From positions 558,001-622,000 of the forward strand of contig NZ_QJOW01000001.1 of assembly GCF_009184545.1 (NCBI RefSeq): DNA of 64,000 nt, given 5' to 3'. Positions 1-64,000 of this stretch are shown in pieces. The notes beneath the pieces were generated by a model. That model was not told the origin of the DNA, ran no database searches, and was given only the letters and a program-made list of their open reading frames with translations. The first letter of the stretch is position 1; every line of letters starts with the position of its first letter. The stretch is from Halosegnis rubeus. GTDB lineage: Archaea > Halobacteriota > Halobacteria > Halobacteriales > Haloarculaceae. The translations under genes and the position numbers were made by a program.

Positions 1-1233
1 CGGGCCGCGCTGTTCGACCGAGACGCCGGCGTCGCCGCCGCCCGCGACACCGCCCGCGACATCGTCGAACGCGTCCGCACCGAGGGTGACGTGGCGCTGC
101 GTGAGTACGCCGAGGAGTTCGACGGCGTCTCCGTCGGCAACGTCGACATCACCGACGAAGTCGAACGCGCCGCCGACCGACTCGACGACGATCTGCTCGC
201 CCACATCGAGACCGCCGCCGCCAACATCCGCGAGTTCCACGAGGCTCAGCGTCCGGACAACTGGACGGGAGAGTTCGACGGCCGCGAGCTCGGCCGGCGG
301 TATCGCCCGCTCGAACGCGTCGGGGCGTACGTCCCCGGCGGGACCGCGGCCTACCCATCCTCGGCACTGATGGGTGTCATCCCGGCGAAGGTGGCCGGCG
401 TCGACCACGTCGCCGTCGCCACTCCCCCCGCAGCGGAGCTGAACGACGCGACGCTGGCGGCCATCCACGCCGCCGATGCTGACGCCGTGTATCAGGCCGG
501 CGGGGCACAGGCGATTGCCGCGCTCGCGTACGGGACCGAGTCCGTCTCGAGCGTCGAGAAGATCGTCGGTCCCGGCAATCGGTTCGTCACCGCGGCGAAG
601 GCCGAGGTGCGCGAGGACTGTGAAATCGATTTCCTCGCCGGTCCCTCCGAGGTGCTTGTCATCGCCGACGAGACGGCAGACCCCGCCGTCGTCGCCTCCG
701 ACCTCGTCGCACAGGCGGAACACGACCCGAACGCCTCCGTCGTCGCCGTGACGCCCGACGAGTCCCTTGCAGGCGACATCGCCGCGGAGTGTGAGCGACA
801 GGCCCCAGAGCGCGACCGCAGGGACGTGATTCAGGAGGCGCTCGACAACGACGCCTCCGGCGTGTTCACCGCGCGGTCGATGTCCGAGGCCGTGCTGTTT
901 GCCGGCGAGTACGCGGCCGAACACCTCTCGATTCAAGCGGAAAACGACGAGGAGCTGCTCGACCGCATCGAGGCCGGCGGGAGCGTGTTTCTCGGCCCGT
1001 TTTCCCCGGTCGCGGCGGGCGATTACGCCGCCGGCCCGAACCACGTCCTCCCGACGGGCGGGCTGGCGAAGACGACCGGCGGTCTCTCCGTCGACCACTT
1101 CCTCGTCTCACAGACGGTCCAGCGGCTCGACCGCGACGCCCTCGCTGACATCTCTGAGACGGTCACGACGCTGGCCGAAACCGAGGGGCTGGAGGCACAC
1201 GCCGAGAGCGTTCGCAAGCGGTTCGAGGAGTAG
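1..1233 (+). CDS. hisD: Histidinol dehydrogenase, 5'-truncated by the window edge
   Basis: Catalyses the last two steps of histidine synthesis, histidinol to histidinal to histidine, with NAD and zinc. The frame is open from base 1, where it already reads RAALFDRDAG, so the true start lies upstream; 410 codons are visible, close to the family's usual 420-430 residues. Family hallmarks seen include YVPGGTAAYPSS, the IVGPGN motif, FLAGPSEVL and QAEHDP near the zinc site, EHLSI, and a C-terminal GPNHVLPTGG block. The gene ends at TAG and is followed by a short gap to a convergent cold-shock gene. Identity is secure; only the N-terminus is missing. Confidence 0.96.
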   Translation, partial: RAALFDRDAGVAAARDTARDIVERVRTEGDVALREYAEEFDGVSVGNVDITDEVERAADRLDDDLLAHIETAAANIREFHEAQRPDNWTGEFDGRELGRRYRPLERVGAYVPGGTAAYPSSALMGVIPAKVAGVDHVAVATPPAAELNDATLAAIHAADADAVYQAGGAQAIAALAYGTESVSSVEKIVGPGNRFVTAAKAEVREDCEIDFLAGPSEVLVIADETADPAVVASDLVAQAEHDPNASVVAVTPDESLAGDIAAECERQAPERDRRDVIQEALDNDASGVFTARSMSEAVLFAGEYAAEHLSIQAENDEELLDRIEAGGSVFLGPFSPVAAGDYAAGPNHVLPTGGLAKTTGGLSVDHFLVSQTVQRLDRDALADISETVTTLAETEGLEAHAESVRKRFEE

Positions 1234-1282
1234 CCGTCGCTCGCCGGTCAATAAATGAAAGAAGTCGATTGAGGACTGTAGC

Positions 1283-1477
1283 TTAGTTGCGGACGAGGTT
1301 CGTCGCGCGCGGGCCCTTGTCTGCCTGTTCGATTTCGAACTCCACGTCCGTCCCCTCTTCGAGGTCCGGGCCGCCGACATCCTCCATGTGGAAGAACACG
1401 TCGTCGTCAGAGTCGTCAGTCTCGATGAAACCGTAGCCGCCAGTGTCGTTGAAGAAGTCAACCGTACCGTTTACCAT
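1283..1477 (-). CDS. cspA: Cold-shock protein, CspA family
   Basis: A 64-residue single-domain cold-shock (OB-fold) protein that should bind single-stranded RNA or DNA. The two nucleic-acid-binding motifs are present as GYGFIE (RNP1-like) and DVFFH (RNP2-like), and the length is typical of the family. The ATG at MVNGTVDFF is chosen because family members start there; a 14-residue upstream extension (MPTLNRGSG) looks unrelated. It stands alone on the minus strand, convergent with hisD. A weak TATA-like stretch (TTAACC) lies about 33 bp upstream. The acidic content is normal for haloarchaea. Confidence 0.95.
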   Translation of the reverse strand: MVNGTVDFFNDTGGYGFIETDDSDDDVFFHMEDVGGPDLEEGTDVEFEIEQADKGPRATNLVRN

Positions 1478-1719
1478 TACATCAATACACAGTCCCGAGC
1501 CACGGTTAAGGGTTGGCATTCGTCCGACTGCGTGTCAGACGAACACACGAATGGAACTCGAAGCACGATTTTGGTGGACATATGTTTCGACACGTCGGCT
1601 CTTGGCAGGATTCTCGACCGTACGGTCGGGAGCCGTCGCGCTCGTGGTGGATACGCGGATTCGCGACACATGACGGACGCGCCACTGTTTCACGGTACAC
1701 ACTCTCACGACAGAGGACG
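1478..1719. other. Intergenic region with a 14-bp perfect palindrome
   Basis: No convincing gene is seen between the GINS stop and the cold-shock start. It holds the promoter side of the cold-shock gene and, at 1615-1628, the perfect palindrome CGACCGTACGGTCG, whose arms extend by two more pairs after a wobble. Open frames across this stretch are short and lack haloarchaeal acidic composition. Confidence 0.5.
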
Positions 1720-2619
1720 CTACTCCAGTGGTTCGGCGGCGTCCTGCTTCAGGAGTGGCTCGACGTTCTCGGCGGGGAGGTCCACGATGTCCTCGGCCGA
1801 GAGGTCGTACGAGCGTTCGTCCACGCCGAACACCTCACCCACGTCACGCGTGATGCGGACGGTAGTGCGGTCGACGCTCGGCGACTCGCCGGACTCGTCA
1901 GCGGCGGCAGTGTCGTCCGCACCGGCGGCATCGGCCGTCGTGCGCGTGGCGGGCGTGCGGTCGCCCGCGGCCGCCTCGGAACCGGTGTCGTCGCCATCGC
2001 CCATCATGTCCGCGGCGCTCACCTCACCACTCGCCCTGGCATCGGCTGGCGTGTCCGGCGGTGCGGGCGGCGCGTCGTCGGTGTCGGGCGTCGGGTCCAA
2101 CCCGAGTTCGGCGGCGGCACTCGGCTCCGGCGCGGGGTCGTCGCTCGCCGGCGTGTCGGTCGGATTCGGCGTCGGCTCCGATTCGCTCGGCTCCGTCACC
2201 GGTTCGCGCGAACAGGAGATTCCTGACCCGTCGCCTTCGAGCACGCCGTTGAGAACGTGTTCGCGGCTCTGCTCGATACGCTCGACCAGCGTCGAGAACA
2301 GCTCGCGCTCCTCGTCGGTCAGCCCGTTCTCGTCGGTCGGCATCCCGGCGGCGGCGATAGAGGCCATCTTGACCACCTTGCCGACGCGGCGCTCGTAAAT
2401 CGCCTCGACGGTTGATTTTGCCGTCTCGATGTCGTCCGAGAGCCGCCGCACCTCCGGCGAGGAGAAGGGATCGTCCGCGCGTTCCGCGGCGCGGTCGCGC
2501 TCGCGGGTCAGCTCCTGGATGAACTCCCCCACGTCCTGATAGAAGCTGGGGCGGAGATTCTGCAGGCTACTCGCCTGTCGTTCCCTGCTCTGGATGGATT
2601 GGAGCTCGTCGAGATTCAT
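1720..2619 (-). CDS. GINS complex subunit (Gins51/Sld5-type), DNA replication
   Basis: Component of the archaeal GINS complex, which joins MCM and the Cdc45/RecJ-like factor in the replicative CMG helicase and contacts primase. The 299-residue protein starts MNLDELQSIQ; residues 1-130 form the helical A domain, 140-240 are an acidic, Pro/Ala/Thr-rich linker, and the last 55 residues (from TTVRITRDVG to the C-terminus) look like the small B domain ending EPLLKQDAAEPLE. The ATG overlaps the priS stop by ATGA, so the two are translationally coupled, as known for haloarchaeal priS-GINS pairs. A longer open frame runs upstream inside priS but is an overlap artefact. The linker is longer than in non-halophilic homologues. 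Confidence 0.88.
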   Translation of the reverse strand: MNLDELQSIQSRERQASSLQNLRPSFYQDVGEFIQELTRERDRAAERADDPFSSPEVRRLSDDIETAKSTVEAIYERRVGKVVKMASIAAAGMPTDENGLTDEERELFSTLVERIEQSREHVLNGVLEGDGSGISCSREPVTEPSESEPTPNPTDTPASDDPAPEPSAAAELGLDPTPDTDDAPPAPPDTPADARASGEVSAADMMGDGDDTGSEAAAGDRTPATRTTADAAGADDTAAADESGESPSVDRTTVRITRDVGEVFGVDERSYDLSAEDIVDLPAENVEPLLKQDAAEPLE

Positions 2620-3803
2620 TCTGCCACCTTCTCGGCGCGGCCCCGAGCCATCAGGAACACACCGAGCGCTTCGTCCACCGCCTGTTTCCCTTCCGCTATC
2701 ATAAATCCTTGCTCCCCGTCGAAGGTCGTCGGGCCGGGGTTGGTCACCTCGACCTGAACCTCGTGGCCGCGGAACTGCGCCGGAATCGCGTCCTGGAGCG
2801 GTCGGAAGTCGTCGAGGTCGCCCCGGTCGATTTCGGTGACGACCAGCCCGGAGCCGCCGTGGAGACTTCCCGGCAGCCGGATGAGCCGATTGATGTCCGT
2901 CGTCACCGGCTCGTCGATGGGTGCGCCGTCTTCCGCGAGCGTCTGCTCGAACAGTCGCTTCGCGATGGACACCACTGCTGCGTGGACATCGAGGTTGCCG
3001 TCGCGCAGTTGGTCGTAGCTGTCCGTCGCCGCACGCAGGGTGGCCTTCGCCTTCCCCTCGCCGACGCCGTCGAACTCCCGTAAGCGGGCGAGCGCTTCCT
3101 CCTCGGGAAGCTCGCGAATCTCGTCCACGAGCTCGAGCAGGTGGCGGTGGACGCGGGCACCCCACCCGCCCTCAGTCGGCAACATTCGCTTTTGTGTCGG
3201 ATTCTTCAGGCCGAGCCCCTCGACCGTCTCCGTCCGGAGCAGGTCCTCGAAGGCCACGTCTGGACCGCGGACGTACTCGACGATCTCGTCGCGCTGGTCG
3301 CGCCCGAGACCCTGCACGCGGTCGGCGCGCACGTGGACGTGGTAGCCACGGCCACCCGAGAACACGACCGTCGGATCGGTGAACCCGAAGTCCCCCTCGA
3401 GGAAATCCAGCAGGTCGAACAGCGTCTCCTTGCAGGCGGCGAGCATCCCGGCGTAGCTCGTCGCCTCGGGGTCCACGCCGGGAAGGTGGTCGGCGTCGAG
3501 GTCGAAAACAAGGTCTGCCCCGCGCCACCCCTTTGCCCCCATCCGCGAGGCGTCGGGGTCGTCGTAGCGGCCGACGGAGTGGTAGACGTGGCGTGGCTGC
3601 TCGCGGGCGAGAGAGTCCGTAATCGAGCCGCTACCGGCGACTTCGTGCCACGACTGGTGGCGAATCATCGTCGTTCCCTCGCCCGGCGTGAACGGGATGT
3701 GGCCCCACTCGCGTTCGTTGGACGCCGGCGGTCCCTCGATGTCGCTCCGGCGGTAGTAGTCGCCGAACCGACCCGAGAGATACGTCCGCGTCCGCTCGTT
3801 CAT
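2616..3803 (-). CDS. priS: DNA primase small (catalytic) subunit PriS
   Basis: Catalytic subunit of the archaeo-eukaryotic primase, making RNA primers for replication together with PriL. The 395-residue protein has the metal-binding DLDAD at residues 101-105 and the nucleotide-binding SGGRGYHVH at 149-157, the two core AEP motifs. The N-terminal MNERTRTYLSGRFGDYYR is typical of haloarchaeal PriS, which supports the chosen ATG. It is first in a two-gene unit with GINS (4-bp overlap), a neighbourhood that ties primer synthesis to helicase assembly. The large subunit PriL is not in the window. Confidence 0.96.
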   Translation of the reverse strand: MNERTRTYLSGRFGDYYRRSDIEGPPASNEREWGHIPFTPGEGTTMIRHQSWHEVAGSGSITDSLAREQPRHVYHSVGRYDDPDASRMGAKGWRGADLVFDLDADHLPGVDPEATSYAGMLAACKETLFDLLDFLEGDFGFTDPTVVFSGGRGYHVHVRADRVQGLGRDQRDEIVEYVRGPDVAFEDLLRTETVEGLGLKNPTQKRMLPTEGGWGARVHRHLLELVDEIRELPEEEALARLREFDGVGEGKAKATLRAATDSYDQLRDGNLDVHAAVVSIAKRLFEQTLAEDGAPIDEPVTTDINRLIRLPGSLHGGSGLVVTEIDRGDLDDFRPLQDAIPAQFRGHEVQVEVTNPGPTTFDGEQGFMIAEGKQAVDEALGVFLMARGRAEKVAE

Positions 3804-3851
3804 CGGTTTCGAACTGCGGGACTCGGGAGTAAAAACATGTCCTTCGCCGCG

Positions 3852-4337
3852 TCACCGCCGGAAGAAGCGCGACAGCTTCTCCGTGAAGGAGTCCTCGCCT
3901 AACCGGAGATAGTATGCGTCACCGTAATCCTCGTAGTAGTTGTCGATCTTCCGGACGACCTCGAAGCCAATTCCTTGGTAGAACTCGAGTGCGTTTTCGT
4001 TACTGGTGCGCGCGTGACAGGTGACCTTGCCGTACTCCTCGGCGACGGCGGCGACGAGCCGTTTGCCGTGTCCCTCCCCGCGTTCGTCGGGATCGACGGC
4101 GAGAAAGAGGATGTACCCGTCACGCCGGACCGAGGCGAAGCCGACGAGTCGCTCCTCGTCCAGTGTGCGCTCGATGAGTACGAACGTCCGCGACCGGGCG
4201 TACGCGTCGGTGAAGAAGCCGCGCCGCTGGCGGAGCACGCCCTCCTCCCGCCGAATTCCCTCCTTCAGTGCCCACGCGTCCTCGACGAAGGTGTCGTCAC
4301 CCTGTTCGACGACGCGAAGTTCGACTGTGGCACTCAC
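3852..4337 (-). CDS. GNAT-family N-acetyltransferase
   Basis: A 161-residue GNAT fold protein, expected to transfer an acetyl group from acetyl-CoA; the substrate is unknown. The acetyl-CoA pyrophosphate loop is clear as RGEGHG at residues 86-91, preceded by the LFLAVDPDER strand, and followed by the NALEFYQGIGFE segment typical of protein or small-molecule acetyltransferases. It is divergent from the DUF502 gene; a TATA-like AGTTAAATT (4360-4368, minus) sits 27 bp before the ATG, consistent with a leaderless transcript. It might be a RimI-like enzyme, but the sequence does not decide. Confidence 0.82.
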   Translation of the reverse strand: MSATVELRVVEQGDDTFVEDAWALKEGIRREEGVLRQRRGFFTDAYARSRTFVLIERTLDEERLVGFASVRRDGYILFLAVDPDERGEGHGKRLVAAVAEEYGKVTCHARTSNENALEFYQGIGFEVVRKIDNYYEDYGDAYYLRLGEDSFTEKLSRFFRR

Positions 4338-4359
4338 TGGTAGAACCTACGAGCGGGAG

Positions 4360-4368
4360 AATTTAACT
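4360..4368 (-). promoter_or_regulatory. TATA box of the GNAT gene
   Basis: AGTTAAATT on the minus strand, about 27 bp before the ATG at 4337; spacing fits a leaderless haloarchaeal transcript. Confidence 0.55.
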
Positions 4369-4391
4369 CCAACGCCCCTCCCCCCGGAAGG

Positions 4392-4398
4392 TTATAAT
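4392..4398 (+). promoter_or_regulatory. TATA box of the DUF502 gene
   Basis: TTATAAT lies 26 bp before the ATG at 4421. It favours that ATG over the in-frame ATG at 4397, which would overlap the TATA box itself. Confidence 0.6.
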
Positions 4399-4420
4399 GG
4401 GTGGACGTGTCGGTACCCGT

Positions 4421-5485
4421 ATGTCGTTCAGCGTTGACGATGAGGCGCAGGGAGAGACCGACGGCGCGAGTTCGGTGAGCGAGGTCGTCCGCCGCTCGTT
4501 CCTGACCGGCATCGCGACCGTCGTTCCGCTCATCGTCACTGCGCTCATCGTCAACTTCGGCGTGGGGTACATCGACAGCGCACTCCAGCCGCTCGTCGAC
4601 GGTCTCCGGAGCAGTCCGTTCGGCCCGAACGAGTTCACCGACGGTCAGATAAAGGTGCTCGCCGTCGTCGTCTTCGTCTGCTTCATCTTCCTGCTTGGTC
4701 TCGTCGCGGAGTTCTCGAAGCGCGGCACGAAGTTCGGCGCGTACTTCGATGACTTCATGTCCCGGATTCCGGGGCTCGGCTCCGTCTACACCTCGTTCAA
4801 CGAGATGTCCGAAATTATGCTGGATTCGGACACCGACAGCTTCCAGGAAATCGTCCTCGTCGAGTACCCCGGCGAGGGGTCGTACACGGTCGCGTTCAAG
4901 ACCGCCGAGACGCCGTCCGTCATCGAGCGCGACACCGGCCACGAAGACATGGTGACGCTGTTCATGCCGATGGCACCAAACCCCGTGATGGGCGGGTTCG
5001 TCATCCACGTCTCTCGTGACCGCGTCGTGGACGTCGACATCACCGTGGAGCAGGGACTTCGCTCGATCGTCACCTCCGGAGTCGCGCTCACCGACAGCGA
5101 CGACGGTCCCGACCTGCGCGGGCTCAGCCCGGACGAGATGGAGACGCTCGGTAGCATCAAACGCATCGAACAACACATCGAACCCGGGCAAGAGCGAGCA
5201 GTCACGGACGAGGGCGAGGACACCGATGCGCGGGTCGAAGAGTACGACACCGAAGTCGCCCCCGAACACTCCGATACGCCCGACAAAATCGCCGACCGCG
5301 AGCGCACGGCCGAACGCGAGGAGACCGACACAGTCCCGGCCGAGGCGGCAAAGCGAGACAGCGACACGGATGAGACCGACCCACCCCCCGCCGAGCTGGC
5401 AGACCGCGACGACGCGACCCGCGAGCCGACGACCGACACGCCGGCAGAACGCGCCGGCCGCCGCGACGACGACACCGAGACGTGA
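4421..5485 (+). CDS. DUF502 family membrane protein with repetitive acidic tail
   Basis: Member of the DUF502 family of predicted membrane proteins of unknown function. Starting at MSFSVDDEAQ gives 354 residues. Two transmembrane segments are visible (TGIATVVPLIVTALIVNFGV and VLAVVVFVCFIFLLGLVAEF), followed by the family core with RIPGLGSVYTSFNEM and the PNPVMGGFV motif. The last 100 residues are a disordered, charged tail with short repeats around AERE, PAEAAKRD, PAELADRD and PAERAGRRD. Its TGA overlaps the GTG start of archease, so it leads the archease-rtcB operon. No direct role in RNA repair is known. Confidence 0.83.
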   Translation: MSFSVDDEAQGETDGASSVSEVVRRSFLTGIATVVPLIVTALIVNFGVGYIDSALQPLVDGLRSSPFGPNEFTDGQIKVLAVVVFVCFIFLLGLVAEFSKRGTKFGAYFDDFMSRIPGLGSVYTSFNEMSEIMLDSDTDSFQEIVLVEYPGEGSYTVAFKTAETPSVIERDTGHEDMVTLFMPMAPNPVMGGFVIHVSRDRVVDVDITVEQGLRSIVTSGVALTDSDDGPDLRGLSPDEMETLGSIKRIEQHIEPGQERAVTDEGEDTDARVEEYDTEVAPEHSDTPDKIADRERTAEREETDTVPAEAAKRDSDTDETDPPPAELADRDDATREPTTDTPAERAGRRDDDTET

Positions 5486-5898
5486 CCGGTCGCTTCGAAC
5501 TCCGCGATCACACCGCCGATGTTGCGGTCGCGGCCCGCGGGTCGACCCTCGATACTGCCTTTGCCGCGACCGCCGACGGCCTGACTGCGGCGATGTGTGA
5601 CGACTACCCGCCCGGCGGCGACCGGTTTGAACTCGCCGTCCGGGAGTCCACGCTGGAGACGCTGCTGTTCTCGTATCTGGACGAGCTCATCTACCAGCGC
5701 GACGTGCGCGGCGTCCTCCCCTGTGACCACGCCGCCGCCGTGACCGGGACGGCCGACGAATGGGAGATCACGGCGAGCGCGCGCGGACTCCCGCTTGACG
5801 CGGTCGCCGCCCGCGGGGTGAAAGCCGTCACGTACTCACAGCTCTCCGTCGCCCGGACCGACGACGGCTGGGAGACGTACGTGGTCTTCGACGTCTGA
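5482..5898 (+). CDS. Archease, RtcB activator
   Basis: A 138-residue archease, the small metal-binding protein that promotes guanylylation of the RNA ligase RtcB and multiple turnovers. It has the family's opening FELRDHTADVAV, with the metal-ligand aspartate in DHTADV, and the closing KAVTYSQLSV block near the C-terminus. The start is GTG, overlapping the upstream TGA (GTGA). It lies 39 bp before rtcB, the expected functional partner, so context and sequence agree. Confidence 0.95.
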   Translation: MTGRFELRDHTADVAVAARGSTLDTAFAATADGLTAAMCDDYPPGGDRFELAVRESTLETLLFSYLDELIYQRDVRGVLPCDHAAAVTGTADEWEITASARGLPLDAVAARGVKAVTYSQLSVARTDDGWETYVVFDV

Positions 5899-5937
5899 GA
5901 GCGAAAGCTATTCCGCCGCGCCGCGAGGAGTCTCGCC

Positions 5938-8832
5938 ATGAGCGACGACGACGAGACGTTTGAGGCGGGCGGCTACACCCTCCACCGCCGCCGCGAGTTC
6001 GTCTGGGAACTCCCCAAACAGGGAGACATGCGCGTTCCGGCCCGCGTGCTCGCGAGCCGCGACCTCTTGGAAGAAATCTCAGAGGACCGCACCATCGAAC
6101 AGCTCCGGAACACGACCCACCTGCCGGGCGTCACCGACTACGCCATCTGTATGCCCGACGGCCACCAGGGGTATGGCTTCCCCGTCGGCGGGGTGGCCGC
6201 CATCGATGCCGAAGATGGCTGTATTTCGCCGGGAGCGGTCGGCTACGACATCAACTGCCTTCCGAAGGATACCGAGGTCACGCTCTCGTTCGGGCGTCGG
6301 GCTCCTATCGAGACGCTGGACCGACGGTTCGAGGATGAACAGGCCGTCGTCGCGACCGGTGAGGACCGAGTCAACTCTCAGATTCAACTGTTCACGGAAT
6401 CTAAACCAACAGAGGTGTTCCGGGTGACGACCACGGACGGGGATACTGTCCGTGCGACTGCCGACCACCCGTTCATGACTCCCGATGGGATGGTGGAACT
6501 CGATGAGCTCGACACCGGAGATACCGTACTCACTAGTGGCTTCGTGGGCGTTGTGGACGAACAGCCAGAAGAGTTCACCCTACTGGACGAGAGCGACTTC
6601 GAAGACGAGAACCACCAGCTCGTCAGCCACCTCACCGAACAGGATTTACTTCCGCTCCGGTCAACCGACGATGCGTTCGCCCGGCTGCTGAAACTCGTTG
6701 GCTTCCACACGGGGGATGGTTCGTTCTCGGGGGCTCAAAGCTGGTTCTACGCCGACCGTGAGGACCTCGAAGCGATTCGTGACGATATCTCGGCGCTCGG
6801 CTTCTCCCCGTCGCCAGTTTACGAACGCGAGCGCGACCATCAGGTAAATGAAACCGAATTCTCGCGGACAGAGCACAGCGTGAAGGTCGGCGCAAGAGGG
6901 TTCAACAAGCTTCTCACGAAACTTGGTGCGCCGAGGGGGCCGAAAGTCGAATCCGGATTCACCACTCCAGCGTACTTCGACCGACTGACCGACTGGCAAC
7001 GTGCCCTGTATCTGTCTGCGTACTTCGGGGCGGAGATGAGTGCGCCGAGTGCACAACACGACAAGAATCTCTACTGTCCGAAGGTCTCACAGAATCGTGA
7101 ACGGGCGGTCGCGGATGCAGGCGAGCAGTTCATGCACGAGGTCGCTGATGCACTCAACTCGCTCGGCATCGAGACAAACACGGTCGAACGGTTTGAGGCC
7201 GACTCGCGCGACGGTGTTGAGCGACTCCGAGTTGGTATCAAGAACGATTCGGAAAACCTCATTCAGTTCTTCTCGACTGTCGGCTACCGATACAACGAGC
7301 ACAAACAACAGGAGGCTGCCGCTGCGATGCAGTATCTAAAGCGGAAAGAACACACCATCGAACGCCGGGCCGAAATTGCAGCCGAGGTTGCCACCCGTGC
7401 TGACGGCGGTACGCCCGTCAGTACGCTCCGTGCCGAGTCCGACATCAACGACCGATTCATTGAGCGAAGCGCGTGGAGTGGCCGAAGCGGTCGTCCACGT
7501 CCTCCAGCCGACTTTCCGGACTACGAGGAGTTCCGTACGGAGGTGTCGGTGCGCCCCGACAATACGGTCCAAACAGCGATCGAACAGATCGAGTTGGCTG
7601 GAGCTGAACCGGTTTATGATATCGGCGTCGAACACGACGCGCATAACTTCATCGCAGACGGCTTCGTCGTCTCGAACTGCGGCGTCCGGATGATGCGGAC
7701 GAACCTCACCTACGACGATATCGAGGGTCGCGAGGAGGAGCTGACGAACGCGCTGTTCGACGCGGTGCCGACCGGCCTCGGCGGTGGCGGTGTCATCGAC
7801 GGGTCGCGTGAATCCATCGACGCCGCGCTCGAATACGGCGTCGAGTGGGCACTCGAAGAAGGGTGGGCGATCGAGTCGGATCTGACCCACTGTGAGGACG
7901 GTGGCCGGCGGCTCGACGCCGACCCGAGCGCCGTCTCGAAGCGTGCGAAAGACCGCGCGATGAACCAGATGGGGAGTCTCGGCTCCGGCAACCACTTCCT
8001 CGAAGTCCAGCGCGTGACGGACATCTTCGATACCGACACCGCAGACGCCTACGGTCTCAGCGAGGAGCAGGTGGTCGTGCTCATCCACTGTGGCTCGCGC
8101 GGGCTGGGCCACCAGACCTGCAACGACTATCTCCGGCAAATCGAGGAGGAACACGACGACCTGCTCGCGCAGCTTCCGGACCGGGAACTCGCCGCCGCAC
8201 CCGCCGGCTCCGACCTCGCGGAGGAATACTACGGTGCGATGTGCGCCTGCATCAACTTCGCGTGGGTGAATCGACAGCTCATCATGCACCGGACGCGGGA
8301 GGTCTTTGCCGACGTGTTCGACCGGAGCTGGCGCGAGATGGAGATGGAACTGCTGTACGACGTGGCCCACAACATCGCGAAACGCGAGGTCCACCAGACG
8401 AGCGCGGGCGAGACGGAACTGTTCGTCCACCGGAAGGGAGCGACGCGGGCGTTCCCCGCCGGCCACCCGGAGGTGCCGACGGCCTACCGCGACACGGGCC
8501 AGCCCGTCATCATCCCGGGGTCGATGGGTGCAGGGTCGTACGTGCTCTCGGGCGGTGACCACTCCCTGTCGGAAACGTTCGGCTCAACGGCCCACGGTGC
8601 CGGCCGACTGATGTCGCGCACCCAAGCGAAAGACGAGTTCTGGGGCGGCGACGTGCAGGACGACCTCCGCGACCAGCAGAAGGTGTACGTCAAAGCCTCC
8701 TCGGGTGCGACAATCGCGGAGGAAGCCCCCGGCGTCTACAAAGATATCGACGAGGTGGTCAGGATTTCGGACGCGCTCGGCATCGGCGATAAAGTGGCTC
8801 GGACGTTCCCGGTCTGCAACATCAAGGGCTGA
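5938..8832 (+). CDS. rtcB: tRNA-splicing ligase RtcB, interrupted by an intein
   Basis: RtcB joins 2',3'-cyclic phosphate or 3'-phosphate RNA ends to 5'-OH ends with GTP and manganese, sealing tRNA halves after intron removal. The precursor is 964 residues; removing the intein (residues 107-580) leaves a 490-residue ligase, the normal size. Ligase motifs include DGHQGYGFPVGG, the interrupted GYDIN/CGVRM site, GSLGSGNHFLEVQ, HCGSRGLGHQ and the C-terminal PGSMGAGSYVL around the guanylylated histidine region. The cysteine after the intein is the family's conserved metal ligand, so an unspliced precursor should be inactive. Partner archease is immediately upstream. Confidence 0.96.
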   Translation: MSDDDETFEAGGYTLHRRREFVWELPKQGDMRVPARVLASRDLLEEISEDRTIEQLRNTTHLPGVTDYAICMPDGHQGYGFPVGGVAAIDAEDGCISPGAVGYDINCLPKDTEVTLSFGRRAPIETLDRRFEDEQAVVATGEDRVNSQIQLFTESKPTEVFRVTTTDGDTVRATADHPFMTPDGMVELDELDTGDTVLTSGFVGVVDEQPEEFTLLDESDFEDENHQLVSHLTEQDLLPLRSTDDAFARLLKLVGFHTGDGSFSGAQSWFYADREDLEAIRDDISALGFSPSPVYERERDHQVNETEFSRTEHSVKVGARGFNKLLTKLGAPRGPKVESGFTTPAYFDRLTDWQRALYLSAYFGAEMSAPSAQHDKNLYCPKVSQNRERAVADAGEQFMHEVADALNSLGIETNTVERFEADSRDGVERLRVGIKNDSENLIQFFSTVGYRYNEHKQQEAAAAMQYLKRKEHTIERRAEIAAEVATRADGGTPVSTLRAESDINDRFIERSAWSGRSGRPRPPADFPDYEEFRTEVSVRPDNTVQTAIEQIELAGAEPVYDIGVEHDAHNFIADGFVVSNCGVRMMRTNLTYDDIEGREEELTNALFDAVPTGLGGGGVIDGSRESIDAALEYGVEWALEEGWAIESDLTHCEDGGRRLDADPSAVSKRAKDRAMNQMGSLGSGNHFLEVQRVTDIFDTDTADAYGLSEEQVVVLIHCGSRGLGHQTCNDYLRQIEEEHDDLLAQLPDRELAAAPAGSDLAEEYYGAMCACINFAWVNRQLIMHRTREVFADVFDRSWREMEMELLYDVAHNIAKREVHQTSAGETELFVHRKGATRAFPAGHPEVPTAYRDTGQPVIIPGSMGAGSYVLSGGDHSLSETFGSTAHGAGRLMSRTQAKDEFWGGDVQDDLRDQQKVYVKASSGATIAEEAPGVYKDIDEVVRISDALGIGDKVARTFPVCNIKG
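6256..7677 (+). mobile_element. Intein with LAGLIDADG-type homing endonuclease domain in RtcB
   Basis: A 474-residue in-frame protein-splicing element. It begins with the nucleophile Cys in CLPKDTEVTLSFG, has a block B-like TADHPFMT, and ends with DIGVEHDAHNFIA and GFVVSN before the +1 extein Cys. Two degenerate dodecapeptide motifs, LVGFHTGDGSF and LYLSAYFGAEM, indicate a LAGLIDADG endonuclease; the second carries an acidic residue (GAE), so activity is possible but not certain. The penultimate residue is Ser rather than the usual His. Base use looks visibly less GC-rich than the ligase halves, suggesting horizontal arrival. Confidence 0.93.
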
Positions 8833-9022
8833 GTGCGGTCGCGGTACTGGTCACTTGTACGTCGAGCGTAGCGAGGCGTTTCACCGAGCCGACCAACGGG
8901 AGGCTCGGGACCGAGGCCTGACCACCGCGAGCGAAGCGAGCGACGGGAGGGCCGACGTGTCTTTTTAATGCAGATTTTTGCCTGAGCGAGCGGCTTCGCC
9001 GCGAGCGAAGTGCAAAAAGGTG
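8833..9022. terminator. Convergent-gene spacer with large hairpin and purine-box repeats
   Basis: Between convergent rtcB and the DUF7563 gene. It holds GAGCGAAGCGAGCG-type repeats common in haloarchaeal spacers and, at 8975-9018, a long hairpin: TTTTTGC pairs with GCAAAAA, enclosing an inner stem GCGGC-TTC-GCCGC (8990-9002). The T-runs lie 3' of both genes, so it may act as a bidirectional terminator. Confidence 0.5.
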
Positions 9023-9181
9023 CTATTGCTGCCGTGGTGCCCGCGCCTCGCGCACACCGTTGCCGTCGCGCATCTTGTCTTCACAGTGGGGACAGACGCG
9101 GACGCTCGACAGTTCGTCCGGGGCGAACACCTTCACGTACTGTTCGGAGACGTAAGAGTCGCAGTTGAGACAGTTAGCCAT
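9023..9181 (-). CDS. Small zinc-ribbon protein (DUF7563-like)
   Basis: A 52-residue protein with two CxxC knuckles, C4/C7 and C30/C33, the arrangement of a small zinc ribbon. It reads MANCLNCDSYVSEQYVKVFA at the start and ends in a basic tail (GVREARAPRQQ). Such very small zinc-finger proteins are abundant in haloarchaea and some affect motility or biofilm formation; no function can be assigned here. It is convergent with rtcB, and a strong hairpin follows its TAG stop. The DUF assignment is from memory of the family's appearance. Confidence 0.72.
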   Translation of the reverse strand: MANCLNCDSYVSEQYVKVFAPDELSSVRVCPHCEDKMRDGNGVREARAPRQQ

Positions 9182-9228
9182 GTCCACGTTGTTCGGTCTG
9201 ACACGTAAGTAGCTTCTGAGTTGTCACC

Positions 9229-9260
9229 ACCACGTGAAGTGGTTTCACGGGAAACCGTGA
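9229..9260 (-). terminator. Two tandem hairpins after the stop of the 9265-9576 gene
   Basis: Reading either strand, ACCAC-GTGAA-GTGGT (9229-9243) is followed by TCACGG-GAAA-CCGTGA (9245-9260), a perfect 6-bp stem with a GNRA-type tetraloop in the plus sense. They sit 5 bp beyond the TAG stop on the minus strand, so a 3'-end or processing element is the simplest reading. Confidence 0.45.
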
Positions 9261-9264
9261 TACT

Positions 9265-9576
9265 CTACTTCAGAAAATCGAAGTTCACGTCGACGGTCCC
9301 GACGCGAGGGTCAAGTTCTTCGCCGTTGTCGAATCTGATAAACGAGAGATAGTACGGCTCTCCACACCCCTCGTCGGTCGATTCGCTCGCGCCACACACC
9401 AGTTCGACGCCGTCGGCTCGCTCCTGCGGGTCAATCTCGCCGTCGAGCTCGTACGCGGGGAGATACTCCCAGCCGTCGAGCGGCTCGGGCGTGACGCACT
9501 TGTCGCGCAAGGCGGCGTCGCGTTCGAGTTCGGCAAGCGTCTCACACCGCGGGCAGTAGTAGCTCACCGTGACCAT
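9265..9576 (-). CDS. Uncharacterised haloarchaeal zinc-binding protein
   Basis: A 103-residue protein beginning MVTVSYYCPRC. Cysteines at 8, 11, 61 and 71 could form one split zinc site; the second half carries a CGASESTDEGCG loop. The protein is strongly acidic and has no membrane segment or recognisable enzymatic motif. The ATG at 9576 is preferred because everything upstream in this frame is basic and overlaps the divergent isomerase gene's promoter. The function is unknown. Confidence 0.68.
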   Translation of the reverse strand: MVTVSYYCPRCETLAELERDAALRDKCVTPEPLDGWEYLPAYELDGEIDPQERADGVELVCGASESTDEGCGEPYYLSFIRFDNGEELDPRVGTVDVNFDFLK

Positions 9577-9651
9577 ACGTCGGGTATGGGAGGGAACGGC
9601 TTGAGTCCCGTGTCCGAAGCTCTTTGTCCGCGCCCGCCGTCGCACTCGGGT

Positions 9652-10506
9652 ATGATAGACGAGACCGTCGCCGAAATCGAGGCGATGCAGACCCACTCCT
9701 CGTCGGTCGTCGCCGTCAAGGCGGCAAACGCCCTCCGAGAGCTGGCCGACCGCGAGTATCCGACCGTGAGCGAGTATCTGCGCGACCTCGAACACAACTC
9801 CAACGCGCTCCGGCGAGCGAACCCCTCACACGCCTCCCTCCACACGACCCAGCGGGACATCGTCACGGCGGTCGACGAGTCGAACCCCGACACCGTCGCC
9901 GACGCCGTGGCGGCGACGGAAGACGCCATCGACCGCGTCGTCGACGAGGTGATGACGGCGAAGGAAGACGCTGCTGTGGCCGCCGCCGAGCGGTTCGAGG
10001 ACGGCGACACCATCCTCACCCACGACTACTCCTCGACGCTGCTGGAGGCCATTGAGCTCGCGGCTCGCGACGGCGTCCACCTCGACGTGTACGTGACCGA
10101 GGCGCGCCCCCGATACATCGGACGCAAGACGGTCCGGACCCTCGCGGGTATCGACCGCGCGACGCCACATCTGCTGACGGATGCCGCTGCCGGACACATC
10201 CTCGATTCCTGTGACCGGGTCGTCGTCGGGATGACCTGTATCGTCGACGAGCAGCTGTACAACCGGGTCGGGACGCTACCGATTGCGGCGACGGCAGGCG
10301 AACTCGAAGTCCCGATGACGGTCGTCGGCTCGTCGACGAAAATCATCGACGAAGGTGGCTTCGCGTTCCAGAACGAGAACCGGTCGGCGACGGAGGTGAT
10401 CCGCGAGCCGACGGAGGGGTTCGAGGTGGTGAACCCGACGTACGACGCGACGCCACTGCATCTGGTAGACACCGTCGTCACCGACGAGGGCGTCGAACGG
10501 CCCTGA
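9652..10506 (+). CDS. Ribose-1,5-bisphosphate isomerase-like / eIF-2B alpha family protein
   Basis: A 284-residue member of the eIF-2B alpha/beta/delta and sugar-phosphate isomerase superfamily. Archaeal members convert ribose-1,5-bisphosphate to ribulose-1,5-bisphosphate in the AMP/nucleoside (pentose bisphosphate) pathway. Family features are ILTHDYSSTLLEAIELA, VTEARPRYIG and the VVGMTCIVDEQLYNRVGT segment, where most family members show a GADxI motif; here VVGMTCI replaces it. The ATG in MIDETVAEIE is chosen over an upstream in-frame extension. The isomerase role fits the haloarchaeal nucleoside pathway, but a regulatory initiation-factor-like role is not excluded, given the altered motif. 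Confidence 0.72.
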   Translation: MIDETVAEIEAMQTHSSSVVAVKAANALRELADREYPTVSEYLRDLEHNSNALRRANPSHASLHTTQRDIVTAVDESNPDTVADAVAATEDAIDRVVDEVMTAKEDAAVAAAERFEDGDTILTHDYSSTLLEAIELAARDGVHLDVYVTEARPRYIGRKTVRTLAGIDRATPHLLTDAAAGHILDSCDRVVVGMTCIVDEQLYNRVGTLPIAATAGELEVPMTVVGSSTKIIDEGGFAFQNENRSATEVIREPTEGFEVVNPTYDATPLHLVDTVVTDEGVERP

Positions 10507-10692
10507 CTACTCGAAGACGGGCTGTGAGACGACGGTCGTCTCACAGTCGGGACAGACAATCCAGTAGCCGCCGTCGTCTTCTCTGAGCAGCCAGTCGCCA
10601 CCGAGCTTGCTCGTGTGTCCACACTCCTGACAGAACAGCGCCAGCTTCGGCGCGTCTCCGGCAGTGGTGGTGGAGGGCTTCCTATCGTGCAT
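10507..10692 (-). CDS. Small zinc-ribbon protein (DUF8106-like)
   Basis: A 61-residue protein with a two-knuckle zinc ribbon, C21/C24 (FCQECGHTS) and C47/C50 (VCPDCETTV), separated by a short acidic strand-loop. The ATG at MHDRKPSTTT gives a normal length; the longer open frame upstream overlaps the divergent mscS promoter and is basic. It is convergent with the isomerase gene, ending one base after it. Function unknown; the DUF label is from memory. Confidence 0.68.
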   Translation of the reverse strand: MHDRKPSTTTAGDAPKLALFCQECGHTSKLGGDWLLREDDGGYWIVCPDCETTVVSQPVFE

Positions 10693-10792
10693 ATCCCCCC
10701 GTACGGGCTGGAGCAGTATAGGGCTGCTCGCAGCCGTGTGAACACACCCCAGTGAGGGCAACGCTTTTTCACGCCGCGGGCCAGCGGCGAGT

Positions 10793-11803
10793 ATGCAACC
10801 GGGGACGCCGACTGGCACGCCGGAGGGGCTGCGACCGCCGACGTGGCTCCCTACGGAGATTCCCGACTGGCTGTTCCAGTTTGCGACCGCCGTCGCCATC
10901 GTCGTCGTCGGCTACTACCTCTCGAAGCTGGTGCGTCGGCTGCTCGGACGGCGCATCGCCCGCCGGTTCAAACGACAGAGCATCAGCCAGACCGTCCTCC
11001 GCGCGACGCAGATGAGCATCTTCGTCGTCTCCATCTTCGTCGCCCTGGCCGTCTTCGGAATTCGAATCAGCGACCTCGCCATCTCGCTGTCCGTGTTTTC
11101 GGCGGTCATCGGTATCGTGCTCGCGCCGCTCATCGGGAGCATCATCAGCGGCTTCTTCATCCTCTCCGAACAGCCCTACGAGATCGGCGACATGATACAG
11201 CTCGCCGACCGCGACACCTACGGCTTCGTCGAGGAGATAACGCTCCGGTACACCAAGCTGTTCACGCTCGACAACACCTTCCTCATCCTGCCCAACGGCG
11301 CGATGCGCGACCGCGACGTGGTGAACTTCTCGGCAGAGGACTCCCGGACGCGACTCGCGCTCGACGTGCTCGTCACATACGAATCCGATATTCCGGAGGC
11401 GCGCGACCGCATCGAGCAGGCTGCCCGACAGGTCGACACCGTCATCAACGGCGGGCCGGACATCCGTATCGGCGGTGCGCGCTACCCGGCCGCACCGACC
11501 TGTTACATCGAGACCCACGGCGACAACGGGGTGAACCTCCGGCTCCGGTACTGGGTGACCGAGCCGTACAAGCTGCTCGCCACGCGCTCGAAGGTGCAGA
11601 CGAACATCCGCGAGCTGTTTGCCGACGCCGACGCGGAGATGGCCTACCCGCACTCGCATCTCGTCTTCGACGACACGAGCGGAGAGGTCGCGGTCGGGAT
11701 GCGCGAACGCGCCCCCGAGGAGTACGCCCCGTCCGACGGCGAACCGGACCACGACATCCCCGACGAGTCCGGACCGACAGGCGACGGTTCGAGCGACCCC
11801 TGA
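10793..11803 (+). CDS. Small-conductance mechanosensitive channel, MscS family
   Basis: A 336-residue membrane channel that opens under membrane tension to release solutes during hypo-osmotic shock, a relevant stress for a salt-dependent cell. Three transmembrane segments are visible (about residues 27-47, 70-90 and 95-125); the last is the Gly/Ala-rich pore helix before GSIISGFFILSEQPYEIGD, the classic MscS pore-to-beta junction. The cytosolic beta domain continues through FLILPNGAMRDRDVVNFS. The C-terminal 40 residues are acidic and disordered. Start ATG follows a short gap from a divergent zinc-ribbon gene. Confidence 0.92.
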   Translation: MQPGTPTGTPEGLRPPTWLPTEIPDWLFQFATAVAIVVVGYYLSKLVRRLLGRRIARRFKRQSISQTVLRATQMSIFVVSIFVALAVFGIRISDLAISLSVFSAVIGIVLAPLIGSIISGFFILSEQPYEIGDMIQLADRDTYGFVEEITLRYTKLFTLDNTFLILPNGAMRDRDVVNFSAEDSRTRLALDVLVTYESDIPEARDRIEQAARQVDTVINGGPDIRIGGARYPAAPTCYIETHGDNGVNLRLRYWVTEPYKLLATRSKVQTNIRELFADADAEMAYPHSHLVFDDTSGEVAVGMRERAPEEYAPSDGEPDHDIPDESGPTGDGSSDP

Positions 11804-11805
11804 GG

Positions 11806-12204
11806 CTACCCGGCGGTGACGACCTGTGCGTCCAGCTTCTCGCGGAGAAACGACTCCACGTCGGGGTCGTCCACGAGCGAGCGAACCATCTGCCGCCACC
11901 GGCTCGCCTGCTTGCGCCCGATGACGACGTAGTCGGCGTCCTCGCCGATGACCTCGTCGAGAATCGTCTCCTCGACGAGGAAGCCCGAGCGGACGACGTA
12001 ACGGACGTTCTCCAGTTGGCCGAACGCCCGCCCGACAGCACGCCGAAGCTCTCTGCGGGTGACGCGGCTGTCGTTCTGATACAGGTTTACGTGGAGGACG
12101 GTCAACTCGGCGTCGTGTTCGCCGGCGAGGTCGATTGCCGTTTCGAGCGTCTGTCTGGAGTGGTCAGACAGCGGATACCGGACCGGAACGACGACACGAG
12201 TCAT
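11806..12204 (-). CDS. Universal stress protein, UspA family
   Basis: A 132-residue single Usp domain. The N-terminal strand VVVPVRYPLSDHS, the TVLHVN strand and the DYVVIGR segment match the fold, but the ATP-binding GxxGxxxx[S/T] loop near the C-terminus is not clear (it reads GRKQASRWRQMVRSLV), so it may belong to the non-ATP-binding group. Family members are induced under stress or growth arrest. It is convergent with mscS, with only 2 bp between the stops. Confidence 0.85.
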   Translation of the reverse strand: MTRVVVPVRYPLSDHSRQTLETAIDLAGEHDAELTVLHVNLYQNDSRVTRRELRRAVGRAFGQLENVRYVVRSGFLVEETILDEVIGEDADYVVIGRKQASRWRQMVRSLVDDPDVESFLREKLDAQVVTAG

Positions 12205-12242
12205 ATCTCAGCCACGACATCGACCGCCGTGTGTCTTTCTGT

Positions 12243-13592
12243 TCAGACGTGACGGATACGCCCCTCGACTGTCGGGTTCAGTCCCTCGCTGCGGGCGTAG
12301 TCGGCGAGTACCTCGTACTGTGTGCGCGTGGTCCCGACTCGGTGGTCCATCCCGACGGCGGGGAACTCGTCGTCCGAGTGGAGGAGGTAGTCGGCCAGCG
12401 CGACTCGGTACGTGCGGTCGGAGTCGAGCGGTTCGCCGTTGACGGTCGCGCTCGCGAGCGTGTCGCTCGCGCGGTCGTACTCGATAGTCGCCCCCGAGAG
12501 GTGGGCGTGCCACCAGTCCGGTTCGCCGAAGCCGAGTCGCGTCCCCTCGCCCTGTCTGAACACCTCGCGAAGCTCTTTGCCGGTCAGTTCAGCGACGGCG
12601 AGCGGCTCGTCGAACGGGATGAGCGAGATAAGGTCGCCGACCGTCACTTCTCCCGAAAGGGCCGGCCCGGACCGGATACCGCCGGAGTTTTGCAGTCCAA
12701 CGTCGGCGTCCGTCTCCCAGCGGTAGGCGTCGGCGACGAAGTTCCCGACGCGTGATTCGCCGTGGAAACAGGCGACCTCGGTGCGCTCGATTGGCTCCTT
12801 GACGGTCGCGACCACCTCGTCGACGCCGGCCTCGTCGAGTCGTGTCTCGACCGCCTCGGCGACGGACTCATCGCGAGGGCCGTCGGTGACGACGTGGCGC
12901 GTCACCGTCTTCTCTGGAAGTGTCACCTCGAACAACACCTGTCCGTTGACGCCCGGACGCGTCAGGAGGGTATCGTCCAGCCGTTCGACCAACTCGGCGT
13001 GGTTGTGTCCACCGAGCACGACGTCTACGTCGACCTCGGCGGCGAGTGTCTCGTCGCCGCGACCGAGATGCGAGAGACAGACCACGTAGTCGACGCCCTC
13101 GGCTTGGAGGGCGTCGACGGCCTTCTCGGCCGCGACAATCGGGTCGGTGAAGACAACGTCCTCGGTGGCGGGGTTGATGCTCGCGGTCTTGGGAGTGACG
13201 AGCCCGAAGACGCCGACCCGCTGGCCGTCGCGCTCGAATATCTGCCACGGGCGCACGCTCGACTCGTGGCCGAACTGCTCCCCGCCGCGCTCGACGTTGG
13301 CACAGAGCCACGGCTGGGGGGCGCGCTCGATGATATCGAGCGCGCGGTCGGGACCGTAATCGAAGTCGTGGTTGCCGAAGGTGTCGGCGTCCGGATCGAC
13401 GGCGTGGAAGAAATCGAGCGCCTGCTCGCCCTTCGTTACGAGCGGGAGAATCCCGGGAGAGGTGTTGTCGCCCGTGCCGAAGACGAGCGTGTCGGCGTCG
13501 CGGCGAGTCTCGATAGTGCCCGCGAGTCGGGCGAGCCGGTCGGGGTCGTCGTAGGCGTTCTCGATGTCGGAGTAGTGGAGAAGCCGAAGCAT
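12243..13592 (-). CDS. 5'-nucleotidase / 2',3'-cyclic phosphodiesterase-like metallophosphatase
   Basis: A 449-residue enzyme of the UshA/5'-nucleotidase family: N-terminal calcineurin-like metallophosphatase domain (1-200) with D9, GDN at 41-43, GNHDFDYG at 73-80 and GGHNH, then the C-terminal nucleotide-binding domain (about 260-449) with NSGGIRSG. Bacterial relatives are secreted, but no signal peptide is seen here, so the protein should be cytosolic. The substrate could be nucleotides or other phosphate esters. The first motif reads SDIENAY rather than the usual D-x-H-G form, a small departure at the metal site. Confidence 0.88.
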   Translation of the reverse strand: MLRLLHYSDIENAYDDPDRLARLAGTIETRRDADTLVFGTGDNTSPGILPLVTKGEQALDFFHAVDPDADTFGNHDFDYGPDRALDIIERAPQPWLCANVERGGEQFGHESSVRPWQIFERDGQRVGVFGLVTPKTASINPATEDVVFTDPIVAAEKAVDALQAEGVDYVVCLSHLGRGDETLAAEVDVDVVLGGHNHAELVERLDDTLLTRPGVNGQVLFEVTLPEKTVTRHVVTDGPRDESVAEAVETRLDEAGVDEVVATVKEPIERTEVACFHGESRVGNFVADAYRWETDADVGLQNSGGIRSGPALSGEVTVGDLISLIPFDEPLAVAELTGKELREVFRQGEGTRLGFGEPDWWHAHLSGATIEYDRASDTLASATVNGEPLDSDRTYRVALADYLLHSDDEFPAVGMDHRVGTTRTQYEVLADYARSEGLNPTVEGRIRHV

Positions 13593-13696
13593 ACCACGTC
13601 TCGGCTGTTCGCGCGAAAAACGGTGTCGCTTGAACAGTTCACAGGATACCCTCCCCAGACCGTACTGTTTTCGCCCCGGGAGCCGTTCGGGTTGGT

Positions 13697-13948
13697 ATGA
13701 GCAACACTAGGCTGGACGAGCGCGGACACGAGGGCGAGACGCTGTACGTCTCCCGCCACGAGGCCGAGAAGGGAGCCGACGCGCCGTTCTTCGTCGTCTA
13801 CGTCGACGACGCGCGCGAGCGACCGTGGGGGTACCTGTGTGGCAACTGCGACAGCCTCTCGACCGCGATGGACTCGATGGGCCGCGTGAAGTGCAACGAC
13901 TGTGGCAACTTCAAACGCCCCGACGAGTGGGACGCCGCCCACGAGTAG
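13697..13948 (+). CDS. Small zinc-ribbon protein (DUF5816-like)
   Basis: An 83-residue protein with a zinc ribbon formed by C48/C51 (CGNC) and C66/C69 (CNDC). The region before it (FFVVYVDDARERPWGY) looks like a beta-strand pair. The protein is highly acidic and cytosolic. It is divergent from the nucleotidase and 50 bp before another small gene on the same strand. Function unknown; resemblance to DUF5816 is from memory, not a search. Confidence 0.72.
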   Translation: MSNTRLDERGHEGETLYVSRHEAEKGADAPFFVVYVDDARERPWGYLCGNCDSLSTAMDSMGRVKCNDCGNFKRPDEWDAAHE

Positions 13949-13998
13949 CGCCCCGACCGTGCAAAACGTTAACACACTCGACTTCGAAGTGCAAGTGA

Positions 13999-14313
13999 AT
14001 GTCCGCAGAGCACGCGGGACTCACAGACGAGGCCGAATCGATCTTCCGAGGGCTGGGCTACGACATCGAGCGCGGCGTCGACGGGCTACACGCGACACGC
14101 AAGTGGCGGACCGTCCACGTCACGACCGGTGAGCCGACGAACGAGGAGCCAGCCGCTGGGCTCCGGTGTTTCGTCGCCCGGGCCGACCGCGCAGACGACC
14201 TCTGTGCTGAACTCTGTGAGGGAGAGTACCCGTACGACTGGGCGGTTATCGGCGTCCACGACGACGGCTACGACGTGCTCCACCCGTCCGCGCCGACGCT
14301 CGAAGCGCCGTAA
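13999..14313 (+). CDS. Uncharacterised haloarchaeal protein (104 aa)
   Basis: A 104-residue soluble acidic protein, MSAEHAGLTDEAESIFRGLG at the start, with alternating strand and helix character (GYDIERGVDGLHATRKWRTV, YPYDWAVIGVHDDGYDVLH). I do not recognise a named family with confidence; DUF7116 is a possibility. The start is an ATG about 40 bp after a TTAACAC-containing stretch that could be a promoter. It is followed on the same strand by a cluster of membrane proteins, from which it is separated by its own promoter-like TATA. Confidence 0.65.
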   Translation: MSAEHAGLTDEAESIFRGLGYDIERGVDGLHATRKWRTVHVTTGEPTNEEPAAGLRCFVARADRADDLCAELCEGEYPYDWAVIGVHDDGYDVLHPSAPTLEAP

Positions 14314-14321
14314 CGACAGAT

Positions 14322-14329
14322 AACTTATC
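14322..14329 (+). promoter_or_regulatory. TATA box of the 14353 membrane protein operon
   Basis: AACTTATC centred 27 bp before the GTG start at 14353; the spacing supports a leaderless GTG-initiated transcript. Confidence 0.55.
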
Positions 14330-14352
14330 TCCGTCCACGCGCTACAGCAGCC

Positions 14353-15300
14353 GTGTTTATCGGCCACGGCTTCCTCGCGTTCGCCCTCGTCGCAGCCGCG
14401 GCCACGCGGGCCGGGCTGTCGCGCGAGCGAACGCTGGCGGTCGGGCTTCTTGCCGGCCTGTTCGGTCTCGCTCCCGACGTGGACATGGCGTACGCCTTCC
14501 TCGGCGTGCTCGAACCGACCGGCGGGAGCGCTGTCGGGAGCTTCTGGGCCGCGAGTACCGAAATCCACCGGGTCGTCACCCACTCGCTCGTCGTCGGCTT
14601 GGTCTTCGGTCTCGCCGCGGGCGCAGTTGCGAGCGAGCGCCGCCTCGTGCAGTTCCTCGGGGCGGGTGCACTCGCCGGCGTCGTCGCCGTCGCGTTCGCC
14701 GTCTCCGGGGGGCTTCCGGCGGTCGTCGTCGGCTTGCTCGCCGTCACGGTCGCCGCACTCGCTCGCGGTGCACGCCGGTACGACATCGCCCCGACCGCGG
14801 TCACGGTCGCCGGGGTCGTCGGACTCTGTTCACACCCGTTCGGCGACCTGCTCACCGGGACACCGCCGGCCTTCTTCTACCCGTTCGACGTGACGCTCAC
14901 CGCGACGCGGCCGAATCTGCTGGGGGACCCGACGCTGAACCTGCTCGCGCCCCTCGCCGCGGAGCTTGCGACCTTCTGGCTCGCGCTCGGCGTCTATCTG
15001 TGGGTCACACGCGGAGAACGGCCCCTGCTCCACGTGCGTCGCCGCCTCCGAACGCGCGCCGGGCTTGCGACGCTGTTCGCCGCGTTCGTCGTCGTCGCGC
15101 CCGACCCGACGCTCCACACCGCCTATCTGTTCGTGTTCTCGCTGCTCGCCCTGTCGCTCGCGGTTGCGACCCCGCTGCCGGCGCTCGACGTGCGGTCGCT
15201 GTCCGACCTGCGCGGGGAGTCGTTCACCACCGGCGTGACGGGCTTGGCGGCTATCACGCTCGCCACGGCGACGTACACCGTTGCGTATCTCGCGGTGTAG
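14353..15300 (+). CDS. Membrane-bound metal-dependent hydrolase, YdjM/DUF457-like
   Basis: A 315-residue polytopic membrane protein. The first 75 residues carry the metal-site pattern of the YdjM/DUF457 family: HGFLAFAL, the acidic GLAPDVDM and HRVVTHSLVV, where His and Asp line up as metal ligands. About eight transmembrane segments follow, most Ala/Val/Leu-rich. Relatives are annotated as membrane metal-dependent hydrolases with unclear substrates. It starts with GTG and heads a run of three membrane-protein genes on the plus strand. Confidence 0.8.
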   Translation: MFIGHGFLAFALVAAAATRAGLSRERTLAVGLLAGLFGLAPDVDMAYAFLGVLEPTGGSAVGSFWAASTEIHRVVTHSLVVGLVFGLAAGAVASERRLVQFLGAGALAGVVAVAFAVSGGLPAVVVGLLAVTVAALARGARRYDIAPTAVTVAGVVGLCSHPFGDLLTGTPPAFFYPFDVTLTATRPNLLGDPTLNLLAPLAAELATFWLALGVYLWVTRGERPLLHVRRRLRTRAGLATLFAAFVVVAPDPTLHTAYLFVFSLLALSLAVATPLPALDVRSLSDLRGESFTTGVTGLAAITLATATYTVAYLAV

Positions 15301-15339
15301 TCCCCGATAACTAACAGTACCCGACGGGAACAGCGGGTC

Positions 15340-15987
15340 ATGGAAGATTCCGGAATCGGGCGACTACTCGGCGGAGCACGCACCAACGCATCTCTCGCGT
15401 GGGCCGTTATCGCGTTCACCTTCCTCGTGGCCGTCGCGAACGCCGTGGCCGTCGCCCCGCTGTGGGCGGGATTCGCCCTGGTCGTCGGTCTCCTCGGACT
15501 GGTCGTGCCGGTCGTCTACCGCGACCCGACGGCGATGTTGCCGTGGGAGCTGCTGTTGCTCGCGGCGCTCCCGCTGCTTGCCCGCGTCGTCGCCTCGCTC
15601 GCGGTGTTCCGGTCTGACATCGTCACCTACGTAGCCGTGGCGACGGTCGCACTGCTCATCGCCGTCGAACTCCACCTGCTCACGCCCGTCGAGATGAGCT
15701 ACCGGTTCGCGGTCGGCTTCGTCGTCATCACGACGATGGCTGCGGCGGGCATCTGGGCGCTCGTCCGCTACGGCTCCGACGCCTATCTCGGCACCCAACT
15801 CCTGCTCCCGCCCGGCGGCCCGAACGCCCCGCGGGAGGCCCTCTCCCAGGTCGAACACAAGCTGATGGTCGAGTTCGTCGCGAGCTTCATCGCGGGAATC
15901 GGGGCCGGCGTCCTCTTCGAGGGGTACTTCCGCCGGCAACACCGTGGCGAAGATATTCTTGAGCAAGTAGAGGTGGAACTGTCGTGA
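15340..15987 (+). CDS. Polytopic membrane protein of unknown function
   Basis: A 215-residue protein with about six transmembrane segments between residues 20 and 145 and a further amphipathic or membrane segment near 175-195 (VEFVASFIAGIGAGVLFEGY). No catalytic motif is seen. Its TGA overlaps the GTG start of the next gene (GTGA), so the two are translationally coupled, and the pair probably works together. I do not recognise the family. Confidence 0.72.
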   Translation: MEDSGIGRLLGGARTNASLAWAVIAFTFLVAVANAVAVAPLWAGFALVVGLLGLVVPVVYRDPTAMLPWELLLLAALPLLARVVASLAVFRSDIVTYVAVATVALLIAVELHLLTPVEMSYRFAVGFVVITTMAAAGIWALVRYGSDAYLGTQLLLPPGGPNAPREALSQVEHKLMVEFVASFIAGIGAGVLFEGYFRRQHRGEDILEQVEVELS

Positions 15988-16649
15988 ACATCCGCGGTCG
16001 ACTCGGCATCTCTGCGCGCCAGCAGCGGCGGCTCGTCCGGGTGATGGAGCTGAGTCTGGTCGCGATGCTCGCTATTGGTGTCCGGTACGGCCAGACCGGA
16101 ATCATCGTCAACTGCGCTATCGGACTGTTGGTCGCCCGCGTTCCGGGGCTGCTCGAACGCGACTACGACCTGCCGATGGACGCCGGACTCACACTCTGGA
16201 TTACGTCGGCGGTGTTTCTCCACGCGGTCGGGACCATCGTCGTCCCGGGCGTCGTCGAGCAGAACCTCTACCGGACGACGTGGTGGTGGGACCACGTCAC
16301 TCACGCGCTGTCGGCCAGTGTGGTCGCCGGAGCCGGCTACTCGGTCGCCCGCGCAATCGACGTGCACGACGACGAGGTCTGGCTGCCGAGCGAGTTCATG
16401 TTCGTCTTCATCCTCCTGTTGACGTTCGCGTTCGGCGTCCTCTGGGAGGTCATCGAGTTCACGCTGGGCGTCGCCGCCGAACGGTTCGGCGCGGCGGCGG
16501 TGCTCACACAGTACGGACTCGGTGACACGATTGCCGACCTCGCGTTCGACGCCGTCGGTGCGACTATCGTCGCAATTTGGGGGACTACACGGCTCAGCGG
16601 CGTCGTCGCGGCGATTGCCGACCGGCTCGACAGTGAGTCCAGCTCCTGA
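15984..16649 (+). CDS. Membrane protein resembling YjdF/DUF2238
   Basis: A 221-residue polytopic membrane protein with five to six membrane segments. WWWDHVTHALSASVVAG and FGVLWEVIEF recall conserved segments of the YjdF/DUF2238 family, with His and Asp in the first and Glu in the second that could bind metal or a headgroup. It starts with GTG overlapping the upstream stop. Function unknown; the family call is by motif recollection. Confidence 0.72.
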   Translation: MNIRGRLGISARQQRRLVRVMELSLVAMLAIGVRYGQTGIIVNCAIGLLVARVPGLLERDYDLPMDAGLTLWITSAVFLHAVGTIVVPGVVEQNLYRTTWWWDHVTHALSASVVAGAGYSVARAIDVHDDEVWLPSEFMFVFILLLTFAFGVLWEVIEFTLGVAAERFGAAAVLTQYGLGDTIADLAFDAVGATIVAIWGTTRLSGVVAAIADRLDSESSS

Positions 16650-16691
16650 CGGGGGTACTTTCTTTTGTGTTGCTGGCGAAACGTCGCATGC

Positions 16692-16889
16692 ATGGTGTTC
16701 AAGAAAGTCACCCTCATCGGCCGGAGCTCCGAGAGCTTCGACCACGCCACGGACGACGCGATCGACCGGGCAGAGGAGACGCTCGACAACGTCCAGTGGG
16801 TCGAAGTCGAGGAGCTCGGCGTCGAAGTCGGCTCCGTCGAGGGACGGGAGTACCAGGCAGAAGTGACGGTTGCGTTCGAGGTGGAGTAA
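16692..16889 (+). CDS. Dodecin, flavin-binding protein
   Basis: A 65-residue dodecin. Twelve copies form a hollow sphere that stores riboflavin and related flavins and protects against light-induced damage. The Trp at position 36 ([15 protein letters not shown]) is the flavin-stacking residue, at the same number as in the well-studied Halobacterium protein. The ATG at [10 protein letters not shown] is chosen over an upstream in-frame GTG, which would add an unusual Cys-rich leader. It is convergent with the HesB gene. Confidence 0.95.
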
Positions 16890-16913
16890 CGGGCGACTCT
16901 TGGGAAGGAGCGA

Positions 16914-17264
16914 CTACGTCCGGAAGCTCTCCCCGCAGCCACACTCGCTTTCCGCGTTCGGATTCTCGACCGAGAAGCCCTTGCCCTGCAGGCCGCCCTC
17001 GAAGTCGAGCGTCGACCCGCCGATATACTCCATGCTCGCGGGGTCGATGAACACGCGCAGGCCGTGGCCCTCGATGATGGTGTCGTCTTCTTCCGGCTCG
17101 GTGTCGAACCGCATCCCGTAGGAAAGGCCCGCACAGCCGCCCTGTTGAACAAACAGGCGGAGGCCGGCCACGTCGGTGTCCAGCCCCTCGTCTTCGATGA
17201 GTCCGACCGCCTGTCCTGCCGCCGGCTCGGTGATCTCGACGGGTGTCGTGTCGGTACTGCTCAT
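16914..17264 (-). CDS. Iron-sulfur cluster assembly protein, HesB/IscA (ErpA) family
   Basis: A 116-residue A-type carrier that accepts and delivers Fe-S clusters to target apoproteins. The three conserved cysteines are present: C44 in GGCAGLSYGM, and C108/C110 in the C-terminal CGCGESF motif. Length and fold elements are typical. It lies between dodecin and the Cdc48 operon on the minus strand with a 52-bp gap from cdc48, so it could be independently transcribed. Confidence 0.94.
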   Translation of the reverse strand: MSSTDTTPVEITEPAAGQAVGLIEDEGLDTDVAGLRLFVQQGGCAGLSYGMRFDTEPEEDDTIIEGHGLRVFIDPASMEYIGGSTLDFEGGLQGKGFSVENPNAESECGCGESFRT

Positions 17265-17316
17265 ACTTGGTAACGGACACGCGCGGACAAAACAGTGACG
17301 CCGGCAGACGGGCGGC

Positions 17317-19587
17317 TTACTGGAACGTGCGGGACACGTCCCGGCCGGTGTCGTCGCCGCTGTCGAACTCCGACTCGATGTCGTCGTACTGTTCGCGGGT
17401 CTCTGCGTCGACCGACGCGGTCACCTCTTCGAGCGCGTGTTCGAAGTGGTCCATCGTCACGCGGACGTTCCCGGCAGAGCCGACGGCGTCCTCGGGGTCG
17501 ACGGAGTTGATGAACTCGCGGGTCGCGGCCATCGACGCCTCGCGGGCGACGGCCTCGATGTCGGCACCGACGTAGCCGTCGGTCTTGCGCGCCAGCCGGT
17601 CGAGGTCCACGTCGTCGGCAAGCGGCTTGTCGCGCGTGTGCACCTCGAAGATCTTGCGGCGGCCGTCCTCGTCCGGCACCGGCACGTGGATGTGACGGTC
17701 CAGTCGCCCCGGGCGCAACAGCGCCGAGTCGATGAGGTCCGGCCGGTTGGTCGTCGCCACGACGACCACGTCCTCGAGCTCTTCGAGCCCGTCCAGCTCC
17801 GTCAGCAGCTGGGAGACGACCCGCTCGCCGACGCCGGAATCGCCCATGTCCTTGCCCCGTTGGCCGGCGATGGCGTCGATCTCATCGAAGAAGATGACCG
17901 TCGGCGCGTTCGAGCGCGCCTTCTCGAACACCTCGCGGACTCCCTTCTCCGACTCGCCGACGTACTTGTTGAGCAGCTCCGGTCCCTTCACCGAGATGAA
18001 GTTGGACTCGGCCTCGTTGGCGACGGCCTTGGCGATGAGGGTCTTCCCCGTGCCCGGCGGGCCGTACATCAGGACGCCCTTCGCGGCCTGGAGGTCCATC
18101 TGCTCGAACACCTCCGGGTAATCGAGGGGCCACTGGATGGTCTCTTGGAGCCGGGTCTTGGTGTCGTCGAGTCCACCGACGTCGTTCCACTGTACGTCGG
18201 GGACCTCGACGAAGACCTCCCGCATCGCGCTCGGGGTGATTCCCTTCAGCGCGTCTTTGAAGTCAGCCTCGGTCACCTCGATGGAGTCGAGCACCTCGGC
18301 GTCGATTTCGTCGCTCTCGAGGTCCAACTGCGGGCGGACGCGACGGAGCGCGTTCATCGCCGACTCCTTCGTCAGCGACTCCAGGTCGGCCCCGACGAAG
18401 CCGTGGGTCGACTCGGCGTACGCTTCGAGGTCGATACCGTCGGCAAGCGGCATCCCGCGGGTGTGGACCTGTAGGACCTCTTCGCGGCCCTCTTGATCGG
18501 GGACGCCGACCTCGATTTCGCGGTCGAACCGGCCACCGCGGCGGAGCGCGGGGTCGATGGCGTCGACGCGGTTGGTGGCGGCGATGACGGTTACCTGTCC
18601 ACGCTCGTCGAGCCCGTCCATCATCGAGAGCAGCTGCGCGACGACGCGGCGTTCCACGTCGCCGGAGGTCTCCTCGCGCTTGGGCGCGATGGAGTCCAGC
18701 TCGTCGATGAAGATGATGGCTGGTTGGTTCTCCTCGGCCTCTTCGAACACCTCACGCAGCTGCTCTTCGGACTCGCCGTAGTACTTCGACATGATCTCCG
18801 GGCCGGAGATGTCGGTGAAGTAGGCGTCGACCTCGTTGGCGACGGCCTTGGCGATGAGGGTCTTCCCCGTGCCCGGCGGGCCGTGCAGGAGCACGCCCTT
18901 CGGCGGGTCGATGCCGAGCTGCGAGAACAGCTCCGGGTGGCGCATCGGCAGCTCGATCATCTCACGCACTTGCTCGAGCTCGTCGTCCAGCCCACCGATG
19001 TCTTCGTAGGTGACGTTCGGCGTGCCGCCGTCCTCGCTGGCGGTGCTCGACTGCTCGCCGACGATCTGTTCGGCCGGTCGCTCGGAGATGTTGACCTCCG
19101 TCGAGTCGGTGATGACGGCCGTCCCCGAGGGGTCGGTCTCGGCAATCTTCATCGGAATCTGCTGGCCGCTCATTGAGGAGAAGGCCCCGAAGCCGAAGCT
19201 GAATGGGACCTGCTGTCCGGGGGTCACCGCCTGCCCGGAGAGCTTGTCGCGAATCGGGCCGGCGATGTTGCCGCGAATCCGGAGATTCGACGGGAGCGCG
19301 ACGGTGATCGACTTGGCGGGACTCACGTCCGCCTTCTCGATTTCGACGCGGTCGTCGATACCGACGCCCGCCTCCGAGCGGAGCCGCCCGTCGATACGGA
19401 CGACGCCCGTCCCGGCGTCCTCGTAGCCGGGGAAGGTGCGGGCGATGGTCCGGTTCTCGCCTCCGCTGATGACGATGTAGTCGCCGTTGTCGAGACCGAG
19501 CTCCTCCATCGCCTCCGAATCGACCATGGCGAGACCGCGACCGGCCTTGCTCTGGGGCATCGGCTTCACGACGAGCGTCTGGCTCAC
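17317..19587 (-). CDS. cdc48: Cdc48/p97-type AAA ATPase
   Basis: A 756-residue unfoldase that extracts and unfolds proteins, probably feeding the proteasome. Layout: N-terminal double-psi-barrel and alpha/beta substrate domains (1-180), then two AAA modules with Walker A GPPGTGKT near residues 236-243 and 509-516, Walker B IIFIDELD and VIFFDEID, and second-region-of-homology arginines in [17 protein letters not shown] and [16 protein letters not shown]. It starts with GTG, overlapping the TGA of the small upstream gene, so the two are coupled. Haloarchaea often carry several Cdc48 paralogues. Confidence 0.95.
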
Positions 19588-19823
19588 CGCACCACCTCCA
19601 CGGTGACGACGCCGTTGCTCACGCGGGCGGTCGCGTCGCCCGCGGGCACGTCGAACTCGTACTGGTCGTCGTCGACGACGACCATCGCGGTCCCGGCGAC
19701 GATGTCTGCCGTCGCGTCGGTGCCTACGCCAACGTCGGCGACGAAGCCGACGGTGTCGCCCTGCTCGTACCGCGCCGTCGCGACGCCGTCCTCACGGGCG
19801 AACTGTGTTGTAAAGTCACTCAT
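19584..19823 (-). CDS. Small beta-rich protein upstream of cdc48 (DUF7127-like)
   Basis: A 79-residue acidic protein from [10 protein letters not shown] with strand-rich sequence and an Hsp20-like flavour near its end ([27 protein letters not shown]). It precedes and overlaps cdc48 by GTGA, so it may act as a partner or adaptor of the ATPase, which is an inference from linkage only. An in-frame GTG nine bases upstream is less likely, since the TATA box sits 26 bp before the ATG. Confidence 0.72.
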
Positions 19824-19848
19824 CCTAACCACATGTTAGTCTCAATAG

Positions 19849-19856
19849 TATATAAA
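19849..19856 (-). promoter_or_regulatory. TATA box of the DUF7127-cdc48 operon
   Basis: TTTATATA on the minus strand, about 26-30 bp before the ATG at 19823; an unusually good haloarchaeal TATA box, consistent with strong leaderless expression. Confidence 0.72.
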
Positions 19857-19966
19857 TGCTTCTCCAAATGCGGCCTACTGTAATAAGTGTCGAACTCACG
19901 CTATGTTTGCGGTTCAGCGAACTTGTCGGCCGCCGCGTTCAAGCCGGTCGGCCGTGAGCGTCGTCC

Positions 19967-20752
19967 ATGGAGACAGTCACGCACGCGGGCAGGGAGGTCG
20001 CGTACCGACGGACCGGCGACGGAGACTCCCCCGTACTCTACGTCCACGGGGCCGGCGGCGACCACCGCCTGTGGGTCGAACAGTACGCGCCCAACGGAGT
20101 CGGACCGGCGGTCGCGCTCGACCTGACCGGCCACGGCGAGAGCGACGACGCCGACCTCGATTCTGGGACCGAGACGCTCGACGCCTACGCACGGGACGTA
20201 CTCGCGGTCGCCAGCGAGACGGGCGCAGCGACGCTCGTCGGGAATTCGATGGGCGGAGCCGTCGCGCTGTGGGCGGTCCTCGAACACGGCTTCGATCCCG
20301 AAGCGCTCGTCCTCTGTGGCACGGGCGCGAAGCTGGCCGTTGGCGACGAACTACTGTCGATGTTCGACGGCGAGTTCGACGCTGCCCTCGAAACGCTGGC
20401 CGCGCCGAACCTCCTGTTTCACGACCCCGACGGCGGTGTGGTGGCGCGAACGACCGCCGCGTTCCACGAGACGGGCCAAGCCGTCACGACCCGTGATTTC
20501 CGCACCTGCGACACGTTCGACGTGCGTGACCGTCTTGACGAGGTCGACGTGCCCGCCCTCGCCATCACCGGCGAACACGACGGTATGACGCCGCCGTCGT
20601 TCACCGAGTACCTGGGGAGAGAGCTCCCGGACTGTGAGGTGACGCTGATAGACGACTGTGCACATCTATCGATGCTCGAACGCCCGGTCGTCTGGAACGA
20701 ACGCGTTCGCACGTTCCTCGGGAAGGAGCTACACCGGGTCCCCGACAGCTAG
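19967..20752 (+). CDS. Alpha/beta-hydrolase fold protein
   Basis: A 261-residue alpha/beta hydrolase. The nucleophile elbow is GNSMGG with Ser94; the oxyanion-side HGAGG (27-31) and a catalytic Asp/His pair in the GEHDG and DDCAHLSMLERP regions complete a normal triad. The substrate cannot be read from sequence; close relatives hydrolyse esters or act in aromatic-ring degradation (MhpC/BioH-like). It is divergent from the Cdc48 operon and its stop overlaps that of panB by 4 bp. Confidence 0.88.
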   Translation: METVTHAGREVAYRRTGDGDSPVLYVHGAGGDHRLWVEQYAPNGVGPAVALDLTGHGESDDADLDSGTETLDAYARDVLAVASETGAATLVGNSMGGAVALWAVLEHGFDPEALVLCGTGAKLAVGDELLSMFDGEFDAALETLAAPNLLFHDPDGGVVARTTAAFHETGQAVTTRDFRTCDTFDVRDRLDEVDVPALAITGEHDGMTPPSFTEYLGRELPDCEVTLIDDCAHLSMLERPVVWNERVRTFLGKELHRVPDS

Positions 20753-21555
20753 TACACGTCCTCCAGTTCGGATTCGTAGTGTGAGTGCTCGTCGGCGGGA
20801 AAGGCTCCCGACTCCACGTCGTCGCGGTACCCCTCGATTGCCTGTTGCATCTCGCCGCGAACGTCGCCCCACGCCTTCGAGAACGGAGCCGTCCTCTCGC
20901 TCAGTCCTAGCACCTCGTCCACGACGAGCACTTGTCCGTCACACTCCGGCCCGGCCCCGATGCCGATGGTCGGTATCTCTAGCTCACGAGTCACCTCGCT
21001 GGCGAGGTTCGCGGGGACGTGTTCCAAGACGAGCGAGAACGCGCCGGCCTCCTCGTGGGCGCGCGCAAGATCGAGAATCTCCCGAGCACCCTCGGCGTCG
21101 GTTCCCTGTCGGAACAGCCCGGTCTCGTTTTCCCGCTGCGGGGTGAGTCCGAGATGCGCCATCGTCGGGATACCGAGGTCGGTGAGCCGCTCGGTCAGTT
21201 CGACGGTGTGTGGCCCACACTCCAGCTTGACGGCGTCGGCGTCTGCGTCCTTCAGCATGCGACCGGCGTTCTCGATGCTCGCCTCGGTACTTACGCCGAA
21301 GGAGAGAAACGGCATGTCAGCGACGACGAGCGCGTCGTCGGCTCCGCGTGCGACCGCGGCGGTGTGGCTCGCCATCTCGTCGACCGTGACGGGTAGCGTC
21401 GAGTCGTGGCCCAGCTGCGTGTTTCCGACGGAGTCGCCCACGAGAATCACGTCGATGCCGGCCTCGTCGACGACGGCGGCGGTTGGGGCGTCGTAGGCCG
21501 TGAGCATGGTGATCGGCTCCGTGTCTGCCTTCGCTCTGATGTCCTTCGCGCGCAT
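20749..21555 (-). CDS. panB: 3-methyl-2-oxobutanoate hydroxymethyltransferase
   Basis: First committed step of pantothenate and CoA synthesis: transfers a hydroxymethyl group from a methylene-folate-type donor to 2-oxoisovalerate, giving ketopantoate. The 268-residue protein shows MLTAYDAPTAAVVDEAG, the metal-binding VGDSVGN, MAHLGLTPQ and IPTIGIGAGPECDGQVLV blocks. Its requirement for a one-carbon folate fits the FolCP gene elsewhere in the window. It has its own TATA-like CTTTATC (minus, 21579-21587) 27 bp upstream. Confidence 0.96.
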   Translation of the reverse strand: MRAKDIRAKADTEPITMLTAYDAPTAAVVDEAGIDVILVGDSVGNTQLGHDSTLPVTVDEMASHTAAVARGADDALVVADMPFLSFGVSTEASIENAGRMLKDADADAVKLECGPHTVELTERLTDLGIPTMAHLGLTPQRENETGLFRQGTDAEGAREILDLARAHEEAGAFSLVLEHVPANLASEVTRELEIPTIGIGAGPECDGQVLVVDEVLGLSERTAPFSKAWGDVRGEMQQAIEGYRDDVESGAFPADEHSHYESELEDVY

Positions 21556-21578
21556 ACCGGGCGTCCGGCCGCGCCGGC

Positions 21579-21609
21579 GATAAAGCCCCCGTCGCCGGAC
21601 GGATTTTTC
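21579..21609. promoter_or_regulatory. Divergent promoters of panB and the hydroxyacid dehydrogenase
   Basis: On the minus strand GGCTTTATC (21579-21587) lies about 27 bp before the panB ATG; on the plus strand ATTTTTC (21603-21609) lies about 27 bp before the ATG at 21633. Both fit leaderless transcripts. Confidence 0.5.
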
Positions 21610-21632
21610 ACCCCCGACCGCGAGGCTCGCGT

Positions 21633-22586
21633 ATGAAGATTCTCGTCTTGCGCGAGGGCGTCCACGGAACGAACGCGAGCGACTACGCCGCCGAACTACG
21701 CGACCGCCTCCCCGACCACGACATCGTCCACGCGCGCACCCCGAGCGAGGAGCGCGCCGAAATCACCGACGCGGCCGTCGCGACCGGCACAGAGATCACG
21801 GCCGACCTCCTCGACCGTGCCGAGGAACTGCGGCTGTTCGCGGGAGCATACGCTGGCCACGGCCACCTCCCGCTCAACGCGCTCGAATCCCACGGCGTCG
21901 GACTGACGAACGCAGCCGGCGTTCACGCGCCCAATATCGGCGAATACGTCGTTGGTGCGCTGCTCTCGCACGTCCGCGGTTTCCAGCAGGCGTACCGCCA
22001 GCAGGACCGCCGGGAGTGGCAGCCAGTTCCTGTGACCGAACTCGCCGGGTCGACTGTCACCGTCGTCGGACTGGGTAATATCGGGCAAGCCGTCGTTGAG
22101 CGGCTCGACCCGTTCGACGTGGAGACGGTCGGGATTCGGGCCTCCCCGGACCTCGGTGGTCCCGCCGACACCGTCGTCGGTCCCGACAGCCTCCACGACG
22201 CGCTCGCCGAATCGGCCGCGGTCGTGCTCGCGTGTCCGCTCACGGACGCGACTCGCGGACTCATCGGCGACGACGAGCTCACGACGATGCCCACGGAGTC
22301 GGTTCTCGTCAACGTCGCGCGGGGTCCCGTCGTCGACACCGACGCGCTGCTGGACGCGATTCGCAACGACCGCATCGGCGGAGCCACCCTCGACGTGACC
22401 GACCCCGAGCCGCTGCCGCCGGAGCACCCCCTCTGGACGCTCTCTGCGGTACAGATTACCCCGCACAACGCGGGGTCGACGCCCCGTTATTATGAACGGC
22501 TGGCCGAGATTGTCGGTACGAACGTCGACTGCGTGGAACGGGGCGGCTGGGGCGTCGACCTCGACAACGTCGTTATCGAACCCTAA
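21633..22586 (+). CDS. D-2-hydroxyacid dehydrogenase, NAD(P)-dependent
   Basis: A 317-residue enzyme of the D-isomer-specific 2-hydroxyacid dehydrogenase family, interconverting 2-oxo acids and D-2-hydroxy acids. The Rossmann loop GLGNIGQ follows TVTVV, the substrate-binding Arg lies in VNVARGPVVDT, the catalytic Glu in TDPEPLPPEHP, and the catalytic His in TPHNAG. Haloferax relatives (DdhA-type) favour branched or aromatic 2-oxo acids. It shares a divergent promoter region with panB, whose substrate is itself a branched 2-oxo acid; this is suggestive but not proof of a link. Confidence 0.92.
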   Translation: MKILVLREGVHGTNASDYAAELRDRLPDHDIVHARTPSEERAEITDAAVATGTEITADLLDRAEELRLFAGAYAGHGHLPLNALESHGVGLTNAAGVHAPNIGEYVVGALLSHVRGFQQAYRQQDRREWQPVPVTELAGSTVTVVGLGNIGQAVVERLDPFDVETVGIRASPDLGGPADTVVGPDSLHDALAESAAVVLACPLTDATRGLIGDDELTTMPTESVLVNVARGPVVDTDALLDAIRNDRIGGATLDVTDPEPLPPEHPLWTLSAVQITPHNAGSTPRYYERLAEIVGTNVDCVERGGWGVDLDNVVIEP

Positions 22587-22593
22587 TCGAGTC

Positions 22594-22956
22594 TCACTCG
22601 AGCGGTTCGATGAGTTCGAGCACGTGGCCGTCGGGGTCCTCGATGAACGCGGTTCGCGCGCCGGCGGCTGGCTGGTCGCCCGGCTCCTGGACGACGCCGT
22701 GGTGGTCGACTCGCTCGAAGGTTGCGTCCACGTCGTCGACACGGATGGCGAGGTGGTCCCACGCGGTCCCCTGTTCGAAGGCCGTCTCGCCTTCGGTGTC
22801 CGAGAGCTGGAGTTCGACGCCGTCGTCGTCGGCGATGTAGCGGTTCTCGGTGTCGCCGGCCTCGAACGACCAGCTCTCCTCGAAGCCGAACTGCTCGTAG
22901 AAGGCGATGGTCTCGTCGGCGTCAGCGACGTTCAGACAGGTGTGGAGTATCTCCAT
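22594..22956 (-). CDS. VOC superfamily (glyoxalase I-like) protein
   Basis: A 120-residue vicinal-oxygen-chelate protein, resembling lactoylglutathione lyase (glyoxalase I). The fold opens with MEILHTCLNVADADETIAFY, whose His is a usual metal ligand, and closes with FIEDPDGHVLELIE, whose Glu is another. Substrate is unknown; haloarchaea use gamma-glutamylcysteine rather than glutathione, so a thiol conjugate of methylglyoxal is one possibility. ATG at 22956 is chosen because the family starts there. Confidence 0.88.
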   Translation of the reverse strand: MEILHTCLNVADADETIAFYEQFGFEESWSFEAGDTENRYIADDDGVELQLSDTEGETAFEQGTAWDHLAIRVDDVDATFERVDHHGVVQEPGDQPAAGARTAFIEDPDGHVLELIEPLE

Positions 22957-23033
22957 ACCTCTTCCCCGCGCGCCGCCGACATGAATCCGACGGCTACCGC
23001 TACGTACAACTGTGTCTCGCCCCACGTGTGGGT

Positions 23034-23474
23034 ATGACCGACCGCGGGGCCGTCCTCGCCGGCGGGGGTGCCGGCGTCGGCTATCTCGCCGTGCTCGCGT
23101 TCACGCCGACGCTCCACGAACTGCCCGCCGCCTCGCTGCCGCTCCTGTTCGGGACGGGCGTCGTCGCGGGCGTCGTTGCAGGCACCCTGGCCGAGGACCG
23201 GACCGACCACCACGGCCTGCTCGCCGGCTCGCTCGCCGGCGCTGTCGCCGGTGCCGCCATCGTGCTCGTCTTCTTCGCCAACGAGCCGTACGGCGTGTTC
23301 AACGGTCTCAATCGGCTGGCGGCCACGGAGCTTTCGCGCTTCGACATCGTCTTCCGGTATCCCGACGCGACGACCGGCTTCATCGCCGGGAGCTGTTGGA
23401 CGATAATCGCCAGCATCGGAGCCTACACCGGCGGTATCGCGCCCCGACTCCGCGGAGAGCTAATCCGCGAGTAG
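23034..23474 (+). CDS. Small membrane protein (DUF5518-like)
   Basis: A 146-residue membrane protein with about four hydrophobic segments, rich in Gly-Ala steps (GAGVGYLAVLAF, GTGVVAGVVAGTLA, GSLAGAVAGAAIVLVFF and GSCWTIIASIGAYTGGI). This Gly/Ala glycine-zipper pattern is common in haloarchaeal DUF5518-type proteins of unknown function. No catalytic residues are evident. The start is ATG, and the gene converges with the next one, ending 4 bp before it. Confidence 0.65.
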   Translation: MTDRGAVLAGGGAGVGYLAVLAFTPTLHELPAASLPLLFGTGVVAGVVAGTLAEDRTDHHGLLAGSLAGAVAGAAIVLVFFANEPYGVFNGLNRLAATELSRFDIVFRYPDATTGFIAGSCWTIIASIGAYTGGIAPRLRGELIRE

Positions 23475-23478
23475 TCGA

Positions 23479-24117
23479 CTACTCGCGCGTGGACTCGATT
23501 TCGCCCCGCAGGTCATCGAGGTCCTCTTGGAGTGTCTCGATTTTCCGTTCGGCCTGCGTCGGGTCGCGTGCCCCGAGCGAGAGCAGCCGATTCCGCATCG
23601 CCTCGAATGAGGCGTCGATTTCCTCACGCGCCGTCAGAGCGCGGTGGTTCGAGAGGAAGTGGAGCAGCGTCCACCAGCCCGCCGGTACGGGACCGCCGTC
23701 GGGGTGGGTGTCGACGGGCGCGAGGTCCGTGAGGTCGTCGTACTCCTCGTAGAGGGGCCGAGCCATCGCCGTCGCGAGAAACTGCAGGTCGTCCACGAGC
23801 GCGTCACCGCGGGGACCGAACGTCTCGGTGTCGTCGTCGGGACCGACTTCCTGCCACGAGCGAGCCAGCCCCTCCTCGACGAGTTCGTCCCAGCGGTCGC
23901 GCTCGGCGGCGACGAGCAGCTCCACCTCGCCCCGGAGATGGAGCCGGACCTGTCCGCCCGGGCGTCCGGGGTCGTGGCCGTAGCGCAGGAAGCCACAGCG
24001 CTCACAGGCGTCAGTCGAGAGCAGTCGGTCGCGCGCCGAAAGCAGGTACTCGCGGACGAGTCGCTCGTCGGCGGCCGCGCCCGCGGTGTCGAACTCGACG
24101 ACGGTCGCCTCGGTCAC
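23479..24117 (-). CDS. Uncharacterised haloarchaeal protein downstream of asd
   Basis: A 212-residue soluble, acidic protein. It has one CxxC pair (DACERCGFLRYGH), a central helical section with a Trp/His-rich patch (VPAGWWTLLHFLSNHRAL), and a C-terminal coiled-coil-like helix (QAERKIETLQEDLDDLRGEI). The start is GTG, sharing one base with the asd stop (TAGTG), so it is co-transcribed and probably coupled to asd. I do not recognise the family. Confidence 0.66.
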   Translation of the reverse strand: MTEATVVEFDTAGAAADERLVREYLLSARDRLLSTDACERCGFLRYGHDPGRPGGQVRLHLRGEVELLVAAERDRWDELVEEGLARSWQEVGPDDDTETFGPRGDALVDDLQFLATAMARPLYEEYDDLTDLAPVDTHPDGGPVPAGWWTLLHFLSNHRALTAREEIDASFEAMRNRLLSLGARDPTQAERKIETLQEDLDDLRGEIESTRE

Positions 24118-25148
24118 TACAGGTACCCTTCCTCCAACAGCAGCTCGCCGTTGAGCACCGACGCGCCGGCCGCGCCGCGAATCGTGTTGTGAGCGAGACA
24201 GTTGTACTGGACGCCGCCTTCGGTCCGGCGGAATCCGCCCGCGGAGACGGCCATCCCGTCGCCGCGGTTCCGGTCGAGCCGCGGCTGTGGCCGGTCCGGT
24301 TCCTCGAAGGTGTGGATGAGTCGCTCGGGCGAGGACGGAAGCGTCGCGGACGGATACGCCGACATCGCTGCGGACACCTCATCGGGGGTCACGTCGTCGC
24401 TCGTGTCGGCCCACACGTTCTCGAGGTGGCCGTCGATGGTCGGAATCCGGTTACAGGAGGCGGCCACGTCCATCGAGTGGCGCACGACCTCGGCCCCGTT
24501 GAACTCACCGAGCAGCTTGCGCGACTCCGACTCCATCTTCTGTTCCTCGCCGCCGATGTGCGGAATGGCGTTGTCGATAATCTCCATCGAGGTGACGCCG
24601 GAGTAGCCGGCACCCGAAACCGCCTGTAGGGTGGAGACGCGCACCGATTCAAGCCCGTACTGGTCGAGGGCGGCGAGCGTTGGGACCATCGTAATCGTCG
24701 AGCAGTTCGGGTTCTTCAGGAGCGCGCCGTCCCAGCCGCGGTCGTCGCGCTGTACGTCGATGAGTCCGAGGTGGTCGGCGTTCACCTCGGGGATGATGAG
24801 GGGAACGTCATCGGCCATGCGGGCGTTCGAGGAGTTCGAGGAGACGACGTAGCCGGCCTCGGCGAGGTCGGGTTCGACCTCGGCACCGACGCCGGAGGGG
24901 AGCGAGGAGAAGAGCAGCGTCACGTCGTCGCCGATCGCGTCCGGATCGGTGGCTGTGACCTCGATGTCGGTCACGGAGTCGGGCATGGGGGTGTCCGCCC
25001 GCCACTTGGCGGCCTCCTTGTACGTCTTCCCCGCCGAGGCCGGCGAGGCGGTGAGCGTCGCGATGTCGAACTCCGGGTGGGGTTCGAGCAGCTGGATGAG
25101 TCGCTGTCCGACCGCACCGGTCGCGCCGAGAATGCCAACGTCTACCAT
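24117..25148 (-). CDS. asd: Aspartate-semialdehyde dehydrogenase
   Basis: Reduces aspartyl phosphate to aspartate semialdehyde with NADPH, on the route to threonine, methionine and lysine. The 343-residue protein, from MVDVGILGATGAVGQRL, has the Rossmann GATGAVGQ, the active-site cysteine in LKNPNCSTITMVP and the later substrate-binding RIPTIDGHLE. Archaeal/fungal-type features are present. The ATG at 25148 is preferred over an upstream in-frame Met because the Rossmann strand begins directly after it. It is followed by a 1-bp-overlapping gene of unknown function. Confidence 0.96.
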   Translation of the reverse strand: MVDVGILGATGAVGQRLIQLLEPHPEFDIATLTASPASAGKTYKEAAKWRADTPMPDSVTDIEVTATDPDAIGDDVTLLFSSLPSGVGAEVEPDLAEAGYVVSSNSSNARMADDVPLIIPEVNADHLGLIDVQRDDRGWDGALLKNPNCSTITMVPTLAALDQYGLESVRVSTLQAVSGAGYSGVTSMEIIDNAIPHIGGEEQKMESESRKLLGEFNGAEVVRHSMDVAASCNRIPTIDGHLENVWADTSDDVTPDEVSAAMSAYPSATLPSSPERLIHTFEEPDRPQPRLDRNRGDGMAVSAGGFRRTEGGVQYNCLAHNTIRGAAGASVLNGELLLEEGYL

Positions 25149-25208
25149 TGGCGAACCTCGGACGGGCCGACTCAAAACCGTGTCGTCACGGGAAGGCGTT
25201 GCCGACCG

Positions 25209-26708
25209 TCAGTCGTCGCTGGCGGCGGCGTCCATGTCGTCGGCGTCCGTCGGCGCGGAGTCCGAACCACGAAGCTCCGCGTCGCGCCAGCGACCGCGCT
25301 TGAACCACGCCAGCGCGAGCAGCGCACCGACCACGTTGGAGACGACGAAGCCCCACCAGATACCGGTCGGTCCCATCGCCGTGACCACCTGCGGGACGGT
25401 GAGGGTCACGCCGACGAGCGGAAGCGTGTAGACGCCGCCGACGCCGAGCGCCAGCCCCGCGGCCACCGGGAGCCGGATGAGTCCGAGGAAGGTGATGGTG
25501 ATGACCGCCGAGACGAGGGTCTGGCCCGCGCCGCGGAACGCTCCCGTGTACGCGCGGACGACGCCGATGAAGCCAAACGTCAAGGCGACGTATCGGAGGA
25601 ACTGTGCCCCCGTGGCGACGACCTGTTCGGTCCCCGGGTTCGACGGGTCGGTGAACACGCGGATAATCGGCTCGGGGAAGAGGAACACGAGGACGCCGAC
25701 GGCACCGAGGATGAGGAAGGTGGCGACGGCGGCCACGTCGGCGGCCGTCTCGGCCCGGTCCGGCTTCCCGGCCCCGATGTTCTGTCCGGCCATCGTCTCG
25801 ACGCCCCGAGCGACGGCGATCGCCGGCAGGAAGATGACCGAGAATACGCGCACGCCGATCCCGTAGCCGGAGACGACTTCCGTGGCGAAGGTACCGACGA
25901 TGATGAGCAGGAGATTCACCGACAGCGACCGGCTCACGCCCTCGACGGAAGCGGGCACGCCGATGTTGAGAATCTCCCGCAGATAGCTCAGGTCGGGCTT
26001 CATGTCCGAGAGGCGTATTCGCACGCCCCGCTTACCGGAGAACATGATTCCGAACCCGGCGACCGTGGCGACGACTCGCGAGAAGACGGTGGCGTAGGCG
26101 GCTCCCTCGATGCCGAGCTCGGGGAAAAACACCCAGCCGTTGATGAGGAACGGGTCGATGACGACGTTGAGGATAACCGTCACCAGCATGACAAGCATCG
26201 GCGTCACCGTGTCGCCGTAGCCGCGCATCAGCGAGATGAAGATGAAGAAGCCGAACATCGCCGGCAGGCCGAGCGTGATGACTTTCATGTACTTCGTCGC
26301 CTCGACCAGCGTCGCCGGCGCGGCCCCGAAGATGGTCAACAGGTCGTCGACGATGAAGAAGCCGATGCCGCCGAGCAGCACCGAGACGACGAGCGCGAAG
26401 ACGACCGTCTGTGAGGCGGCGTACTCGGCCTGTCGCTCGTCGCCCCGGCCGGTGTTTTGTGCGACGAGGACGCTCCCCGCCACCGAGATACCGAGCCCGA
26501 GCGAGATGAACAGAAACACCATCGGGAACGCGAACGAAACCGCGGCCAGCGCGGTGTTCGAGTACTGGCCCAGCCAGAACGTATCGGCGAGGTTGTACGC
26601 CGTCTGGAGCAGGTTCGTGATGACGATGGGGAGCGCGAGGAAGAAGAGGGGCTTCGCGACGCCTCCCTCCGTGAGTTCGAGGTCCTCCTTGCCGGGGAAC
26701 AGCCCCAT
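25209..26708 (-). CDS. MATE-family multidrug/sodium efflux protein
   Basis: A 499-residue MATE transporter with twelve predicted membrane segments in two six-helix halves; MATE pumps expel cationic or other toxic compounds using Na+ or H+ gradients. The N-terminal half begins KPLFFLALPIVITNLLQTAYN, the usual entry sequence, and LADTFWLGQYS matches the family. The 30-residue C-terminal tail is acidic. Its ATG overlaps the last base of the TetR gene stop (1 bp), so the two form one operon in which the regulator is first. Confidence 0.93.
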   Translation of the reverse strand: MGLFPGKEDLELTEGGVAKPLFFLALPIVITNLLQTAYNLADTFWLGQYSNTALAAVSFAFPMVFLFISLGLGISVAGSVLVAQNTGRGDERQAEYAASQTVVFALVVSVLLGGIGFFIVDDLLTIFGAAPATLVEATKYMKVITLGLPAMFGFFIFISLMRGYGDTVTPMLVMLVTVILNVVIDPFLINGWVFFPELGIEGAAYATVFSRVVATVAGFGIMFSGKRGVRIRLSDMKPDLSYLREILNIGVPASVEGVSRSLSVNLLLIIVGTFATEVVSGYGIGVRVFSVIFLPAIAVARGVETMAGQNIGAGKPDRAETAADVAAVATFLILGAVGVLVFLFPEPIIRVFTDPSNPGTEQVVATGAQFLRYVALTFGFIGVVRAYTGAFRGAGQTLVSAVITITFLGLIRLPVAAGLALGVGGVYTLPLVGVTLTVPQVVTAMGPTGIWWGFVVSNVVGALLALAWFKRGRWRDAELRGSDSAPTDADDMDAAASDD

Positions 26709-27298
26709 CAGACAGGCACCTCCGGCGTCTGCTCGCGTCCCAGCGTCACGTCGAGATACTGTTCGAACAGCCGGCGGGCCTCCGCCGGCCGCTCGTCGAG
26801 TGCGACCCGGCGGACGTGTGAACCGTTGATGGCCGTGGCGGCAAACCGGGCCGTGTCCTCGGGGTCGACCTCGCGGAACTGTCCCGCCTCGATACCGTCG
26901 CGGATGGTCTCCGCGAGGGTCTCCCGCATCCGGGCGTCCATCTCGACGAGGCGGTCGCGGTAGGTCTCGGAGTGTGGCGCTTGAGCCTTCATCGCGAGCA
27001 GAGCGATGGCGAAGCTACCGTCGCTCTCCTCTGCTGGGCCGAACAGCGCCTCGACGAAGGTGTCGAGTCGCTCGCACGGGTTGGCGGCCTCACACGCGAG
27101 CCGGGAGTCGAACCGCGCGATGGTCCAGTCGAGAAACGACTCCAACAGCTCCTCTTTCGTGTCGTAGTGGTAGTGGAGGGCCGCCTTCGATTTGTCCCAC
27201 TCGTCGGCGATACGCTGCATTGTGAGGTCGGCGTAGCCGTGCTCGCACAGCGCGCGCGAGGTCGCGGCCATCACCGCCGCCTCCGTCTCGTCGTCCAT
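26708..27298 (-). CDS. TetR/AcrR-family transcriptional regulator
   Basis: A 196-residue TetR-family repressor. The N-terminal helix-turn-helix covers residues 10-55 (ALCEHGYADLTMQRIADEW and KAALHYHYDTKEELLESFL), with the typical LHYHY recognition-helix end. The C-terminal ligand-binding domain is helical and diverse. It precedes and overlaps the MATE pump, so it most likely controls that pump and itself. An 18-bp palindrome ends 9 bp upstream of the start codon and is the natural operator. Confidence 0.93.
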   Translation of the reverse strand: MDDETEAAVMAATSRALCEHGYADLTMQRIADEWDKSKAALHYHYDTKEELLESFLDWTIARFDSRLACEAANPCERLDTFVEALFGPAEESDGSFAIALLAMKAQAPHSETYRDRLVEMDARMRETLAETIRDGIEAGQFREVDPEDTARFAATAINGSHVRRVALDERPAEARRLFEQYLDVTLGREQTPEVPV

Positions 27299-27306
27299 CT
27301 ACCCTA

Positions 27307-27324
27307 ACTGACTAACTAGTCAGT
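27307..27324. promoter_or_regulatory. 18-bp palindrome, probable TetR operator
   Basis: ACTGACTAACTAGTCAGT: perfect 8-bp arms ACTGACTA and TAGTCAGT around a 2-bp centre. It lies from 9 to 26 bp before the TetR start codon, between the probable TATA position and the start, where a bound repressor would block transcription. Confidence 0.8.
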
Positions 27325-27372
27325 CAAATAGATTGCGGAGCCGGAACGCTCAGCGCGGATGGGGACGGTGTG

Positions 27373-27525
27373 AGAAAGATTACGCGGCAGTGAGATGTCG
27401 CACGGTTACGTGACGGCGGAGGTACCGCGCAGTTACGCAGCAGCGGAGGTGTCGCGCGGTTACGCGGCAGCGGAGGTGTCGCGCGGTTACGCGGCAGCGG
27501 AGGTGTCGCGCGGTTACGCGGCAGC
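27373..27525 (-). repeat. 27-bp tandem repeat spanning the rps17e stop codon
   Basis: About five and a half copies of a 27-bp unit, read on the minus strand as GCTGCCGCGTAACCGCGCGA plus CACCTCC. TAA triplets recur on the minus strand at 27516, 27489, 27462, 27435, 27408 and 27382 (first base), a 27-bp step except for the last (26). The first copy holds the last three sense codons and the stop of rps17e; the first three copies are identical and later ones drift. No spacers separate the units, so it is not CRISPR. Confidence 0.9.
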
Positions 27526-27711
27526 GTAGGCGGCGCTTCGCTGCTTGCGGGTGATGTAGCCGGCGATGCGGTTGCGGACGCCCTTCGACTCGACGTTCGT
27601 GACGGCGGTGACGACCTCCTTGTTGTGTTCGAAGTCGGTGCTGAACGCCTCGCCGTATCGTTCGATGAGCGCGCGGGCGAGCTTCTTGATGTAGGCCGGT
27701 TTGATAGGCAT
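27514..27711 (-). CDS. rps17e: 30S ribosomal protein S17e
   Basis: A 65-residue archaeal-eukaryotic ribosomal protein of the small subunit. The family core is intact: [25 protein letters not shown] and [13 protein letters not shown]. The C-terminus ends SAAYAAA, and its last codons and stop form the first unit of a downstream tandem repeat, so the final Ala-rich residues may reflect repeat expansion. A TATA-like CTTTTTATC (27737-27745, minus) lies about 30 bp upstream, so it can be transcribed apart from the cofD-linked operon that precedes it by 49 bp. Confidence 0.95.
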
Positions 27712-27736
27712 CTTACCCGTATTGACTCCTTACCCA

Positions 27737-27745
27737 GATAAAAAG
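27737..27745 (-). promoter_or_regulatory. TATA box of rps17e
   Basis: CTTTTTATC on the minus strand about 30 bp before the ATG at 27711, between the DUF447 stop and rps17e. Confidence 0.55.
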
Positions 27746-27760
27746 CGTTCGACTCTCGAC

Positions 27761-28321
27761 CTACTCGGTCAGCGTCTCGAAGCGTCGCCACGCCTCGCGG
27801 TCGCGGTCGCCACCGGCGCGTTCGACCACCGACTCGAAGAAGGCGATTCGCTCGCGGAGCGTCTCGTCGTCGTACCCCGGCACGCCGAGTCGGGAGGCCG
27901 CGACCGTCGCCTCCACCACCGCAGCATGCGCGCGCGACACCGTCGGGACCGACCGCTCGCGCACCTCGCTCGACTCGACGTGAAGCGCCCAGTCGACCCA
28001 CTGAGTGGCGTCTTCCTCGCCCGCGGCCGTCTGTTCGACGCGGACCTCGGCCCACGCGCTCGCGGAGTCGAGTATCTGCTCGTCCTCCTCGCGGACCGAG
28101 CAGGCAGCCTCCACGAAGTCGACGGGGTCGCGCGTGAACTGGACGTAGCCGCGCCCGCGCTCGGTGAAGTTGCGCCACGTCCTGGTCCGGCCCCACGTCC
28201 GCGCCGTCGCCGGGTCGCCCGCATGGACGCCGAGTGCTGCCACGTTCCAGCGGTCGTTCGGCCCGCGGGTCGTCACGACCGTCTCAGCCACGCCGTCCCA
28301 GTCGACCGGCCACGCGGTCAT
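27761..28321 (-). CDS. DUF447 family protein (flavin-reductase-like split barrel)
   Basis: A 186-residue DUF447 protein, a family with an FMN-binding split-barrel fold and no established reaction. Family features include ETVVTTRGPNDRWNVAALGV at the N-terminus, the central TERGRGYVQFTRDPVDFVEAA and the AHAAVVEATVAASRLGV helix with its conserved His. The ATG overlaps the CitG-like gene's TGA (ATGA). It is the last of four overlapping genes from cofD. DUF447 homologues are best known from archaea and from C1-metabolism gene clusters of methylotrophic bacteria; a role in coenzyme synthesis is likely but unproven. Confidence 0.82.
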   Translation of the reverse strand: MTAWPVDWDGVAETVVTTRGPNDRWNVAALGVHAGDPATARTWGRTRTWRNFTERGRGYVQFTRDPVDFVEAACSVREEDEQILDSASAWAEVRVEQTAAGEEDATQWVDWALHVESSEVRERSVPTVSRAHAAVVEATVAASRLGVPGYDDETLRERIAFFESVVERAGGDRDREAWRRFETLTE

Positions 28322-29151
28322 ACGGACAGCCCTCGTTCGAGGGCGACGTACAGCGCCCCGCAGGTGATGTCGGCCGTCGTCCCCGGATTAATTCCGCGGG
28401 CGACGAACTCCTCGGCCATCCGTTCGGGGTCCTCCTCCCCGTCGAGACAGGCCTGCGCCCGCCGGGTCGCCTCCCGAGCCGCCTCCGGTCCCGACTGCTG
28501 GCGGACGAACCCGTCCTCCTCCCCTGCGAGCAGTCGCAGGAACGCGCGGCTGGCACGGTCGAGCACGGAGCCGTCGCCGTCGAGGATGCGGTCGGCCTCC
28601 CGGAACGTCCGCGGGAAGCCGCGCGTCCACTCGGCGGCGTTGCCGTCTCCCTCGGAGCGGGCCATCACGTCGTACAGCGTCACGCCGTCGCGCTCGAGCG
28701 CCGGAATCGCGTCGCTCCCGCGTCTGGCGTCGAGATCGTCCAGCCCGGCCGGCGGGTCGGCCAGCGCCACGTCGACGTGCTCGAAGGCGCGATAGAAGCC
28801 CGCGGCGTCGGCCACCGTCGTCGTCTCACACACCTGACGCACGCCGTCGCACGTCAGGTCTCCCGCGCCCGCGGCCCGTACGAGCGGAACGAGCAGGAGG
28901 AGACAGCCGAACTGCGTGTTCCCTCCTTCCTGGTTTGCCATTCCGGCGACGGCGGTCTCGAACGCTTCGCCGACTGGCTCACCCGCGGCGGCCGCCCGAA
29001 GGCCGTCGCTCGCGCCGACCGCACCCGCGAGGAAGTGCTCGAACCGGAGGTCGTCGTGGTCGCGGCGGCGGTCCACGTTCCCCGGCTTGGGCGTGCCGGC
29101 GACTTCGAGCAGGAGCGCGAGTTCCGCCTGCTCGGCGTGGGTCCGACTCAC
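28318..29151 (-). CDS. CitG-like (triphosphoribosyl-dephospho-CoA synthase) family protein
   Basis: A 277-residue protein of the CitG/MdcB superfamily; bacterial members couple ATP-derived ribose phosphate to dephospho-CoA to make the citrate lyase prosthetic-group precursor. Family signatures are LEVAGTPKPGNVDRRRDHDD, NTQFGCLLLLVPL and the glycine-rich GINPGTTADITCGALYVAL near the end. No citrate lyase genes are nearby, so the natural substrate is probably a different cofactor precursor. The start is GTG, overlapping the Dus-like stop (GTGA). It belongs to the cofD-linked operon. Confidence 0.83.
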   Translation of the reverse strand: MSRTHAEQAELALLLEVAGTPKPGNVDRRRDHDDLRFEHFLAGAVGASDGLRAAAAGEPVGEAFETAVAGMANQEGGNTQFGCLLLLVPLVRAAGAGDLTCDGVRQVCETTTVADAAGFYRAFEHVDVALADPPAGLDDLDARRGSDAIPALERDGVTLYDVMARSEGDGNAAEWTRGFPRTFREADRILDGDGSVLDRASRAFLRLLAGEEDGFVRQQSGPEAAREATRRAQACLDGEEDPERMAEEFVARGINPGTTADITCGALYVALERGLSV

Positions 29152-29879
29152 GCGCGAGTCACCTCCGACAGGGCGTCGCGGACGCGCTCGAGCACGCGCG
29201 GGCTGTCGGACGGTCGCCCGACGCTCACGGCGTCGGCTCCGTAGTCGAGGTACTCGCGGACGGTCGCCCGGTCGCGCACGCCATTGTTCGCGACGAGAAA
29301 GAGGTCACAGGCGTCGGCGATGTCGGCGACGACCGACTCGGTGTCCATGCAGTCGACGTGAAGACAGTCCGCGCCGGCCGACTCAAGCTCGGAAGCGAGC
29401 GTCGGCAGGTCGACGCCGGTCTCGGCGCGAACCTTCGCCCCGACCGCCGCGCCCGCCTCGCTGGCGCAGCGGACGTACTCACAGAGCCGGTCCGTGTCTC
29501 GCAGGAGCGTCTCCCCGGCTCCGACCGCGCAGAGTTCATCCTGTCGGCAGTGGGCGTTTACCTCCAGTATCGCGTCGTGGTCGGCGGCGACGCCGGCCGC
29601 CTCGCGGAGCGGGGCGGTGCTCGTCGTCCGGACGTTCACGCCGGCACGGATGTCCACGTCCGCAAGCGCCGCGAGCTGGGCGTCGATGAACGCAGTCGGG
29701 TCCTCGGGGAGGAACTCCGACCGGTCGCGGGCCACCAGCTCTCGGGCGGCCTCGCGGGTCGGCTCGTCGAGCGAGACGCCACCCACGAAGCCACAGCCGG
29801 CCCACTCGCTTCCGAGTTTGGCCCACTCGGCGTCGGCCTCACCGGAGAGGGAGGCGAGGGCGAGCGGCGGCGTGAACAT
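29148..29879 (-). CDS. tRNA-dihydrouridine-synthase-like flavoprotein (MJ0144 type)
   Basis: A 243-residue TIM-barrel protein of the Dus/dihydropyrimidine-dehydrogenase-like superfamily, shorter than true Dus tRNA enzymes (over 300). The active-site region reads EVNAHCRQDEL, where true Dus proteins have the NxGCP cysteine motif, and the FMN phosphate region reads FLVANNGVRDRATVREYL followed by GADAVSVGRPSD. No C-terminal tRNA-binding domain is visible. Its place between cofD and a CitG-like gene argues for a small-molecule or cofactor substrate, not tRNA. Confidence 0.8.
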   Translation of the reverse strand: MFTPPLALASLSGEADAEWAKLGSEWAGCGFVGGVSLDEPTREAARELVARDRSEFLPEDPTAFIDAQLAALADVDIRAGVNVRTTSTAPLREAAGVAADHDAILEVNAHCRQDELCAVGAGETLLRDTDRLCEYVRCASEAGAAVGAKVRAETGVDLPTLASELESAGADCLHVDCMDTESVVADIADACDLFLVANNGVRDRATVREYLDYGADAVSVGRPSDSPRVLERVRDALSEVTRA

Positions 29880-30871
29880 CAGGTCACCTCCCCGAGCGCG
29901 CGCTCGACGGCGCGGGCGACCCGGGCGCTGTCCTCGGGCGTGTCGAGCGTTGTGTCGGTCCGGACGACCGGGCGCGCGAGGTCGGTCCCGTCCTCGCTGT
30001 CGAGGACGAAGGCGTCGGCGAACTCGTACGCTGTGGCGACGCCGGCTGTCGACGGTTCGCGGCCCGTCGCGGCCATCAGCTTCCCGGCGGGTCCCGAAAA
30101 GACCTCGTCGCCGACGAACGGGGAGACGGCGACGACAGGCGTCGAACCGAGGTCGTCGCGGAACGACTCCATCGCGAGCATCGGTCCGAGCGACGTGACC
30201 GGATTCGACGGCCCGACGACGACCGGCTCGGCGAGTGCCTCCGTCACCTCGGGTGTCGGCTCGGCGTCGTCGGCACCGCGGAACTCAACCGTCTCGACGG
30301 CCGGCTCCCCGCTGTTTGCCACCCACCACTCCTGGAAGTGCTGTTCGCCGTCTGGCGTGTGGACGATGGTCGCGACGGGGTCGTCGCTCATCGGCAAAAT
30401 CCTGCGCTCGACGCCGAGCGCCTCGCGCAACACGGCCGTCGCCTCCGTCAGGGTGTCCCCCTCGTCGAGTCGACCCGTCCGGGTGAGGTGGACGGCGCGG
30501 TCGCGGTCCCCGATGAGCATGAACTCGCCAACGCCGGAAAAGCGTCGCCAGCGCGCGAGTCGCCGACCGCTCGTCTGCGCCTCGGCGTCGAGATACCGGG
30601 GGTCGGTCCCGAGTCCGGCCCGCTCGGCGAACTCGTGGAGCGCGTCGTGCGTCTCGGTCGTCTCGTCGGCGAGCCCCCACCACGTCTCGGTGTCGAGTTC
30701 ACCGGCGTCGGCAAACAGCTGTGTGTCGAGGTCCGGGCAGACGAGGTGTCCCGCCAGCTCGATGTCGTCGCCGGTGTTGGCGACCACGGTCGTCTCGGCG
30801 GGCGAAAACGTCGCCGCGGCCCCGTGGAGGAGCTTCGGCGTCCCCGTCCCGCCGGCGAGGAACGTTACCAT
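29879..30871 (-). CDS. cofD: 2-phospho-L-lactate transferase, coenzyme F420 synthesis
   Basis: CofD joins the phospholactyl (or related) group to the deazaflavin Fo, giving F420-0. The 330-residue protein begins [20 protein letters not shown], the family nucleotide/substrate loop, and shows [23 protein letters not shown] and [16 protein letters not shown], both standard CofD motifs. The ATG at 30871 is used because an upstream in-frame extension is basic and untypical. It leads the four-gene overlapping operon cofD, Dus-like, CitG-like, DUF447. Other F420 genes (cofC, cofE, cofG, cofH) are not in the window. Confidence 0.95.
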
Positions 30872-30996
30872 ACCCGTGTTCGTTCGCCCGGCGGCTTGTC
30901 GGTTTCGTCGTCGCACTCTCCCGCCGTTGGCAGCGTCCCCGCGCTGTTCCCGCCACTCGTCGGACGGGACTTTACGCTTACGACGGTTGTCAACTA

Positions 30997-31045
30997 CCCC
31001 ACCCTACTTCGCTCAGTCTGACGACTTCGCTCGTTGAGGGTGGGG
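30997..31045 (-). ncRNA. Right-end hairpin, likely 3' scaffold of an omega/sot guide RNA
   Basis: On the minus strand CCCCACCCT (31045-31037) pairs perfectly with AGGGTGGGG (31005-30997) around a 31-nt loop that includes the tnpB stop. IS1341-type elements of Halobacterium express sense-overlapping RNAs from this position, and TnpB omega RNAs have their guide directly beyond the right end; the candidate guide here starts near 30990. Confidence 0.55.
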
Positions 31046-32269
31046 CTTGTCCGTGAACTCGGTCTCGAACCCGTCCGGGTGGGCAGTAAATCCGCCACTC
31101 GGCGTCACCGTTCCAGACTTCAGGGCAAGCTGACTGTTGCCCGTCCGCCGAGACGACTGTTGGCCCCGACGGACGTACCGCATACCGATGTTTTTCGCCG
31201 CATTGTAGTCCGCGTTCGCTTCCGACTCGCACTTCTGACAGCAGAAATCGTTTCGATTCGGGCGATTCTCGTCGGCTGTGAAGCCACACTCGGCGCACCG
31301 TTTCGACGTGTACGCCGACCCGACTTGTTTCACCGAAACGCCGACCGCTTCGGCTTTGTACTCGACTTGTTCGTACAGCATTCGGAATGCCCACTTGTGG
31401 CCCCACGACGCACCCGTGCGGTCGCGGATGTCGGTCAAATCCTCGAACGCTATTACGTCGCACTCGTATCGGAGTGCTTCGTCTACGATGGCGTTCGACG
31501 CTTGGTGGAGTACGTCGCGGATATACCGGAGTTCGCGGCCACTCGACCGTTCGAGTGTTCGGTGGGCGCTTCGCGTCCCGGTCTGTTGGAGTCCGGCGCG
31601 TACCTTCTCGAACTCGCGGAGGTCGTGGGTTACCTCTCGTCCGCTAACGAAGGAGGCGGTGCTGGTGACGGCGAGGTTTTCGATACCGAGGTCAACCCCG
31701 AGGACCGTTCCGTCCTCGGCGGTGTTGCGCTCGGTATCGGTCTTGTGACGGCGGAAGCCGATGTGCAAGAAGTAGTTGCCATCACGGGCAGTGAGCGTGC
31801 TTTCCGTGACGCTCCACTCATCTGAGTCGAGGTACTGCCGTTGGTAGCCATCGTCGGCATCGGGAAGGGCAAGCGAACACCGGACCCGACTCTCCGTGGT
31901 GGAGAGAGAAACTGTGTCGTCATCGAACAGCGTCATTGTCCGGGTGTCGTACTTCACCGTGGGTGCGGTGAAAGTCGGCTTGCTGATCTTCTTGCCGTTG
32001 GACCGGCGTTCGAGACAGCCGGTGATAGCTTGTGCGGCTTGGTGGGTGGCGAGAATCGCGTGCTGACTCCCGAGGCCAGTTTGCTCACGCACGTCGTCGT
32101 AGGCGAGGGGCTGTACGTCGCTCTTGGCGTTGCACTTGCCCCACGCCATGTCGGTGGCGAGCTGGCAACCACGCTTCCACTCAGAGATGGTTTCCTCAAG
32201 CAACTCGCGTTGCTTACCATCTACTGAGAGTCGGGTGATTGCTGTCCGACGCACGTAGTCGTCTGCCAC
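31013..32269 (-). CDS. tnpB: TnpB, RNA-guided endonuclease-type protein
   Basis: A 418-residue TnpB of the IS200/IS605 superfamily, ancestor-type of Cas12; characterised relatives cut DNA under guidance of an RNA from the element end. The RuvC triad is intact: D193 (GVDLGIENLA), E276 (IAFEDLTD) and D354 (NADYNAAKN). The zinc ribbon has C325/C328 and C344/C347, with an additional C343. Length is normal, with no frameshift. Translation starts at GTG 29 bp from a strong TATA box, so the gene looks expressed. The last codons lie inside the right-end hairpin. Confidence 0.93.
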   Translation of the reverse strand: MADDYVRRTAITRLSVDGKQRELLEETISEWKRGCQLATDMAWGKCNAKSDVQPLAYDDVREQTGLGSQHAILATHQAAQAITGCLERRSNGKKISKPTFTAPTVKYDTRTMTLFDDDTVSLSTTESRVRCSLALPDADDGYQRQYLDSDEWSVTESTLTARDGNYFLHIGFRRHKTDTERNTAEDGTVLGVDLGIENLAVTSTASFVSGREVTHDLREFEKVRAGLQQTGTRSAHRTLERSSGRELRYIRDVLHQASNAIVDEALRYECDVIAFEDLTDIRDRTGASWGHKWAFRMLYEQVEYKAEAVGVSVKQVGSAYTSKRCAECGFTADENRPNRNDFCCQKCESEANADYNAAKNIGMRYVRRGQQSSRRTGNSQLALKSGTVTPSGGFTAHPDGFETEFTDKPHPQRAKSSD

Positions 32270-32293
32270 AGTTTCAATGTAGTACTATGGCTA

Positions 32294-32303
32294 CTTATAT
32301 ATT
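32294..32303 (-). promoter_or_regulatory. Strong TATA box of tnpB
   Basis: AATATATAAG on the minus strand, centred 29 bp before the GTG start at 32269, giving a leaderless transcript; the TATA is AT-rich in a GC-rich setting. Confidence 0.7.
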
Positions 32304-32477
32304 GGTTTCTTTGACCTATCCGAACGCGCTCCTCCCCTCCCTACTCGCTCCCTACGGTCGCTCCTTGAGGAAGGGGACTCCGCGCTACCGCTCCAGTTGA
32401 AAACGTCGAGATGAGTCAACAGGAGGACGGAACTACCGAATCCGAACGGCCAAACGGCCCCCGCCCGACACGCCGGT

Positions 32478-33629
32478 ATGAACGCCATCAAGGACTCCGT
32501 CCACGACTGGATTCCCCTCGATTCGGTCGCGACGGACCTACTCGACACGGCGGCCGTCCAGCGACTCCGCCATATCAAACAGCTCTCGACTGTCCGGCTC
32601 GTCTATCCGTCTGCCTCACACACCCGCTTCGAACACTCGCTCGGCGTCTACCACCTCGCCCGCACCGCCCTCGACTCGCTCGGCATCGACGACGAGCGCG
32701 CGAAGGCCGTCCGGGCGGCCGCACTCCTCCACGACGTGGGTCACGGCCCGTACGGCCACCAGACGGAGACGGTCATCAAGCGTCACACCGGGCGCGACCA
32801 CGACGAACTCGGCGACCTGCTGTACGAGACCGAACTCGCTGGCGTGCTCGACCGCCACGACATCGACCCCGACCGCGTCGCGGCGCTCGTCCGCGGGGAG
32901 CGCCCCCTCGGCCAGATCGTCGCCGGCGAACTCGACGTGGACCGGATGGATTACCTGGTGCGGGACGCCCATCACACCGGCGTTCCGTACGGCACTATCG
33001 ACCACGGTCGACTCGTGCGCGACCTCCGACTGCGCGACGACCGACTCGTCCTCGCGGAGGGGAACGTCCAGACCGCCGAGTCGCTCCTGTTGGCTCGGAC
33101 GCTGATGGACGGAATCGTCTATCGCCATCACGTCTCGCGCATCGCGGGCGCGATGCTCGAACGCGCCTGTGAACGCCTGCTCGACACCGACACCGACATC
33201 GAGACGTTCGCGCGGATGGCCGACCACGACCTGCTCGTCGCCCTCCGTGAGGACGTGCCCGACCTCGGCGGTCGCATCGAACGCCGCGACCTCTACAAGC
33301 GCGCGGTGTGGGCCGGTCTCGACACGGTCCCCGACGCACTGACGGATCTCTCGCGGGCCGACGAGCGACGGGCCGCCCGCGAAATCGCTGACCGGGCCGG
33401 CGTCGACCGCGAACACGTCATCGTCGACGTGCCCTCGCGCCCGGAGCTGAAGGAGTCGCGCATCCGGGTCGTCGTCGGGGACGTGGTCCAGCGGCTCGAA
33501 CAGGCCTCTGAGCTCGTGGCCGCGCTCAGGGCGACCCGGCGCGCGCAGTGGCGACTCGGCGTCTACGCGCCCGCAGCCGACCAGTCGGCCGTCCACACCG
33601 CCGCTCGAGACGTGCTCGGGTTGCCCTGA
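32478..33629 (+). CDS. HD-domain phosphohydrolase (dNTPase/SAMHD1-like)
   Basis: A 383-residue HD-superfamily protein. N-terminal IKDSVHDWIPL and RLRHIKQLSTVRLVYPSASHTRFEHSLG sequences are broken here as SASHTRFEHSLGVYHL (first His), followed by the HD pair in LLHDVGHGPYGHQTE and a later metal Asp in LDVDRMDYLVRDA. This layout matches the YdhJ/dGTPase-SAMHD1 subgroup that hydrolyses dNTPs or related nucleotides. ATG at 32478 fits the family's N-terminus. It lies directly outside the left end of the TnpB element. Confidence 0.9.
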   Translation: MNAIKDSVHDWIPLDSVATDLLDTAAVQRLRHIKQLSTVRLVYPSASHTRFEHSLGVYHLARTALDSLGIDDERAKAVRAAALLHDVGHGPYGHQTETVIKRHTGRDHDELGDLLYETELAGVLDRHDIDPDRVAALVRGERPLGQIVAGELDVDRMDYLVRDAHHTGVPYGTIDHGRLVRDLRLRDDRLVLAEGNVQTAESLLLARTLMDGIVYRHHVSRIAGAMLERACERLLDTDTDIETFARMADHDLLVALREDVPDLGGRIERRDLYKRAVWAGLDTVPDALTDLSRADERRAAREIADRAGVDREHVIVDVPSRPELKESRIRVVVGDVVQRLEQASELVAALRATRRAQWRLGVYAPAADQSAVHTAARDVLGLP

Positions 33630-33702
33630 CAACGCTCGCGGAAAGCGACGACACTTAGCCGTCGCAGGAAGAGAGACGAGCAACGACCGCTCTCGCTCCC
33701 GC

Positions 33703-34479
33703 ATGCTCACCGACCAGCCTCTCACCGCCGCCCGCCTCGACGGAATCGCCCTCAAGCCCCACGAGCACGACCTCTCTCGCGCCGCGGACCTCGATACCGA
33801 CCTGCTCAACGTCGACTACGAGGGGCGCGAGGTGTTCCCCGACGCCGACGCGCTCGCCCGACTCGCCGACGGCCGCGACCTCCGGGTGACGACGCCCGTG
33901 CGCGCCGACGGCTTCGACCCGCTTGGCGACGATTCGCTGCTCCCGCTCGCAGCGGGCGAACGCGTCCTCGTCGCCGGGAACCCGGCGTATCTCACCGACG
34001 CGGAGCGCGAACGCGCTGTCGCCCCTCGGCTCGGCGCAGCCCGCGAACAGGCTCCCGAGGCGTGGGTCGGGACGGAGGGCGTCGAGCGTATCGCGATGGC
34101 CGCTGGCGGCCCGCAGTACGAACTCCTCTCGCGAGGGACGCGCCGGGCGGTGCGCGCGCTCCGTGCGGCCGGCTTCGCGGCCGAAATCGCCCTCTACGCG
34201 CCGGTCGTCCTCACCGACGACGAGGACGCGCTGCTCGATGCGGTGGGGGGCTACGCCTCTCGCCGCGGCCCGGTCCGGCGCGCGCTCCCCGAGGACGCGG
34301 CCACCGACGCTGCCGCGACCGGCCGCGCCCGCGAAGTGCTCACCGACGCGATACCGGACTTCGCGCTCGTCGGCACGCCCGAGACCGTCGGCGAGCGCGT
34401 CACCGACCTGAAGGACGCCGGCGTCGACACCGTCGTCGGCTACCCCGCTCGCGGTCTCGACGTCGTCCTGGACCGATAG
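33703..34479 (+). CDS. Uncharacterised protein with luciferase-like C-terminus (DUF7388-like)
   Basis: A 258-residue protein that resembles a partial TIM-barrel. The C-terminal segment FALVGTPETVGERVTDLKDA and GVDTVVGYPARGLD recalls the end of F420-dependent luciferase-like oxidoreductases (GTPEEVAERI...DAGVD). The N-terminal half (LDGIALKPHEHDLSRAAD) is not recognisable. It might be a diverged flavin/F420 protein, but cofactor residues cannot be identified. It is on the same strand as the next gene with a 30-bp gap. Confidence 0.65.
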   Translation: MLTDQPLTAARLDGIALKPHEHDLSRAADLDTDLLNVDYEGREVFPDADALARLADGRDLRVTTPVRADGFDPLGDDSLLPLAAGERVLVAGNPAYLTDAERERAVAPRLGAAREQAPEAWVGTEGVERIAMAAGGPQYELLSRGTRRAVRALRAAGFAAEIALYAPVVLTDDEDALLDAVGGYASRRGPVRRALPEDAATDAAATGRAREVLTDAIPDFALVGTPETVGERVTDLKDAGVDTVVGYPARGLDVVLDR

Positions 34480-34509
34480 CGCGAAGTGACCGGCGACGAA
34501 GCCACGGGT

Positions 34510-35607
34510 ATGCACGTCGCCGTCGTCGGTGGCGGCGCGGTCGGGGTCGCGCTCGCCCGTGACCTTGCGACCGACGCCACCGTCACACTTTATGAGGCTG
34601 ACACCGTCGCCGCCGGCGCGACCGGGCGCGCCGCCGGTCTCTGCTATGACGCCTTCTCCGACCGCCGTGATGCCCGTCTCGCCCAGCGCGCGCTGTCTCG
34701 CTTTCGCGAAGCCGACGCGCTCACCGACTGCCCGTACGTCTGGCTCGCCCGCGACACCGGCGAGGACCGCGACGCCCGCCGCGCGAGCGAGATCCGCGAG
34801 CAGGCCGCGCTCGTGCGCGACCGCGGTGTCGACGTGACGACGCTCGACAGCGACGAACTCGGCGACCGATTTCCCGCCCTCGTCACGGACGATGTTGCCG
34901 TCGCGGCCGTCGCGGAGTCCGCAGGCTACGTCGACCCGGAACGGTACACGACGGAGATGGCCGCCCGCGCCCGCGAGCGCGGCGTCGACGTTCGCGAGCA
35001 CACGCCGGTGCAGCTCACCGCCGACGGCGACGTTGCGACCGACGACGGCGTCGAGCAGTTCGATGCGGTCGTCGTCGCCGCGGGCGCACACACCCGCGCG
35101 GTAGTCTCGGCCGTCGCGCCGATTCCAGTCAAGCCCTACCGGGTGCAGGCGCTCGTGACCGAATCCGTCGACCGCGACATTCCGATGGTGTTCGACGCCT
35201 CCGGCGGCTACTATCTCCGCCCTCGCGATGGCGGTATCCTCGTCGGTGACGGCACGCTCCCGGAGGAACAGGAGCCCGACGACTGGAAGCGCGACGCCGA
35301 CGCGTGGTTTCGGACCGACGCGACCGGGTATCAGGAGGCGGCACTCGGCGAGTCGTGGCCGGACGCACAGTCGTGGGCCGGGCTCTGTACCGCGACCCCG
35401 GACGGCGACCCGTTGGTCGGTGAACTCCGGTCGGGCGTGTACGTCGCGACCGGCTGGCAGGGCCACGGGTTCATGCGTGCGCCGGCAATCGCTGAGCGAC
35501 TGACGGCGCAGGTGTTCGGCGAGGAGTGGTCGGCGTTCGACCCGACGCGCTTCGCTGGCGACGAGTCGTTCGAAATCGTCGAGGGAATGGACGTGGAACG
35601 GCGGTAG
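34510..35607 (+). CDS. FAD-dependent oxidoreductase, DAO (D-amino-acid oxidase-like) family
   Basis: A 365-residue flavoprotein of the DAO superfamily (sarcosine oxidase/glycine oxidase relatives). The dinucleotide loop is GGGAVG in MHVAVVGGGAVGVALA, then ATGRAAGLC for the FAD region, and the C-terminal GWQGHGFMRAPAIAERL that closes the flavin site. The start is ambiguous: a GTG 24 bp upstream is in frame, but the Rossmann strand starts directly at the ATG. The substrate is an amine or amino acid that cannot be specified. Confidence 0.86.
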   Translation: MHVAVVGGGAVGVALARDLATDATVTLYEADTVAAGATGRAAGLCYDAFSDRRDARLAQRALSRFREADALTDCPYVWLARDTGEDRDARRASEIREQAALVRDRGVDVTTLDSDELGDRFPALVTDDVAVAAVAESAGYVDPERYTTEMAARARERGVDVREHTPVQLTADGDVATDDGVEQFDAVVVAAGAHTRAVVSAVAPIPVKPYRVQALVTESVDRDIPMVFDASGGYYLRPRDGGILVGDGTLPEEQEPDDWKRDADAWFRTDATGYQEAALGESWPDAQSWAGLCTATPDGDPLVGELRSGVYVATGWQGHGFMRAPAIAERLTAQVFGEEWSAFDPTRFAGDESFEIVEGMDVERR

Positions 35608-36042
35608 CTACTCCTCGCTGTCCGCGTGCTCGTCCGTCTCGTCGTTTTCTGTCGCCACTTTCGGCACCTCGACGTGGAGCGTGCCGGCGGCAGTCAGCGT
35701 CGCCTCGGCGGCCTCGGGGTTCACGTCGCCGCCGGGGAGTTCGGCGCGGCCTTCGAGCGTCAGCCCGCGGCCGGGGAACACCATCTCGAACTCCTCGCTC
35801 GCGTCGCGGAATCGGTCGAGTCGCACCTCGACGCCGCCGTCCTCGAAGCGCACCTGTACGTCCTCCATCTCGATGCCGGCCGCGTCGAAGACGACGAGAT
35901 ACGCGTCGTCGCTCTCCAGCACGTCCGCGACGAGCGGCCGCTCCTCCTGTACGCGCGAGGAGACCTGCCCCGCCCGCGAGAGCAGTTCCTTGCCGAGCGA
36001 CTCGCCCATCTCCTGGATGTCGATATCCGGCCGGTCGCTCAT
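35608..36042 (-). CDS. Hsp20/alpha-crystallin family small heat-shock protein
   Basis: A 144-residue protein with an alpha-crystallin-type domain across residues 42-125: YLVVFDAAGIEMEDVQVRFE opens the strand pair, and AAEATLTAAGTLHVEVPK closes it in the position of the usual G-x-L motif. The C-terminal tail is acidic. Such proteins hold unfolding proteins under heat or salt stress. The ATG overlaps the upstream zinc-ribbon stop (ATGA), so the pair is one operon. It converges with the FAD oxidoreductase, whose TAG abuts its stop. Confidence 0.85.
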   Translation of the reverse strand: MSDRPDIDIQEMGESLGKELLSRAGQVSSRVQEERPLVADVLESDDAYLVVFDAAGIEMEDVQVRFEDGGVEVRLDRFRDASEEFEMVFPGRGLTLEGRAELPGGDVNPEAAEATLTAAGTLHVEVPKVATENDETDEHADSEE

Positions 36043-36197
36043 GCGTCCAGTTCCTCCAGCCCGTCGGCGTGGCCACAGTACGGGCAGGTGAACGCCTCGA
36101 CGCCTGTTCCGTCCGGCATGTCGTACGTGTAATGGAGATTGAACATGTCCAAATCGCAGTCGTCGCGGGTACAGACGACTTCTAGGGTTGCTGGCAT
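36039..36197 (-). CDS. Small zinc-binding protein (DUF7559-like)
   Basis: A 52-residue protein, MPATLEVVCTRDDCDLDMFN at the start, with CTRDDC and a second CPYCG knuckle near the end (FTCPYCGHADGLEELDA): one zinc ribbon of C9/C14 and C39/C42 by my count. It overlaps the Hsp20 gene by 4 bp and is divergent from the DJ-1-like gene. Function unknown; the pairing with Hsp20 may point to stress response, an inference from linkage. Confidence 0.7.
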   Translation of the reverse strand: MPATLEVVCTRDDCDLDMFNLHYTYDMPDGTGVEAFTCPYCGHADGLEELDA

Positions 36198-36285
36198 ACG
36201 CCGGCCTACGCCCGCTTGGCTCTTGAACGTCCCGGCCACTTCCGTTGCCAGTACGGTTTTCTCCGTCCCCCGAGAACGGCGACTG

Positions 36286-36969
36286 ATGACAACAGCGCTG
36301 TTCGTCGTGAGCGAAGAAGGGTACTGGGGCGAAGAATGCGCAGAGCCGCTGACGACGCTCGAAGCGGCGGGCGTCGACGTGACCGTCGCGACGCCGTCGG
36401 GCGGGAAGCCGGTCGTCGACGAGCGGTCCGTCGACCCCGACAACGTCGGGGAGGACGCGGCCGCGTTCGCGATGGGCGTCCACAAGGACAACGAGGCGAT
36501 GAACAGTTCCGTCCCGATTGCGACGGTCGAGGCCGACGACTACGACACCGTCGTCTTCCCCGGCGGCCACGGCACCGAGTGGGACGTGAACCAGGACCGC
36601 GACGCCCGGCGACTGCTCCGCGACACGGCAAACGGCACCGACGGCACGGCACTCGTCGTCTGTCACGCCGTCGGTATCCTCGCGTTCACCCGCACCGCCG
36701 ACGGTGCGTTCCTCGTTGACGGGCGCAACGTCACCGGCTTCCCCAACGAGTGGGAGGAGGGTATCGTCGACGAGCACGACCGCATGCCAGACGGCCGCAA
36801 GCTCCCCTACTGGGTCGAAGACGAGGTGAAAGCCGCCGGCGGAAACTGGGACGCCGAACTCGACGCCGATACGTCCGTCACCGTGGACGGCGACCTGATC
36901 ACGGCCCGCGGTCCCGGCTCCTCCGAGGCCGCCGGCGAGACGCTGCTTGCCGAGTTGGGTCTCGATTGA
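36286..36969 (+). CDS. DJ-1/PfpI (Hsp31-like) family protein
   Basis: A 227-residue class-I glutamine-amidotransferase-like protein of the DJ-1/HchA group. The nucleophile elbow is VVCHAVG with Cys126; the conserved early Glu lies in the EEGYWGEEC region, and FPGGHG supports the oxyanion site. Relatives are Hsp31 chaperones, glyoxalase III or deglycases acting on methylglyoxal adducts. The ATG at 36286 is chosen over an in-frame upstream Met because the strand MTTALFVVSEEG is the family start. Confidence 0.88.
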   Translation: MTTALFVVSEEGYWGEECAEPLTTLEAAGVDVTVATPSGGKPVVDERSVDPDNVGEDAAAFAMGVHKDNEAMNSSVPIATVEADDYDTVVFPGGHGTEWDVNQDRDARRLLRDTANGTDGTALVVCHAVGILAFTRTADGAFLVDGRNVTGFPNEWEEGIVDEHDRMPDGRKLPYWVEDEVKAAGGNWDAELDADTSVTVDGDLITARGPGSSEAAGETLLAELGLD

Positions 36970-37397
36970 CTACTCGTGGACGTGGCGAACGACTAACACG
37001 TCGTAGCTGTCGCTGCCGATGACGGGGAAGGCGACGGAGCCGACGGCGTTCATCTGGTGGCCGGCGTTCTCACTGCCGACCACGTCCGGGTCGAGGTCGC
37101 GGACCAGCCGACGGAGCCGCGACCCGATGGCTCCCGACGAGGCGTGGTGCCCGACGCGGAGTGGCTCGAACGACGCCGCGGATGCGAGCGACGCCGCCTC
37201 CTCGCGGGCACTGTCTGCGACGGTCTCCAGCTCGAAGGACTCGTTCTCGCCGAGCCATCCGCGCTTGCGGGCGAACGGTCGCCGTCCGGAATGGCCGTCG
37301 CGACGGTGATGTCGTCGGTGGCGTGTGCCATCGACCGCACCCGTCGGACCGCCTCCTCGCTGAGTCGCGTCCCGTCGAACGCAACGAAATAGTGCAT
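36970..37397 (-). pseudogene. Universal stress protein, frameshifted
   Basis: Two frames together spell one UspA-like protein. The first begins MHYFVAFDGTRLSEEAVRR and runs to about DGDRSP; the second picks up as ARKRGWLGENESFELETVAD and continues to the stop with VGHHASSGAIGSRLRRL, the ATP-loop region and VLVVRHVHE. One base restored near 37271-37276 (minus CGT-TCG to CGT-TTC-G) gives DRFARKRGW and a continuous 142-residue protein, since 428+1 is a multiple of three. The loop also reads DVVGSENAG, perhaps two residues short. A TATA box remains, so it is a recent lesion or a sequencing error. Confidence 0.82.
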
Positions 37398-37420
37398 ACA
37401 CGAGGTTAGGCCGGTCGAGA

Positions 37421-37428
37421 AATAAATC
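37421..37428 (-). promoter_or_regulatory. TATA box of the frameshifted usp gene
   Basis: GATTTATT on the minus strand about 27 bp before the ATG at 37397; the promoter is intact even though the reading frame is broken. Confidence 0.6.
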
Positions 37429-37469
37429 GTTGTCCAAGCGACAACTGTGGGGTTGGCGTCGAGAGAAAG

Positions 37470-37544
37470 TAGCGGGAAGTAGATTTGAACTACCGATCTC
37501 CGGGTTATGAGCCCGGCGGAATCTCCTGGCTATCCTATCCCGCT
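37470..37544 (-). tRNA. Initiator tRNA-Met (CAU)
   Basis: 75-nt cloverleaf on the minus strand. Acceptor stem AGCGGGA pairs with TCCCGCT, leaving discriminator A; the anticodon stem-loop is CCGGG-CTCATAA-CCCGG with CAU; the T loop contains GTTCAAATC. The A1-U72 pair and the GGG/CCC anticodon stem mark the initiator. No intron and no encoded CCA. CCCTTATCC at 37568-37576 is a plausible promoter element. Confidence 0.93.
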
Positions 37545-37602
37545 ACCTCCTCGTATTCGAGGCGTTCGGATAAGGGTTGCCTTTCGTCACGCCGGATGGG
37601 GA

Positions 37603-38052
37603 TTAGTGTCGTGTCACACGCCAGGTGAACAGACTCTCGGTCACGTAGTTGACGACCATCCCCGCACCGATTCCGGACACCTTCGCTGCGACGAACCACG
37701 CGTCCAGCCCGGCGACCGTGAGCGTGATGTCGGGCACGCGATACAACAGCCGGAACACGCCCAACTGGACGGCGATACCGCCGATACGGACGACGTTCGA
37801 GGTGGCGAGTCGGCGGAGTGTCGCCCGCAGGCCGGCCGCACCCTCCTCCGCGAACGTGAACCGGTCGTTGAGGAGGAACATCACGACGATGGCAACCTCG
37901 ATGCCGGCGAAGACCGCGAGTTCGGGGTAGACGCCCAGCTCCCGGAGGACGGTCGCAGTCGTGATGTCGAAGCCGGCTCCGACGACCCCGACGGAGAGGA
38001 ACTGGCCGATGCGGTCGCGCGCGACGAGCGCTCGGAGCTGTTGGCGGTTCAC
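37603..38052 (-). CDS. GtrA-family membrane protein
   Basis: A 149-residue GtrA-like protein with four membrane helices (from QFLSVGVVGAGFDI to a last segment around GIGAGMVVNYVTESLF). GtrA proteins are thought to move polyprenyl-linked sugars across the membrane for cell-surface or lipid glycosylation. The final FTWRVTRH matches the family's basic end. The start is GTG overlapping the glycosyltransferase TGA (GTGA), so these two are a unit in which one makes and the other probably flips a polyprenyl/dolichyl sugar. Confidence 0.9.
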   Translation of the reverse strand: MNRQQLRALVARDRIGQFLSVGVVGAGFDITTATVLRELGVYPELAVFAGIEVAIVVMFLLNDRFTFAEEGAAGLRATLRRLATSNVVRIGGIAVQLGVFRLLYRVPDITLTVAGLDAWFVAAKVSGIGAGMVVNYVTESLFTWRVTRH

Positions 38053-38810
38053 TGTTCCTCGCGTTCGACCAGCGCGACCGGCTCCTCGCGCCCGGTGGCG
38101 AGCGCGTCGTGGAGCCGGCTGTTCGTGACGCGTTTCGCCCGGTGGCGCGCCGCGACCAGCGCCCGACCCATGTCCACGGCAGTCCGGAGCGGGTCGACCG
38201 TCGACCCGGGGGCGTCTTCCCACTCGATTGGAACCTCCCGAACGTCGTAACCGAGCGCGGCTGTCATCGCGACGAGTTCGATATCCCACGCGAAGCCCGG
38301 CTCGTAGAGGTGGTCGCGCACGTCCGTCCACGCCTCGGCGGTAATCGCCTTCGCGCCACACTGGTAATCATAGAGGTCGGCCGCGAGGAGTCGACGGGCG
38401 ACCCACGCGAAGCCGTCGCCGAGGAAGCGCCGGGCGACGGTCTGGTGACCGACGACGTTCGAGCCGGGGTGGCGACGCGAGCCGACGGCGAGCCCGTCAC
38501 CGACACGCGCGATGATTTCCTCGGCGGCGTGAGCCGGCGTGGAGCCGTCGGCGTCGAGAAAACAGCGCACGTCGGTGTCGAGCGACTCGAAGCCGGCCGT
38601 GACGGCCGCGCCCTTGCCGCGGCGGTAGGGGACGGTGTGTAGCTCCACGCCGAGGTTGGCGACGGCAGAGCGCGTCCGCTCGTCGGGAGCGTCGAGTTCG
38701 ACGCTGATGGTCTCGGGCGCGAGTGTCTCCTGGAGGGTGTCGACGTAGCGCGCGAGCCGGTCAGTGTCGGGGTCGTACGCGGGGAGTACGATTCCCAGCG
38801 ACCGGTGCAT
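38049..38810 (-). CDS. Glycosyltransferase family 2, dolichyl-phosphate sugar synthase-like
   Basis: A 253-residue GT2 enzyme. The N-terminal strand LGIVLPAYDPDTDRL and the nucleotide-sugar DXD-type site in FLDADGSTPAH are present, followed by YDYQCGAKAITAEAW, a signature of dolichyl-phosphate glucose/mannose synthases. It should charge a polyprenyl phosphate with a sugar at the membrane. The ATG at 38810 is chosen on the MHRSLGIVLPAY start. Cotranscription with the GtrA gene (4-bp overlap) supports a role in glycosylation of the S-layer or archaellins. Confidence 0.88.
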   Translation of the reverse strand: MHRSLGIVLPAYDPDTDRLARYVDTLQETLAPETISVELDAPDERTRSAVANLGVELHTVPYRRGKGAAVTAGFESLDTDVRCFLDADGSTPAHAAEEIIARVGDGLAVGSRRHPGSNVVGHQTVARRFLGDGFAWVARRLLAADLYDYQCGAKAITAEAWTDVRDHLYEPGFAWDIELVAMTAALGYDVREVPIEWEDAPGSTVDPLRTAVDMGRALVAARHRAKRVTNSRLHDALATGREEPVALVEREEQ

Positions 38811-38894
38811 GGCGGCCACTCGCACAGGGGAGAGCAAAAGCGGTTCGATGGTGACTCCACAAGACGTATTCCGGCCGAGTCTGAGGTGCCGGTA

Positions 38895-41156
38895 ATGGAG
38901 TACGGTCTCGTCCTCGTGTGGGGGTTCGCGTATCTCGTCCTCGGGGCAATCGCGCTCCCGCTCGCGGCCCGGCTGTTCGGCTCGACGGCCCGTGGTGCCG
39001 GTTTCACGCTCCCGCTCGTGTTCGCCGCGCTCGGACTCGGCGGCTTCCTCCTCGGGACGATACCCGGGCTGTTCGGTCTCCCCGCCGCCGTCGTCGTCGT
39101 CGCCGGTCTCGCGGCCGCGAGCTACCGGTTCGGAGCCGAGGTCGACCTCCGGGCCGCGGCCGGTCCAGCCGTCGTCTTCCTGCTCGGCTTCGCGTTCGTC
39201 GTCCTGCTTCGTGCCTTCGACCCCGGCGTCGCGCCGCTGGGCGGCGAGAAGTTTCTCGATTTCGGGCTGCTCCGCTCGCTGCTCCGCACCGACACGCTTC
39301 CGCCCGAGGATATGTGGTTTGCGAACGAGCCGATACAGTACTACTACGGCGGCCACGTCATCGCCGCCCTGCTGACGGAACTGCTCTCGACTGCACCCCG
39401 CTACGCCTACAACCTCGCGCTCGCGGGGTTTTACGGGACAGCGGTCTCGACCGTCTACGGACTCGCCGCGATGGTCGCAGACGACGCCGGCTACTCGCCC
39501 GTCGCCGCCGGCGCGCTCTCTGCGTTCTTCCTCGGTATCGCGTCGAATCTCTACACGGCCACGCAGTTCGTCGGCTGGCTGCTCCCGGACGGGCTGGCCC
39601 GCACCCTCGCGACTGGCCTCGGACTCGGGTCACAGGCGGTATCGGAGTTCGTCGCGTGGTCGCCCGGCGACTTCTACTACTGGTCCGCCTCGCGGCTCAT
39701 CGACGGCGCAATCACGGAGTTCCCGCTGTTCGCGTACCTGAACGGCGACCTCCACGCGCACATGATGGACGTGCCGCTTCTCCTGCTCGTCGCGGGGCTG
39801 TTGTACGCCTACTGGCGGACGCCGGCCGAGGAGCTGCGTCGTCGCCGGCTGCTCGGTCTCGGTCTCGTTCCGCCGATAGCCGGCTACATCGGCGTCGTGA
39901 ACACGTGGTCGCTCCCGACGGCGGCGCTCGGGCTGCCGTTCCTCGTGTACGCGCTCGCGCCCGCAGCCCCGCGCTCGCTCCTGACCGGCGCTGTCCCGGA
40001 ACAGCCCGCAGAGACGGACGCCCGACTCCGTGCCGAGGGAGTGCGGTTCGGAGCCGCACTGCTGCTCGCGGGCGCGACGACGCTCCTGGCGCTCGCGTGG
40101 ACCGCGCCCTTCTGGCTGGGGAGCGCCTCCAGCCGACCGATTGGCTTCCTGCCGGACCGCACCGGAGTCGGCGAACTCCTGCTCGTCCACGGTGGCTTCC
40201 TCGCCGCCTTCGTCGCCTACTATCTCACGCGGGGACGAGACCTTGACAGCCGACGCTCCCGGGCTGCCGTCGCCGGAACGCTCGTGCTCGTCGCTGTCGG
40301 CGTCGCTGTCGGCGCGCCGGCGCTCGCGCTCGTTGCCCCGCTCGTGCTCGGTGGGTGGCTCCTGTTGCGCACGGAGTCGGCCGGCTACGAGACACTGCTC
40401 GTCGTCGCGGGCGCGGGAATCGTCGTCCTCGTCGAGTTCGTCTACATCGCCGAGCCGCAGTCCCCCGACTCGCGGCTCAACACGGTGTTCAAGCTCTACG
40501 CGCAGGTGTGGGCGCTGTGGGCACCCGCCGCGGGGCTCGCGCTCGTTCGGCTTGCCGGTCTCGTTCGCGAGCGCGCGAGCGTCCCGACGCCCGGCCGACG
40601 GACGGCAATCGCCGGGCGCGTCCTGCTCGTCGTCCTCGTCGTCACGACCGGACTGTACGGCGCGCTCGCGGTTCCGTCCCATCTCGACGCGGCGAGTCCG
40701 ACGGCGAACGAGCGCGGGCCGACACTGGACGCGACGGCGTTCGTCGAGATTCGCCACGCCGAAGAAGCGCCCGCCATCGAGTACATCAGTCGGCTTGAGG
40801 GCCAACCGACCATCGTGACGGCCGCGCCCGCGGGCTACCGGTGGAACCCGTCGGACGGTAACGGCGCGAGCGCACCGGCGAGTCTCACTGGCGTCCCGAC
40901 CGTCGCGGGCTGGTACCACGAGCGCCAGTACCGCTCGCCCGAGGCGTACGAACAGCGCGTCACCGACGTGTTGGATATCTACACCGGCGAGCCGGCGACA
41001 CAGCAGCGACTCATCGAACAGTACGACGTGCGCTACATCTACGTCGGCCCGACGGAACGGGCAAAATACGGCGATATCACGGTCAGTGCGCTCGATTCGG
41101 TCGAGCAAATCGAACGCGGTGACGTGACGATCTACCGGGTCACGTCAGGAGAATAG
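38895..41156 (+). CDS. DUF2298 (YYY-type) large membrane protein
   Basis: A 753-residue polytopic membrane protein of the DUF2298 family (Chlor_Arch_YYY), with about 14-16 membrane segments. The namesake motif is seen as IQYYYGGHVIAALLTELL, along with FAYLNGDLHAHMMDVPLLLL, whose His and Asp resemble a GT-C-fold glycosyltransferase loop. The C-terminal 150 residues are extracytoplasmic and may carry a soluble domain. It is divergent from the GT2-GtrA pair, so a part in surface glycan assembly is likely, but this is inference. ATG at 38895. Confidence 0.88.
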   Translation: MEYGLVLVWGFAYLVLGAIALPLAARLFGSTARGAGFTLPLVFAALGLGGFLLGTIPGLFGLPAAVVVVAGLAAASYRFGAEVDLRAAAGPAVVFLLGFAFVVLLRAFDPGVAPLGGEKFLDFGLLRSLLRTDTLPPEDMWFANEPIQYYYGGHVIAALLTELLSTAPRYAYNLALAGFYGTAVSTVYGLAAMVADDAGYSPVAAGALSAFFLGIASNLYTATQFVGWLLPDGLARTLATGLGLGSQAVSEFVAWSPGDFYYWSASRLIDGAITEFPLFAYLNGDLHAHMMDVPLLLLVAGLLYAYWRTPAEELRRRRLLGLGLVPPIAGYIGVVNTWSLPTAALGLPFLVYALAPAAPRSLLTGAVPEQPAETDARLRAEGVRFGAALLLAGATTLLALAWTAPFWLGSASSRPIGFLPDRTGVGELLLVHGGFLAAFVAYYLTRGRDLDSRRSRAAVAGTLVLVAVGVAVGAPALALVAPLVLGGWLLLRTESAGYETLLVVAGAGIVVLVEFVYIAEPQSPDSRLNTVFKLYAQVWALWAPAAGLALVRLAGLVRERASVPTPGRRTAIAGRVLLVVLVVTTGLYGALAVPSHLDAASPTANERGPTLDATAFVEIRHAEEAPAIEYISRLEGQPTIVTAAPAGYRWNPSDGNGASAPASLTGVPTVAGWYHERQYRSPEAYEQRVTDVLDIYTGEPATQQRLIEQYDVRYIYVGPTERAKYGDITVSALDSVEQIERGDVTIYRVTSGE

Positions 41157-41873
41157 CCGGCGCTTGACGAGGTCCGGGAGGAGCGCGACGAGCCACGCGA
41201 CGACGCGCCAGCGCTTCGTCACGTAGGCGTGGCGCTTCCCCCTGCGTGCGGCCGCGACGATCTGGTCGGCCGCCGTCTCCGGCGAGCAGAGCCACAGGTC
41301 ACCCCCCGCGAGGTCGGTGTCGACGAAGCCGGGCTCGATGGTGGTGACGCCGATGTCGGCGTCGAGATGCTGGACGCGGTAGCGAAGCCCGTCACAGTAG
41401 CGCGAGACGTACGCCTTCGAGGCGTGATAGGAGGCGGCGTTCCCGTCTGCCATGTGGGCCGCAAGCGAGGAGATGCCGACGAGTCGGCCGTCGCCCTGCC
41501 GCTCGAACTGGCGACTCGCGGCGACGGCGAGTGCGGTGAACCCGAGCACGTTCGTCTCGACGGTCTGTCGTTCGCGCTCCCAGTCGAGCGACCGGTTCTC
41601 GTAGCCGACGCCGGCGTTCAGGAAGACGAGGTCGACGTGGCCCATCGCCTCGACGAGGTCGAAGAAACCCTCGCGTGCGTCTTCGGCGTCGGTCACGTCG
41701 AGCTTCGCGACGTACGCCTTCGTCGGGAGCTCGTTGCCGATGTCGACGAGCCGTCCGCGCCGGCGGGCACAGAGACCGACCTCGTACCCGTCGGCGGCGA
41801 GTCGGCGAGCGAGCGCCTCGCCGATACCGCTCGACGCGCCGACGACGACGGCCCGGCGCGGCTCGCTGCTCAC
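41145..41873 (-). CDS. Short-chain dehydrogenase/reductase (SDR)
   Basis: A 242-residue classical SDR. The NAD(P) loop is VVVGASSGIGEALA (about residues 10-23), the NAG motif is LNAGVG, Ser of the triad lies in GISSLAAHMADG, and the active site is YHASK. The C-terminus has a hydrophobic segment (RVVAWLVALLPDLV) that may touch the membrane. Substrate unknown; close relatives act on polyols or lipids. It lies 3 bp after the HAH_0734-like gene and converges with DUF2298, with which it overlaps by 12 bp. Confidence 0.9.
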   Translation of the reverse strand: MSSEPRRAVVVGASSGIGEALARRLAADGYEVGLCARRRGRLVDIGNELPTKAYVAKLDVTDAEDAREGFFDLVEAMGHVDLVFLNAGVGYENRSLDWERERQTVETNVLGFTALAVAASRQFERQGDGRLVGISSLAAHMADGNAASYHASKAYVSRYCDGLRYRVQHLDADIGVTTIEPGFVDTDLAGGDLWLCSPETAADQIVAAARRGKRHAYVTKRWRVVAWLVALLPDLVKRRLFS

Positions 41874-41876
41874 GGA

Positions 41877-42143
41877 TTAGACCGCGAGTGCGTCCTTCGC
41901 TTTGATGACCTCGACGGCATCGGCGTCGACGGTCTCCACGTCCAGGTGCATCGGGACGAAGTCGCGACGCTCGAAGTCTTCCAGCTCTGTCTCGGCACCG
42001 ACGGTACACCACAGTTGCACCTCGTCGGGACCGTGCCAGTCGCCGTTGCGCGTCACGGAAAAGCAGTACAGCTCCTCACCGTCCAGCTCGATAATCGCGC
42101 CCTTCCGGATGCCCGGGTCGCCGTGAATGATGAGACGTTTCAT
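41877..42143 (-). CDS. HAH_0734 family protein
   Basis: An 88-residue acidic protein, MKRLIIHGDPGIRKGAIIEL at the start, of the haloarchaeal HAH_0734 family, function unknown. It seems all-beta in the first half (LYCFSVTRNGDWHG, VQLWCTVGAETE) with helix at the end. No membrane or metal motif. It is followed after 3 bp by the SDR on the same strand. Family call is from recollection of conserved sequence. Confidence 0.75.
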   Translation of the reverse strand: MKRLIIHGDPGIRKGAIIELDGEELYCFSVTRNGDWHGPDEVQLWCTVGAETELEDFERRDFVPMHLDVETVDADAVEVIKAKDALAV

Positions 42144-42302
42144 ATCTACGTATTGGCGAATGGCGTAGTAAACACTTCGGAGCTATACCCGAACGAGTCG
42201 CTTCGAGGTAGGTGACCGACGCGGCGATACCCAGCCCGACCGCGGGACGCAGTCGCCGACGGCTCACCGCCCGCGCCGCCGGCTACCCACCGAATCACAC
42301 GG

Positions 42303-42310
42303 CTTTTAAC
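42303..42310 (+). promoter_or_regulatory. TATA-like box of the rpl44e operon
   Basis: CTTTTAAC about 30 bp before the ATG at 42339; the best promoter candidate for the translation-gene cluster. Confidence 0.5.
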
Positions 42311-42338
42311 GTGGGCTGTGTTAGGTGGGGCAACAACA

Positions 42339-42620
42339 ATGCAGATGCCACGCCGATTCAACACGTACTGCCCGCACTGTAACGCCCACCACGAACACGA
42401 GGTGGAGAAAGTCCGCACCGGGCGCTCCTCGGGGATGACCCACGACCAGCGGAAGACCCGACGCGGCCGCTCCGTCATCGGCAACGCCGGTCGGTTCTCG
42501 AAGGTTCCCGGCGGGGACAAGCCCACCAAGAAGACGAACCTCAAGTACCGCTGTGCCGACTGCGGCAAGGCCCACCTGCGCGAGGGATGGCGCGCCGGAC
42601 GACTGGAGTTCCAGGAATAA
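42339..42620 (+). CDS. rpl44e: 50S ribosomal protein L44e
   Basis: A 93-residue large-subunit protein near the E site. Two zinc knuckles, C11/C14 (YCPHCN) and C72/C75 (RCADCGK), and the basic middle with the KTRRG motif mark the family. The ATG in [10 protein letters not shown] is preferred over an upstream extension. It starts the archaeal cluster rpl44e-rps27e-aIF2a-nop10-PAC2, whose order is conserved across archaea. Its TAA overlaps the start of rps27e as TAATG. Confidence 0.96.
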
Positions 42621-42811
42621 TGGCCGGGAGCTTCATCACCGTCGCCTGTCCGGACTGTGAGAACGAACAGATAGTCTTCGAGAAGCCCTCGAATGAGGTC
42701 TCGTGTGCCGTCTGTGGCCACACGCTCGTGACGCCGACCGGCGGCATCGGTGCCGTCGAAGGCGAGGTCGTCGATGTCGTCGAGGACCGCACGACCGACC
42801 CGCTCGCGTAA
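42620..42811 (+). CDS. rps27e: 30S ribosomal protein S27e
   Basis: A 63-residue small-subunit protein with a zinc ribbon, C10/C13 (ACPDCENEQ) and C29/C32 (SCAVCGHTL). The sequence [20 protein letters not shown] is a clear match to archaeal S27e. Its ATG shares a base with the rpl44e stop. It is 58 bp from the aIF2-alpha start, so the operon probably continues. Confidence 0.96.
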
Positions 42812-42869
42812 CGCCCGGCGTCTGCTTCATCACGAACCGTTTATCCACTCCACCCCGCTATCCGTAGGT

Positions 42870-43670
42870 ATGCAATACTCAGGCTGGCCCGAAACCGGCG
42901 AACTCGTCGTGGGCGAGGTGGACGAGATCGAGGACTTCGGTGTCTTCGTCGACCTCCTCGAGTACGAGGACAAGCGTGGGCTCGTCCACGTCAGCGAGGT
43001 AGCGAGCGGCTGGATCAAGAACGTCCGCGACCACGTCAACGTCGACGACGTGGTCGTCTGCAAGGTGCTCGACGTGAACACGTCGAGCCAGCAGGTCGAC
43101 CTCTCGATCAAGGACGTCAACGACCACCAGCGCTCGGACAAGATTCAGGAGTGGAAAAACGAGCAGAAGGCCGACAAGTGGATGGAACTGGCCTTCGGCG
43201 AGGACGTCTCCGACGAGCAGTTCGCCGCCGTCGCCGGCGAACTCGTCGAGGAGTTCGGCAGCATGTACGCCGGCTTCGAGCAGGCGGCCATCCACGGACC
43301 AGACGCCCTCGACTCGACGGACCTCTCGGAGGACGAAGTCGACGCGTTGGTCGAGACCGCGAGAAGAAACGTCTCGGTCCCGTACGTGACCGTGACGGGC
43401 TACGTCGACCTCACGTCGCCGAACCCCGACGGCGTCGAGGACGTGCGCACCGCGATGGAGGCAGCCGCGGGCAACGGCGAGGTGCCAGACGAGGTGGACC
43501 TTGACGTGACCTACGTCGGCGCACCGGAGTACCGCATCCGCGTGCAGGCACCGAACTACGACGACGCGGAGTCCGAGCTCGAAGCGAGTGCGGCCCGTGC
43601 GAGCGACGCGATTTCGGCCGCGGGCGGGACGGCGGAGTTCCACCGCGACCGCCGTACCGACGACGAGTGA
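42870..43670 (+). CDS. Translation initiation factor aIF2 subunit alpha
   Basis: Alpha subunit of the heterotrimer that carries initiator Met-tRNA to the ribosome; the initiator tRNA gene lies in the same window. The 266 residues have an S1 RNA-binding domain ([20 protein letters not shown] to VDLSIKDVN), a helical middle and an alpha/beta C-terminal domain that binds the gamma subunit. The Ser phosphorylated in eukaryotic eIF2-alpha is not in a recognisable context. ATG at 42870 follows the family start [13 protein letters not shown]. Confidence 0.95.
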
Positions 43671-43671
43671 G

Positions 43672-43857
43672 ATGAAAGCCGACATCCGCGTCTGTAGCGC
43701 GTGGGAGACGGCCCACGAGCGCCCGCGCTACACGCTGCAGGACCGCTGTCCCGACTGCGGGGCCGACACCGAAAACAGCGCGCCAGCGCCGTACAACCCT
43801 GAGGACCGCTACGGCGAGTATCGCCGCCGCGTCAAGCGCCGCGAGCGGGACGCGTAA
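43672..43857 (+). CDS. nop10: Nop10, H/ACA ribonucleoprotein subunit
   Basis: A 61-residue protein that scaffolds H/ACA sRNA-guided pseudouridylation with Cbf5. The sequence RYTLQDRCPDCGADT is the family's zinc-containing segment, preceded by a diagnostic Cys at position 8. Length matches (archaeal Nop10 is about 60 residues). It starts 1 bp after the aIF2-alpha stop, so they are coupled, as in most archaea. Confidence 0.95.
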   Translation: MKADIRVCSAWETAHERPRYTLQDRCPDCGADTENSAPAPYNPEDRYGEYRRRVKRRERDA

Positions 43858-43907
43858 CCCCGAGCAACGACCGAATACGACTTACGTGCGGGCCTCCCGG
43901 TGTGGGT

Positions 43908-44660
43908 ATGGACGAATTCGATGTACTCTGGCACACGGAGCCGTCGCTCGACAGCCCCGTACTCGTCGAGGGGTTACCGGGGGTCGGTCACGTCGGCAAG
44001 CTGGCGGCCGACCACCTCGTCGACGAGTTCGAGACGGACCACGTCGCGACGGTGTACTCCGAGCACTTCCCGCCGCAGGTCACCGTCGAGGACGGCGTCT
44101 CGAAGCTCGCGAGCGCGGAGTTTCACGCCGTCGACGCCGACGGCACCGACCTGCTCGTGTTGACGGGCGACCAGCAAGCCGGCGACGGCCCGGGCCACTA
44201 CCGGCTCACCACGACGTTTCTGGACGTCGCCGCGGAGTGTGGCTGTGAGACCGCCTACGCGCTGGGTGGCGTCCCGACGGGGGAGCTCATCGAGGAGTAC
44301 GGCGTCGTCGGCGCGGTCAGCGAGGCGTCGCTCGTCGAGCCGCTCGAGGACGCCGGCGTGGAGTTCCGCGACGACGAACCCGCGGGCGGCGTCGTCGGCG
44401 TCTCGGGACTCATCCTCGGACTCGGTGGCCGGCGCGGCTTCGAGGCCGCCTGTCTGATGGGTGAGACCTCGGGCTATCTGGTCGACCCGAAGAGCGCCCG
44501 CGCCGTGCTCGACGTGTTGTGTGCGAAACTCGGCTTCGAAGTGGACTACGAGTCGTTAGACGAGCGCGCCGACGAGATGGAGGAAGTGATGGAGAAGATG
44601 CAGGAGATGCAACAACAGAGCGCGCAGACGCCGGACGACGACCTGCGGTACATCGGCTGA
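43908..44660 (+). CDS. PAC2-family protein (proteasome assembly chaperone-like)
   Basis: A 250-residue PAC2-superfamily protein, related to the eukaryotic proteasome assembly chaperone. The opening SPVLVEGLPGVGHVGKLAAD, AYALGGVPTG and GLILGLGGRRGFEAACLMGET blocks are typical of the archaeal family. The C-terminal 40 residues are a Met/Gln/Glu-rich coiled-coil segment (MEEVMEKMQEMQQQ). It closes the translation cluster; whether archaeal PAC2 proteins assemble proteasomes remains unproven. The ATG, not the preceding GTG, is chosen from the family start. Confidence 0.9.
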   Translation: MDEFDVLWHTEPSLDSPVLVEGLPGVGHVGKLAADHLVDEFETDHVATVYSEHFPPQVTVEDGVSKLASAEFHAVDADGTDLLVLTGDQQAGDGPGHYRLTTTFLDVAAECGCETAYALGGVPTGELIEEYGVVGAVSEASLVEPLEDAGVEFRDDEPAGGVVGVSGLILGLGGRRGFEAACLMGETSGYLVDPKSARAVLDVLCAKLGFEVDYESLDERADEMEEVMEKMQEMQQQSAQTPDDDLRYIG

Positions 44661-44699
44661 CGGCGAGAGATTCTTACGTCCCGTTCACATACGGCGGGT

Positions 44700-45326
44700 G
44701 TGCTCGCAGACATCGTCGCCGCCACTCCCGAGTGGGTCCGTCTCGGTCTCGTCGCCGGCGGCGTCGCGACGGTCGCCATCGCCGGCATCTTCATCGCCGG
44801 CGTGCGACTGTTTCCGACCGCACCCCGACAGTCGGACCAGCAGTTCGACGGGGACGGCCGCCGGCGCGGCGAGATTCGGGAGTATCTCGACTCTATCGGC
44901 GAACGCTACGTCGAGGACCACGCGCTCGACGCGGAGTCCGTCGCATTCTACCTGCCCGCCCGGGACGTGGCGATCACCTTCGACCCGCGGACGTTCTACC
45001 GACTCGGCGAGACCGAGACGCATCCGGTGCTCGTCGAGTACGAGATGCCGAGCGTGAATCTGGGGTATCGGCTCCCGTTCGTGACGCCCGAACCGGAACG
45101 CGACCGCGACCGCCGCGAGCAGTACCAACGCGAGATGGCCGAGTCCGGCGGCGACCACCGTCCGACGCGCGACGCCTACGAGACCCTCGGGGTTCCGACG
45201 ACGGCCTCGGAGACGGAGATCCGGACCGCCTATCGAAATCGCGTGAAGGAGGTCCACCCCGACCACGGCGGCGACGAGGAGGCGTTCCGCCGGGTGCAGG
45301 AGGCGTACGCGACGGCGACACAATAG
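44700..45326 (+). CDS. Membrane-anchored J-domain protein
   Basis: A 208-residue protein with an N-terminal membrane segment ([19 protein letters not shown], residues 13-31), a beta-rich middle domain and a C-terminal J domain (about 150-208). The J domain has the HPD tripeptide (KEVHPDHGG), the motif that stimulates DnaK/Hsp70 ATPase, and the [20 protein letters not shown] helix II pattern. It should recruit Hsp70 to the membrane face, since the J domain is cytosolic in the inferred topology. The start is GTG at 44700. The middle domain is unfamiliar. Confidence 0.86.
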
Positions 45327-45331
45327 ACAGC

Positions 45332-45556
45332 ATGACACGAGTCGACATCACCGAGACGGTAGTAACGCAGTTGGCCGAACTTCTCGACAGCGGCGAACTC
45401 GATCAACCGACGAACTGGATGGGGACGCAGTTTCTCGCACAGGACTTCGGCTTCGAGGAGCTTGCGACGTTCGTCTTCGAGGCGGACGCCGCCACCTACT
45501 ACGAGGCGGTGCGACGCGCCGAGAAACAGGCCGAGACCGACATCGAACTGCCCTAA
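45332..45556 (+). CDS. Small uncharacterised protein downstream of the J-domain gene
   Basis: A 74-residue acidic, mostly helical protein, MTRVDITETVVTQLAELLDS at the start, with no metal, membrane or catalytic signature. It starts 5 bp after the J-domain gene's stop, so it is cotranscribed and could be an accessory factor; that is inference from spacing. It abuts the stop of the convergent HTH regulator without overlap. Confidence 0.68.
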   Translation: MTRVDITETVVTQLAELLDSGELDQPTNWMGTQFLAQDFGFEELATFVFEADAATYYEAVRRAEKQAETDIELP

Positions 45557-46327
45557 TCAGGCGTCGGTAACTTCGTAGGCCAGACCGCTGTCCCGGAGCG
45601 TGTCGGTCACGCGTCCGGTTCGGTCGGCGCTCACGACGACGACGACGTCCATCCCCCGCCCAGCGGCGTCCGCGGCGACCTCGCCGGCGGCGACGGTCAC
45701 GTCGGTCTCGATGTCGGCCTCGCGGAGCGCGACGACCGCCTCCACCCCGTCGGCGGCGACGACTTCGGCAGAGCGAGCGGCGGTGAGCGTCTCGATGTCC
45801 GGTTCGACGCCCGCCCGCACGGGCGGGACCTGATACACCGTCACCTCGCCCGGCTCCAGGTCGATGACGCCCGCGAAGTTGGTGACGCCGACGACCGTCC
45901 CCTCGCTCGCGTCGGTGGTCGCGACCCCCGTCGCCGGTCCGGTCTCGCCCGGGGTCGCGTGGAGCAGTCCCGCCTCGATGGACAGGGAGACGGTTTCGCC
46001 CTCCTGGATTTCCGCCGTCGCGACGGCGGCGTCCTCCTGGACGGAGCCGAGCACGTCGTCGGTGACGTGGTCGGCAAACCGGCGCACGTCGTTGGCCTGC
46101 TGGAACAGCCAGTCGACGCCTTCGTTGGTGACGCGATACCGGGAGCGAGCCTCCTTCTCGACGAAGCCACGGTCCGCGAGGTCGCTGATGTACTCGGAGA
46201 CGGCCTGAGAGGTGACGCCGACGGCCTCGGCGATCTCCTCCTGATTCACGGCGGGGCCACGCTCCGCGACCGCGGTCAGCACGCGGAACGTCGTCGCCGC
46301 CCGCTTGGTTTCGAGAACCTCGACCAT
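45557..46327 (-). CDS. HTH transcriptional regulator with C-terminal ligand-type domain (DUF7839-like)
   Basis: A 256-residue regulator. Residues 10-80 hold a winged helix-turn-helix (QEEIAEAVGVTSQAVSEYI, then FVEKEARSRYRVTNEG). The rest alternates strands and helices and ends in an alpha/beta part (GMDVVVVVSADRTGRVTDTL). The start at 46327 is preferred over the in-frame ATG at 46354 because the TTTATGAA box overlaps the latter and lies 27 bp before the former. Target genes are unknown; the divergent phosphoesterase gene is the obvious candidate. Confidence 0.8.
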   Translation of the reverse strand: MVEVLETKRAATTFRVLTAVAERGPAVNQEEIAEAVGVTSQAVSEYISDLADRGFVEKEARSRYRVTNEGVDWLFQQANDVRRFADHVTDDVLGSVQEDAAVATAEIQEGETVSLSIEAGLLHATPGETGPATGVATTDASEGTVVGVTNFAGVIDLEPGEVTVYQVPPVRAGVEPDIETLTAARSAEVVAADGVEAVVALREADIETDVTVAAGEVAADAAGRGMDVVVVVSADRTGRVTDTLRDSGLAYEVTDA

Positions 46328-46349
46328 ACCGAACTGTTCCGCTCCAGTG

Positions 46350-46357
46350 TTCATAAA
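46350..46357 (-). promoter_or_regulatory. TATA box that decides the regulator start
   Basis: TTTATGAA on the minus strand about 27 bp before the ATG at 46327; the upstream in-frame ATG at 46354 lies inside it. Confidence 0.6.
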
Positions 46358-46436
46358 CCCCGGCGTGGCGGTCGCGTCGTCTCTCCAGAGTGTTGTGGCC
46401 GCGAGCCTCTTTGTCGCTCGCCGCCCTACCAGAGAC

Positions 46437-47123
46437 ATGGAGCCGACGTACCGCGACCGGGCGGTCTATCTCCCCGCCCCCGAGACGCTCGTCGTCGCTG
46501 ACCTGCACATCGGCCGCGACGAGGCGTCGAATCTGGAGCTTCGGGTCGGCGAGCACGGCGACCTCACGGCGCGGTTCGAGCGACTGCTCGCGCAGTTCTC
46601 GCCCAACGAAGTCGTCGTCGCCGGCGACTTCCTCCACTCGTTCTCGACGCTTCCCCGGGGGGTGCTGGAGACGGTTCGCGAACTGAAGGCCGCGTGTCGA
46701 CAGACCGGCGCGCGACTCGTCGTCACCCCCGGCAACCACGACGCGATGCTGGGTGAGGTGTGGGACGGACCAACGGAGTCGGAACACTGGGTCGGCGACT
46801 GGGTCGTGTGTCACGGCCACGAGGAGCCGACGGCCGACGCCGACGGCTACATCGTCGGCCACGACCACCCGGCAATCGACATCGAGGGGCAGCGGCGACC
46901 CTGCTATCTCACCGGGGACGGCGTCTACGGCGACAGCGATCTCCTGATGCTGCCCGCCTTCACGCGACTCGCGGGCGGCGTCGAGGTGAACGCGATGTAC
47001 GCCCGCCACTTCGACTCGCCGCTCGTGGAGACGACCCGCCCGCTCCGGCCCGTCGTGCGCGATCCCGACGCCGACGAGACGCTGACGTTTCCGCCGCTGG
47101 ACGAGTTCCGCCGGCTGCTGTGA
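46437..47123 (+). CDS. Metallophosphoesterase, COG1407 (YkuE/PdeM-like)
   Basis: A 228-residue calcineurin-fold enzyme. Metal motifs are complete: D22/H24 in VVADLHIGRDE, GDF in VVAGDFLHS, GNHD in TPGNHDAM, and the later GHEEPTADADG and GHDHPAID histidines. It belongs to the small COG1407 group whose substrates are uncertain (nucleotide or phosphodiester). The start ATG gives MEPTYRDRAVYLPAPETLVV. It is divergent from the HTH regulator. Confidence 0.9.
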   Translation: MEPTYRDRAVYLPAPETLVVADLHIGRDEASNLELRVGEHGDLTARFERLLAQFSPNEVVVAGDFLHSFSTLPRGVLETVRELKAACRQTGARLVVTPGNHDAMLGEVWDGPTESEHWVGDWVVCHGHEEPTADADGYIVGHDHPAIDIEGQRRPCYLTGDGVYGDSDLLMLPAFTRLAGGVEVNAMYARHFDSPLVETTRPLRPVVRDPDADETLTFPPLDEFRRLL

Positions 47124-47159
47124 GGAAACTGCTTACCCCGAGCGCCCCGACCGTCGAGT

Positions 47160-47969
47160 GTGTACCACGGTATCGACTTCAGCGGCGCGGCCCGACCCGG
47201 CGACGACATCTGGCTTGCGAGCGCCCGCCCGACCGCCGACGGACTCAGACTCGACTCCTGTGTCTCTGCGGGCGAGCAGTTCGACGCGACCGGGCGAGAA
47301 GCCGTTCTCAGTGCGCTGCGCGCGTGGCTCGCTGATGTGGACGGTGTCGCCGGACTCGACGTATCCTTCGGTCTCCCGCGCGTGCTCGTCCCCACCGAGG
47401 CTTGCGACTCGTGGCCGGCGTTCCTCCGGTGGTTCGGCGCGACCTTCGCCGGAGACGACGGGAAGTCGATGCAGACCGCTCTGAAGGAGCGCGCTCGGGC
47501 CAGCGACGCCGACGGAATCGAACTCAAGCGGCGGACTGACAGCCCGACGGGCGCTTCCTCACCCTACTCGTTCATCACGCGCTACCAGACGCTCCACGGG
47601 ATTCGCGACGTACTCGCCCCCCTCGTCCTCGGCGAGCGAGCGGGCGTCGAGCCGATGGCCCCGAGCGAGGGACCCACGCTGTGTGAAATCTATCCGGCGG
47701 CGACCTTGCGTGCGCTCTGTCTCCCCGACCAGCAGTACAAGGGAAACAAACACGACGGCGAGCGCGCCCGTCGCGAGGAAATCGTCGCCGGCCTGCGCGA
47801 GTGGGGCATGGCGATGGACGACGCGCTGGCCGAGCGACTGGTCGACGAATCGGGCGGTGACGCCCTCGATGCCGCCGTCGGAACTGTAGCCGTCGCGCGG
47901 GCTGTCGAGAACGACTTTGCCGTCGAGGAAGAGCGGTACGATTCGCTTGAGGGGTATATATACGTTTAA
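47160..47969 (+). CDS. DUF429 family protein (RNase H-like fold)
   Basis: A 269-residue DUF429 protein with an inferred RNase H-like fold; enzymatic activity is unproven. MYHGIDFSGAARPGDDIWLA carries the first acidic strand (GIDFSGA), LDVSFGLPRVL the second, and ALDAAVGTVAVARAVE the last acidic helix; these align as a plausible metal-binding triad. The gene starts with GTG and converges on tspO, whose stop overlaps it by 4 bp. Confidence 0.84.
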   Translation: MYHGIDFSGAARPGDDIWLASARPTADGLRLDSCVSAGEQFDATGREAVLSALRAWLADVDGVAGLDVSFGLPRVLVPTEACDSWPAFLRWFGATFAGDDGKSMQTALKERARASDADGIELKRRTDSPTGASSPYSFITRYQTLHGIRDVLAPLVLGERAGVEPMAPSEGPTLCEIYPAATLRALCLPDQQYKGNKHDGERARREEIVAGLREWGMAMDDALAERLVDESGGDALDAAVGTVAVARAVENDFAVEEERYDSLEGYIYV

Positions 47970-48457
47970 AAAGCGATAGCGGCGTTCAACACCGTCGCGA
48001 AGGAGACCCACGCGAGATACGGCACCACGAGCGCGGCCGCCGGCCGGTCCACGCGGTCGAAGGCGCGCATCGTGGCGAGAATTGCGACCCACAACACGGC
48101 GATGATAGCGAGTCCGGCGACGGGCGCGCGGAGTCCGAAGAACACCGGCGTCCACACGAGATTGACGGCGAACTGTCCGGCGAACAGCGCCAGCGCGCGC
48201 GACCGAGCGGGGCCGTCGGGCGTCTGCCACACCCGGTAGAGGGCGACGCCGAGCAGTGTAAACAGCAGCGTCCAGACGACGGGGAACGCGAGTTCCGGCG
48301 GAAAGAAGGCCGGCTTGTCGATCCACGAGGTGTCAGAGCCGACGAACAGTGCCGGAAGCGCACCGACCGCGTTCACACCGACGACGAAACCGGCCGCAGT
48401 CAGGAGGCCGCGCCCGTCCGGCACCGACAGGCCGCCGCTGTCTGTCTGCTGTTGCAT
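47966..48457 (-). CDS. tspO: TspO/MBR family protein
   Basis: A 163-residue, five-helix membrane protein of the tryptophan-rich sensory protein family, which binds porphyrins and influences their transport or breakdown. FFPPELAFPVVWTLLFTLLG carries the family PPxxxFxxVW pattern, and NLVWTPVFFGLRAP the second Trp-rich helix. Porphyrin binding fits an organism with haem and cobalamin pathways, but no tetrapyrrole gene is nearby. Confidence 0.93.
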   Translation of the reverse strand: MQQQTDSGGLSVPDGRGLLTAAGFVVGVNAVGALPALFVGSDTSWIDKPAFFPPELAFPVVWTLLFTLLGVALYRVWQTPDGPARSRALALFAGQFAVNLVWTPVFFGLRAPVAGLAIIAVLWVAILATMRAFDRVDRPAAALVVPYLAWVSFATVLNAAIAF

Positions 48458-48543
48458 ATCTGCTCTACGCCCTCCGAGACGGTAGCTGTTTGCGTCGGTT
48501 CGCGACCGGCGTCGTTTTGCGTCTCGACCCGCTTGCTCTGGTA

Positions 48544-50247
48544 ATGACCGACCCGGCGACGCTCTCCGTGACGCTTGTCGACGGCTACGTGGACGAGCCG
48601 GCCCACTTCGGCGTCCCGCCGTACATCTCGACGTACCCTCGGTACACGGCCGGCGCGCTCGTCGACGCCGGCGTCTCCGAATCGCAGATTACCTACCACA
48701 CCATCGACGAACTCCGCGACGAGAAGTCAAAGTGGCGCGACGTGGAGGACGCCGACCTGTTCATCTACGTCGGCGGAATGACCGTCCCCGGCAGCTACGT
48801 CGGCGGGACGCCCGCCGAACCCGACGAGGTTCGCGAGCTCGCGTGGACCGCAGACGGCACGACCCTGATGGGTGGGCCAGTCCGATTCGGCGTCGGCGAG
48901 GAGAACGCCGGCGCACAGAACATGGAGCGTGACGACCTCGACTTCGATTATCTCGCGATGGCCGACGTAGAAGCCGCGGCCTACGACCTCGTCCACGGCG
49001 GGCTAGAGGGATTCGAGGACCGCTACCGGTCGAACGAGGAGCTGGCCCGGTGGGCCGCTGACGGCGCGTTCGTCATCGAACAACACCCCAACCACCCCGA
49101 CTACCTCATCTGCGAAATGGAGACCTCCCGCGGCTGTGCCTACCGGTGTTCCTTCTGTACGGAGCCGATGTACGGCGACCCGGCCTTCCGGTCCGTTGAC
49201 GCGGTGACCGGGGAAATCGAGGCGCTGTACGACCGCGGCGCGCGCCACTTCCGGCTTGGGCGACAGGCCGACATCCTCGCGTACGGCGGCGACGGCGAGG
49301 CCCCGAACCCAGACGCCCTTCACGACCTCTACAGCGGGATTCGCGAGGTGGCCCCCGACCTCGAGACGCTCCACCTCGACAACATGAACCCCGTCACTAT
49401 CGTCGACTACCCCGAGCAGTCGCGGGAGGCGATTCGCACCATTGCGAAGTACAACACCGCCGGCGACACCGCGGCGTTCGGGCTGGAGTCGGCCGACCCT
49501 CTCGTCCAAGAGAAGAACAATCTGCTCGTCACGGCCGACGAGTGTCTCGAAGCCGTCCGCATCGTCAACGAGGAGGGTGGCTGGCGACCCGGTGAATCCC
49601 CCGAAGACGCCCCCTCCTTCGGGGAGGGGTCGGCGAACCGCCTGCCGAAGCTCCTGCCGGGAATCAATCTCGTCCACGGGCTGATGGGCGAACGCCCCGA
49701 GACGTACGAGCACAACAAGCAGTTCCTCCGGCGCGTGCTCGACGAGGGGCTGATGATCCGACGCATCAACATCCGGCAGGTGATGGCCTTCGAGGGGACG
49801 GAGATGGCCGAGACGGGTGCCGACATCGCGAAGGCGCACAAGCAGAACTTCAACGCCTACAAACAAGAGGTACGAGAGCAAATCGACAATCCGATGTTGA
49901 AACGGGTCGCACCCGTCGGGACCGTCCTCCCGGACGTGCACCTCGAATACCATCAGGACGGGCGCACCTTCGGTCGCCAGCTGGGCACGTACTCGCTGCT
50001 CATCGCCGTGCCCGGCGAACGAGAGCTGGGTCAGTCGATGGACGTAGCGATTACGGGCCACGGCTACCGGTCGGTGACCGGCGTCCCCCATCCGCTCGAC
50101 GTGAACGAGGCGTCGATGGACGAACTGACGGCGATTCCGGGCATCGGCGACGGCACTGCAGGGAATATCGTTGTGGACCGGCCACATTCGGAACTCGACG
50201 CTCTCGCGCCGGAGGCCCCGACAGACGATTTCTTCAGCGCCGACTGA
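48544..50247 (+). CDS. Radical SAM protein with B12-binding-like N-terminus and HhH C-terminus
   Basis: A 567-residue radical SAM enzyme of the archaeal MJ1487-like group. The cluster motif is CAYRCSFC with C198, C202 and C205, preceded by METSRG. The N-terminal 180 residues have a Rossmann-like part that might bind cobalamin (YVGGMTVPGSYVGG), though no DxHxxG is seen. The C-terminus carries a helix-hairpin-helix motif (DELTAIPGIGDGTAGNI), unusual for a small-molecule enzyme and suggestive of nucleic-acid binding, such as RNA modification. Substrate unknown. Confidence 0.86.
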   Translation: MTDPATLSVTLVDGYVDEPAHFGVPPYISTYPRYTAGALVDAGVSESQITYHTIDELRDEKSKWRDVEDADLFIYVGGMTVPGSYVGGTPAEPDEVRELAWTADGTTLMGGPVRFGVGEENAGAQNMERDDLDFDYLAMADVEAAAYDLVHGGLEGFEDRYRSNEELARWAADGAFVIEQHPNHPDYLICEMETSRGCAYRCSFCTEPMYGDPAFRSVDAVTGEIEALYDRGARHFRLGRQADILAYGGDGEAPNPDALHDLYSGIREVAPDLETLHLDNMNPVTIVDYPEQSREAIRTIAKYNTAGDTAAFGLESADPLVQEKNNLLVTADECLEAVRIVNEEGGWRPGESPEDAPSFGEGSANRLPKLLPGINLVHGLMGERPETYEHNKQFLRRVLDEGLMIRRINIRQVMAFEGTEMAETGADIAKAHKQNFNAYKQEVREQIDNPMLKRVAPVGTVLPDVHLEYHQDGRTFGRQLGTYSLLIAVPGERELGQSMDVAITGHGYRSVTGVPHPLDVNEASMDELTAIPGIGDGTAGNIVVDRPHSELDALAPEAPTDDFFSAD

Positions 50248-50284
50248 GCGACACGTTTTCGGCACCACCGGAAGGAGAGATGGT

Positions 50285-50782
50285 ATGCCGCCACTTCACG
50301 AGGGACAGCGAGTCGCCGTACTGGCCGACTCACAGAACCTCTATCACTCCTCGCACAGCCTCTACTCCCGGAATATCGACTACGAGACGCTGCTCGATAC
50401 CGTAGTCGCCGACCGCGAGCTCGTGCGCGCCATCGCGTACGTCATCCGGGCGGACTCCCCCAACGAGGAGGAGTTCTTCGAGGCTATTGAGGAGATCGGA
50501 TTCGAGCCGAAGATCAAGGACATCAAGACGTTCGCCGACGGGTCGAAGAAGGCCGACTGGGACGTGGGTATCTCTCTCGATGCGGTTACGCTGGGCGATC
50601 ACGTCGACGTGGTCGCGCTCTGTTCCGGTGACGGCGACTTCTCGCGGCTCTGCTCGCATCTCCGTCACCAGGGCGTTCGCGTCGAAGTGTTCTCCTTTGG
50701 CAACTCCGCGGCTGATGAACTGCTCGATGCCGCGGACTCGTTCGTCGACATGAGCGAGGAGAAAGAGCGGTTCCTCCTGTAG
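50285..50782 (+). CDS. NYN-domain (LabA/PIN-like) protein
   Basis: A 165-residue NYN-domain protein of the PIN-like nuclease superfamily (LabA-like). The acidic active-site set is visible: D15 in VLADSQNLY, D91/D93 in KKADWDVGIS, D99, and D116/D118 in CSGDGDFSRL. Members are expected to bind and probably cut RNA. It starts 37 bp after the radical SAM-HhH gene on the same strand, an arrangement that could link RNA modification with RNA processing. Start ATG in MPPLHEGQRV. Confidence 0.88.
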   Translation: MPPLHEGQRVAVLADSQNLYHSSHSLYSRNIDYETLLDTVVADRELVRAIAYVIRADSPNEEEFFEAIEEIGFEPKIKDIKTFADGSKKADWDVGISLDAVTLGDHVDVVALCSGDGDFSRLCSHLRHQGVRVEVFSFGNSAADELLDAADSFVDMSEEKERFLL

Positions 50783-50811
50783 CTTCACTCGCCGGTTCTC
50801 GCAATACCACC

Positions 50812-52191
50812 CTACCGGTCGATGTCGTCTACGAGGTCCGCGGCGACACCGACGTAGTTTGTCGGCTCGAGCGCGTGAAGCTCCGCCCGGACCGACTCGC
50901 TCACGTCGAGGTCGTCGAACAGCGCCCGGAAATCGGCGAGCGTGACGCGCTGGCCCCGGGTGAGCTCCTTCACGCGCTCGTAGGCGTCGTCGTGGCCCTC
51001 GCGTCGAAGAATCGTCTGGACGGCTTCCCCGATGATCTCTGGCGTCGATTCGAGCTCCTCGCGCATCACCTGTTCGTTGGGCGTGACCTTCGCCAGCCCG
51101 CGGCTCGCCTTCTCGTAGCCGATGAGACAGTGGGCGAACGCTGCCCCGATATTTCGCTTTACAGTCGAGTCGGAGAGGTCACGCTGGAGCCGTGAGGTGG
51201 TGACGTAGTCGCCGAGGAAGACGAGGTCCGAATTCGCCTTCGAGAGGTTTCCTTCGCTGTTCTCGAAGTCGATGGGGTTCACCTTGTGTGGCATCGTCGA
51301 GGAACCGGTCTCGCCGGCGACGGTGTCCTGTCCGAGATAGCGCTTCGAGACGTACAGCCAGATGTCGCGGTCCATGTCGAGCAGGACGTTGTTGGCATTC
51401 CGGAGCGCGTCGAAGACGGATTGGAGGTCACCACAGGGGTTCACCTGCGTCGAGAGTGCCCGGTGAGAGAGCCCGAGCGAGGTGGTGAACGACTCCGAGA
51501 ACGCCGGCCAGTCGATATCGGGGTAGGCGACTTCGTGAGCGGCGTAGGTCCCTGATGCGCCGGCGAGCTTGCCCGTGAGGTCCGCGGCGGCGCGGTCGAG
51601 TTCGGCGACAGCGCGCCCGAGTCTGGCGGCGTAGACGGCGAGTTCTTTCCCGAACGTCGTCGGCGTCGCTGGCTGACCGTGGGTGTGGGCCAACATCGCC
51701 ACCCCGCGATGTTCCTGTGCCATCTGCGTCAGCGTGTCCCGAAGCTCTCGGAGCTTCGGAGCGAGCACCTCCTCGATTGCGGGCTTCACGAGCAGTCGCT
51801 GGGCGAGGTTGTTCACGTCCTCGCTGGTCAGCCCGAAGTGGATGAACGGGTGGGCCGGCTCGGGGGCGTGCTCGCGGATGAAGTACTCGACCGCCTTCAC
51901 GTCGTGGTTGGTCGCGGCGTACTCCTTCCACCCCTCCGTCTCCAACTGCTTGACGACCGCGGCGTCGTCCTCGTCGAACGACTCGTAGCAGTCGCGGAGG
52001 CGGTCGCGCTCCCCCTGGGAGAGGTCGACCTCGTCGACGGTGTCGGCGAGCGTGATGAGGTACTCGACCTCTACGCGGACGCGGGCGCGGACGAGCGCCT
52101 GCTCGCTGGCGTACGGAACCAACGGCTCCGTGTAGCGGGCGTACCGGCCATCGAGTGGCGAGACGGCGGCGAGCGACGAACGACCTGTCAT
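50812..52191 (-). CDS. purB: Adenylosuccinate lyase
   Basis: Acts twice in purine synthesis, cleaving SAICAR and adenylosuccinate with release of fumarate. The 459-residue protein has SPLDGRYARYTEPL at the start, the fumarase-superfamily loop GETGSSTMPHKVNPIDFEN with the catalytic serine, and AHTHGQPATPTTFGKELAVY. The ATG at 52191 is preferred to an upstream in-frame Met, which would add a non-homologous leader. It is divergent from purN-purH, so purine genes sit back to back. Confidence 0.96.
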   Translation of the reverse strand: MTGRSSLAAVSPLDGRYARYTEPLVPYASEQALVRARVRVEVEYLITLADTVDEVDLSQGERDRLRDCYESFDEDDAAVVKQLETEGWKEYAATNHDVKAVEYFIREHAPEPAHPFIHFGLTSEDVNNLAQRLLVKPAIEEVLAPKLRELRDTLTQMAQEHRGVAMLAHTHGQPATPTTFGKELAVYAARLGRAVAELDRAAADLTGKLAGASGTYAAHEVAYPDIDWPAFSESFTTSLGLSHRALSTQVNPCGDLQSVFDALRNANNVLLDMDRDIWLYVSKRYLGQDTVAGETGSSTMPHKVNPIDFENSEGNLSKANSDLVFLGDYVTTSRLQRDLSDSTVKRNIGAAFAHCLIGYEKASRGLAKVTPNEQVMREELESTPEIIGEAVQTILRREGHDDAYERVKELTRGQRVTLADFRALFDDLDVSESVRAELHALEPTNYVGVAADLVDDIDR

Positions 52192-52359
52192 GATTCGCGC
52201 TCCAGACGGCGCGGCCAAAGGCGTGTCGATTGCGTGATACACGGCCGTGTTGACTCGTCTATTTATTGGCGGCTCAGACCCGCAGTACTGTGCACGAACG
52301 CGGATAGCGACCGGCTCGGGACCGCAACGTCTTTGCGTCGTCCGTCACCGACTCCGAGT

Positions 52360-53937
52360 ATGAACGTCGCAGGCATGCTGTCGAATCGCGGGCGGAATCT
52401 CCTCCACGTCGCTGACACCGTCAATGAGGTCGACTTCTCCGTCGTCGTGAGCAACGACGCCGACGCGCCGGGGCTCGACGGTGCGAGCGAGCGCTCGATT
52501 CCGACCGAGGTCGTCGATCGCGGCGCGGACGAATCGCGAGAGGCCCACGAACGCCGGGTGCTCGACGCGCTCGACGGCTACGAGTTCGACTTGCTCCTCC
52601 TCGACGGCTATATGCGCGTGCTCACCGAGTCGTTTCTCGATTCGGTGCCGACGACGCTGAACGTCCACCCGAGTCTGCTCCCCTCCTTCGACGGCTTCGA
52701 CGCCCACGAGCAGGTGCTCGAGTCCGGCGTCCGGATGACCGGCTGTACGGTCCACGTCGTCGACGAGACGGTCGACGGCGGGCCAATCGTCACCCAAGAG
52801 CCGATACCGGTCTTCGAGGACGACGACGAAGCGAGCCTGAAACAACGCGTCCTCTACGAGGGTGAGTTCAAGGCGTATCCCCGCGTCGTCCGGTGGTTCG
52901 CGAACGACCGCGTCACCGTCGCGGACGGCGAGGTGACCGTCGAGGGCGACGACGGCGGCGAGTTCCCAGAACGCCGGGTCGTCGCCGAGGAGTTCGCCGC
53001 CGACCTGCGCTACGGCGAGAATCCACACCAGGACGCCGCCCTCTACGCCGACCGCGCCGTCGAGGAGGCGAACGTCGTCACCGCGCCCCAACTCAACGAG
53101 GGCGCAAAGGCCCTTTCGTACAACAACTACAACGACGCCGACGCCGCCCTTGGACTGGTCACGGAGTTCGACGAGCCGGCGGCCGCGGTCATCAAACACA
53201 CCAACCCGGCGGGGTGTGCGACGGCCGACACGCTCGCGGATGCGTACGCCGACGCGCTTGCGACCGACCCGATGAGCGCCTTCGGCGGTATCGTCGCGCT
53301 CAACCGCGAGTGTGACGCCGCCACCGCAGAGCAGGTCGTCGACTCGTTCAAGGAGGTCGTCGTCGCGCCCCGCTACACCGACGCCGCGCTCGACGTGCTC
53401 TGTGAGAAGGACAACCTCCGCGTGCTCGCCGTCGGCGACCTCGACCACGAGGACACCGGTCCGGCACTCACCGAGAAGCCACTCGTCGGTGGCCGTCTCG
53501 TGCAGGAGCGCGACACGTGGGCACCCGAGCGCGAGGACCTCGAGTTCGTCACCGAGCGCGAACCGACCGACGAGGAGGTCGAGACGGTGCTGTTCGCGTG
53601 GCGTGTGCTCAAACACGTCAAGTCGAACGGAATCCTGTTCGCCTCGGGCACCGAGACGGTCGGGGTCGGGATGGGCCAAGTCTCCCGCGTCGACGCGGTC
53701 CGACTCGCCGCGATGAAGGCCGACGAACACGCCGAGGGGAAGGGAAGCGACGGCGCGGTGATGGCGTCTGACGCCTTCTTCCCGTTCCCGGACGGTATCG
53801 AAGAGGCCGCCGAGGCGGGCATCGAGGCCGTCATCCAGCCCGGTGGGTCGGTCAACGACGAGGACGTCATTGAGGCCGCCGACGAGCACGGGATGGCGAT
53901 GGCGTTCACCGGGAACCGGACCTTCCGTCACCAGTAG
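52360..53937 (+). CDS. purH: PurN-PurH fusion: GAR-type formyltransferase plus AICAR formyltransferase
   Basis: A 525-residue fusion of two folate-dependent purine enzymes. Residues 1-185 are a PurN-like formyltransferase domain (LDGYMRVLTESFLD, NVHPSLLPSFDGFDAHEQ with its N-HPSLLP active-site motif, and TGCTVHVVDETVDGGPIV). From about residue 200 comes an AICAR transformylase domain (LRYGENPHQDAALYADRA, KHTNPAGCATADT, AFGGIVALNRECD). The IMP cyclohydrolase domain of bacterial PurH is absent, in line with haloarchaea using the separate PurO enzyme. Haloarchaea are known for this fusion. Confidence 0.93.
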   Translation: MNVAGMLSNRGRNLLHVADTVNEVDFSVVVSNDADAPGLDGASERSIPTEVVDRGADESREAHERRVLDALDGYEFDLLLLDGYMRVLTESFLDSVPTTLNVHPSLLPSFDGFDAHEQVLESGVRMTGCTVHVVDETVDGGPIVTQEPIPVFEDDDEASLKQRVLYEGEFKAYPRVVRWFANDRVTVADGEVTVEGDDGGEFPERRVVAEEFAADLRYGENPHQDAALYADRAVEEANVVTAPQLNEGAKALSYNNYNDADAALGLVTEFDEPAAAVIKHTNPAGCATADTLADAYADALATDPMSAFGGIVALNRECDAATAEQVVDSFKEVVVAPRYTDAALDVLCEKDNLRVLAVGDLDHEDTGPALTEKPLVGGRLVQERDTWAPEREDLEFVTEREPTDEEVETVLFAWRVLKHVKSNGILFASGTETVGVGMGQVSRVDAVRLAAMKADEHAEGKGSDGAVMASDAFFPFPDGIEEAAEAGIEAVIQPGGSVNDEDVIEAADEHGMAMAFTGNRTFRHQ

Positions 53938-53968
53938 CACTTTTTGCTGGCTCGTGCCTTCCGACAGT

Positions 53969-54289
53969 ATGGCTGTACTCGACGACCGACGGCTGTGGTG
54001 GCTCTCGGGGGGACTGGTGTTCGTCTTGCTCGCCGGCCTGAGCGTGACCGCCGTCGGTCTCCTCCGGCTCGTGGGCACATTCGCCGGCGACCCGACGCCC
54101 GGAATGGTGTTTTCCGTCGTCGTTCCGTATCTCGTCGGGCTGCTCGTGCTCGCCGTCGTCGGGATTGGAATGTTCGCGTGGCTGGTCCTGCTGCTCGCCC
54201 GCCACGCCAGCGACGAGTTCGAGTCCCGACGACTCCGGGAGGTGTCAGAGCGTGCCGCCGAGAGTGAGGTCGTGAAGCTGCTCCGGTGA
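53969..54289 (+). CDS. Small two-helix membrane protein
   Basis: A 106-residue protein with two membrane helices, GGLVFVLLAGLSVTAVGLL and YLVGLLVLAVVGIGMFAWLV, and a charged C-terminal cytosolic helix (DEFESRRLREVSERAAESEV). It starts 32 bp after purN-purH, past a T-run that may terminate the latter. I do not recognise the family and see no motif. Confidence 0.66.
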   Translation: MAVLDDRRLWWLSGGLVFVLLAGLSVTAVGLLRLVGTFAGDPTPGMVFSVVVPYLVGLLVLAVVGIGMFAWLVLLLARHASDEFESRRLREVSERAAESEVVKLLR

Positions 54290-54897
54290 GGCTGGGTCTG
54301 GCTTTGGATACTGTCTCTGGTCTCTTCTTCTGGGGTGCTTGGATGGCCTGAGTGTGTCCGGCCGTGTCGCGGTCTTGCCGGCGGTTGCACCGCCGGCTGC
54401 CCGGGAGAGCGTCGCTCGTTCCCGATAGCGGCCACGGACCCGACCGAGTGAACGCGACACACCAGCCACTTTCAGCCCCCCGAACCACCCACGAGCCTCC
54501 CCAGCCGACTCATTCGTTTCACTCACTCGTCCACTGTCAGAGCAAGCGCTGACAAACCGTCGCTCGGTGCCCTCGCGACGACCTCGCGCTGACTCGCGCG
54601 CACAGGGCGCGCTCGGACCACGCCACCGCCTCGAGTCACTCGATTAAGCAACCGGGGCGGTGGCCTGACGCACCGCTCGCCGTGCGAGCGTGTGCGTCGT
54701 GGGGAACGGTTGGTGCGGTGCGGTTTCCCCGAGGCCAAGCAATCGGAGTGGTCGCGGTACTGTCAGAATCGAAGTCATCAGCGCGGTACTGTCGAAACCG
54801 AAGCCAAACACGTACAGTCCCACTGTCACACGAAAATAATCCAGACACAGATGCCCGTCTCCGACACGCCTAAACACGCGCCCGAACGACCACGAGT
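54290..54897. other. 608-bp structured non-coding region upstream of folCP
   Basis: No credible coding frame is seen. It holds three strong hairpins: GCCGGCGG-TTGCA-CCGCCGGC (54377-54397), GCGCGC-ACAGG-GCGCGC (54595-54611) and a 12-bp stem with one bulge, ACGCACCGCTCG with CGAGCGTGTGCGT, at 54668-54697. Two imperfect direct repeats of 29 bp starting CGCGGTACTGTC (54753 and 54782) and a palindrome ACAGT-CCC-ACTGT (54814-54826) lie close before folCP. It resembles interspersed haloarchaeal intergenic elements, from memory only. Confidence 0.6.
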
Positions 54898-57297
54898 ATG
54901 CAGTATCACGAGGCGGCGACGTGGCTGTTCGACCTCCGGCGACACTCCCCCCGCACGGGCGTCGAACACACGCGTCACCTCCTCGATTCGCTCGACTCGC
55001 CCGACGAGAGCTACGTCGTCGTCCAGATCGCCGGCTCGAACGGCAAAGGCTCGACCGCCGCACTGCTCGACCGCGTCCTCCGCGAGGCCGGTCTCGACGT
55101 GGGGCTGTACACCTCACCGCACCTCTCGGACGTGCGCGAACGCGTACAGGTCAACGGCCGGAAGATGCCGAAACGCGCGCTCGCCGAGTACGTCGAAACG
55201 GCGAAATCGTACGTTACCGACCGCGGGGCCGCCGGAGAGTCGCCGACCTTCTTCGAGACCGTCACGGGAATGGCGCTGTGGGAGTTCGACAGACAGGAAG
55301 TCGACGTAGCAATCCTCGAAGTCGGTATCGGCGGGCAACACGACGCCACCTCCGCGACGACTCCGGTCGCCAGCGCAGTCGCGAGCGTCACGCTGGAACA
55401 CGCCGACCTGCTCGGCGACACCGAGGCAGAAATCGCACGGGACAAGGCCCACGTCGCGACTGACCGGCCCCTCGTCACCGCGACCACGGGCGAGGCGCTC
55501 GACGCGGTTCGCGACCACACCGACGGCAACGTCCACACCGTCGGCGCGGCGGGAAGCGACGTGACCACGCGTTATGAGGGCCGCGTCGGTATCGAAGGGA
55601 AAGTCTCACTCGCCGGTCCCGACTGGACGGTCGAGACGCGACTCGCGATGCTCGGCGCACACCAAGCAAAGAACGCCGGCGTCGCGGCCGCCCTCGCCCG
55701 ACAGGTCGGTGAGGAACTCGACGTCCCCGTGACGACCGACGACCTCGCGCGCGGACTCCGGAGCGCCCACTGGCCCGGCCGATTCGAGCTGATGGGCCGA
55801 GAGCCGTTGGTCGTGCTCGACGGCGCACACAACCCCGGTAGCTGCGAGACGCTCACCGACACGCTCGGGGCGTTCGACTACGACGACTGTCACCTCGTCG
55901 TCGGCGCGATGAGCGACAAGGACCACGCCGGCATGGCAGCTGCCCTCCCTACTGGTGACGAAATCTACACCTGTCGTCCCGACTTCACGCGAGCCGAACG
56001 CCCGGAGGTGTTGGCGGAGTCGTTCCCGGACGCGACGCCGTTCGACACCGTCGGCGCGGCCGTCGACACCGCCCTCGACGCTGCTGATTCGTCGGATGCG
56101 GTCGTGGTCTGTGGCTCGCTGTTCGTCGTCGCCGAGGCCAGAGAGCGCTGGACCGCGACACCGACGCCGAAGCAAGTTCGCGACGCCGACGACGCCCGCA
56201 CGGCCCTCGACGGGGCGGACGTACCAGCGTCCGACCAGCACCCGGACGAGATAGTCCGCGAGACGCGGACACTGACCGTTCGCCCGGCGCAGGCGCGGCG
56301 ACTCGACACCGCGATGGCAGCCGTCGGCGGAAGCTGTTCGGTGTCGGGACTCGACGCGCAGCCCCGCGAACCGGTCTCGGTCGTCCTGTCCGGCACGACC
56401 GCGGAGTTCGAGACGCTCGATGCGCGACTCCGCGCCGACGACCCCGTGCTCGCCAACCGCGTCGCCGTCGCCGACCCCGAGACCGACGCCGACTACCCGT
56501 GGACCGACCGTACCGCAGTCATGGGAATTCTGAACGTCACGCCCGACTCCTTCCACGACGGCGGCGAGTACGACGCCGTCGACGCTGCGGTCGAGCGCGC
56601 CGAGGAAATCGTTGCCGAGGGTGCAGACATCGTCGACATCGGCGGGGAGTCGACGCGTCCGGGCGCAGAGCCGGTCCCCGTCGACGAGGAGATCGACCGG
56701 CTCGTCCCGGTCGTCGAGCGCATCGGCGACCTCGACGCGCTCATTTCCGTCGACACCCGACGCGCCGAGACCGCACGCGCGGCCCTCGATGCCGGCGCTG
56801 ACATCATCAACGACGTGTCCGGGCTTGCCGACCCGGGGATGCGCTTTGTCGCCGCCGAGTACGACGTACCGGTCGTCGTGATGCACTCCATCAACGCCCC
56901 CGTCGACCCCGACGTGACGGTCGAGTACGACGACGTGGTGAGTGACACGATTGCCCAGCTCCGCGAGCGCATCCTGCTCGCCGAGCGGGCCGGTCTTTCA
57001 CGTGACCAGATCATCGTCGACCCCGGTATCGGCTTCGGGAAGTCGGCAACCGAGAGCTTCGAGCTGTTAGACCGGACGGGTGAGTTCGCCGCGCTCGGCT
57101 GCCCGGTCTTGGTGGGTCACTCACACAAATCGCTGTTCGCGCGTGTCGAGCGAGAGACCGGCGACCGGTACGAGGCGACCGTCGCCGGCAGCGCTATCGC
57201 CGCCGACCGCGGGGCCGACATCGTGCGCGTCCACGATGTGGCGGGGAACGTCGCCGCCGTCCGCGTCGCGGAAGAGACCCGCACTCAGGGCTCGTGA
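54898..57297 (+). CDS. folCP: Bifunctional folylpolyglutamate synthase / dihydropteroate synthase
   Basis: A 799-residue fusion. Residues 1-430 are FolC: the P-loop QIAGSNGKGSTAALL, then TSPHLSDVRERVQVNG, EVGIGGQHDATSATTP and DGAHNPGSCE. From about 541 to 790 is FolP, dihydropteroate synthase: MGILNVTPDSFHDGGEYD, DIGGESTRPGAEPVPVDEE, DTRRAETA and LVGHSHKSLFARV. The linker (about 430-540) includes an extra region with SGTTAEFETLDAR. Known from Haloferax/Haloarcula as the route to folate in these archaea. It should supply the folate used by PurN-PurH and PanB in the window. Confidence 0.95.
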   Translation: MQYHEAATWLFDLRRHSPRTGVEHTRHLLDSLDSPDESYVVVQIAGSNGKGSTAALLDRVLREAGLDVGLYTSPHLSDVRERVQVNGRKMPKRALAEYVETAKSYVTDRGAAGESPTFFETVTGMALWEFDRQEVDVAILEVGIGGQHDATSATTPVASAVASVTLEHADLLGDTEAEIARDKAHVATDRPLVTATTGEALDAVRDHTDGNVHTVGAAGSDVTTRYEGRVGIEGKVSLAGPDWTVETRLAMLGAHQAKNAGVAAALARQVGEELDVPVTTDDLARGLRSAHWPGRFELMGREPLVVLDGAHNPGSCETLTDTLGAFDYDDCHLVVGAMSDKDHAGMAAALPTGDEIYTCRPDFTRAERPEVLAESFPDATPFDTVGAAVDTALDAADSSDAVVVCGSLFVVAEARERWTATPTPKQVRDADDARTALDGADVPASDQHPDEIVRETRTLTVRPAQARRLDTAMAAVGGSCSVSGLDAQPREPVSVVLSGTTAEFETLDARLRADDPVLANRVAVADPETDADYPWTDRTAVMGILNVTPDSFHDGGEYDAVDAAVERAEEIVAEGADIVDIGGESTRPGAEPVPVDEEIDRLVPVVERIGDLDALISVDTRRAETARAALDAGADIINDVSGLADPGMRFVAAEYDVPVVVMHSINAPVDPDVTVEYDDVVSDTIAQLRERILLAERAGLSRDQIIVDPGIGFGKSATESFELLDRTGEFAALGCPVLVGHSHKSLFARVERETGDRYEATVAGSAIAADRGADIVRVHDVAGNVAAVRVAEETRTQGS

Positions 57298-57584
57298 ATC
57301 GTCCACTCGTCGGTCGCGACCGCTGATTCGAGCGGGCTGTCTTCCTCCGCTGCCATGTTCGTGAGTCCGATCTGAACGGCGCGCCGAGGTGCGAACACGC
57401 GGTTCGTGAGCTCTGCGGTCGTGACGTGGACCGTCCCGCCGCCCTCTTCTTTGAGGACGCGCGCGAGTTCCTGCTGGAGCGCACTACAGGTGTCGAGATA
57501 GCTGTCGCGGGCGGTCGCCGGGTCCTCGGTGTCGAACGCGTCCATCAGCGTCTCGGGGTCGAGTTCGGGCGGAATAGCTCCCAT
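57285..57584 (-). CDS. Small uncharacterised protein convergent with folCP
   Basis: A 99-residue acidic, mostly helical protein, MGAIPPELDPETLMDAFDTE, with a strand-containing middle (GGTVHVTTAELTNRVFAPRRAVQ) and no metal or membrane motif. It overlaps the folCP 3' end by 13 bp on the opposite strand. I do not recognise the family. Confidence 0.66.
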   Translation of the reverse strand: MGAIPPELDPETLMDAFDTEDPATARDSYLDTCSALQQELARVLKEEGGGTVHVTTAELTNRVFAPRRAVQIGLTNMAAEEDSPLESAVATDEWTIHEP

Positions 57585-57614
57585 ACGCGTCCGTCGACCC
57601 CCGCGGAGAAAAGC

Positions 57615-58862
57615 CTAGACGCCCAGCAGGTAGCCGCGGAGCCACACCTGCCAGTAGAGTCGCGGAATCGCCTCCACGTCGGCCAGCCAACTCACGCGCG
57701 ACTCGACGGCCGGAAACTTCGCGCCGTCGTAGTCGTACCCTGCGAGGATGGCTTTCCCCTCCTCGGTGAGCAGCGGACAGGCCGCGAAGCCGTCGTAGCG
57801 GGACTCGTACGCCCGCCCCGTCACGTCGGCGGTGAGGTTGTCGGCGAGCGCGGCGGCCTGCTTGCGCGCGGCGGCGGCCGTCTTCGAGGTTGGCGCGTCG
57901 GTGCAGTCGCCAAGCGCGTACACCCGGTCGGCCGTGCGGTGGCGCATCGTCTCGGGGTCGACGGCCACGTACCCCTCGTCGCTCGCCGCAGTCAGGGGTG
58001 ACTCGTCGGTCAGCACGGCCGGACACCGCTGTGGCGAGACGGGGAGATAGAGGTCGTACTCGATGGTTTGACCGTCCTCGCTTTCGACCCGCTGGTCGGC
58101 GACTCCGTCGACGACGAAGCCCCCCTCGTACGTGACACCACGAGTATCGAACACGTCGGCGAGTTCCTCATCGTAGCGTGCCTTCTTGCCGGTCCCGAAG
58201 ACGTGGTCGTCGGGGCCGGCGAGCGTCACCGCACACGGAACGTCGTGGGCCGTGAGATAATCCTCGGCGAGCAGGGCGGCCTTCGCCGGCGCACCGCTAC
58301 AGGAAACGCTTCCCTCGGGTTCGGTAACGACGACCCGGAGCGGGCGCTCCGCGGTCGGTGTCGGGAGCGACGGCTCGGCTCCCGTGGTCGCTACGCCGCC
58401 GTCGGCCGCTACCGGAGTCTCCGCGTCGGTTCCATCCGTGCCGCCGACCAACCGACTCAGCGTCTCCTCGAGTGCGCGTGCGCCTTCGGGCCGGTAGAAC
58501 GGGTAGACGTGCGGCTCACCCGCCCACGGGCCGGCGACGGTCTCGTGGCCAAGTGCGACGACGAGCCGGTCGTACTCGACGCTCCCGTCGCCCGTCGCGA
58601 CCATCCGTTCGCCGGGGTCGATACCCGTCACGGTCGCCTCGCGAAACCGCACGTCGGCACGCAGATAGTCGCGCACGTCCCGTGTGTGCGCGTCGATGTC
58701 GGCGTGACCGAACGGGTGGAGATAGAAGGCCGGCTGGTAGCGGTGGGTCGGCGTCCGGTCGAGGACGACTACCTCGGCCAGCCCGCCGAGTTCGCGGTCG
58801 AGCCGGTTCGCGACCATCGTCCCGCCGGCTCCGGCTCCAAGGACGAGGACACGCTCTGTCAT
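57615..58862 (-). CDS. Sulfide:quinone oxidoreductase-like flavoprotein
   Basis: A 415-residue FAD-dependent NADH-dehydrogenase-II/SQR superfamily protein. The FAD loop is GAGAGGTMVANRLD at residues 8-21; a CSGAPAK segment and QRCPAVL provide the two candidate redox cysteines of SQR; and VYALGDCTDAPTSKTAAAARKQ closes the flavin site. An acidic, Thr/Ala-rich insert (from GGTDGTDAETP to about SLPTPTA) is unusual and sits before the second Rossmann strand. It should pass electrons from sulfide or a related thiol to quinone at the membrane. ATG at 58862. Confidence 0.8.
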   Translation of the reverse strand: MTERVLVLGAGAGGTMVANRLDRELGGLAEVVVLDRTPTHRYQPAFYLHPFGHADIDAHTRDVRDYLRADVRFREATVTGIDPGERMVATGDGSVEYDRLVVALGHETVAGPWAGEPHVYPFYRPEGARALEETLSRLVGGTDGTDAETPVAADGGVATTGAEPSLPTPTAERPLRVVVTEPEGSVSCSGAPAKAALLAEDYLTAHDVPCAVTLAGPDDHVFGTGKKARYDEELADVFDTRGVTYEGGFVVDGVADQRVESEDGQTIEYDLYLPVSPQRCPAVLTDESPLTAASDEGYVAVDPETMRHRTADRVYALGDCTDAPTSKTAAAARKQAAALADNLTADVTGRAYESRYDGFAACPLLTEEGKAILAGYDYDGAKFPAVESRVSWLADVEAIPRLYWQVWLRGYLLGV

Positions 58863-58942
58863 GTGAAAGGTTAGGCGTCTCTCGCCGGAAAAGGTGGTGG
58901 CGAACGCGTGCGGCCACCGGTTTTCATGCCCGCGCCGAGCGA

Positions 58943-59401
58943 ATGACGGGTATGCTCTCGCGAGCCGACGCCACGGCGCGACTGAAGCAGGCAAAACACG
59001 AACAGGACCTCGATTTCGTCGACCTCACCGACGCAATCGACCGCGACGAGGTGTGGACGGCCTCGCTCGTCTTCGGCGACGTGAGCGCGAGCGAGGCGGA
59101 AGCACGCGCCCTGTGTACCCGACTCGACATAGAGGACGAAGCGGTCGTCGCTGCACTCCAGCGTGAACCGTACAAGGGTGACGAGGAAGCGACCATCCCC
59201 TCGGACCCGATGTTGTACCGGCTCTACGAGATTCCGCAGGTGTACGGCGACGCCATCAAGGCCTGCGTCCACGAGGAGTTCGGTGACGGCATCATGTCGG
59301 CCATCGACTTCGAGTGTCACGTCGACAGGGTCGACCACAACGACGGCGACCGGGTTCGAATCACCTACGAGGGGAAGTTTCTCCCGTACAAGAAGTGGTG
59401 A
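58943..59401 (+). CDS. cynS: Cyanate hydratase (cyanase)
   Basis: Breaks cyanate with bicarbonate to ammonia and carbon dioxide, detoxifying cyanate and releasing nitrogen. The 152-residue protein has the catalytic Arg93, Glu96 and Ser119 (LYRLYE, IMSAIDF), at the same mutual spacing as Arg96, Glu99 and Ser122 of the E. coli enzyme, and the signature VYGDAIKACVHEEFGDGI and GKFLPYK. The N-terminal helical domain is present but diverged. Either ATG at 58943 or 58952 could start it. It is divergent from the SQR-like gene, with only about 80 bp between. Confidence 0.94.
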   Translation: MTGMLSRADATARLKQAKHEQDLDFVDLTDAIDRDEVWTASLVFGDVSASEAEARALCTRLDIEDEAVVAALQREPYKGDEEATIPSDPMLYRLYEIPQVYGDAIKACVHEEFGDGIMSAIDFECHVDRVDHNDGDRVRITYEGKFLPYKKW

Positions 59402-60454
59402 TTACTGACCCGCGCCGAGGTCGCGATACAGCGCGAGCAGGGACTCGAGCACCCGCTCGCGGTCGAACTCGCGGAAGTCGTCGTCGATGGTTCGGTGGTC
59501 GAGGTCGCGAGAGTCCTGAATCGCGCCGGCGATCTCCTCGGAGGTCGTGACCCGGAAGCCGCGGGGTCGCCGCTCCACGAGTTCGTGGGCCGCCGAGTCG
59601 CTTTGATACTCTACGACGCCGGTACAGCCACACGCGAGCGCCCACATGAGTTCCGTGGCGAACGACTCCCGGCGAGCCGTGTGGACGAAGGTGTGAGCGT
59701 TCCGGTAGTGGGCGATACGCTCCTCGCGCGGAACGTCGCCGACGAACTCGACGCGGTCGCCGATTCGGAGGTCGGCGGCCGCCTGCTCGAACTCCCCGCG
59801 TGCCGGCCCGTCGCCGATGACGGTCGCGGACCAGTCTTCCCGTCTGAGTTCGGCCAAGCCGAGAAACAGCGACTCCAGATTCGCGTCCGAATCGAGCCGC
59901 CGCCCCGCGACGATGTGTTCCTCGCCGGCCGGCTCGACTGCCTCGATTGCCTCGAACTCTAAGAACTCGCGGAGCACCGTGAGATGCTCGCCCGCGATAC
60001 CATCCTCGCGAAGGCCGGACTCGACGTAGTCGGAGGGGACGACGGTGTGGCTCGGTGCGCGTCGGGCCGGGCCGAGCAACCGGGAGTCGAACTGCTCGTC
60101 GCCGTACCAGTCACAGACGAGTGGGGCGCGCGAGAGCGTCGCCCCGACGCGAGCCGAAAGTAACAGCTCCGGCGGCGCAGGCGCGGCGTGAATCACGTCC
60201 GGACGGAACCGCGCCAACTGGACCGGGAGGCGGACGACCGAGGAGGGGAGGTCTGGCGCGATGTCGATACGGCGGTATCTGAGGTCGTCGTCCACGCGCC
60301 ACGGACCGGCGTCGGGACCGTACCACCACTGAGTACAGAAGACGGTCACGTCGTGCCCGCGCCGGGAGAGCGCCCGCGCCAGCGCCTCCGTACGTTTGAG
60401 GCCGGCCCTAGCTGTCCGGTGTGTGGTCTCGAAGGCGACGACGGCAATCCGCAT
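59402..60454 (-). CDS. Glycosyltransferase, GT-B fold, family 4
   Basis: A 350-residue GT4-type retaining glycosyltransferase. The N-terminal Rossmann half (VVAFETTHRTARAGLKRTEA, with the Gly loop before it), then RFRPDVIHAAPAPPELLLS, and the C-terminal half with the nucleotide-sugar site around VEFVGDVPREERIAHYRNAH, and the family's E-x7-E-like TARRESFATELMWALACG. Acceptor and sugar are unknown; surface glycan or glycolipid synthesis is likely. It converges with the cyanase gene at one base. Confidence 0.87.
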   Translation of the reverse strand: MRIAVVAFETTHRTARAGLKRTEALARALSRRGHDVTVFCTQWWYGPDAGPWRVDDDLRYRRIDIAPDLPSSVVRLPVQLARFRPDVIHAAPAPPELLLSARVGATLSRAPLVCDWYGDEQFDSRLLGPARRAPSHTVVPSDYVESGLREDGIAGEHLTVLREFLEFEAIEAVEPAGEEHIVAGRRLDSDANLESLFLGLAELRREDWSATVIGDGPARGEFEQAAADLRIGDRVEFVGDVPREERIAHYRNAHTFVHTARRESFATELMWALACGCTGVVEYQSDSAAHELVERRPRGFRVTTSEEIAGAIQDSRDLDHRTIDDDFREFDRERVLESLLALYRDLGAGQ

Positions 60455-60508
60455 TACCTCTGGTTCCCGCCGGCGGGGATAAAAAACCTCTCGGCCCGAC
60501 GCGGCGGA

Positions 60509-60516
60509 TTTTTATC
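60509..60516 (+). promoter_or_regulatory. TATA box of the xpb-bax1 operon
   Basis: TTTTTATC about 26 bp before the ATG at 60539, consistent with a leaderless transcript. Confidence 0.6.
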
Positions 60517-60538
60517 TGCAAGCGTCGACCTTCCGACG

Positions 60539-61876
60539 ATGGCGTCGCTCACGTACGACGAGGGGACGATTCGCGTTGACGGCGAGGTGTCCGTCCCGCT
60601 GCCGGGAGTCGAGCGCGACCCCCGCTCGGAATCTGGACGCGCTCCCGCGTATCGGTACGCCCAGCTCCGGGACGCGCTCCGCCCCCTCGCGGCGGACGTG
60701 CGCGACGACGTGCTCGATCTCGTCGACGTGTCAGAGCTTCACTCGTCGTACGACCTCCGCGAGTACCAGCGGGACGCGCTGGACGCGTGGGAGGAGAGCG
60801 ACCGCCGCGGCGTTCTCGAGCTCCCGACTGGGAGCGGGAAGACGGTCATCGCAATCGGCGCAATCGAGCGACTCGCGACGCCGACGCTGGTCGTCGTCCC
60901 GACGATCGACCTGCTGAATCAGTGGCGCGGCGAGCTCGAAGCCGAGTTCGACGTACCGGTCGGACAGCTGGGCGGCGGTGAACAGCGCGTCGAACCCGTC
61001 ACCGTCGCCACCTACGACTCGGCGTATCTCCGCGCTGACGAGCTAGGCGACCGGTTCGGCCTACTCGTCTTCGACGAGGTACACCACCTCGGCGGAGAAG
61101 GGTATCGGGATATCGCGCGGCTGATGGCCGCCCCCGCACGACTCGGGCTGACTGCCACCTTCGAGCGTCCCGACGGCGCACACGAGGCGATTGAGGAATT
61201 GGTCGGCCCGCTGGTGTACGACCTCGAGGTGGACGACCTCGCGGGCGACCACCTCGCACCCTACGACATCAAGCGCATCGAGGTGTCGCTCGGTCCCGAA
61301 GAACGCGCCCGCTACGACGAGGCGCAAGGCATCTTCACCGACTACCTCCGCGAGTCGGACATCCAGCTTCGGTCGGGCAGCGACTATCAGGAACTCGTCA
61401 AGCGCTCCGGGACCGACCCCAAGGCACGCGAAGCGCTGTTGGCGAAACAGCATGCTCGCGAAATCGTCGCCAACGCCGACGCGAAGGTGGAGACGCTTTC
61501 CGACATCCTCGACCGCCACGCCGAGGACCGAATCATCGTCTTCACGGCCTACACCGACCTCGTGTATCGCCTCTCCGAACGGTTCCTCCTGCCGGCGATC
61601 ACGAACGAGACCGGAACGACGGAGCGCAGCCAGATACTCGACCGCTTTCGCGAGGGCGACTACTCGCGGGTCGTGACGGCGAACGTGCTCGACGAGGGCG
61701 TCGACGTGCCGGACGCGAACGTCGCGGTCGTGCTCTCGGGGTCGGGGAGCCAGCGAGAGTTCACCCAACGGTTGGGTCGCGTGCTCCGCCCGAAGGAAGA
61801 CGGCGGACGCGCCCTGCTGTATGAGGTCGTGAGCGAGGAAACGAGCGAGGAACGCGTCGCGGCACGGAGGCGCTAA
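60539..61876 (+). CDS. xpb: XPB (Rad25)-type DNA helicase
   Basis: A 445-residue SF2 helicase of the archaeal XPB family, a 3'-5' DNA unwinding or remodelling enzyme in excision repair and possibly transcription. Motifs: Walker A LPTGSGKT, DEVHH in LLVFDEVHHLGGEG, TATFER, FTAYTD, and motif VI FTQRLGRVLRP. The DEVHH form and DRD-like N-terminal part are XPB hallmarks. The TAA overlaps the bax1 start as TAATG, matching the conserved archaeal xpb-bax1 unit. Confidence 0.92.
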   Translation: MASLTYDEGTIRVDGEVSVPLPGVERDPRSESGRAPAYRYAQLRDALRPLAADVRDDVLDLVDVSELHSSYDLREYQRDALDAWEESDRRGVLELPTGSGKTVIAIGAIERLATPTLVVVPTIDLLNQWRGELEAEFDVPVGQLGGGEQRVEPVTVATYDSAYLRADELGDRFGLLVFDEVHHLGGEGYRDIARLMAAPARLGLTATFERPDGAHEAIEELVGPLVYDLEVDDLAGDHLAPYDIKRIEVSLGPEERARYDEAQGIFTDYLRESDIQLRSGSDYQELVKRSGTDPKAREALLAKQHAREIVANADAKVETLSDILDRHAEDRIIVFTAYTDLVYRLSERFLLPAITNETGTTERSQILDRFREGDYSRVVTANVLDEGVDVPDANVAVVLSGSGSQREFTQRLGRVLRPKEDGGRALLYEVVSEETSEERVAARRR

Positions 61877-63381
61877 TGCTGACGAAAGAGCTGCTTCGCG
61901 TCTCGCGACGTGGCGGCGGCTACCACCCACAGTTCGTCGGCGACGACGCCGAGGCGCGCGACCTCGCGGCCCGCGTGCTCGGGGTGTATCAGGGTCACGT
62001 CGGGGAGACGCGCGGCGACCTCGATTCGGCGCTCGACGAGCTTGAAGCCGAGTTCGCGTTCAAGCTCGTGCGCGGGTTCGCCAAGCTCCTTGACCGGGAG
62101 ACCGCCTTCGAGACGCGCGCGCCACTCGACCCCGAGCGAACCCGGCGTCTCGTCTTCGAGTGTGCCGAGTCGGTGAGTGTCGCGACCGACGCCGACCGGC
62201 GAGAAGCGCTCGACCGCGCCGCCGAGCGGATGCGCGTCCCGACCGACGGCATCGAGCAGTCGCTGTACGCCGACCGCGAGGTGCAGCAGGTGCTCGTGAA
62301 CTTCGATTCTCGATGGACACCCGAGACACTGTGTGAACAGTATGACCTCTCACTCGCCCAGACTGCGCTGTTCGACGCGACGGAGGTGTGCGTCCGGTCG
62401 TCGGACCCGGCGACGCTCGTCTCGACAGTGAAACGGCTCCGTCTGCTGTACGAGATTCGCCGGACCGACCAGGGTCGGGAGGTCGTCGTCACCGGCCCGG
62501 ACGCGCTGTTCAGACGGTCGCGCCGCTACGGGACGCGATTCGCGCGCCTGCTCCGGACGGTCGCGAGCGCGAGCGAGTGGACGCTGGAGGCGACTATCGA
62601 CGACCGCAACACCGAGCGCACGCTCCGACTTGACGAGTCCGACGTGTCGGTCCCTGGCGTCGAACCGGTGACCGAGATGACCTTCGACTCGGGGGTGGAA
62701 GCCGACTTCGCCGCCCGGTTCCAGTCGCTCGATTTAGACTGGTCGCTGGTGCGTGAACCCGAACCACTCGCCGCCGGTGAACACGTCGTCATCCCGGATT
62801 TCGCCTTCGACTGGAACCACGGCGAGTTCCGCGTCTTCTTCGAGGTGATGGGATTCTGGACGCCCGAATACGTCGCGAAGAAGCTCTCGCGCTTTGGCGA
62901 CCTCGAAGACGTGGCCTTCCTGGTCGCCGTCGACGAATCACTCGGCGTCGGCGAAGAAGTCGAGGCGCTCACCGACGGCGCGATACCGTACTCGGGGACG
63001 GTCCGGGTCAAGGACGTGGTCGACGCGCTCCGCGAGTACGAGGCTGACCTACTCACTGAGGCGCGGGCGTCACTCCCCGACGAACTGCGGCCCGACGACG
63101 ACGTGATTTCGCTCGCCGACCTCGCCGACGAGCACGGTGTGAGCGAACAGACGCTCGACTCGGTGGCGTTCCCCGACCACGAAATCGTGGGGCGCACGCT
63201 CGTCCGGCCGGCCGTGCTCGACACCGTCGCGGAGACAATCGAGGCCGGGCAGTCGCTGGACGCAGTGGAGTCGACGCTTGCCGGAGAGGACCTCTCGGAC
63301 ACGAGTGCCGTCCTGTCGCGGCTCGGCTACCGAGTCGAGTGGGAGGGGCTCGGTGGCGGCGTCCTCAAGAAGAAAGACTAG
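61876..63381 (+). CDS. bax1: Bax1 (DUF790), XPB-associated nuclease
   Basis: A 501-residue DUF790 protein. Bax1 binds XPB and acts as a structure-specific endonuclease, cutting near the single/double-strand junction, an XPG-like role in archaeal nucleotide excision repair. MLTKELLRVSRRGGGYHPQF is the family start, and the nuclease-type acidic set lies in VIPDFAFDWNHGEFRVFFEVMG with the FEVMGFW segment and the Lys pair in YVAKKL. The C-terminal 110 residues include a helical domain typical of longer haloarchaeal versions. It is the second gene of the xpb operon. Confidence 0.92.
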   Translation: MLTKELLRVSRRGGGYHPQFVGDDAEARDLAARVLGVYQGHVGETRGDLDSALDELEAEFAFKLVRGFAKLLDRETAFETRAPLDPERTRRLVFECAESVSVATDADRREALDRAAERMRVPTDGIEQSLYADREVQQVLVNFDSRWTPETLCEQYDLSLAQTALFDATEVCVRSSDPATLVSTVKRLRLLYEIRRTDQGREVVVTGPDALFRRSRRYGTRFARLLRTVASASEWTLEATIDDRNTERTLRLDESDVSVPGVEPVTEMTFDSGVEADFAARFQSLDLDWSLVREPEPLAAGEHVVIPDFAFDWNHGEFRVFFEVMGFWTPEYVAKKLSRFGDLEDVAFLVAVDESLGVGEEVEALTDGAIPYSGTVRVKDVVDALREYEADLLTEARASLPDELRPDDDVISLADLADEHGVSEQTLDSVAFPDHEIVGRTLVRPAVLDTVAETIEAGQSLDAVESTLAGEDLSDTSAVLSRLGYRVEWEGLGGGVLKKKD

Positions 63382-63872
63382 ATTTCCTCGACGCTCGGGT
63401 CGCCCCCGGTCTTGCGGATGCGGTACTCCGTGCCGTCGGGGTAGAGCAGTTCCACTCCGAACAGCTCGGGGCCCGGGTGTGGGAGTTGCACCGCGGTCTG
63501 TGCATCGACGGTCGGCGCGCGACCCTCGGGACAGTCGAGGGTTCGAGAGGCGGTCGTGTATGTGAGCTCGTAGGTGGTGCGGTCGAGCTGTTCGAGCGTG
63601 GCGTTCGTGACGCGGGCACGATTCCGGTCGACCGGTATCACTCCGTCGATGGAGACGTAACTCCCCTCGGTGTCGTTGTTGATGGTGACCATCGGCGCGT
63701 CTGTGTCCGCGGGCAGACAGGTGGCGTTGCCGCCCTCGAAGTAGGTGACTGCGGGCGCGGCTTCGGCACGCTGGTCGAACGTGCCGGTCGAGTCGAGATA
63801 GACGCCCGCGCCGATGCCGCCGCCGAGCAACAGTACGGAGGCCGCCGTCACTGCGAGGAACTGCCGGTCCAT
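63378..63872 (-). CDS. Membrane-anchored or secreted protein of unknown function
   Basis: A 164-residue protein with an N-terminal membrane anchor or signal segment (FLAVTAASVLLLGGGIGAGVYL, shortly after MDRQ) and an exported acidic domain with a Cys pair at about 53 and 114 (NATCLPADT, RTLDCPEGRAP) that may form a disulfide. There is no lipobox. The extracellular part looks all-beta. Its stop overlaps the bax1 stop by 4 bp on the opposite strand. Family not recognised. Confidence 0.7.
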   Translation of the reverse strand: MDRQFLAVTAASVLLLGGGIGAGVYLDSTGTFDQRAEAAPAVTYFEGGNATCLPADTDAPMVTINNDTEGSYVSIDGVIPVDRNRARVTNATLEQLDRTTYELTYTTASRTLDCPEGRAPTVDAQTAVQLPHPGPELFGVELLYPDGTEYRIRKTGGDPSVEEI

Positions 63873-63909
63873 ACCCGTACGTCGTGGGCCACCCGTATCA
63901 GTATGCGGA

Positions 63910-64000
63910 CTACAGGTCGCGCTGGCGACCCTTCGGTATCTGCGAGCGCAGTTCGCCGTACAGATACAGTCCGGTCCCGATCGGTTCCTGCTCGCCTCCG
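63910..64000 (-). CDS. Partial gene cut by the window end, C-terminal 29 residues
   Basis: A minus-strand frame open to the window edge codes the C-terminal residues GGEQEPIGTGLYLYGELRSQ followed by IPKGRQRDL and TAG. Acidic-to-basic ending and normal codon use suggest a real gene continuing beyond base 64000. Too little is visible to name it. Confidence 0.5.
   Translation of the reverse strand, partial: GGEQEPIGTGLYLYGELRSQIPKGRQRDL

What the first reader, a model, noticed from the sequence alone, without database searches (positions are those of the whole stretch)
30990..32400. Intact solo TnpB element with a likely guide RNA at its 3' end
Seen: full RuvC triad (D193, E276, D354), zinc ribbon, strong TATA box 29 bp before a GTG start, no TnpA, and a perfect 9-bp hairpin (31037-31045 with 30997-31005) that spans the tnpB stop and lies just inside the right end. 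Known: TnpB nucleases use an omega RNA from this position, and Halobacterium IS1341 elements express sense-overlapping RNAs there. Inference: this copy encodes an active RNA-guided nuclease, with the guide starting near 30990 on the minus strand and matching the local flank; without TnpA it may now be maintained for a host purpose.
Basis: partly seen in the sequence, partly recalled or inferred. Interest (0 to 1): 0.72.

Follow-up and report, generated by a model that had tools for sequence, protein, structure and literature searches.

The report
Mobile haloarchaeal TnpB element with omega-RNA
This is an intact, ordinary copy of a widespread haloarchaeal "jumping" element that encodes a small RNA-guided DNA-cutting enzyme and its guide RNA; here its exact ends, landing motif and RNA fold are worked out, and it looks like a mobile element rather than a gene tamed by its host.

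Summary
tnpB (31013-32269, minus) is an intact 418-aa TnpB with D193/E276/D354 and a four-Cys ribbon, a TATA box ~28 bp before a conserved GTG, and no TnpA nearby. A scan found 187 relatives across Halobacteria, many 85-94% identical. Fifty distinct insertion sites and two exact empty sites of relatives fix the ends: the element is 32396-30989 (1408 bp), inserted after 5'-TTCAA, with no target duplication. The predicted guide starts at 30988 (AACCGTCGTAAGCGTA). This RNA has no Rfam match. tnpB is under purifying selection (dN/dS ~0.11). The family is solo in 78 of 79 loci; the genome has two TnpA genes elsewhere. Domestication is not supported: the insert is absent from compared relatives, the family is mobile, and the guide matches only its own flank. 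Best reading: a new copy of a known kind (solo IS200/IS605, IS1341-type) that probably makes an active RNP protecting its own site. A lead: in two cases the same site is occupied in different flanking backgrounds, suggesting homing-like spread. Activity is inferred, not shown.

The parts
30989..32396 (-). whole mobile element (1408 bp), left end 5'-CTGGAGCGGTAGCGCGG, right end ...GGGGTAGTTGAC-3'
   Evidence: homology breaks at both ends in 50 sites; two exact empty sites of relatives fix the junction as TCAA|right flank; no exact empty site was found for this copy
31013..32269 (-). tnpB, 418 aa, RuvC D193/E276/D354, zinc ribbon C325/C328/C344/C347
32397..32401 (-). target / predicted TAM 5'-TTCAA-3' (host DNA, outside the element)
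   Evidence: 50 sites: each base of TCAA in 49-50 of 50, T at -5 in 38/50; genomic in empty sites
32331..32378 (-). left-end subterminal palindrome (CCCCTTCCT...AGGGAGGGG)
   Evidence: alignment; fold (RNA z -2.3; DNA fold not better than shuffles)
32291..32303 (-). TATA box ~28 bp upstream of the GTG; leaderless promoter (inferred)
30989..31174 (-). omega-RNA scaffold: P1 31174-31163/31154-31143, P2 31142-31137/31128-31123, P4 31118-31112/31056-31049, small hairpin 31096-31092/31086-31082, right-end hairpin 31046-31037/31005-30996
   Evidence: 98.1% of cells paired, 13 pairs with both-side changes, 0/500 shuffles; coordinates
31129..31134 (-). P2 loop GTCAGC, pairs with right-end GTTGAC (30994-30989) as a pseudoknot
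   Evidence: 100% paired in 50 sequences; partner changes in own-genome subfamilies: GTTTAC with GTAGAC, TTCAC with GTGGG (pairing read by hand)
30973..30988 (-). predicted 16-nt guide AACCGTCGTAAGCGTA (local flank)
   Evidence: right-end boundary; 16-nt length taken from ISDra2 (PMC8612924); only exact own-genome match

Best explanation
An intact, non-autonomous IS200/IS605 (IS1341-type) element, inserted since the split from its sequenced relatives. Shown: an intact TnpB whose family is under purifying selection; an omega-RNA with covarying helices and a loop/right-end pseudoknot; insertion 3' of TTCAA without target duplication. Inferred: tnpB mRNA is processed into an omega-RNA ending in ~16 nt of right flank; TnpB-omegaRNA cuts the empty allele (TTCAA + guide) on sister, polyploid or incoming copies; recombination then copies the element back in. 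Also inferred: movement to new sites used a Y1 TnpA supplied in trans.
For: TnpB family models (NF040570 151.8 bits, cut-off 100; PF07282; PF01385); PDB sequence hits to Cas12f and TnpB; triad and Cys invariant; dN/dS median 0.115; 50 distinct TTCAA sites; exact empty sites in two genes; RNA covariation 0/500 shuffles; cross-subfamily pseudoknot; 78 of 79 relatives have no TnpA match within 3 kb; two TnpA in own genome, one in an element with similar ends; the same family jumped at least twice in this genome (C11/C12). Mechanism by homology: ISDra2 (PMC8612924), SisTnpB1 (PMC10640517), IS gene drive (PMC11870625), haloarchaeal omegaRNAs (PMC12558985).
Against: No RNA data or cleavage assay for this copy. 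No exact empty site for the window: in relative G001 a further ~41 bp (left) and ~70 bp (right) are also missing. TnpA presence in Halorubrum does not correlate significantly with element presence (19/21 vs 22/30, Fisher p 0.17), and two carriers show no detectable Y1, so mobilisation in trans is unproven. The AlphaFold model of the RuvC half is poor.
Confidence: 0.85

Rival explanations
1. Domesticated TnpB kept by the host (defence or regulation) with its guide fixed on a useful target.
For: Intact gene under purifying selection; no tnpA in cis.
Against: Absent at this locus in the genus relatives whose cofD locus could be compared; family at 50 unrelated sites; guide matches only its own flank in the genome; viral 16-mer matches extend little further and look like background; purifying selection is shared by the whole mobile family.
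Confidence: 0.04
2. Inactive relic: gene intact only because the insertion is recent, with no working omega-RNA or nuclease.
For: No expression data; no cognate TnpA known; many Haloquadratum tnpB copies are disrupted (PMC3119063).
Against: All catalytic residues, all RNA helices, pseudoknot, promoter and both ends are intact in this copy.
Confidence: 0.08
3. The right-end hairpin matters only as a DNA palindrome for TnpA, not as guide-RNA structure.
For: IS200/IS605 ends need subterminal palindromes; the right-end hairpin also forms in DNA.
Against: Covariation also in P1, P2 and P4 inside the coding sequence, and a pseudoknot between P2 loop and right end, which a DNA end alone does not need; haloarchaeal omegaRNAs share this plan (PMC12558985).
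Confidence: 0.03

Closest known systems
Haloarchaeal IS1341-type (solo tnpB) IS200/IS605 elements, e.g. ISNph5-22, ISHwa17-29, and PATEs (PMC3119063)
   Same: tnpB alone, near-terminal palindromes, no target duplication, short target oligonucleotide, many copies unlinked to tnpA
   Different: This family was not matched to a named ISfinder entry here; its TTCAA target and omega-RNA fold are derived here
H. salinarum sotRNA / omega-RNAs (sot0042 RF02656, RF02657; PMC12558985)
   Same: RNA overlapping the tnpB 3' end, right-end hairpin, P2-loop/TEM pseudoknot
   Different: No Rfam match even at relaxed threshold, while RF02656 matches 16 other places in this genome
ISDra2 TnpB (PMC8612924) and SisTnpB1 (PMC10640517)
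   Same: RuvC triad, guide from right flank, TAM equals the target next to the left end
   Different: Predicted TAM TTCAA here (TTGAT in ISDra2; TTTAA in SisTnpB1); no biochemistry here
Cas12f
   Same: Best structural and sequence hits
   Different: Transposon ends, TTCAA target and omega-RNA at the right end in place of a crRNA system; no CRISPR array was looked for beyond the flanks read here

Membership tests
TnpB RNA-guided nuclease (OMEGA) | TnpB domain set over curated cut-offs | tested here: met
   NF040570, PF07282, PF01385 above cut-off
TnpB RNA-guided nuclease (OMEGA) | RuvC D-E-D triad and zinc ribbon | tested here: met
   D193/E276/D354, C325/328/344/347 invariant
TnpB RNA-guided nuclease (OMEGA) | structured omega-RNA at the 3' end of tnpB ending at the right end | tested here: met
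   covariation and pseudoknot; transcription itself not tested
TnpB RNA-guided nuclease (OMEGA) | RNA-guided, TAM-dependent cleavage | not testable with these tools
   needs expression and a cleavage or interference assay
IS200/IS605 family | insertion 3' of a short fixed motif, no target duplication | tested here: met
   TTCAA at 50 sites and two exact empty sites of relatives
IS200/IS605 family | subterminal palindromes, no terminal inverted repeats | tested here: met
   right-end and left-end palindromes conserved across relatives
IS200/IS605 family | Y1 (HUH) TnpA in the element (autonomous members) | tested here: not met
   no Y1 gene nearby; filed only in the solo-tnpB (IS1341-type) subgroup, which lacks it by definition
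Domesticated TnpB | orthologous insertion conserved across species, guide to a non-self target | tested here: not met
   absent in compared relatives; self-flank guide only in the genome
Rfam sot omega-RNA families | match to RF02656/RF02657 | tested here: not met
   no match at E up to 5

The most novel reading that the evidence does not exclude
This TnpA-less family spreads between haloarchaeal lineages by RNA-guided homing into allelic sites: TnpB cuts the empty allele and recombination copies in the element. Two natural cases fit. In an aldo-keto reductase gene three Halorubrum lineages carry 95-97.5% identical elements at the same base, while the left-flank tree rejects the carriers as one clade (AU p 0.0001; right flank p 0.40). 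In Natronococcus the element is 98.5% identical at the same site, but identity falls to ~82% at its right end, and tnpB dS is 0.07 against 0.50 in a left-flank gene. Ordinary recombination is not excluded.
Probability: 0.25. Interest if true: 0.7.

Novelty: new member of a known kind. Interest (0 to 1): 0.38.

Why it matters
The family gives a clean haloarchaeal TnpB system with a derived TAM (TTCAA), exact guide start and covariation-backed omega-RNA, ready for tests in genetically tractable, polyploid haloarchaea. It also sharpens an old puzzle: how tnpB-only elements, common in haloarchaea and often unlinked to tnpA, keep moving. The same-site cases make RNA-guided homing testable as part of the answer.

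Tried and rejected
Rfam at both thresholds: no match for this RNA. An empty site for the window copy in 146 family genomes: none; only the 44-nt left part matched relatives. Viral 16-mer matches to TAM+guide or guide (16 and 7 contigs): identity stops shortly after the 16 nt, so treated as background. Phage records have only distant TnpBs; viral contigs gave no close relative. TnpA/element association in 51 Halorubrum genomes: not significant. Junction TCAAC|flank was rejected in favour of TCAA|flank by the AKR and halocyanin-like empty sites. AlphaFold model: N-terminal half good, RuvC half poor (mean pLDDT 64.7), so Foldseek ranks are only supportive. The organism of the window was not identified.

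Full report
Observation. tnpB runs 32269-31013 on the minus strand, 418 aa from a GTG. They are invariant among the 40 aligned family sequences. The hairpin is exact, but a perfect 9-bp inverted repeat is not rare here (50 in 64 kb), so its weight comes from conservation.

Family and ends. A scan of genome contigs found 187 relatives; 79 loci were kept, many 85-94% identical. Plasmids hold more. Aligning the left sides of 50 loci shows unrelated flanks up to TCAAC, then a shared left end. At 50 distinct sites TCAA is near-invariant with T at -5 in 38, and little signal further out. At the right end, homology in 13 own-genome copies and in the relatives stops after GTTGAC or a subfamily variant.

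Empty sites. L058 and L099 sit in an aldo-keto reductase gene; most of 52 Halorubrum genomes carry it uninterrupted as ...GATCAACAGCTACG, aligned without a gap. L040/L042 sit in a halocyanin-like gene; nine genomes match the joined flanks ...GAGTTCAA|ATTGAACGG end to end. Both place the insertion after TCAA and make C the first base of the element, with no target duplication. For the window this gives an element 32396-30989, target TTCAA 32401-32397, guide from 30988. The window's own site has no exact empty allele. Relative G001 (cofD 94% identical) has the HD-domain gene and cofD adjacent, without the element and without ~41 bp left and ~70 bp right of it. So the insertion is not ancestral in the genus, but this exact junction rests on the family.

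RNA. In a 50-sequence alignment RNAalifold finds helices through the last ~190 nt of the element. Counting a named structure with the pseudoknot gives 98.1% paired cells, 13 pairs with changes on both sides and 0/500 shuffles reaching it; slid versions pair 39-49%. The structure was partly derived from these sequences, so the slid control leans its way. The P2 loop GTCARC pairs with the right-end GTTGAC in all 50. In other own-genome subfamilies the end is GTTTAC with a GTAGAC loop, or TTCAC with a GTGGG loop (pairings read by hand). This is the plan described for H. salinarum omega-RNAs (PMC12558985). Rfam has no match for this RNA, although sot0042 matches 16 other places in the same genome.

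Selection and mobility. dN/dS has a median of 0.115, rising to 0.32 in the last 48 codons, where the RNA overlaps. No TnpA match lies within 3 kb in 78 of 79 loci; L085 has a 35% match. The host has two Y1 genes, one in an element with similar ends. In Halorubrum 19 of 21 carriers and 22 of 30 non-carriers have a Y1 gene, p 0.17. At the C11 and C12 contig ends two copies of a relative, identical over 127 nt, have different right flanks, so the family has moved recently in this genome.

Mechanism. By homology with ISDra2 and SisTnpB1, TnpB-omegaRNA should cut DNA with TTCAA followed by the guide sequence, which is the re-formed or unoccupied site. In a polyploid archaeon with strong gene conversion (PMC11276520, abstract only) that would favour fixation and retention, as reported for IS200/605 in plasmids (PMC11870625). 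None of this is shown for this copy.

Homing lead. Three Halorubrum lineages carry the element at the same base of the AKR gene. Elements differ by 2.5-4.6%. The tree of 800 nt of the gene rejects the carriers as one clade (AU p 0.002); the left 300 nt rejects it strongly (p 0.0001), the right 500 nt does not (p 0.40). That is the mosaic expected if the element entered the L058 lineage with its right flank. In Natronococcus L055/L077 the element is 98.5% identical, the right flank drops to ~82% at once, and tnpB dS is 0.07 against 0.50 in a left-flank gene. The cases were noticed after the fact, Halobacteria recombine freely (PMC3988388, abstract only), and ordinary recombination or an insertion hotspot could also explain them.

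Verdict. Sound observation; a new member of a known kind; domestication not supported.

Noticed in passing
L058, L099, L185 (AKR gene); L055, L077 (Natronococcus): Same insertion base occupied in different flanking backgrounds with near-identical elements, suggesting allelic (homing-like) spread.
   Followed up: partly
L073, L074, L076, L078, L101 (tnpB 3' end); L043, L082, L067 (right-end region); L069, L072 (left end): Palindromic inserts (about 50 nt in the first group) inside relatives' omega-RNA or end regions, reminiscent of the SMR-A elements that target IS605 palindromes (PMC3119063).
   Followed up: no
G000 C11:105393-105518 and C12:2-128 (L030, L029): Two right ends identical over 127 nt with different flanks at contig ends: an unassembled, recently moved relative of this element.
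   Followed up: partly
window 30918-30988 and 32396-32437: DNA flanking the element is also absent from the closest relative's cofD/HD intergenic region; its origin is unknown and it matches nothing else in 146 family genomes.
   Followed up: partly
L085 (Candidatus Methanohalarchaeum): The only relative with a possible TnpA nearby (35% identity, about 0.9 kb upstream).
   Followed up: no

Follow-up and report, generated by a model that had tools for sequence, protein, structure and literature searches.

The window analysed here, a stretch of 64,000 nucleotides of the Halosegnis rubeus genome (contig NZ_QJOW01000001.1, positions 558,001 to 622,000), contains upstream of folCP an interval of 608 bp (54290-54897) in which the ORF check of the window revealed no credible gene. 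On its right, folCP, recognised by a Pfam match, starts at 54898. On its left, an ORF of 106 amino acids with a membrane-like product (53969-54289, plus strand) ends at 54289; this ORF has no Pfam match and is also present in the same-genus genome G004. The preliminary description of this DNA took the interval for the longest gene-free stretch of the window, a rank that a simple home-made gene caller gave instead to 36970-37602 (633 bp, including a tRNA at 37470-37544), with the folCP interval in second place. The three stems proposed in the interval are all real, and their coordinates required slight correction. The first, at 54377-54397, is a perfect hairpin of 9 bp (54377-54385 / 54389-54397) and not of 8 bp; the 6-bp stem, GCGCGC-ACAGG-GCGCGC, lies at 54596-54612, shifted one base to the right of 54595-54611; and the stem given as 12 bp at 54668-54697 does have its single bulge, a T, but comprises 13 bp at 54667-54679 / 54685-54698. 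The stem search also yielded a further stem that had escaped the earlier account, CACGCCACCGCCTCG / CGGGGCGGTGGCCTG, with 13 of 15 positions paired (54619-54633 / 54653-54667). The region 54350-54720 folds better than its dinucleotide shuffles on both strands (z of -3.67 on the minus and -3.68 on the plus strand, 0 of 100 shuffles being as good), with folding energies of -198.4 kcal/mol for the minus and -179.3 kcal/mol for the plus strand that favour the minus strand by 19 kcal/mol.

An interspersed repeat family had been one of the possibilities raised for this interval, to be checked by a multi-copy search, and copies were indeed found in the own genome, in the sister species and throughout the haloarchaeal order. 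In the own genome (2.66 Mb), 40 scored matching pieces correspond to about 20 places on contigs C6, C7, C8 and C10, and the larger pieces are 69-91% identical to the stretch. Alignment of the copies delineated a repeat unit of about 500-700 bp that consists of conserved blocks and optional hairpin modules. G004 carries many copies as well, and at several sites common to both species the flanks align closely while the inner modules differ. The phrase around 54660-54700, likened in the preliminary description to repeated haloarchaeal intergenic elements, turned out to be a true module of the family, whose two arm versions switch together. In this right-hand stem both arms change version jointly in all 26 copies that have the arm (three other copies lack it): an CCTGACGCAC arm is paired with GTGCGTC in 10 copies, one of them with a G.T, and CCTACCGCAC-type arms are paired with GTGCGGT-type arms in 16, two of them with mismatches. 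Opposite arm versions occupy the shared sites L007/L056, L012/L061 and L016/L058. When the full window-genus alignment was submitted to RNAalifold, the modules were misaligned. No near-identical pairs at different sites were encountered among the copies compared, and there is therefore no sign of recent movement. Beside one window-genus element (L014), an intact type-A element scoring 112 bits lies in inverted orientation (L014, about 1744-1889, plus strand).

A short block of the element recurs in other families of the order, and homologues, whose absence would have spoken against the preliminary description, do exist. The strict pattern CCCCTTTCAGTCC-N(12-42)-CCTCCCCA was detected in 55 of the 293 genomes searched, representing 26 of 87 genera, with up to 43 occurrences per genome, and its reversed control gave 0 in every listed row. 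The covariance model R1 matched 112 of 146 genomes, spread over 44 of the 57 genera; 21 candidates were scored per genome, and R1 counts accordingly reach at most 21. Many of the listed genomes without an R1 match are small or deep-branching (families f2, f9, f11, f13, f15 and f16), and by either search related genomes can have very different copy numbers. When named genomes were scanned, at least 120 stretches with the pattern were returned, all with haloarchaeal titles but three; carriers include Haladaptatus, Haloarchaeobius, Haloparvum, Haloarcula, Halorussus, Halopiger, Halolamina, Natronorubrum, Halobaculum and Natrinema. The three non-haloarchaeal records (L128, L131 and L179) have no stem and were taken as chance matches; they are among the 39 of 157 motif copies dropped because no stem was recognisable. 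A viral origin was rejected, the strict pattern having 0 matches in viral_contigs. Outside the main element, a 28-nt string, GCGAGCGGGAGCGAAGCGACACGCGAGC, is found exactly in several genera (G029, G026 and others; for example L065-L068 and L073).

Read in pattern orientation, the core of the element begins with GAAAGCCC, followed by arm X, inner hairpins, arm X', CCCCTTTCAGTCC and a C-rich spacer, after which come CCTCCCCA[A/G]CCGA, a short hairpin, TCCCTCGC, a second hairpin and GCGCGCGCC. Read on the strand that folds, which in the window is the minus strand, it gives GAAAGGGG, a variable stem and GGGGCTTTC. There are two inner types, one with ...GTGCTTGCGTC... and one with ...ATATC...GATAGTGG..., the second of which is also found in the window genus. 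Stem 1 lies near one end of the element, whose ends are approximate. Arm X varies between lineages and X' remains complementary to it: among 128 elements, admitted only when at least 9 of 12 positions were paired, 62 are paired at 12 of 12, and the mean is 11.24 Watson-Crick pairs of 12 against 3.0-3.5 when the arm is slid by 1-3 bases. Alignment A4 assembles 45 of the 70 non-redundant type-A elements, those with lengths from 130 to 167 nt (L202, L137 and L143, within this range, were dropped). Over its 32 pairs, 93.2% of cells are paired versus 72.9% after shuffling, changes on both sides are observed at 26 of the 32, and the covariation score is 0.500 versus 0.152 for shuffled and 0.05-0.08 for slid alignments of these 45 diverse elements. 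The compensatory changes that the preliminary description proposed to look for by covariance analysis are thus present in the core stem of the family. Unpaired letters are also conserved across genera, for example GAAAGGGG, YAAGNACC and GCGCAGCGAG. In L063, L130, L144, L194 and others, the 3' arm and GGGGCTTTC recur together as tandem units, at intervals of about 50-70 nt, downstream of GGGGCTTTC on the folding strand, and an TGTTGCTGACC-like tail is common to many elements.

The stretch upstream of folCP is a decayed, mosaic copy of this order-wide haloarchaeal interspersed element. According to the copy alignment, a T/G-rich left flank (54290-54357) includes CTTGGATGGCC at 54339-54349, the remnant of a tail/GAAAGCCCC motif that sister copies still have in full. 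It is followed by the left arm of core stem 1, CCGGCCGTGTCGCGGTC (54358-54374), which is partly eroded; by the 9-bp hairpin at 54377-54397, an optional module within stem 1 that only some copies have; and by the right arm, GACCGAGTGAACGCGACAC plus ACCAG (54442-54465). Next comes a degraded form, CCACTTTCAGCCCCCC ... CCTCCCCAGCC (54466-54506), of the order-wide motif that reads CCCCTTTCAGTCC ... CCTCCCCA when intact. The stem-1 arms and this motif lie on the minus strand, as does the sole R1 match, a weak one of 22.1 bits (E 0.011) at 54450-54506; the other parts carry no strand assignment. Further to the right are an optional module of about 50 nt, CCACTGTCAGAGC..CCCTCGCGACGA (54531-54581), which is missing in L008, L014 and L016, among others, then the three stems between 54596 and 54698, and finally the right outer units (54722-54810), GGTTTCCCCGAGGCCAAGCAAT followed by two 25-nt direct repeats, CGCGGTACTGTC.., which are 84% alike and 29 nt apart from start to start. 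This copy has lost GAAAGCCCC and has mismatches in stem 1, and relative to R1 the greater part of the stem-1 domain is missing or has diverged. Comparison of the same site in G004 showed that half of the copy, 54338-54610, has been lost there and the remainder kept, and in G003 this locus lacks both the element and the gene of the small membrane-like product. At another site, where the copy of G004 is complete, G000 retains an outer part and nothing more, with the join at a short direct repeat. These two cases, the folCP copy in G004 and the remnant in G000, indicate that such copies decay via repeat-mediated deletion. The idea that the interval holds the remains of a lost gene found no support and was rejected: the window copy has no coding frame (the preliminary description had already seen no acidic one), and intact relatives elsewhere are likewise non-coding. 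Nor is the interval an RNA gene confined to a single site.

If only pairing in double-stranded DNA mattered, G.T and A.C mismatches would be expected to be equally frequent in the stem. In pattern orientation, A.C exceeds G.T by 42 to 9 in the raw counts, by 39 to 8 over unique arm pairs and by 32 to 8 events (17 lineages vs 1) after collapsing by lineage, with hand-entered lineage labels, which is the sole correction for kinship in these counts. Seen from the complementary strand, these A.C mismatches become G.U wobbles, and on that strand, the modelled one, 95 model-aligned elements have 78 G.U and 28 A.C (18 pairs vs 6). This wobble excess points to the GAAAGGGG...GGGGCTTTC strand as the one that folds, which in the window is the minus strand; the folded form may be RNA or single-stranded DNA, either of which would fit the excess. 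The inner hairpins taken alone have no strand bias (GT 7 and AC 8 in the right part, GT 1 and AC 2 in the stem-1 loop), and the right-hand stem of the window genus leans the other way, with few departures, mostly G.T in plus orientation. Arms might also be matched without any selection if template-switch correction operated in old hairpins. The arms co-replaced at orthologous sites of the sister species and the mosaic, deletion-prone nature of the hairpins would agree with such a process; neither the excess of wobbles on one strand nor the unpaired motifs conserved across genera is predicted by it, and we regard it as very improbable.

The placement of the element was analysed on 157 motif copies, of which 134 have called genes on both sides and the other 23 lie at locus edges. 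None of the 134 is inside a gene called by the home-made caller, and the orientations of the neighbouring genes (++34, --38, +-32, -+30) reveal no preference, which led us to reject a main role as terminator or promoter element. The sequence around the elements has no composition resembling that of a promoter or terminator. Inverted pairs a few hundred bases apart are common (for example L142, L109, L120, L180, L195 and L206) and thereby explain palindromic full-length forms. The suggestion of a structured RNA made in the preliminary description is half supported: there is covariation in the pairing and a preferred strand, but a dedicated promoter is not visible and copies occur in all gene orientations. 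A host-functional RNA would require each copy to be transcribed on the strand complementary to the pattern, alone or within neighbouring transcripts, and its fold to bind a protein or act in RNA processing, the many copies being explained by local action. The compensatory changes with their single-strand wobble preference, the conserved unpaired letters and the near ubiquity in the order would all be expected of such an RNA. The lack of any preference for gene orientation or of regulatory composition around the elements, the presence and absence of the element in orthologous junctions (see below) and the lack of an Rfam family argue against it, and we consider it possible but unlikely. As to the last point, Rfam 15 returned only the tRNA for the window at gathering threshold and, in a search of 15 loci that admitted E values up to 2, a single weak match below the gathering score of its family and outside the core element, so that a known RNA was rejected.

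The distribution among replicons speaks both for and against a role in the host. In a hand tally of the listed matches of 12 genomes, 0 of 85 are off the largest replicon, where about 10 would be expected by length, a concentration on the main chromosome that would favour a host RNA. Against this, 3 of the 7 listed matches of G164 lie on a second contig of 876 kb, and 37 plasmid records, each predicted to be non-mobilizable, contain a related stretch according to BLAST; among the 20 of these that were listed, the matched stretch is without annotation in 19 and annotated as a hypothetical protein in one. The same observations concern the proposal that the elements are chromosomal sites acting as DNA, that is, intergenic hairpins that would be extruded or single-stranded for control of supercoiling, replication or chromosome organisation, the strand preference reflecting exposure of one strand. 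Their strictly intergenic location, neutral to gene orientation, the concentration of listed matches on the main chromosome and the pairing kept during sequence drift are in line with it. Yet plasmids carry copies, copy numbers vary widely among related genomes and, along 8 chromosomes, the two-arc, replication-linked orientation bias that had looked suggestive by eye was not borne out by a Fisher test (p 0.44; positions entered by hand, with 13 of the 17 matches of G206 and without a few very short G004 matches). The proposal is in our judgement improbable.

Presence and absence of the element were compared at the junction between cbiG (called by Pfam PF01890/PF11760) and an upstream gene that we read as cobalamin methyltransferase-like (cbiF-like). 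In 7 of 15 Haloarcula genomes the element lies between the two genes and adds 349 to 430 bp, whereas in the other 8 the genes abut or overlap; a sixteenth Haloarcula genome has no cbiG match. At 16 of 18 other loci of the taxonomic family, the extra sequence does not exceed 75 bases. In the remaining two, L258 and L261, from two further genera including that of the window, the element occupies this junction too, oriented as in Haloarcula. The carriers do not form one clade in a weakly supported tree from which L244 was left out. Because of this and of the site shared with two other genera, insertion and recurrent clean loss are indistinguishable here: insertion followed by recurrent loss and recurrent insertion both fit. 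In this single case of filled and empty sites the junction is ambiguous, and neither a target duplication nor a precise boundary emerged from it.

Within a genome the stems differ on average at 2.17 of 12 positions, versus 5.34 between genomes, and 0 of 500 shuffles gave a value as low. This likeness within genomes, together with the failure to find near-identical pairs at different sites, fits an old element that has probably been homogenised by exchange between copies, and whose folded strand may once have been the mobilised form. The explanation that we favour, holding it with as much doubt as confidence, is that the folCP stretch is a decayed copy of a non-autonomous, order-wide element spread by a trans-acting enzyme that recognises a folded single strand, either RNA or ssDNA. 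Both the non-autonomy and the recognition of a single-stranded fold are what we infer from the features of the copies. The putative enzyme would recognise the fold by structure rather than by sequence; selection on the fold would then produce compensating changes while the letters of the stem come to differ among lineages, the stems of each genome would be homogenised by exchange between copies, and deletions between short direct repeats would erode old copies such as the one at folCP. No host function is claimed for the element at folCP under this explanation. Against it stand the lack of signs of recent movement, the ambiguity at the cbiF-cbiG junction and the absence of a placed target duplication or boundary, the element-bearing genomes without a Y1 transposase, the rarity of the element at TnpA/TnpB loci, the missing orientation bias along chromosomes, the inner hairpins without strand bias, the contrary lean of the right-hand stem and the lack of strict-pattern matches in viral_contigs. 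A bolder version, which strikes us as rather far-fetched, would make it an RNA-mobilised element, an archaeal counterpart of SINEs with tens or more copies in most haloarchaea: a structured transcript would arise from the strand complementary to the pattern, its lineage-specific stem co-evolving with a putative reverse transcriptase or integrase, and the tandem 3' tail units would be the mark of insertion. Were the favoured explanation true, a large share of haloarchaeal intergenic DNA would belong to a single ancient family of structured elements, unmarked in present annotation, and much unannotated hairpin-rich sequence would be explained. The R1 covariance model is a ready tool for masking or studying the element, and the cbiF-cbiG junction in culturable Haloarcula makes its movement and its effects on a cobalamin gene pair testable.

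As candidates for the enzyme, transposases of the IS200/IS605 type were searched for. Of 14 element-bearing genomes, 5, among them the one richest in the element, have no Y1 transposase (PF01797), and the own genome has 18 TnpB-like matches and only 2 Y1 TnpA matches. The element is rare at 57 TnpA/TnpB loci, with the strict stem at 1 and R1 at E below 1e-5 at 2; this rarity and the hosts without Y1 do not support the idea that it represents IS605 ends. The window itself contains an IS605-type TnpB-like gene (31013-32203, minus strand; Pfam match G000:C6:589187-589387).

No published description of the element was found in the open-licence literature (PubMed Central), sequence strings included. 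It was compared with known kinds of repeats. The REP/BIME sequences of bacteria are multi-copy intergenic palindromes in mosaic arrays, with a strand-specific fold, and are mobilised by RAYT Y1 transposases. The element is likewise multi-copy, intergenic, palindromic and mosaic, and folds on one strand; in contrast to them, it is longer (about 300-700 nt) and archaeal, its stem covaries instead of being fixed, and several of its hosts (5 of 14) lack a Y1 gene. MITEs are short, dispersed and non-autonomous, with terminal inverted repeats and a target duplication. The element is also short and dispersed, and has been proposed here to be non-autonomous; single elements differ in not being bounded by terminal inverted repeats, although inverted pairs occur. 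A third kind, the palindrome-associated transposable elements (PATEs) of Haloquadratum, have palindromes that resemble IS605-type ends, according to their description (Dyall-Smith et al. 2011, PMC3119063), which also reports repeat-mediated deletion of the core and the use of PATE palindromes as insertion targets by other small elements. Unlike such palindromes, our element is rare at TnpA/TnpB loci, a comparison made by searching the loci, and 5 of 14 genomes that carry it have no Y1 transposase; membership among the PATEs is not established because shared IS605-type ends were not found. PATEs also have palindromes close to their termini and lack a target duplication; in the element, stem 1 lies near one end, and the single comparison of filled and empty sites has an ambiguous junction. 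Compared by description, PATEs are nevertheless the nearest described kind: both are non-coding, palindrome-bearing, heterogeneous and haloarchaeal, the element is too short for a transposase (0 of 134 copies are in a called gene), and repeat-mediated deletion of the core appears in both, in our case at the site that differs between G000 and G004 and in the folCP copy of G004.
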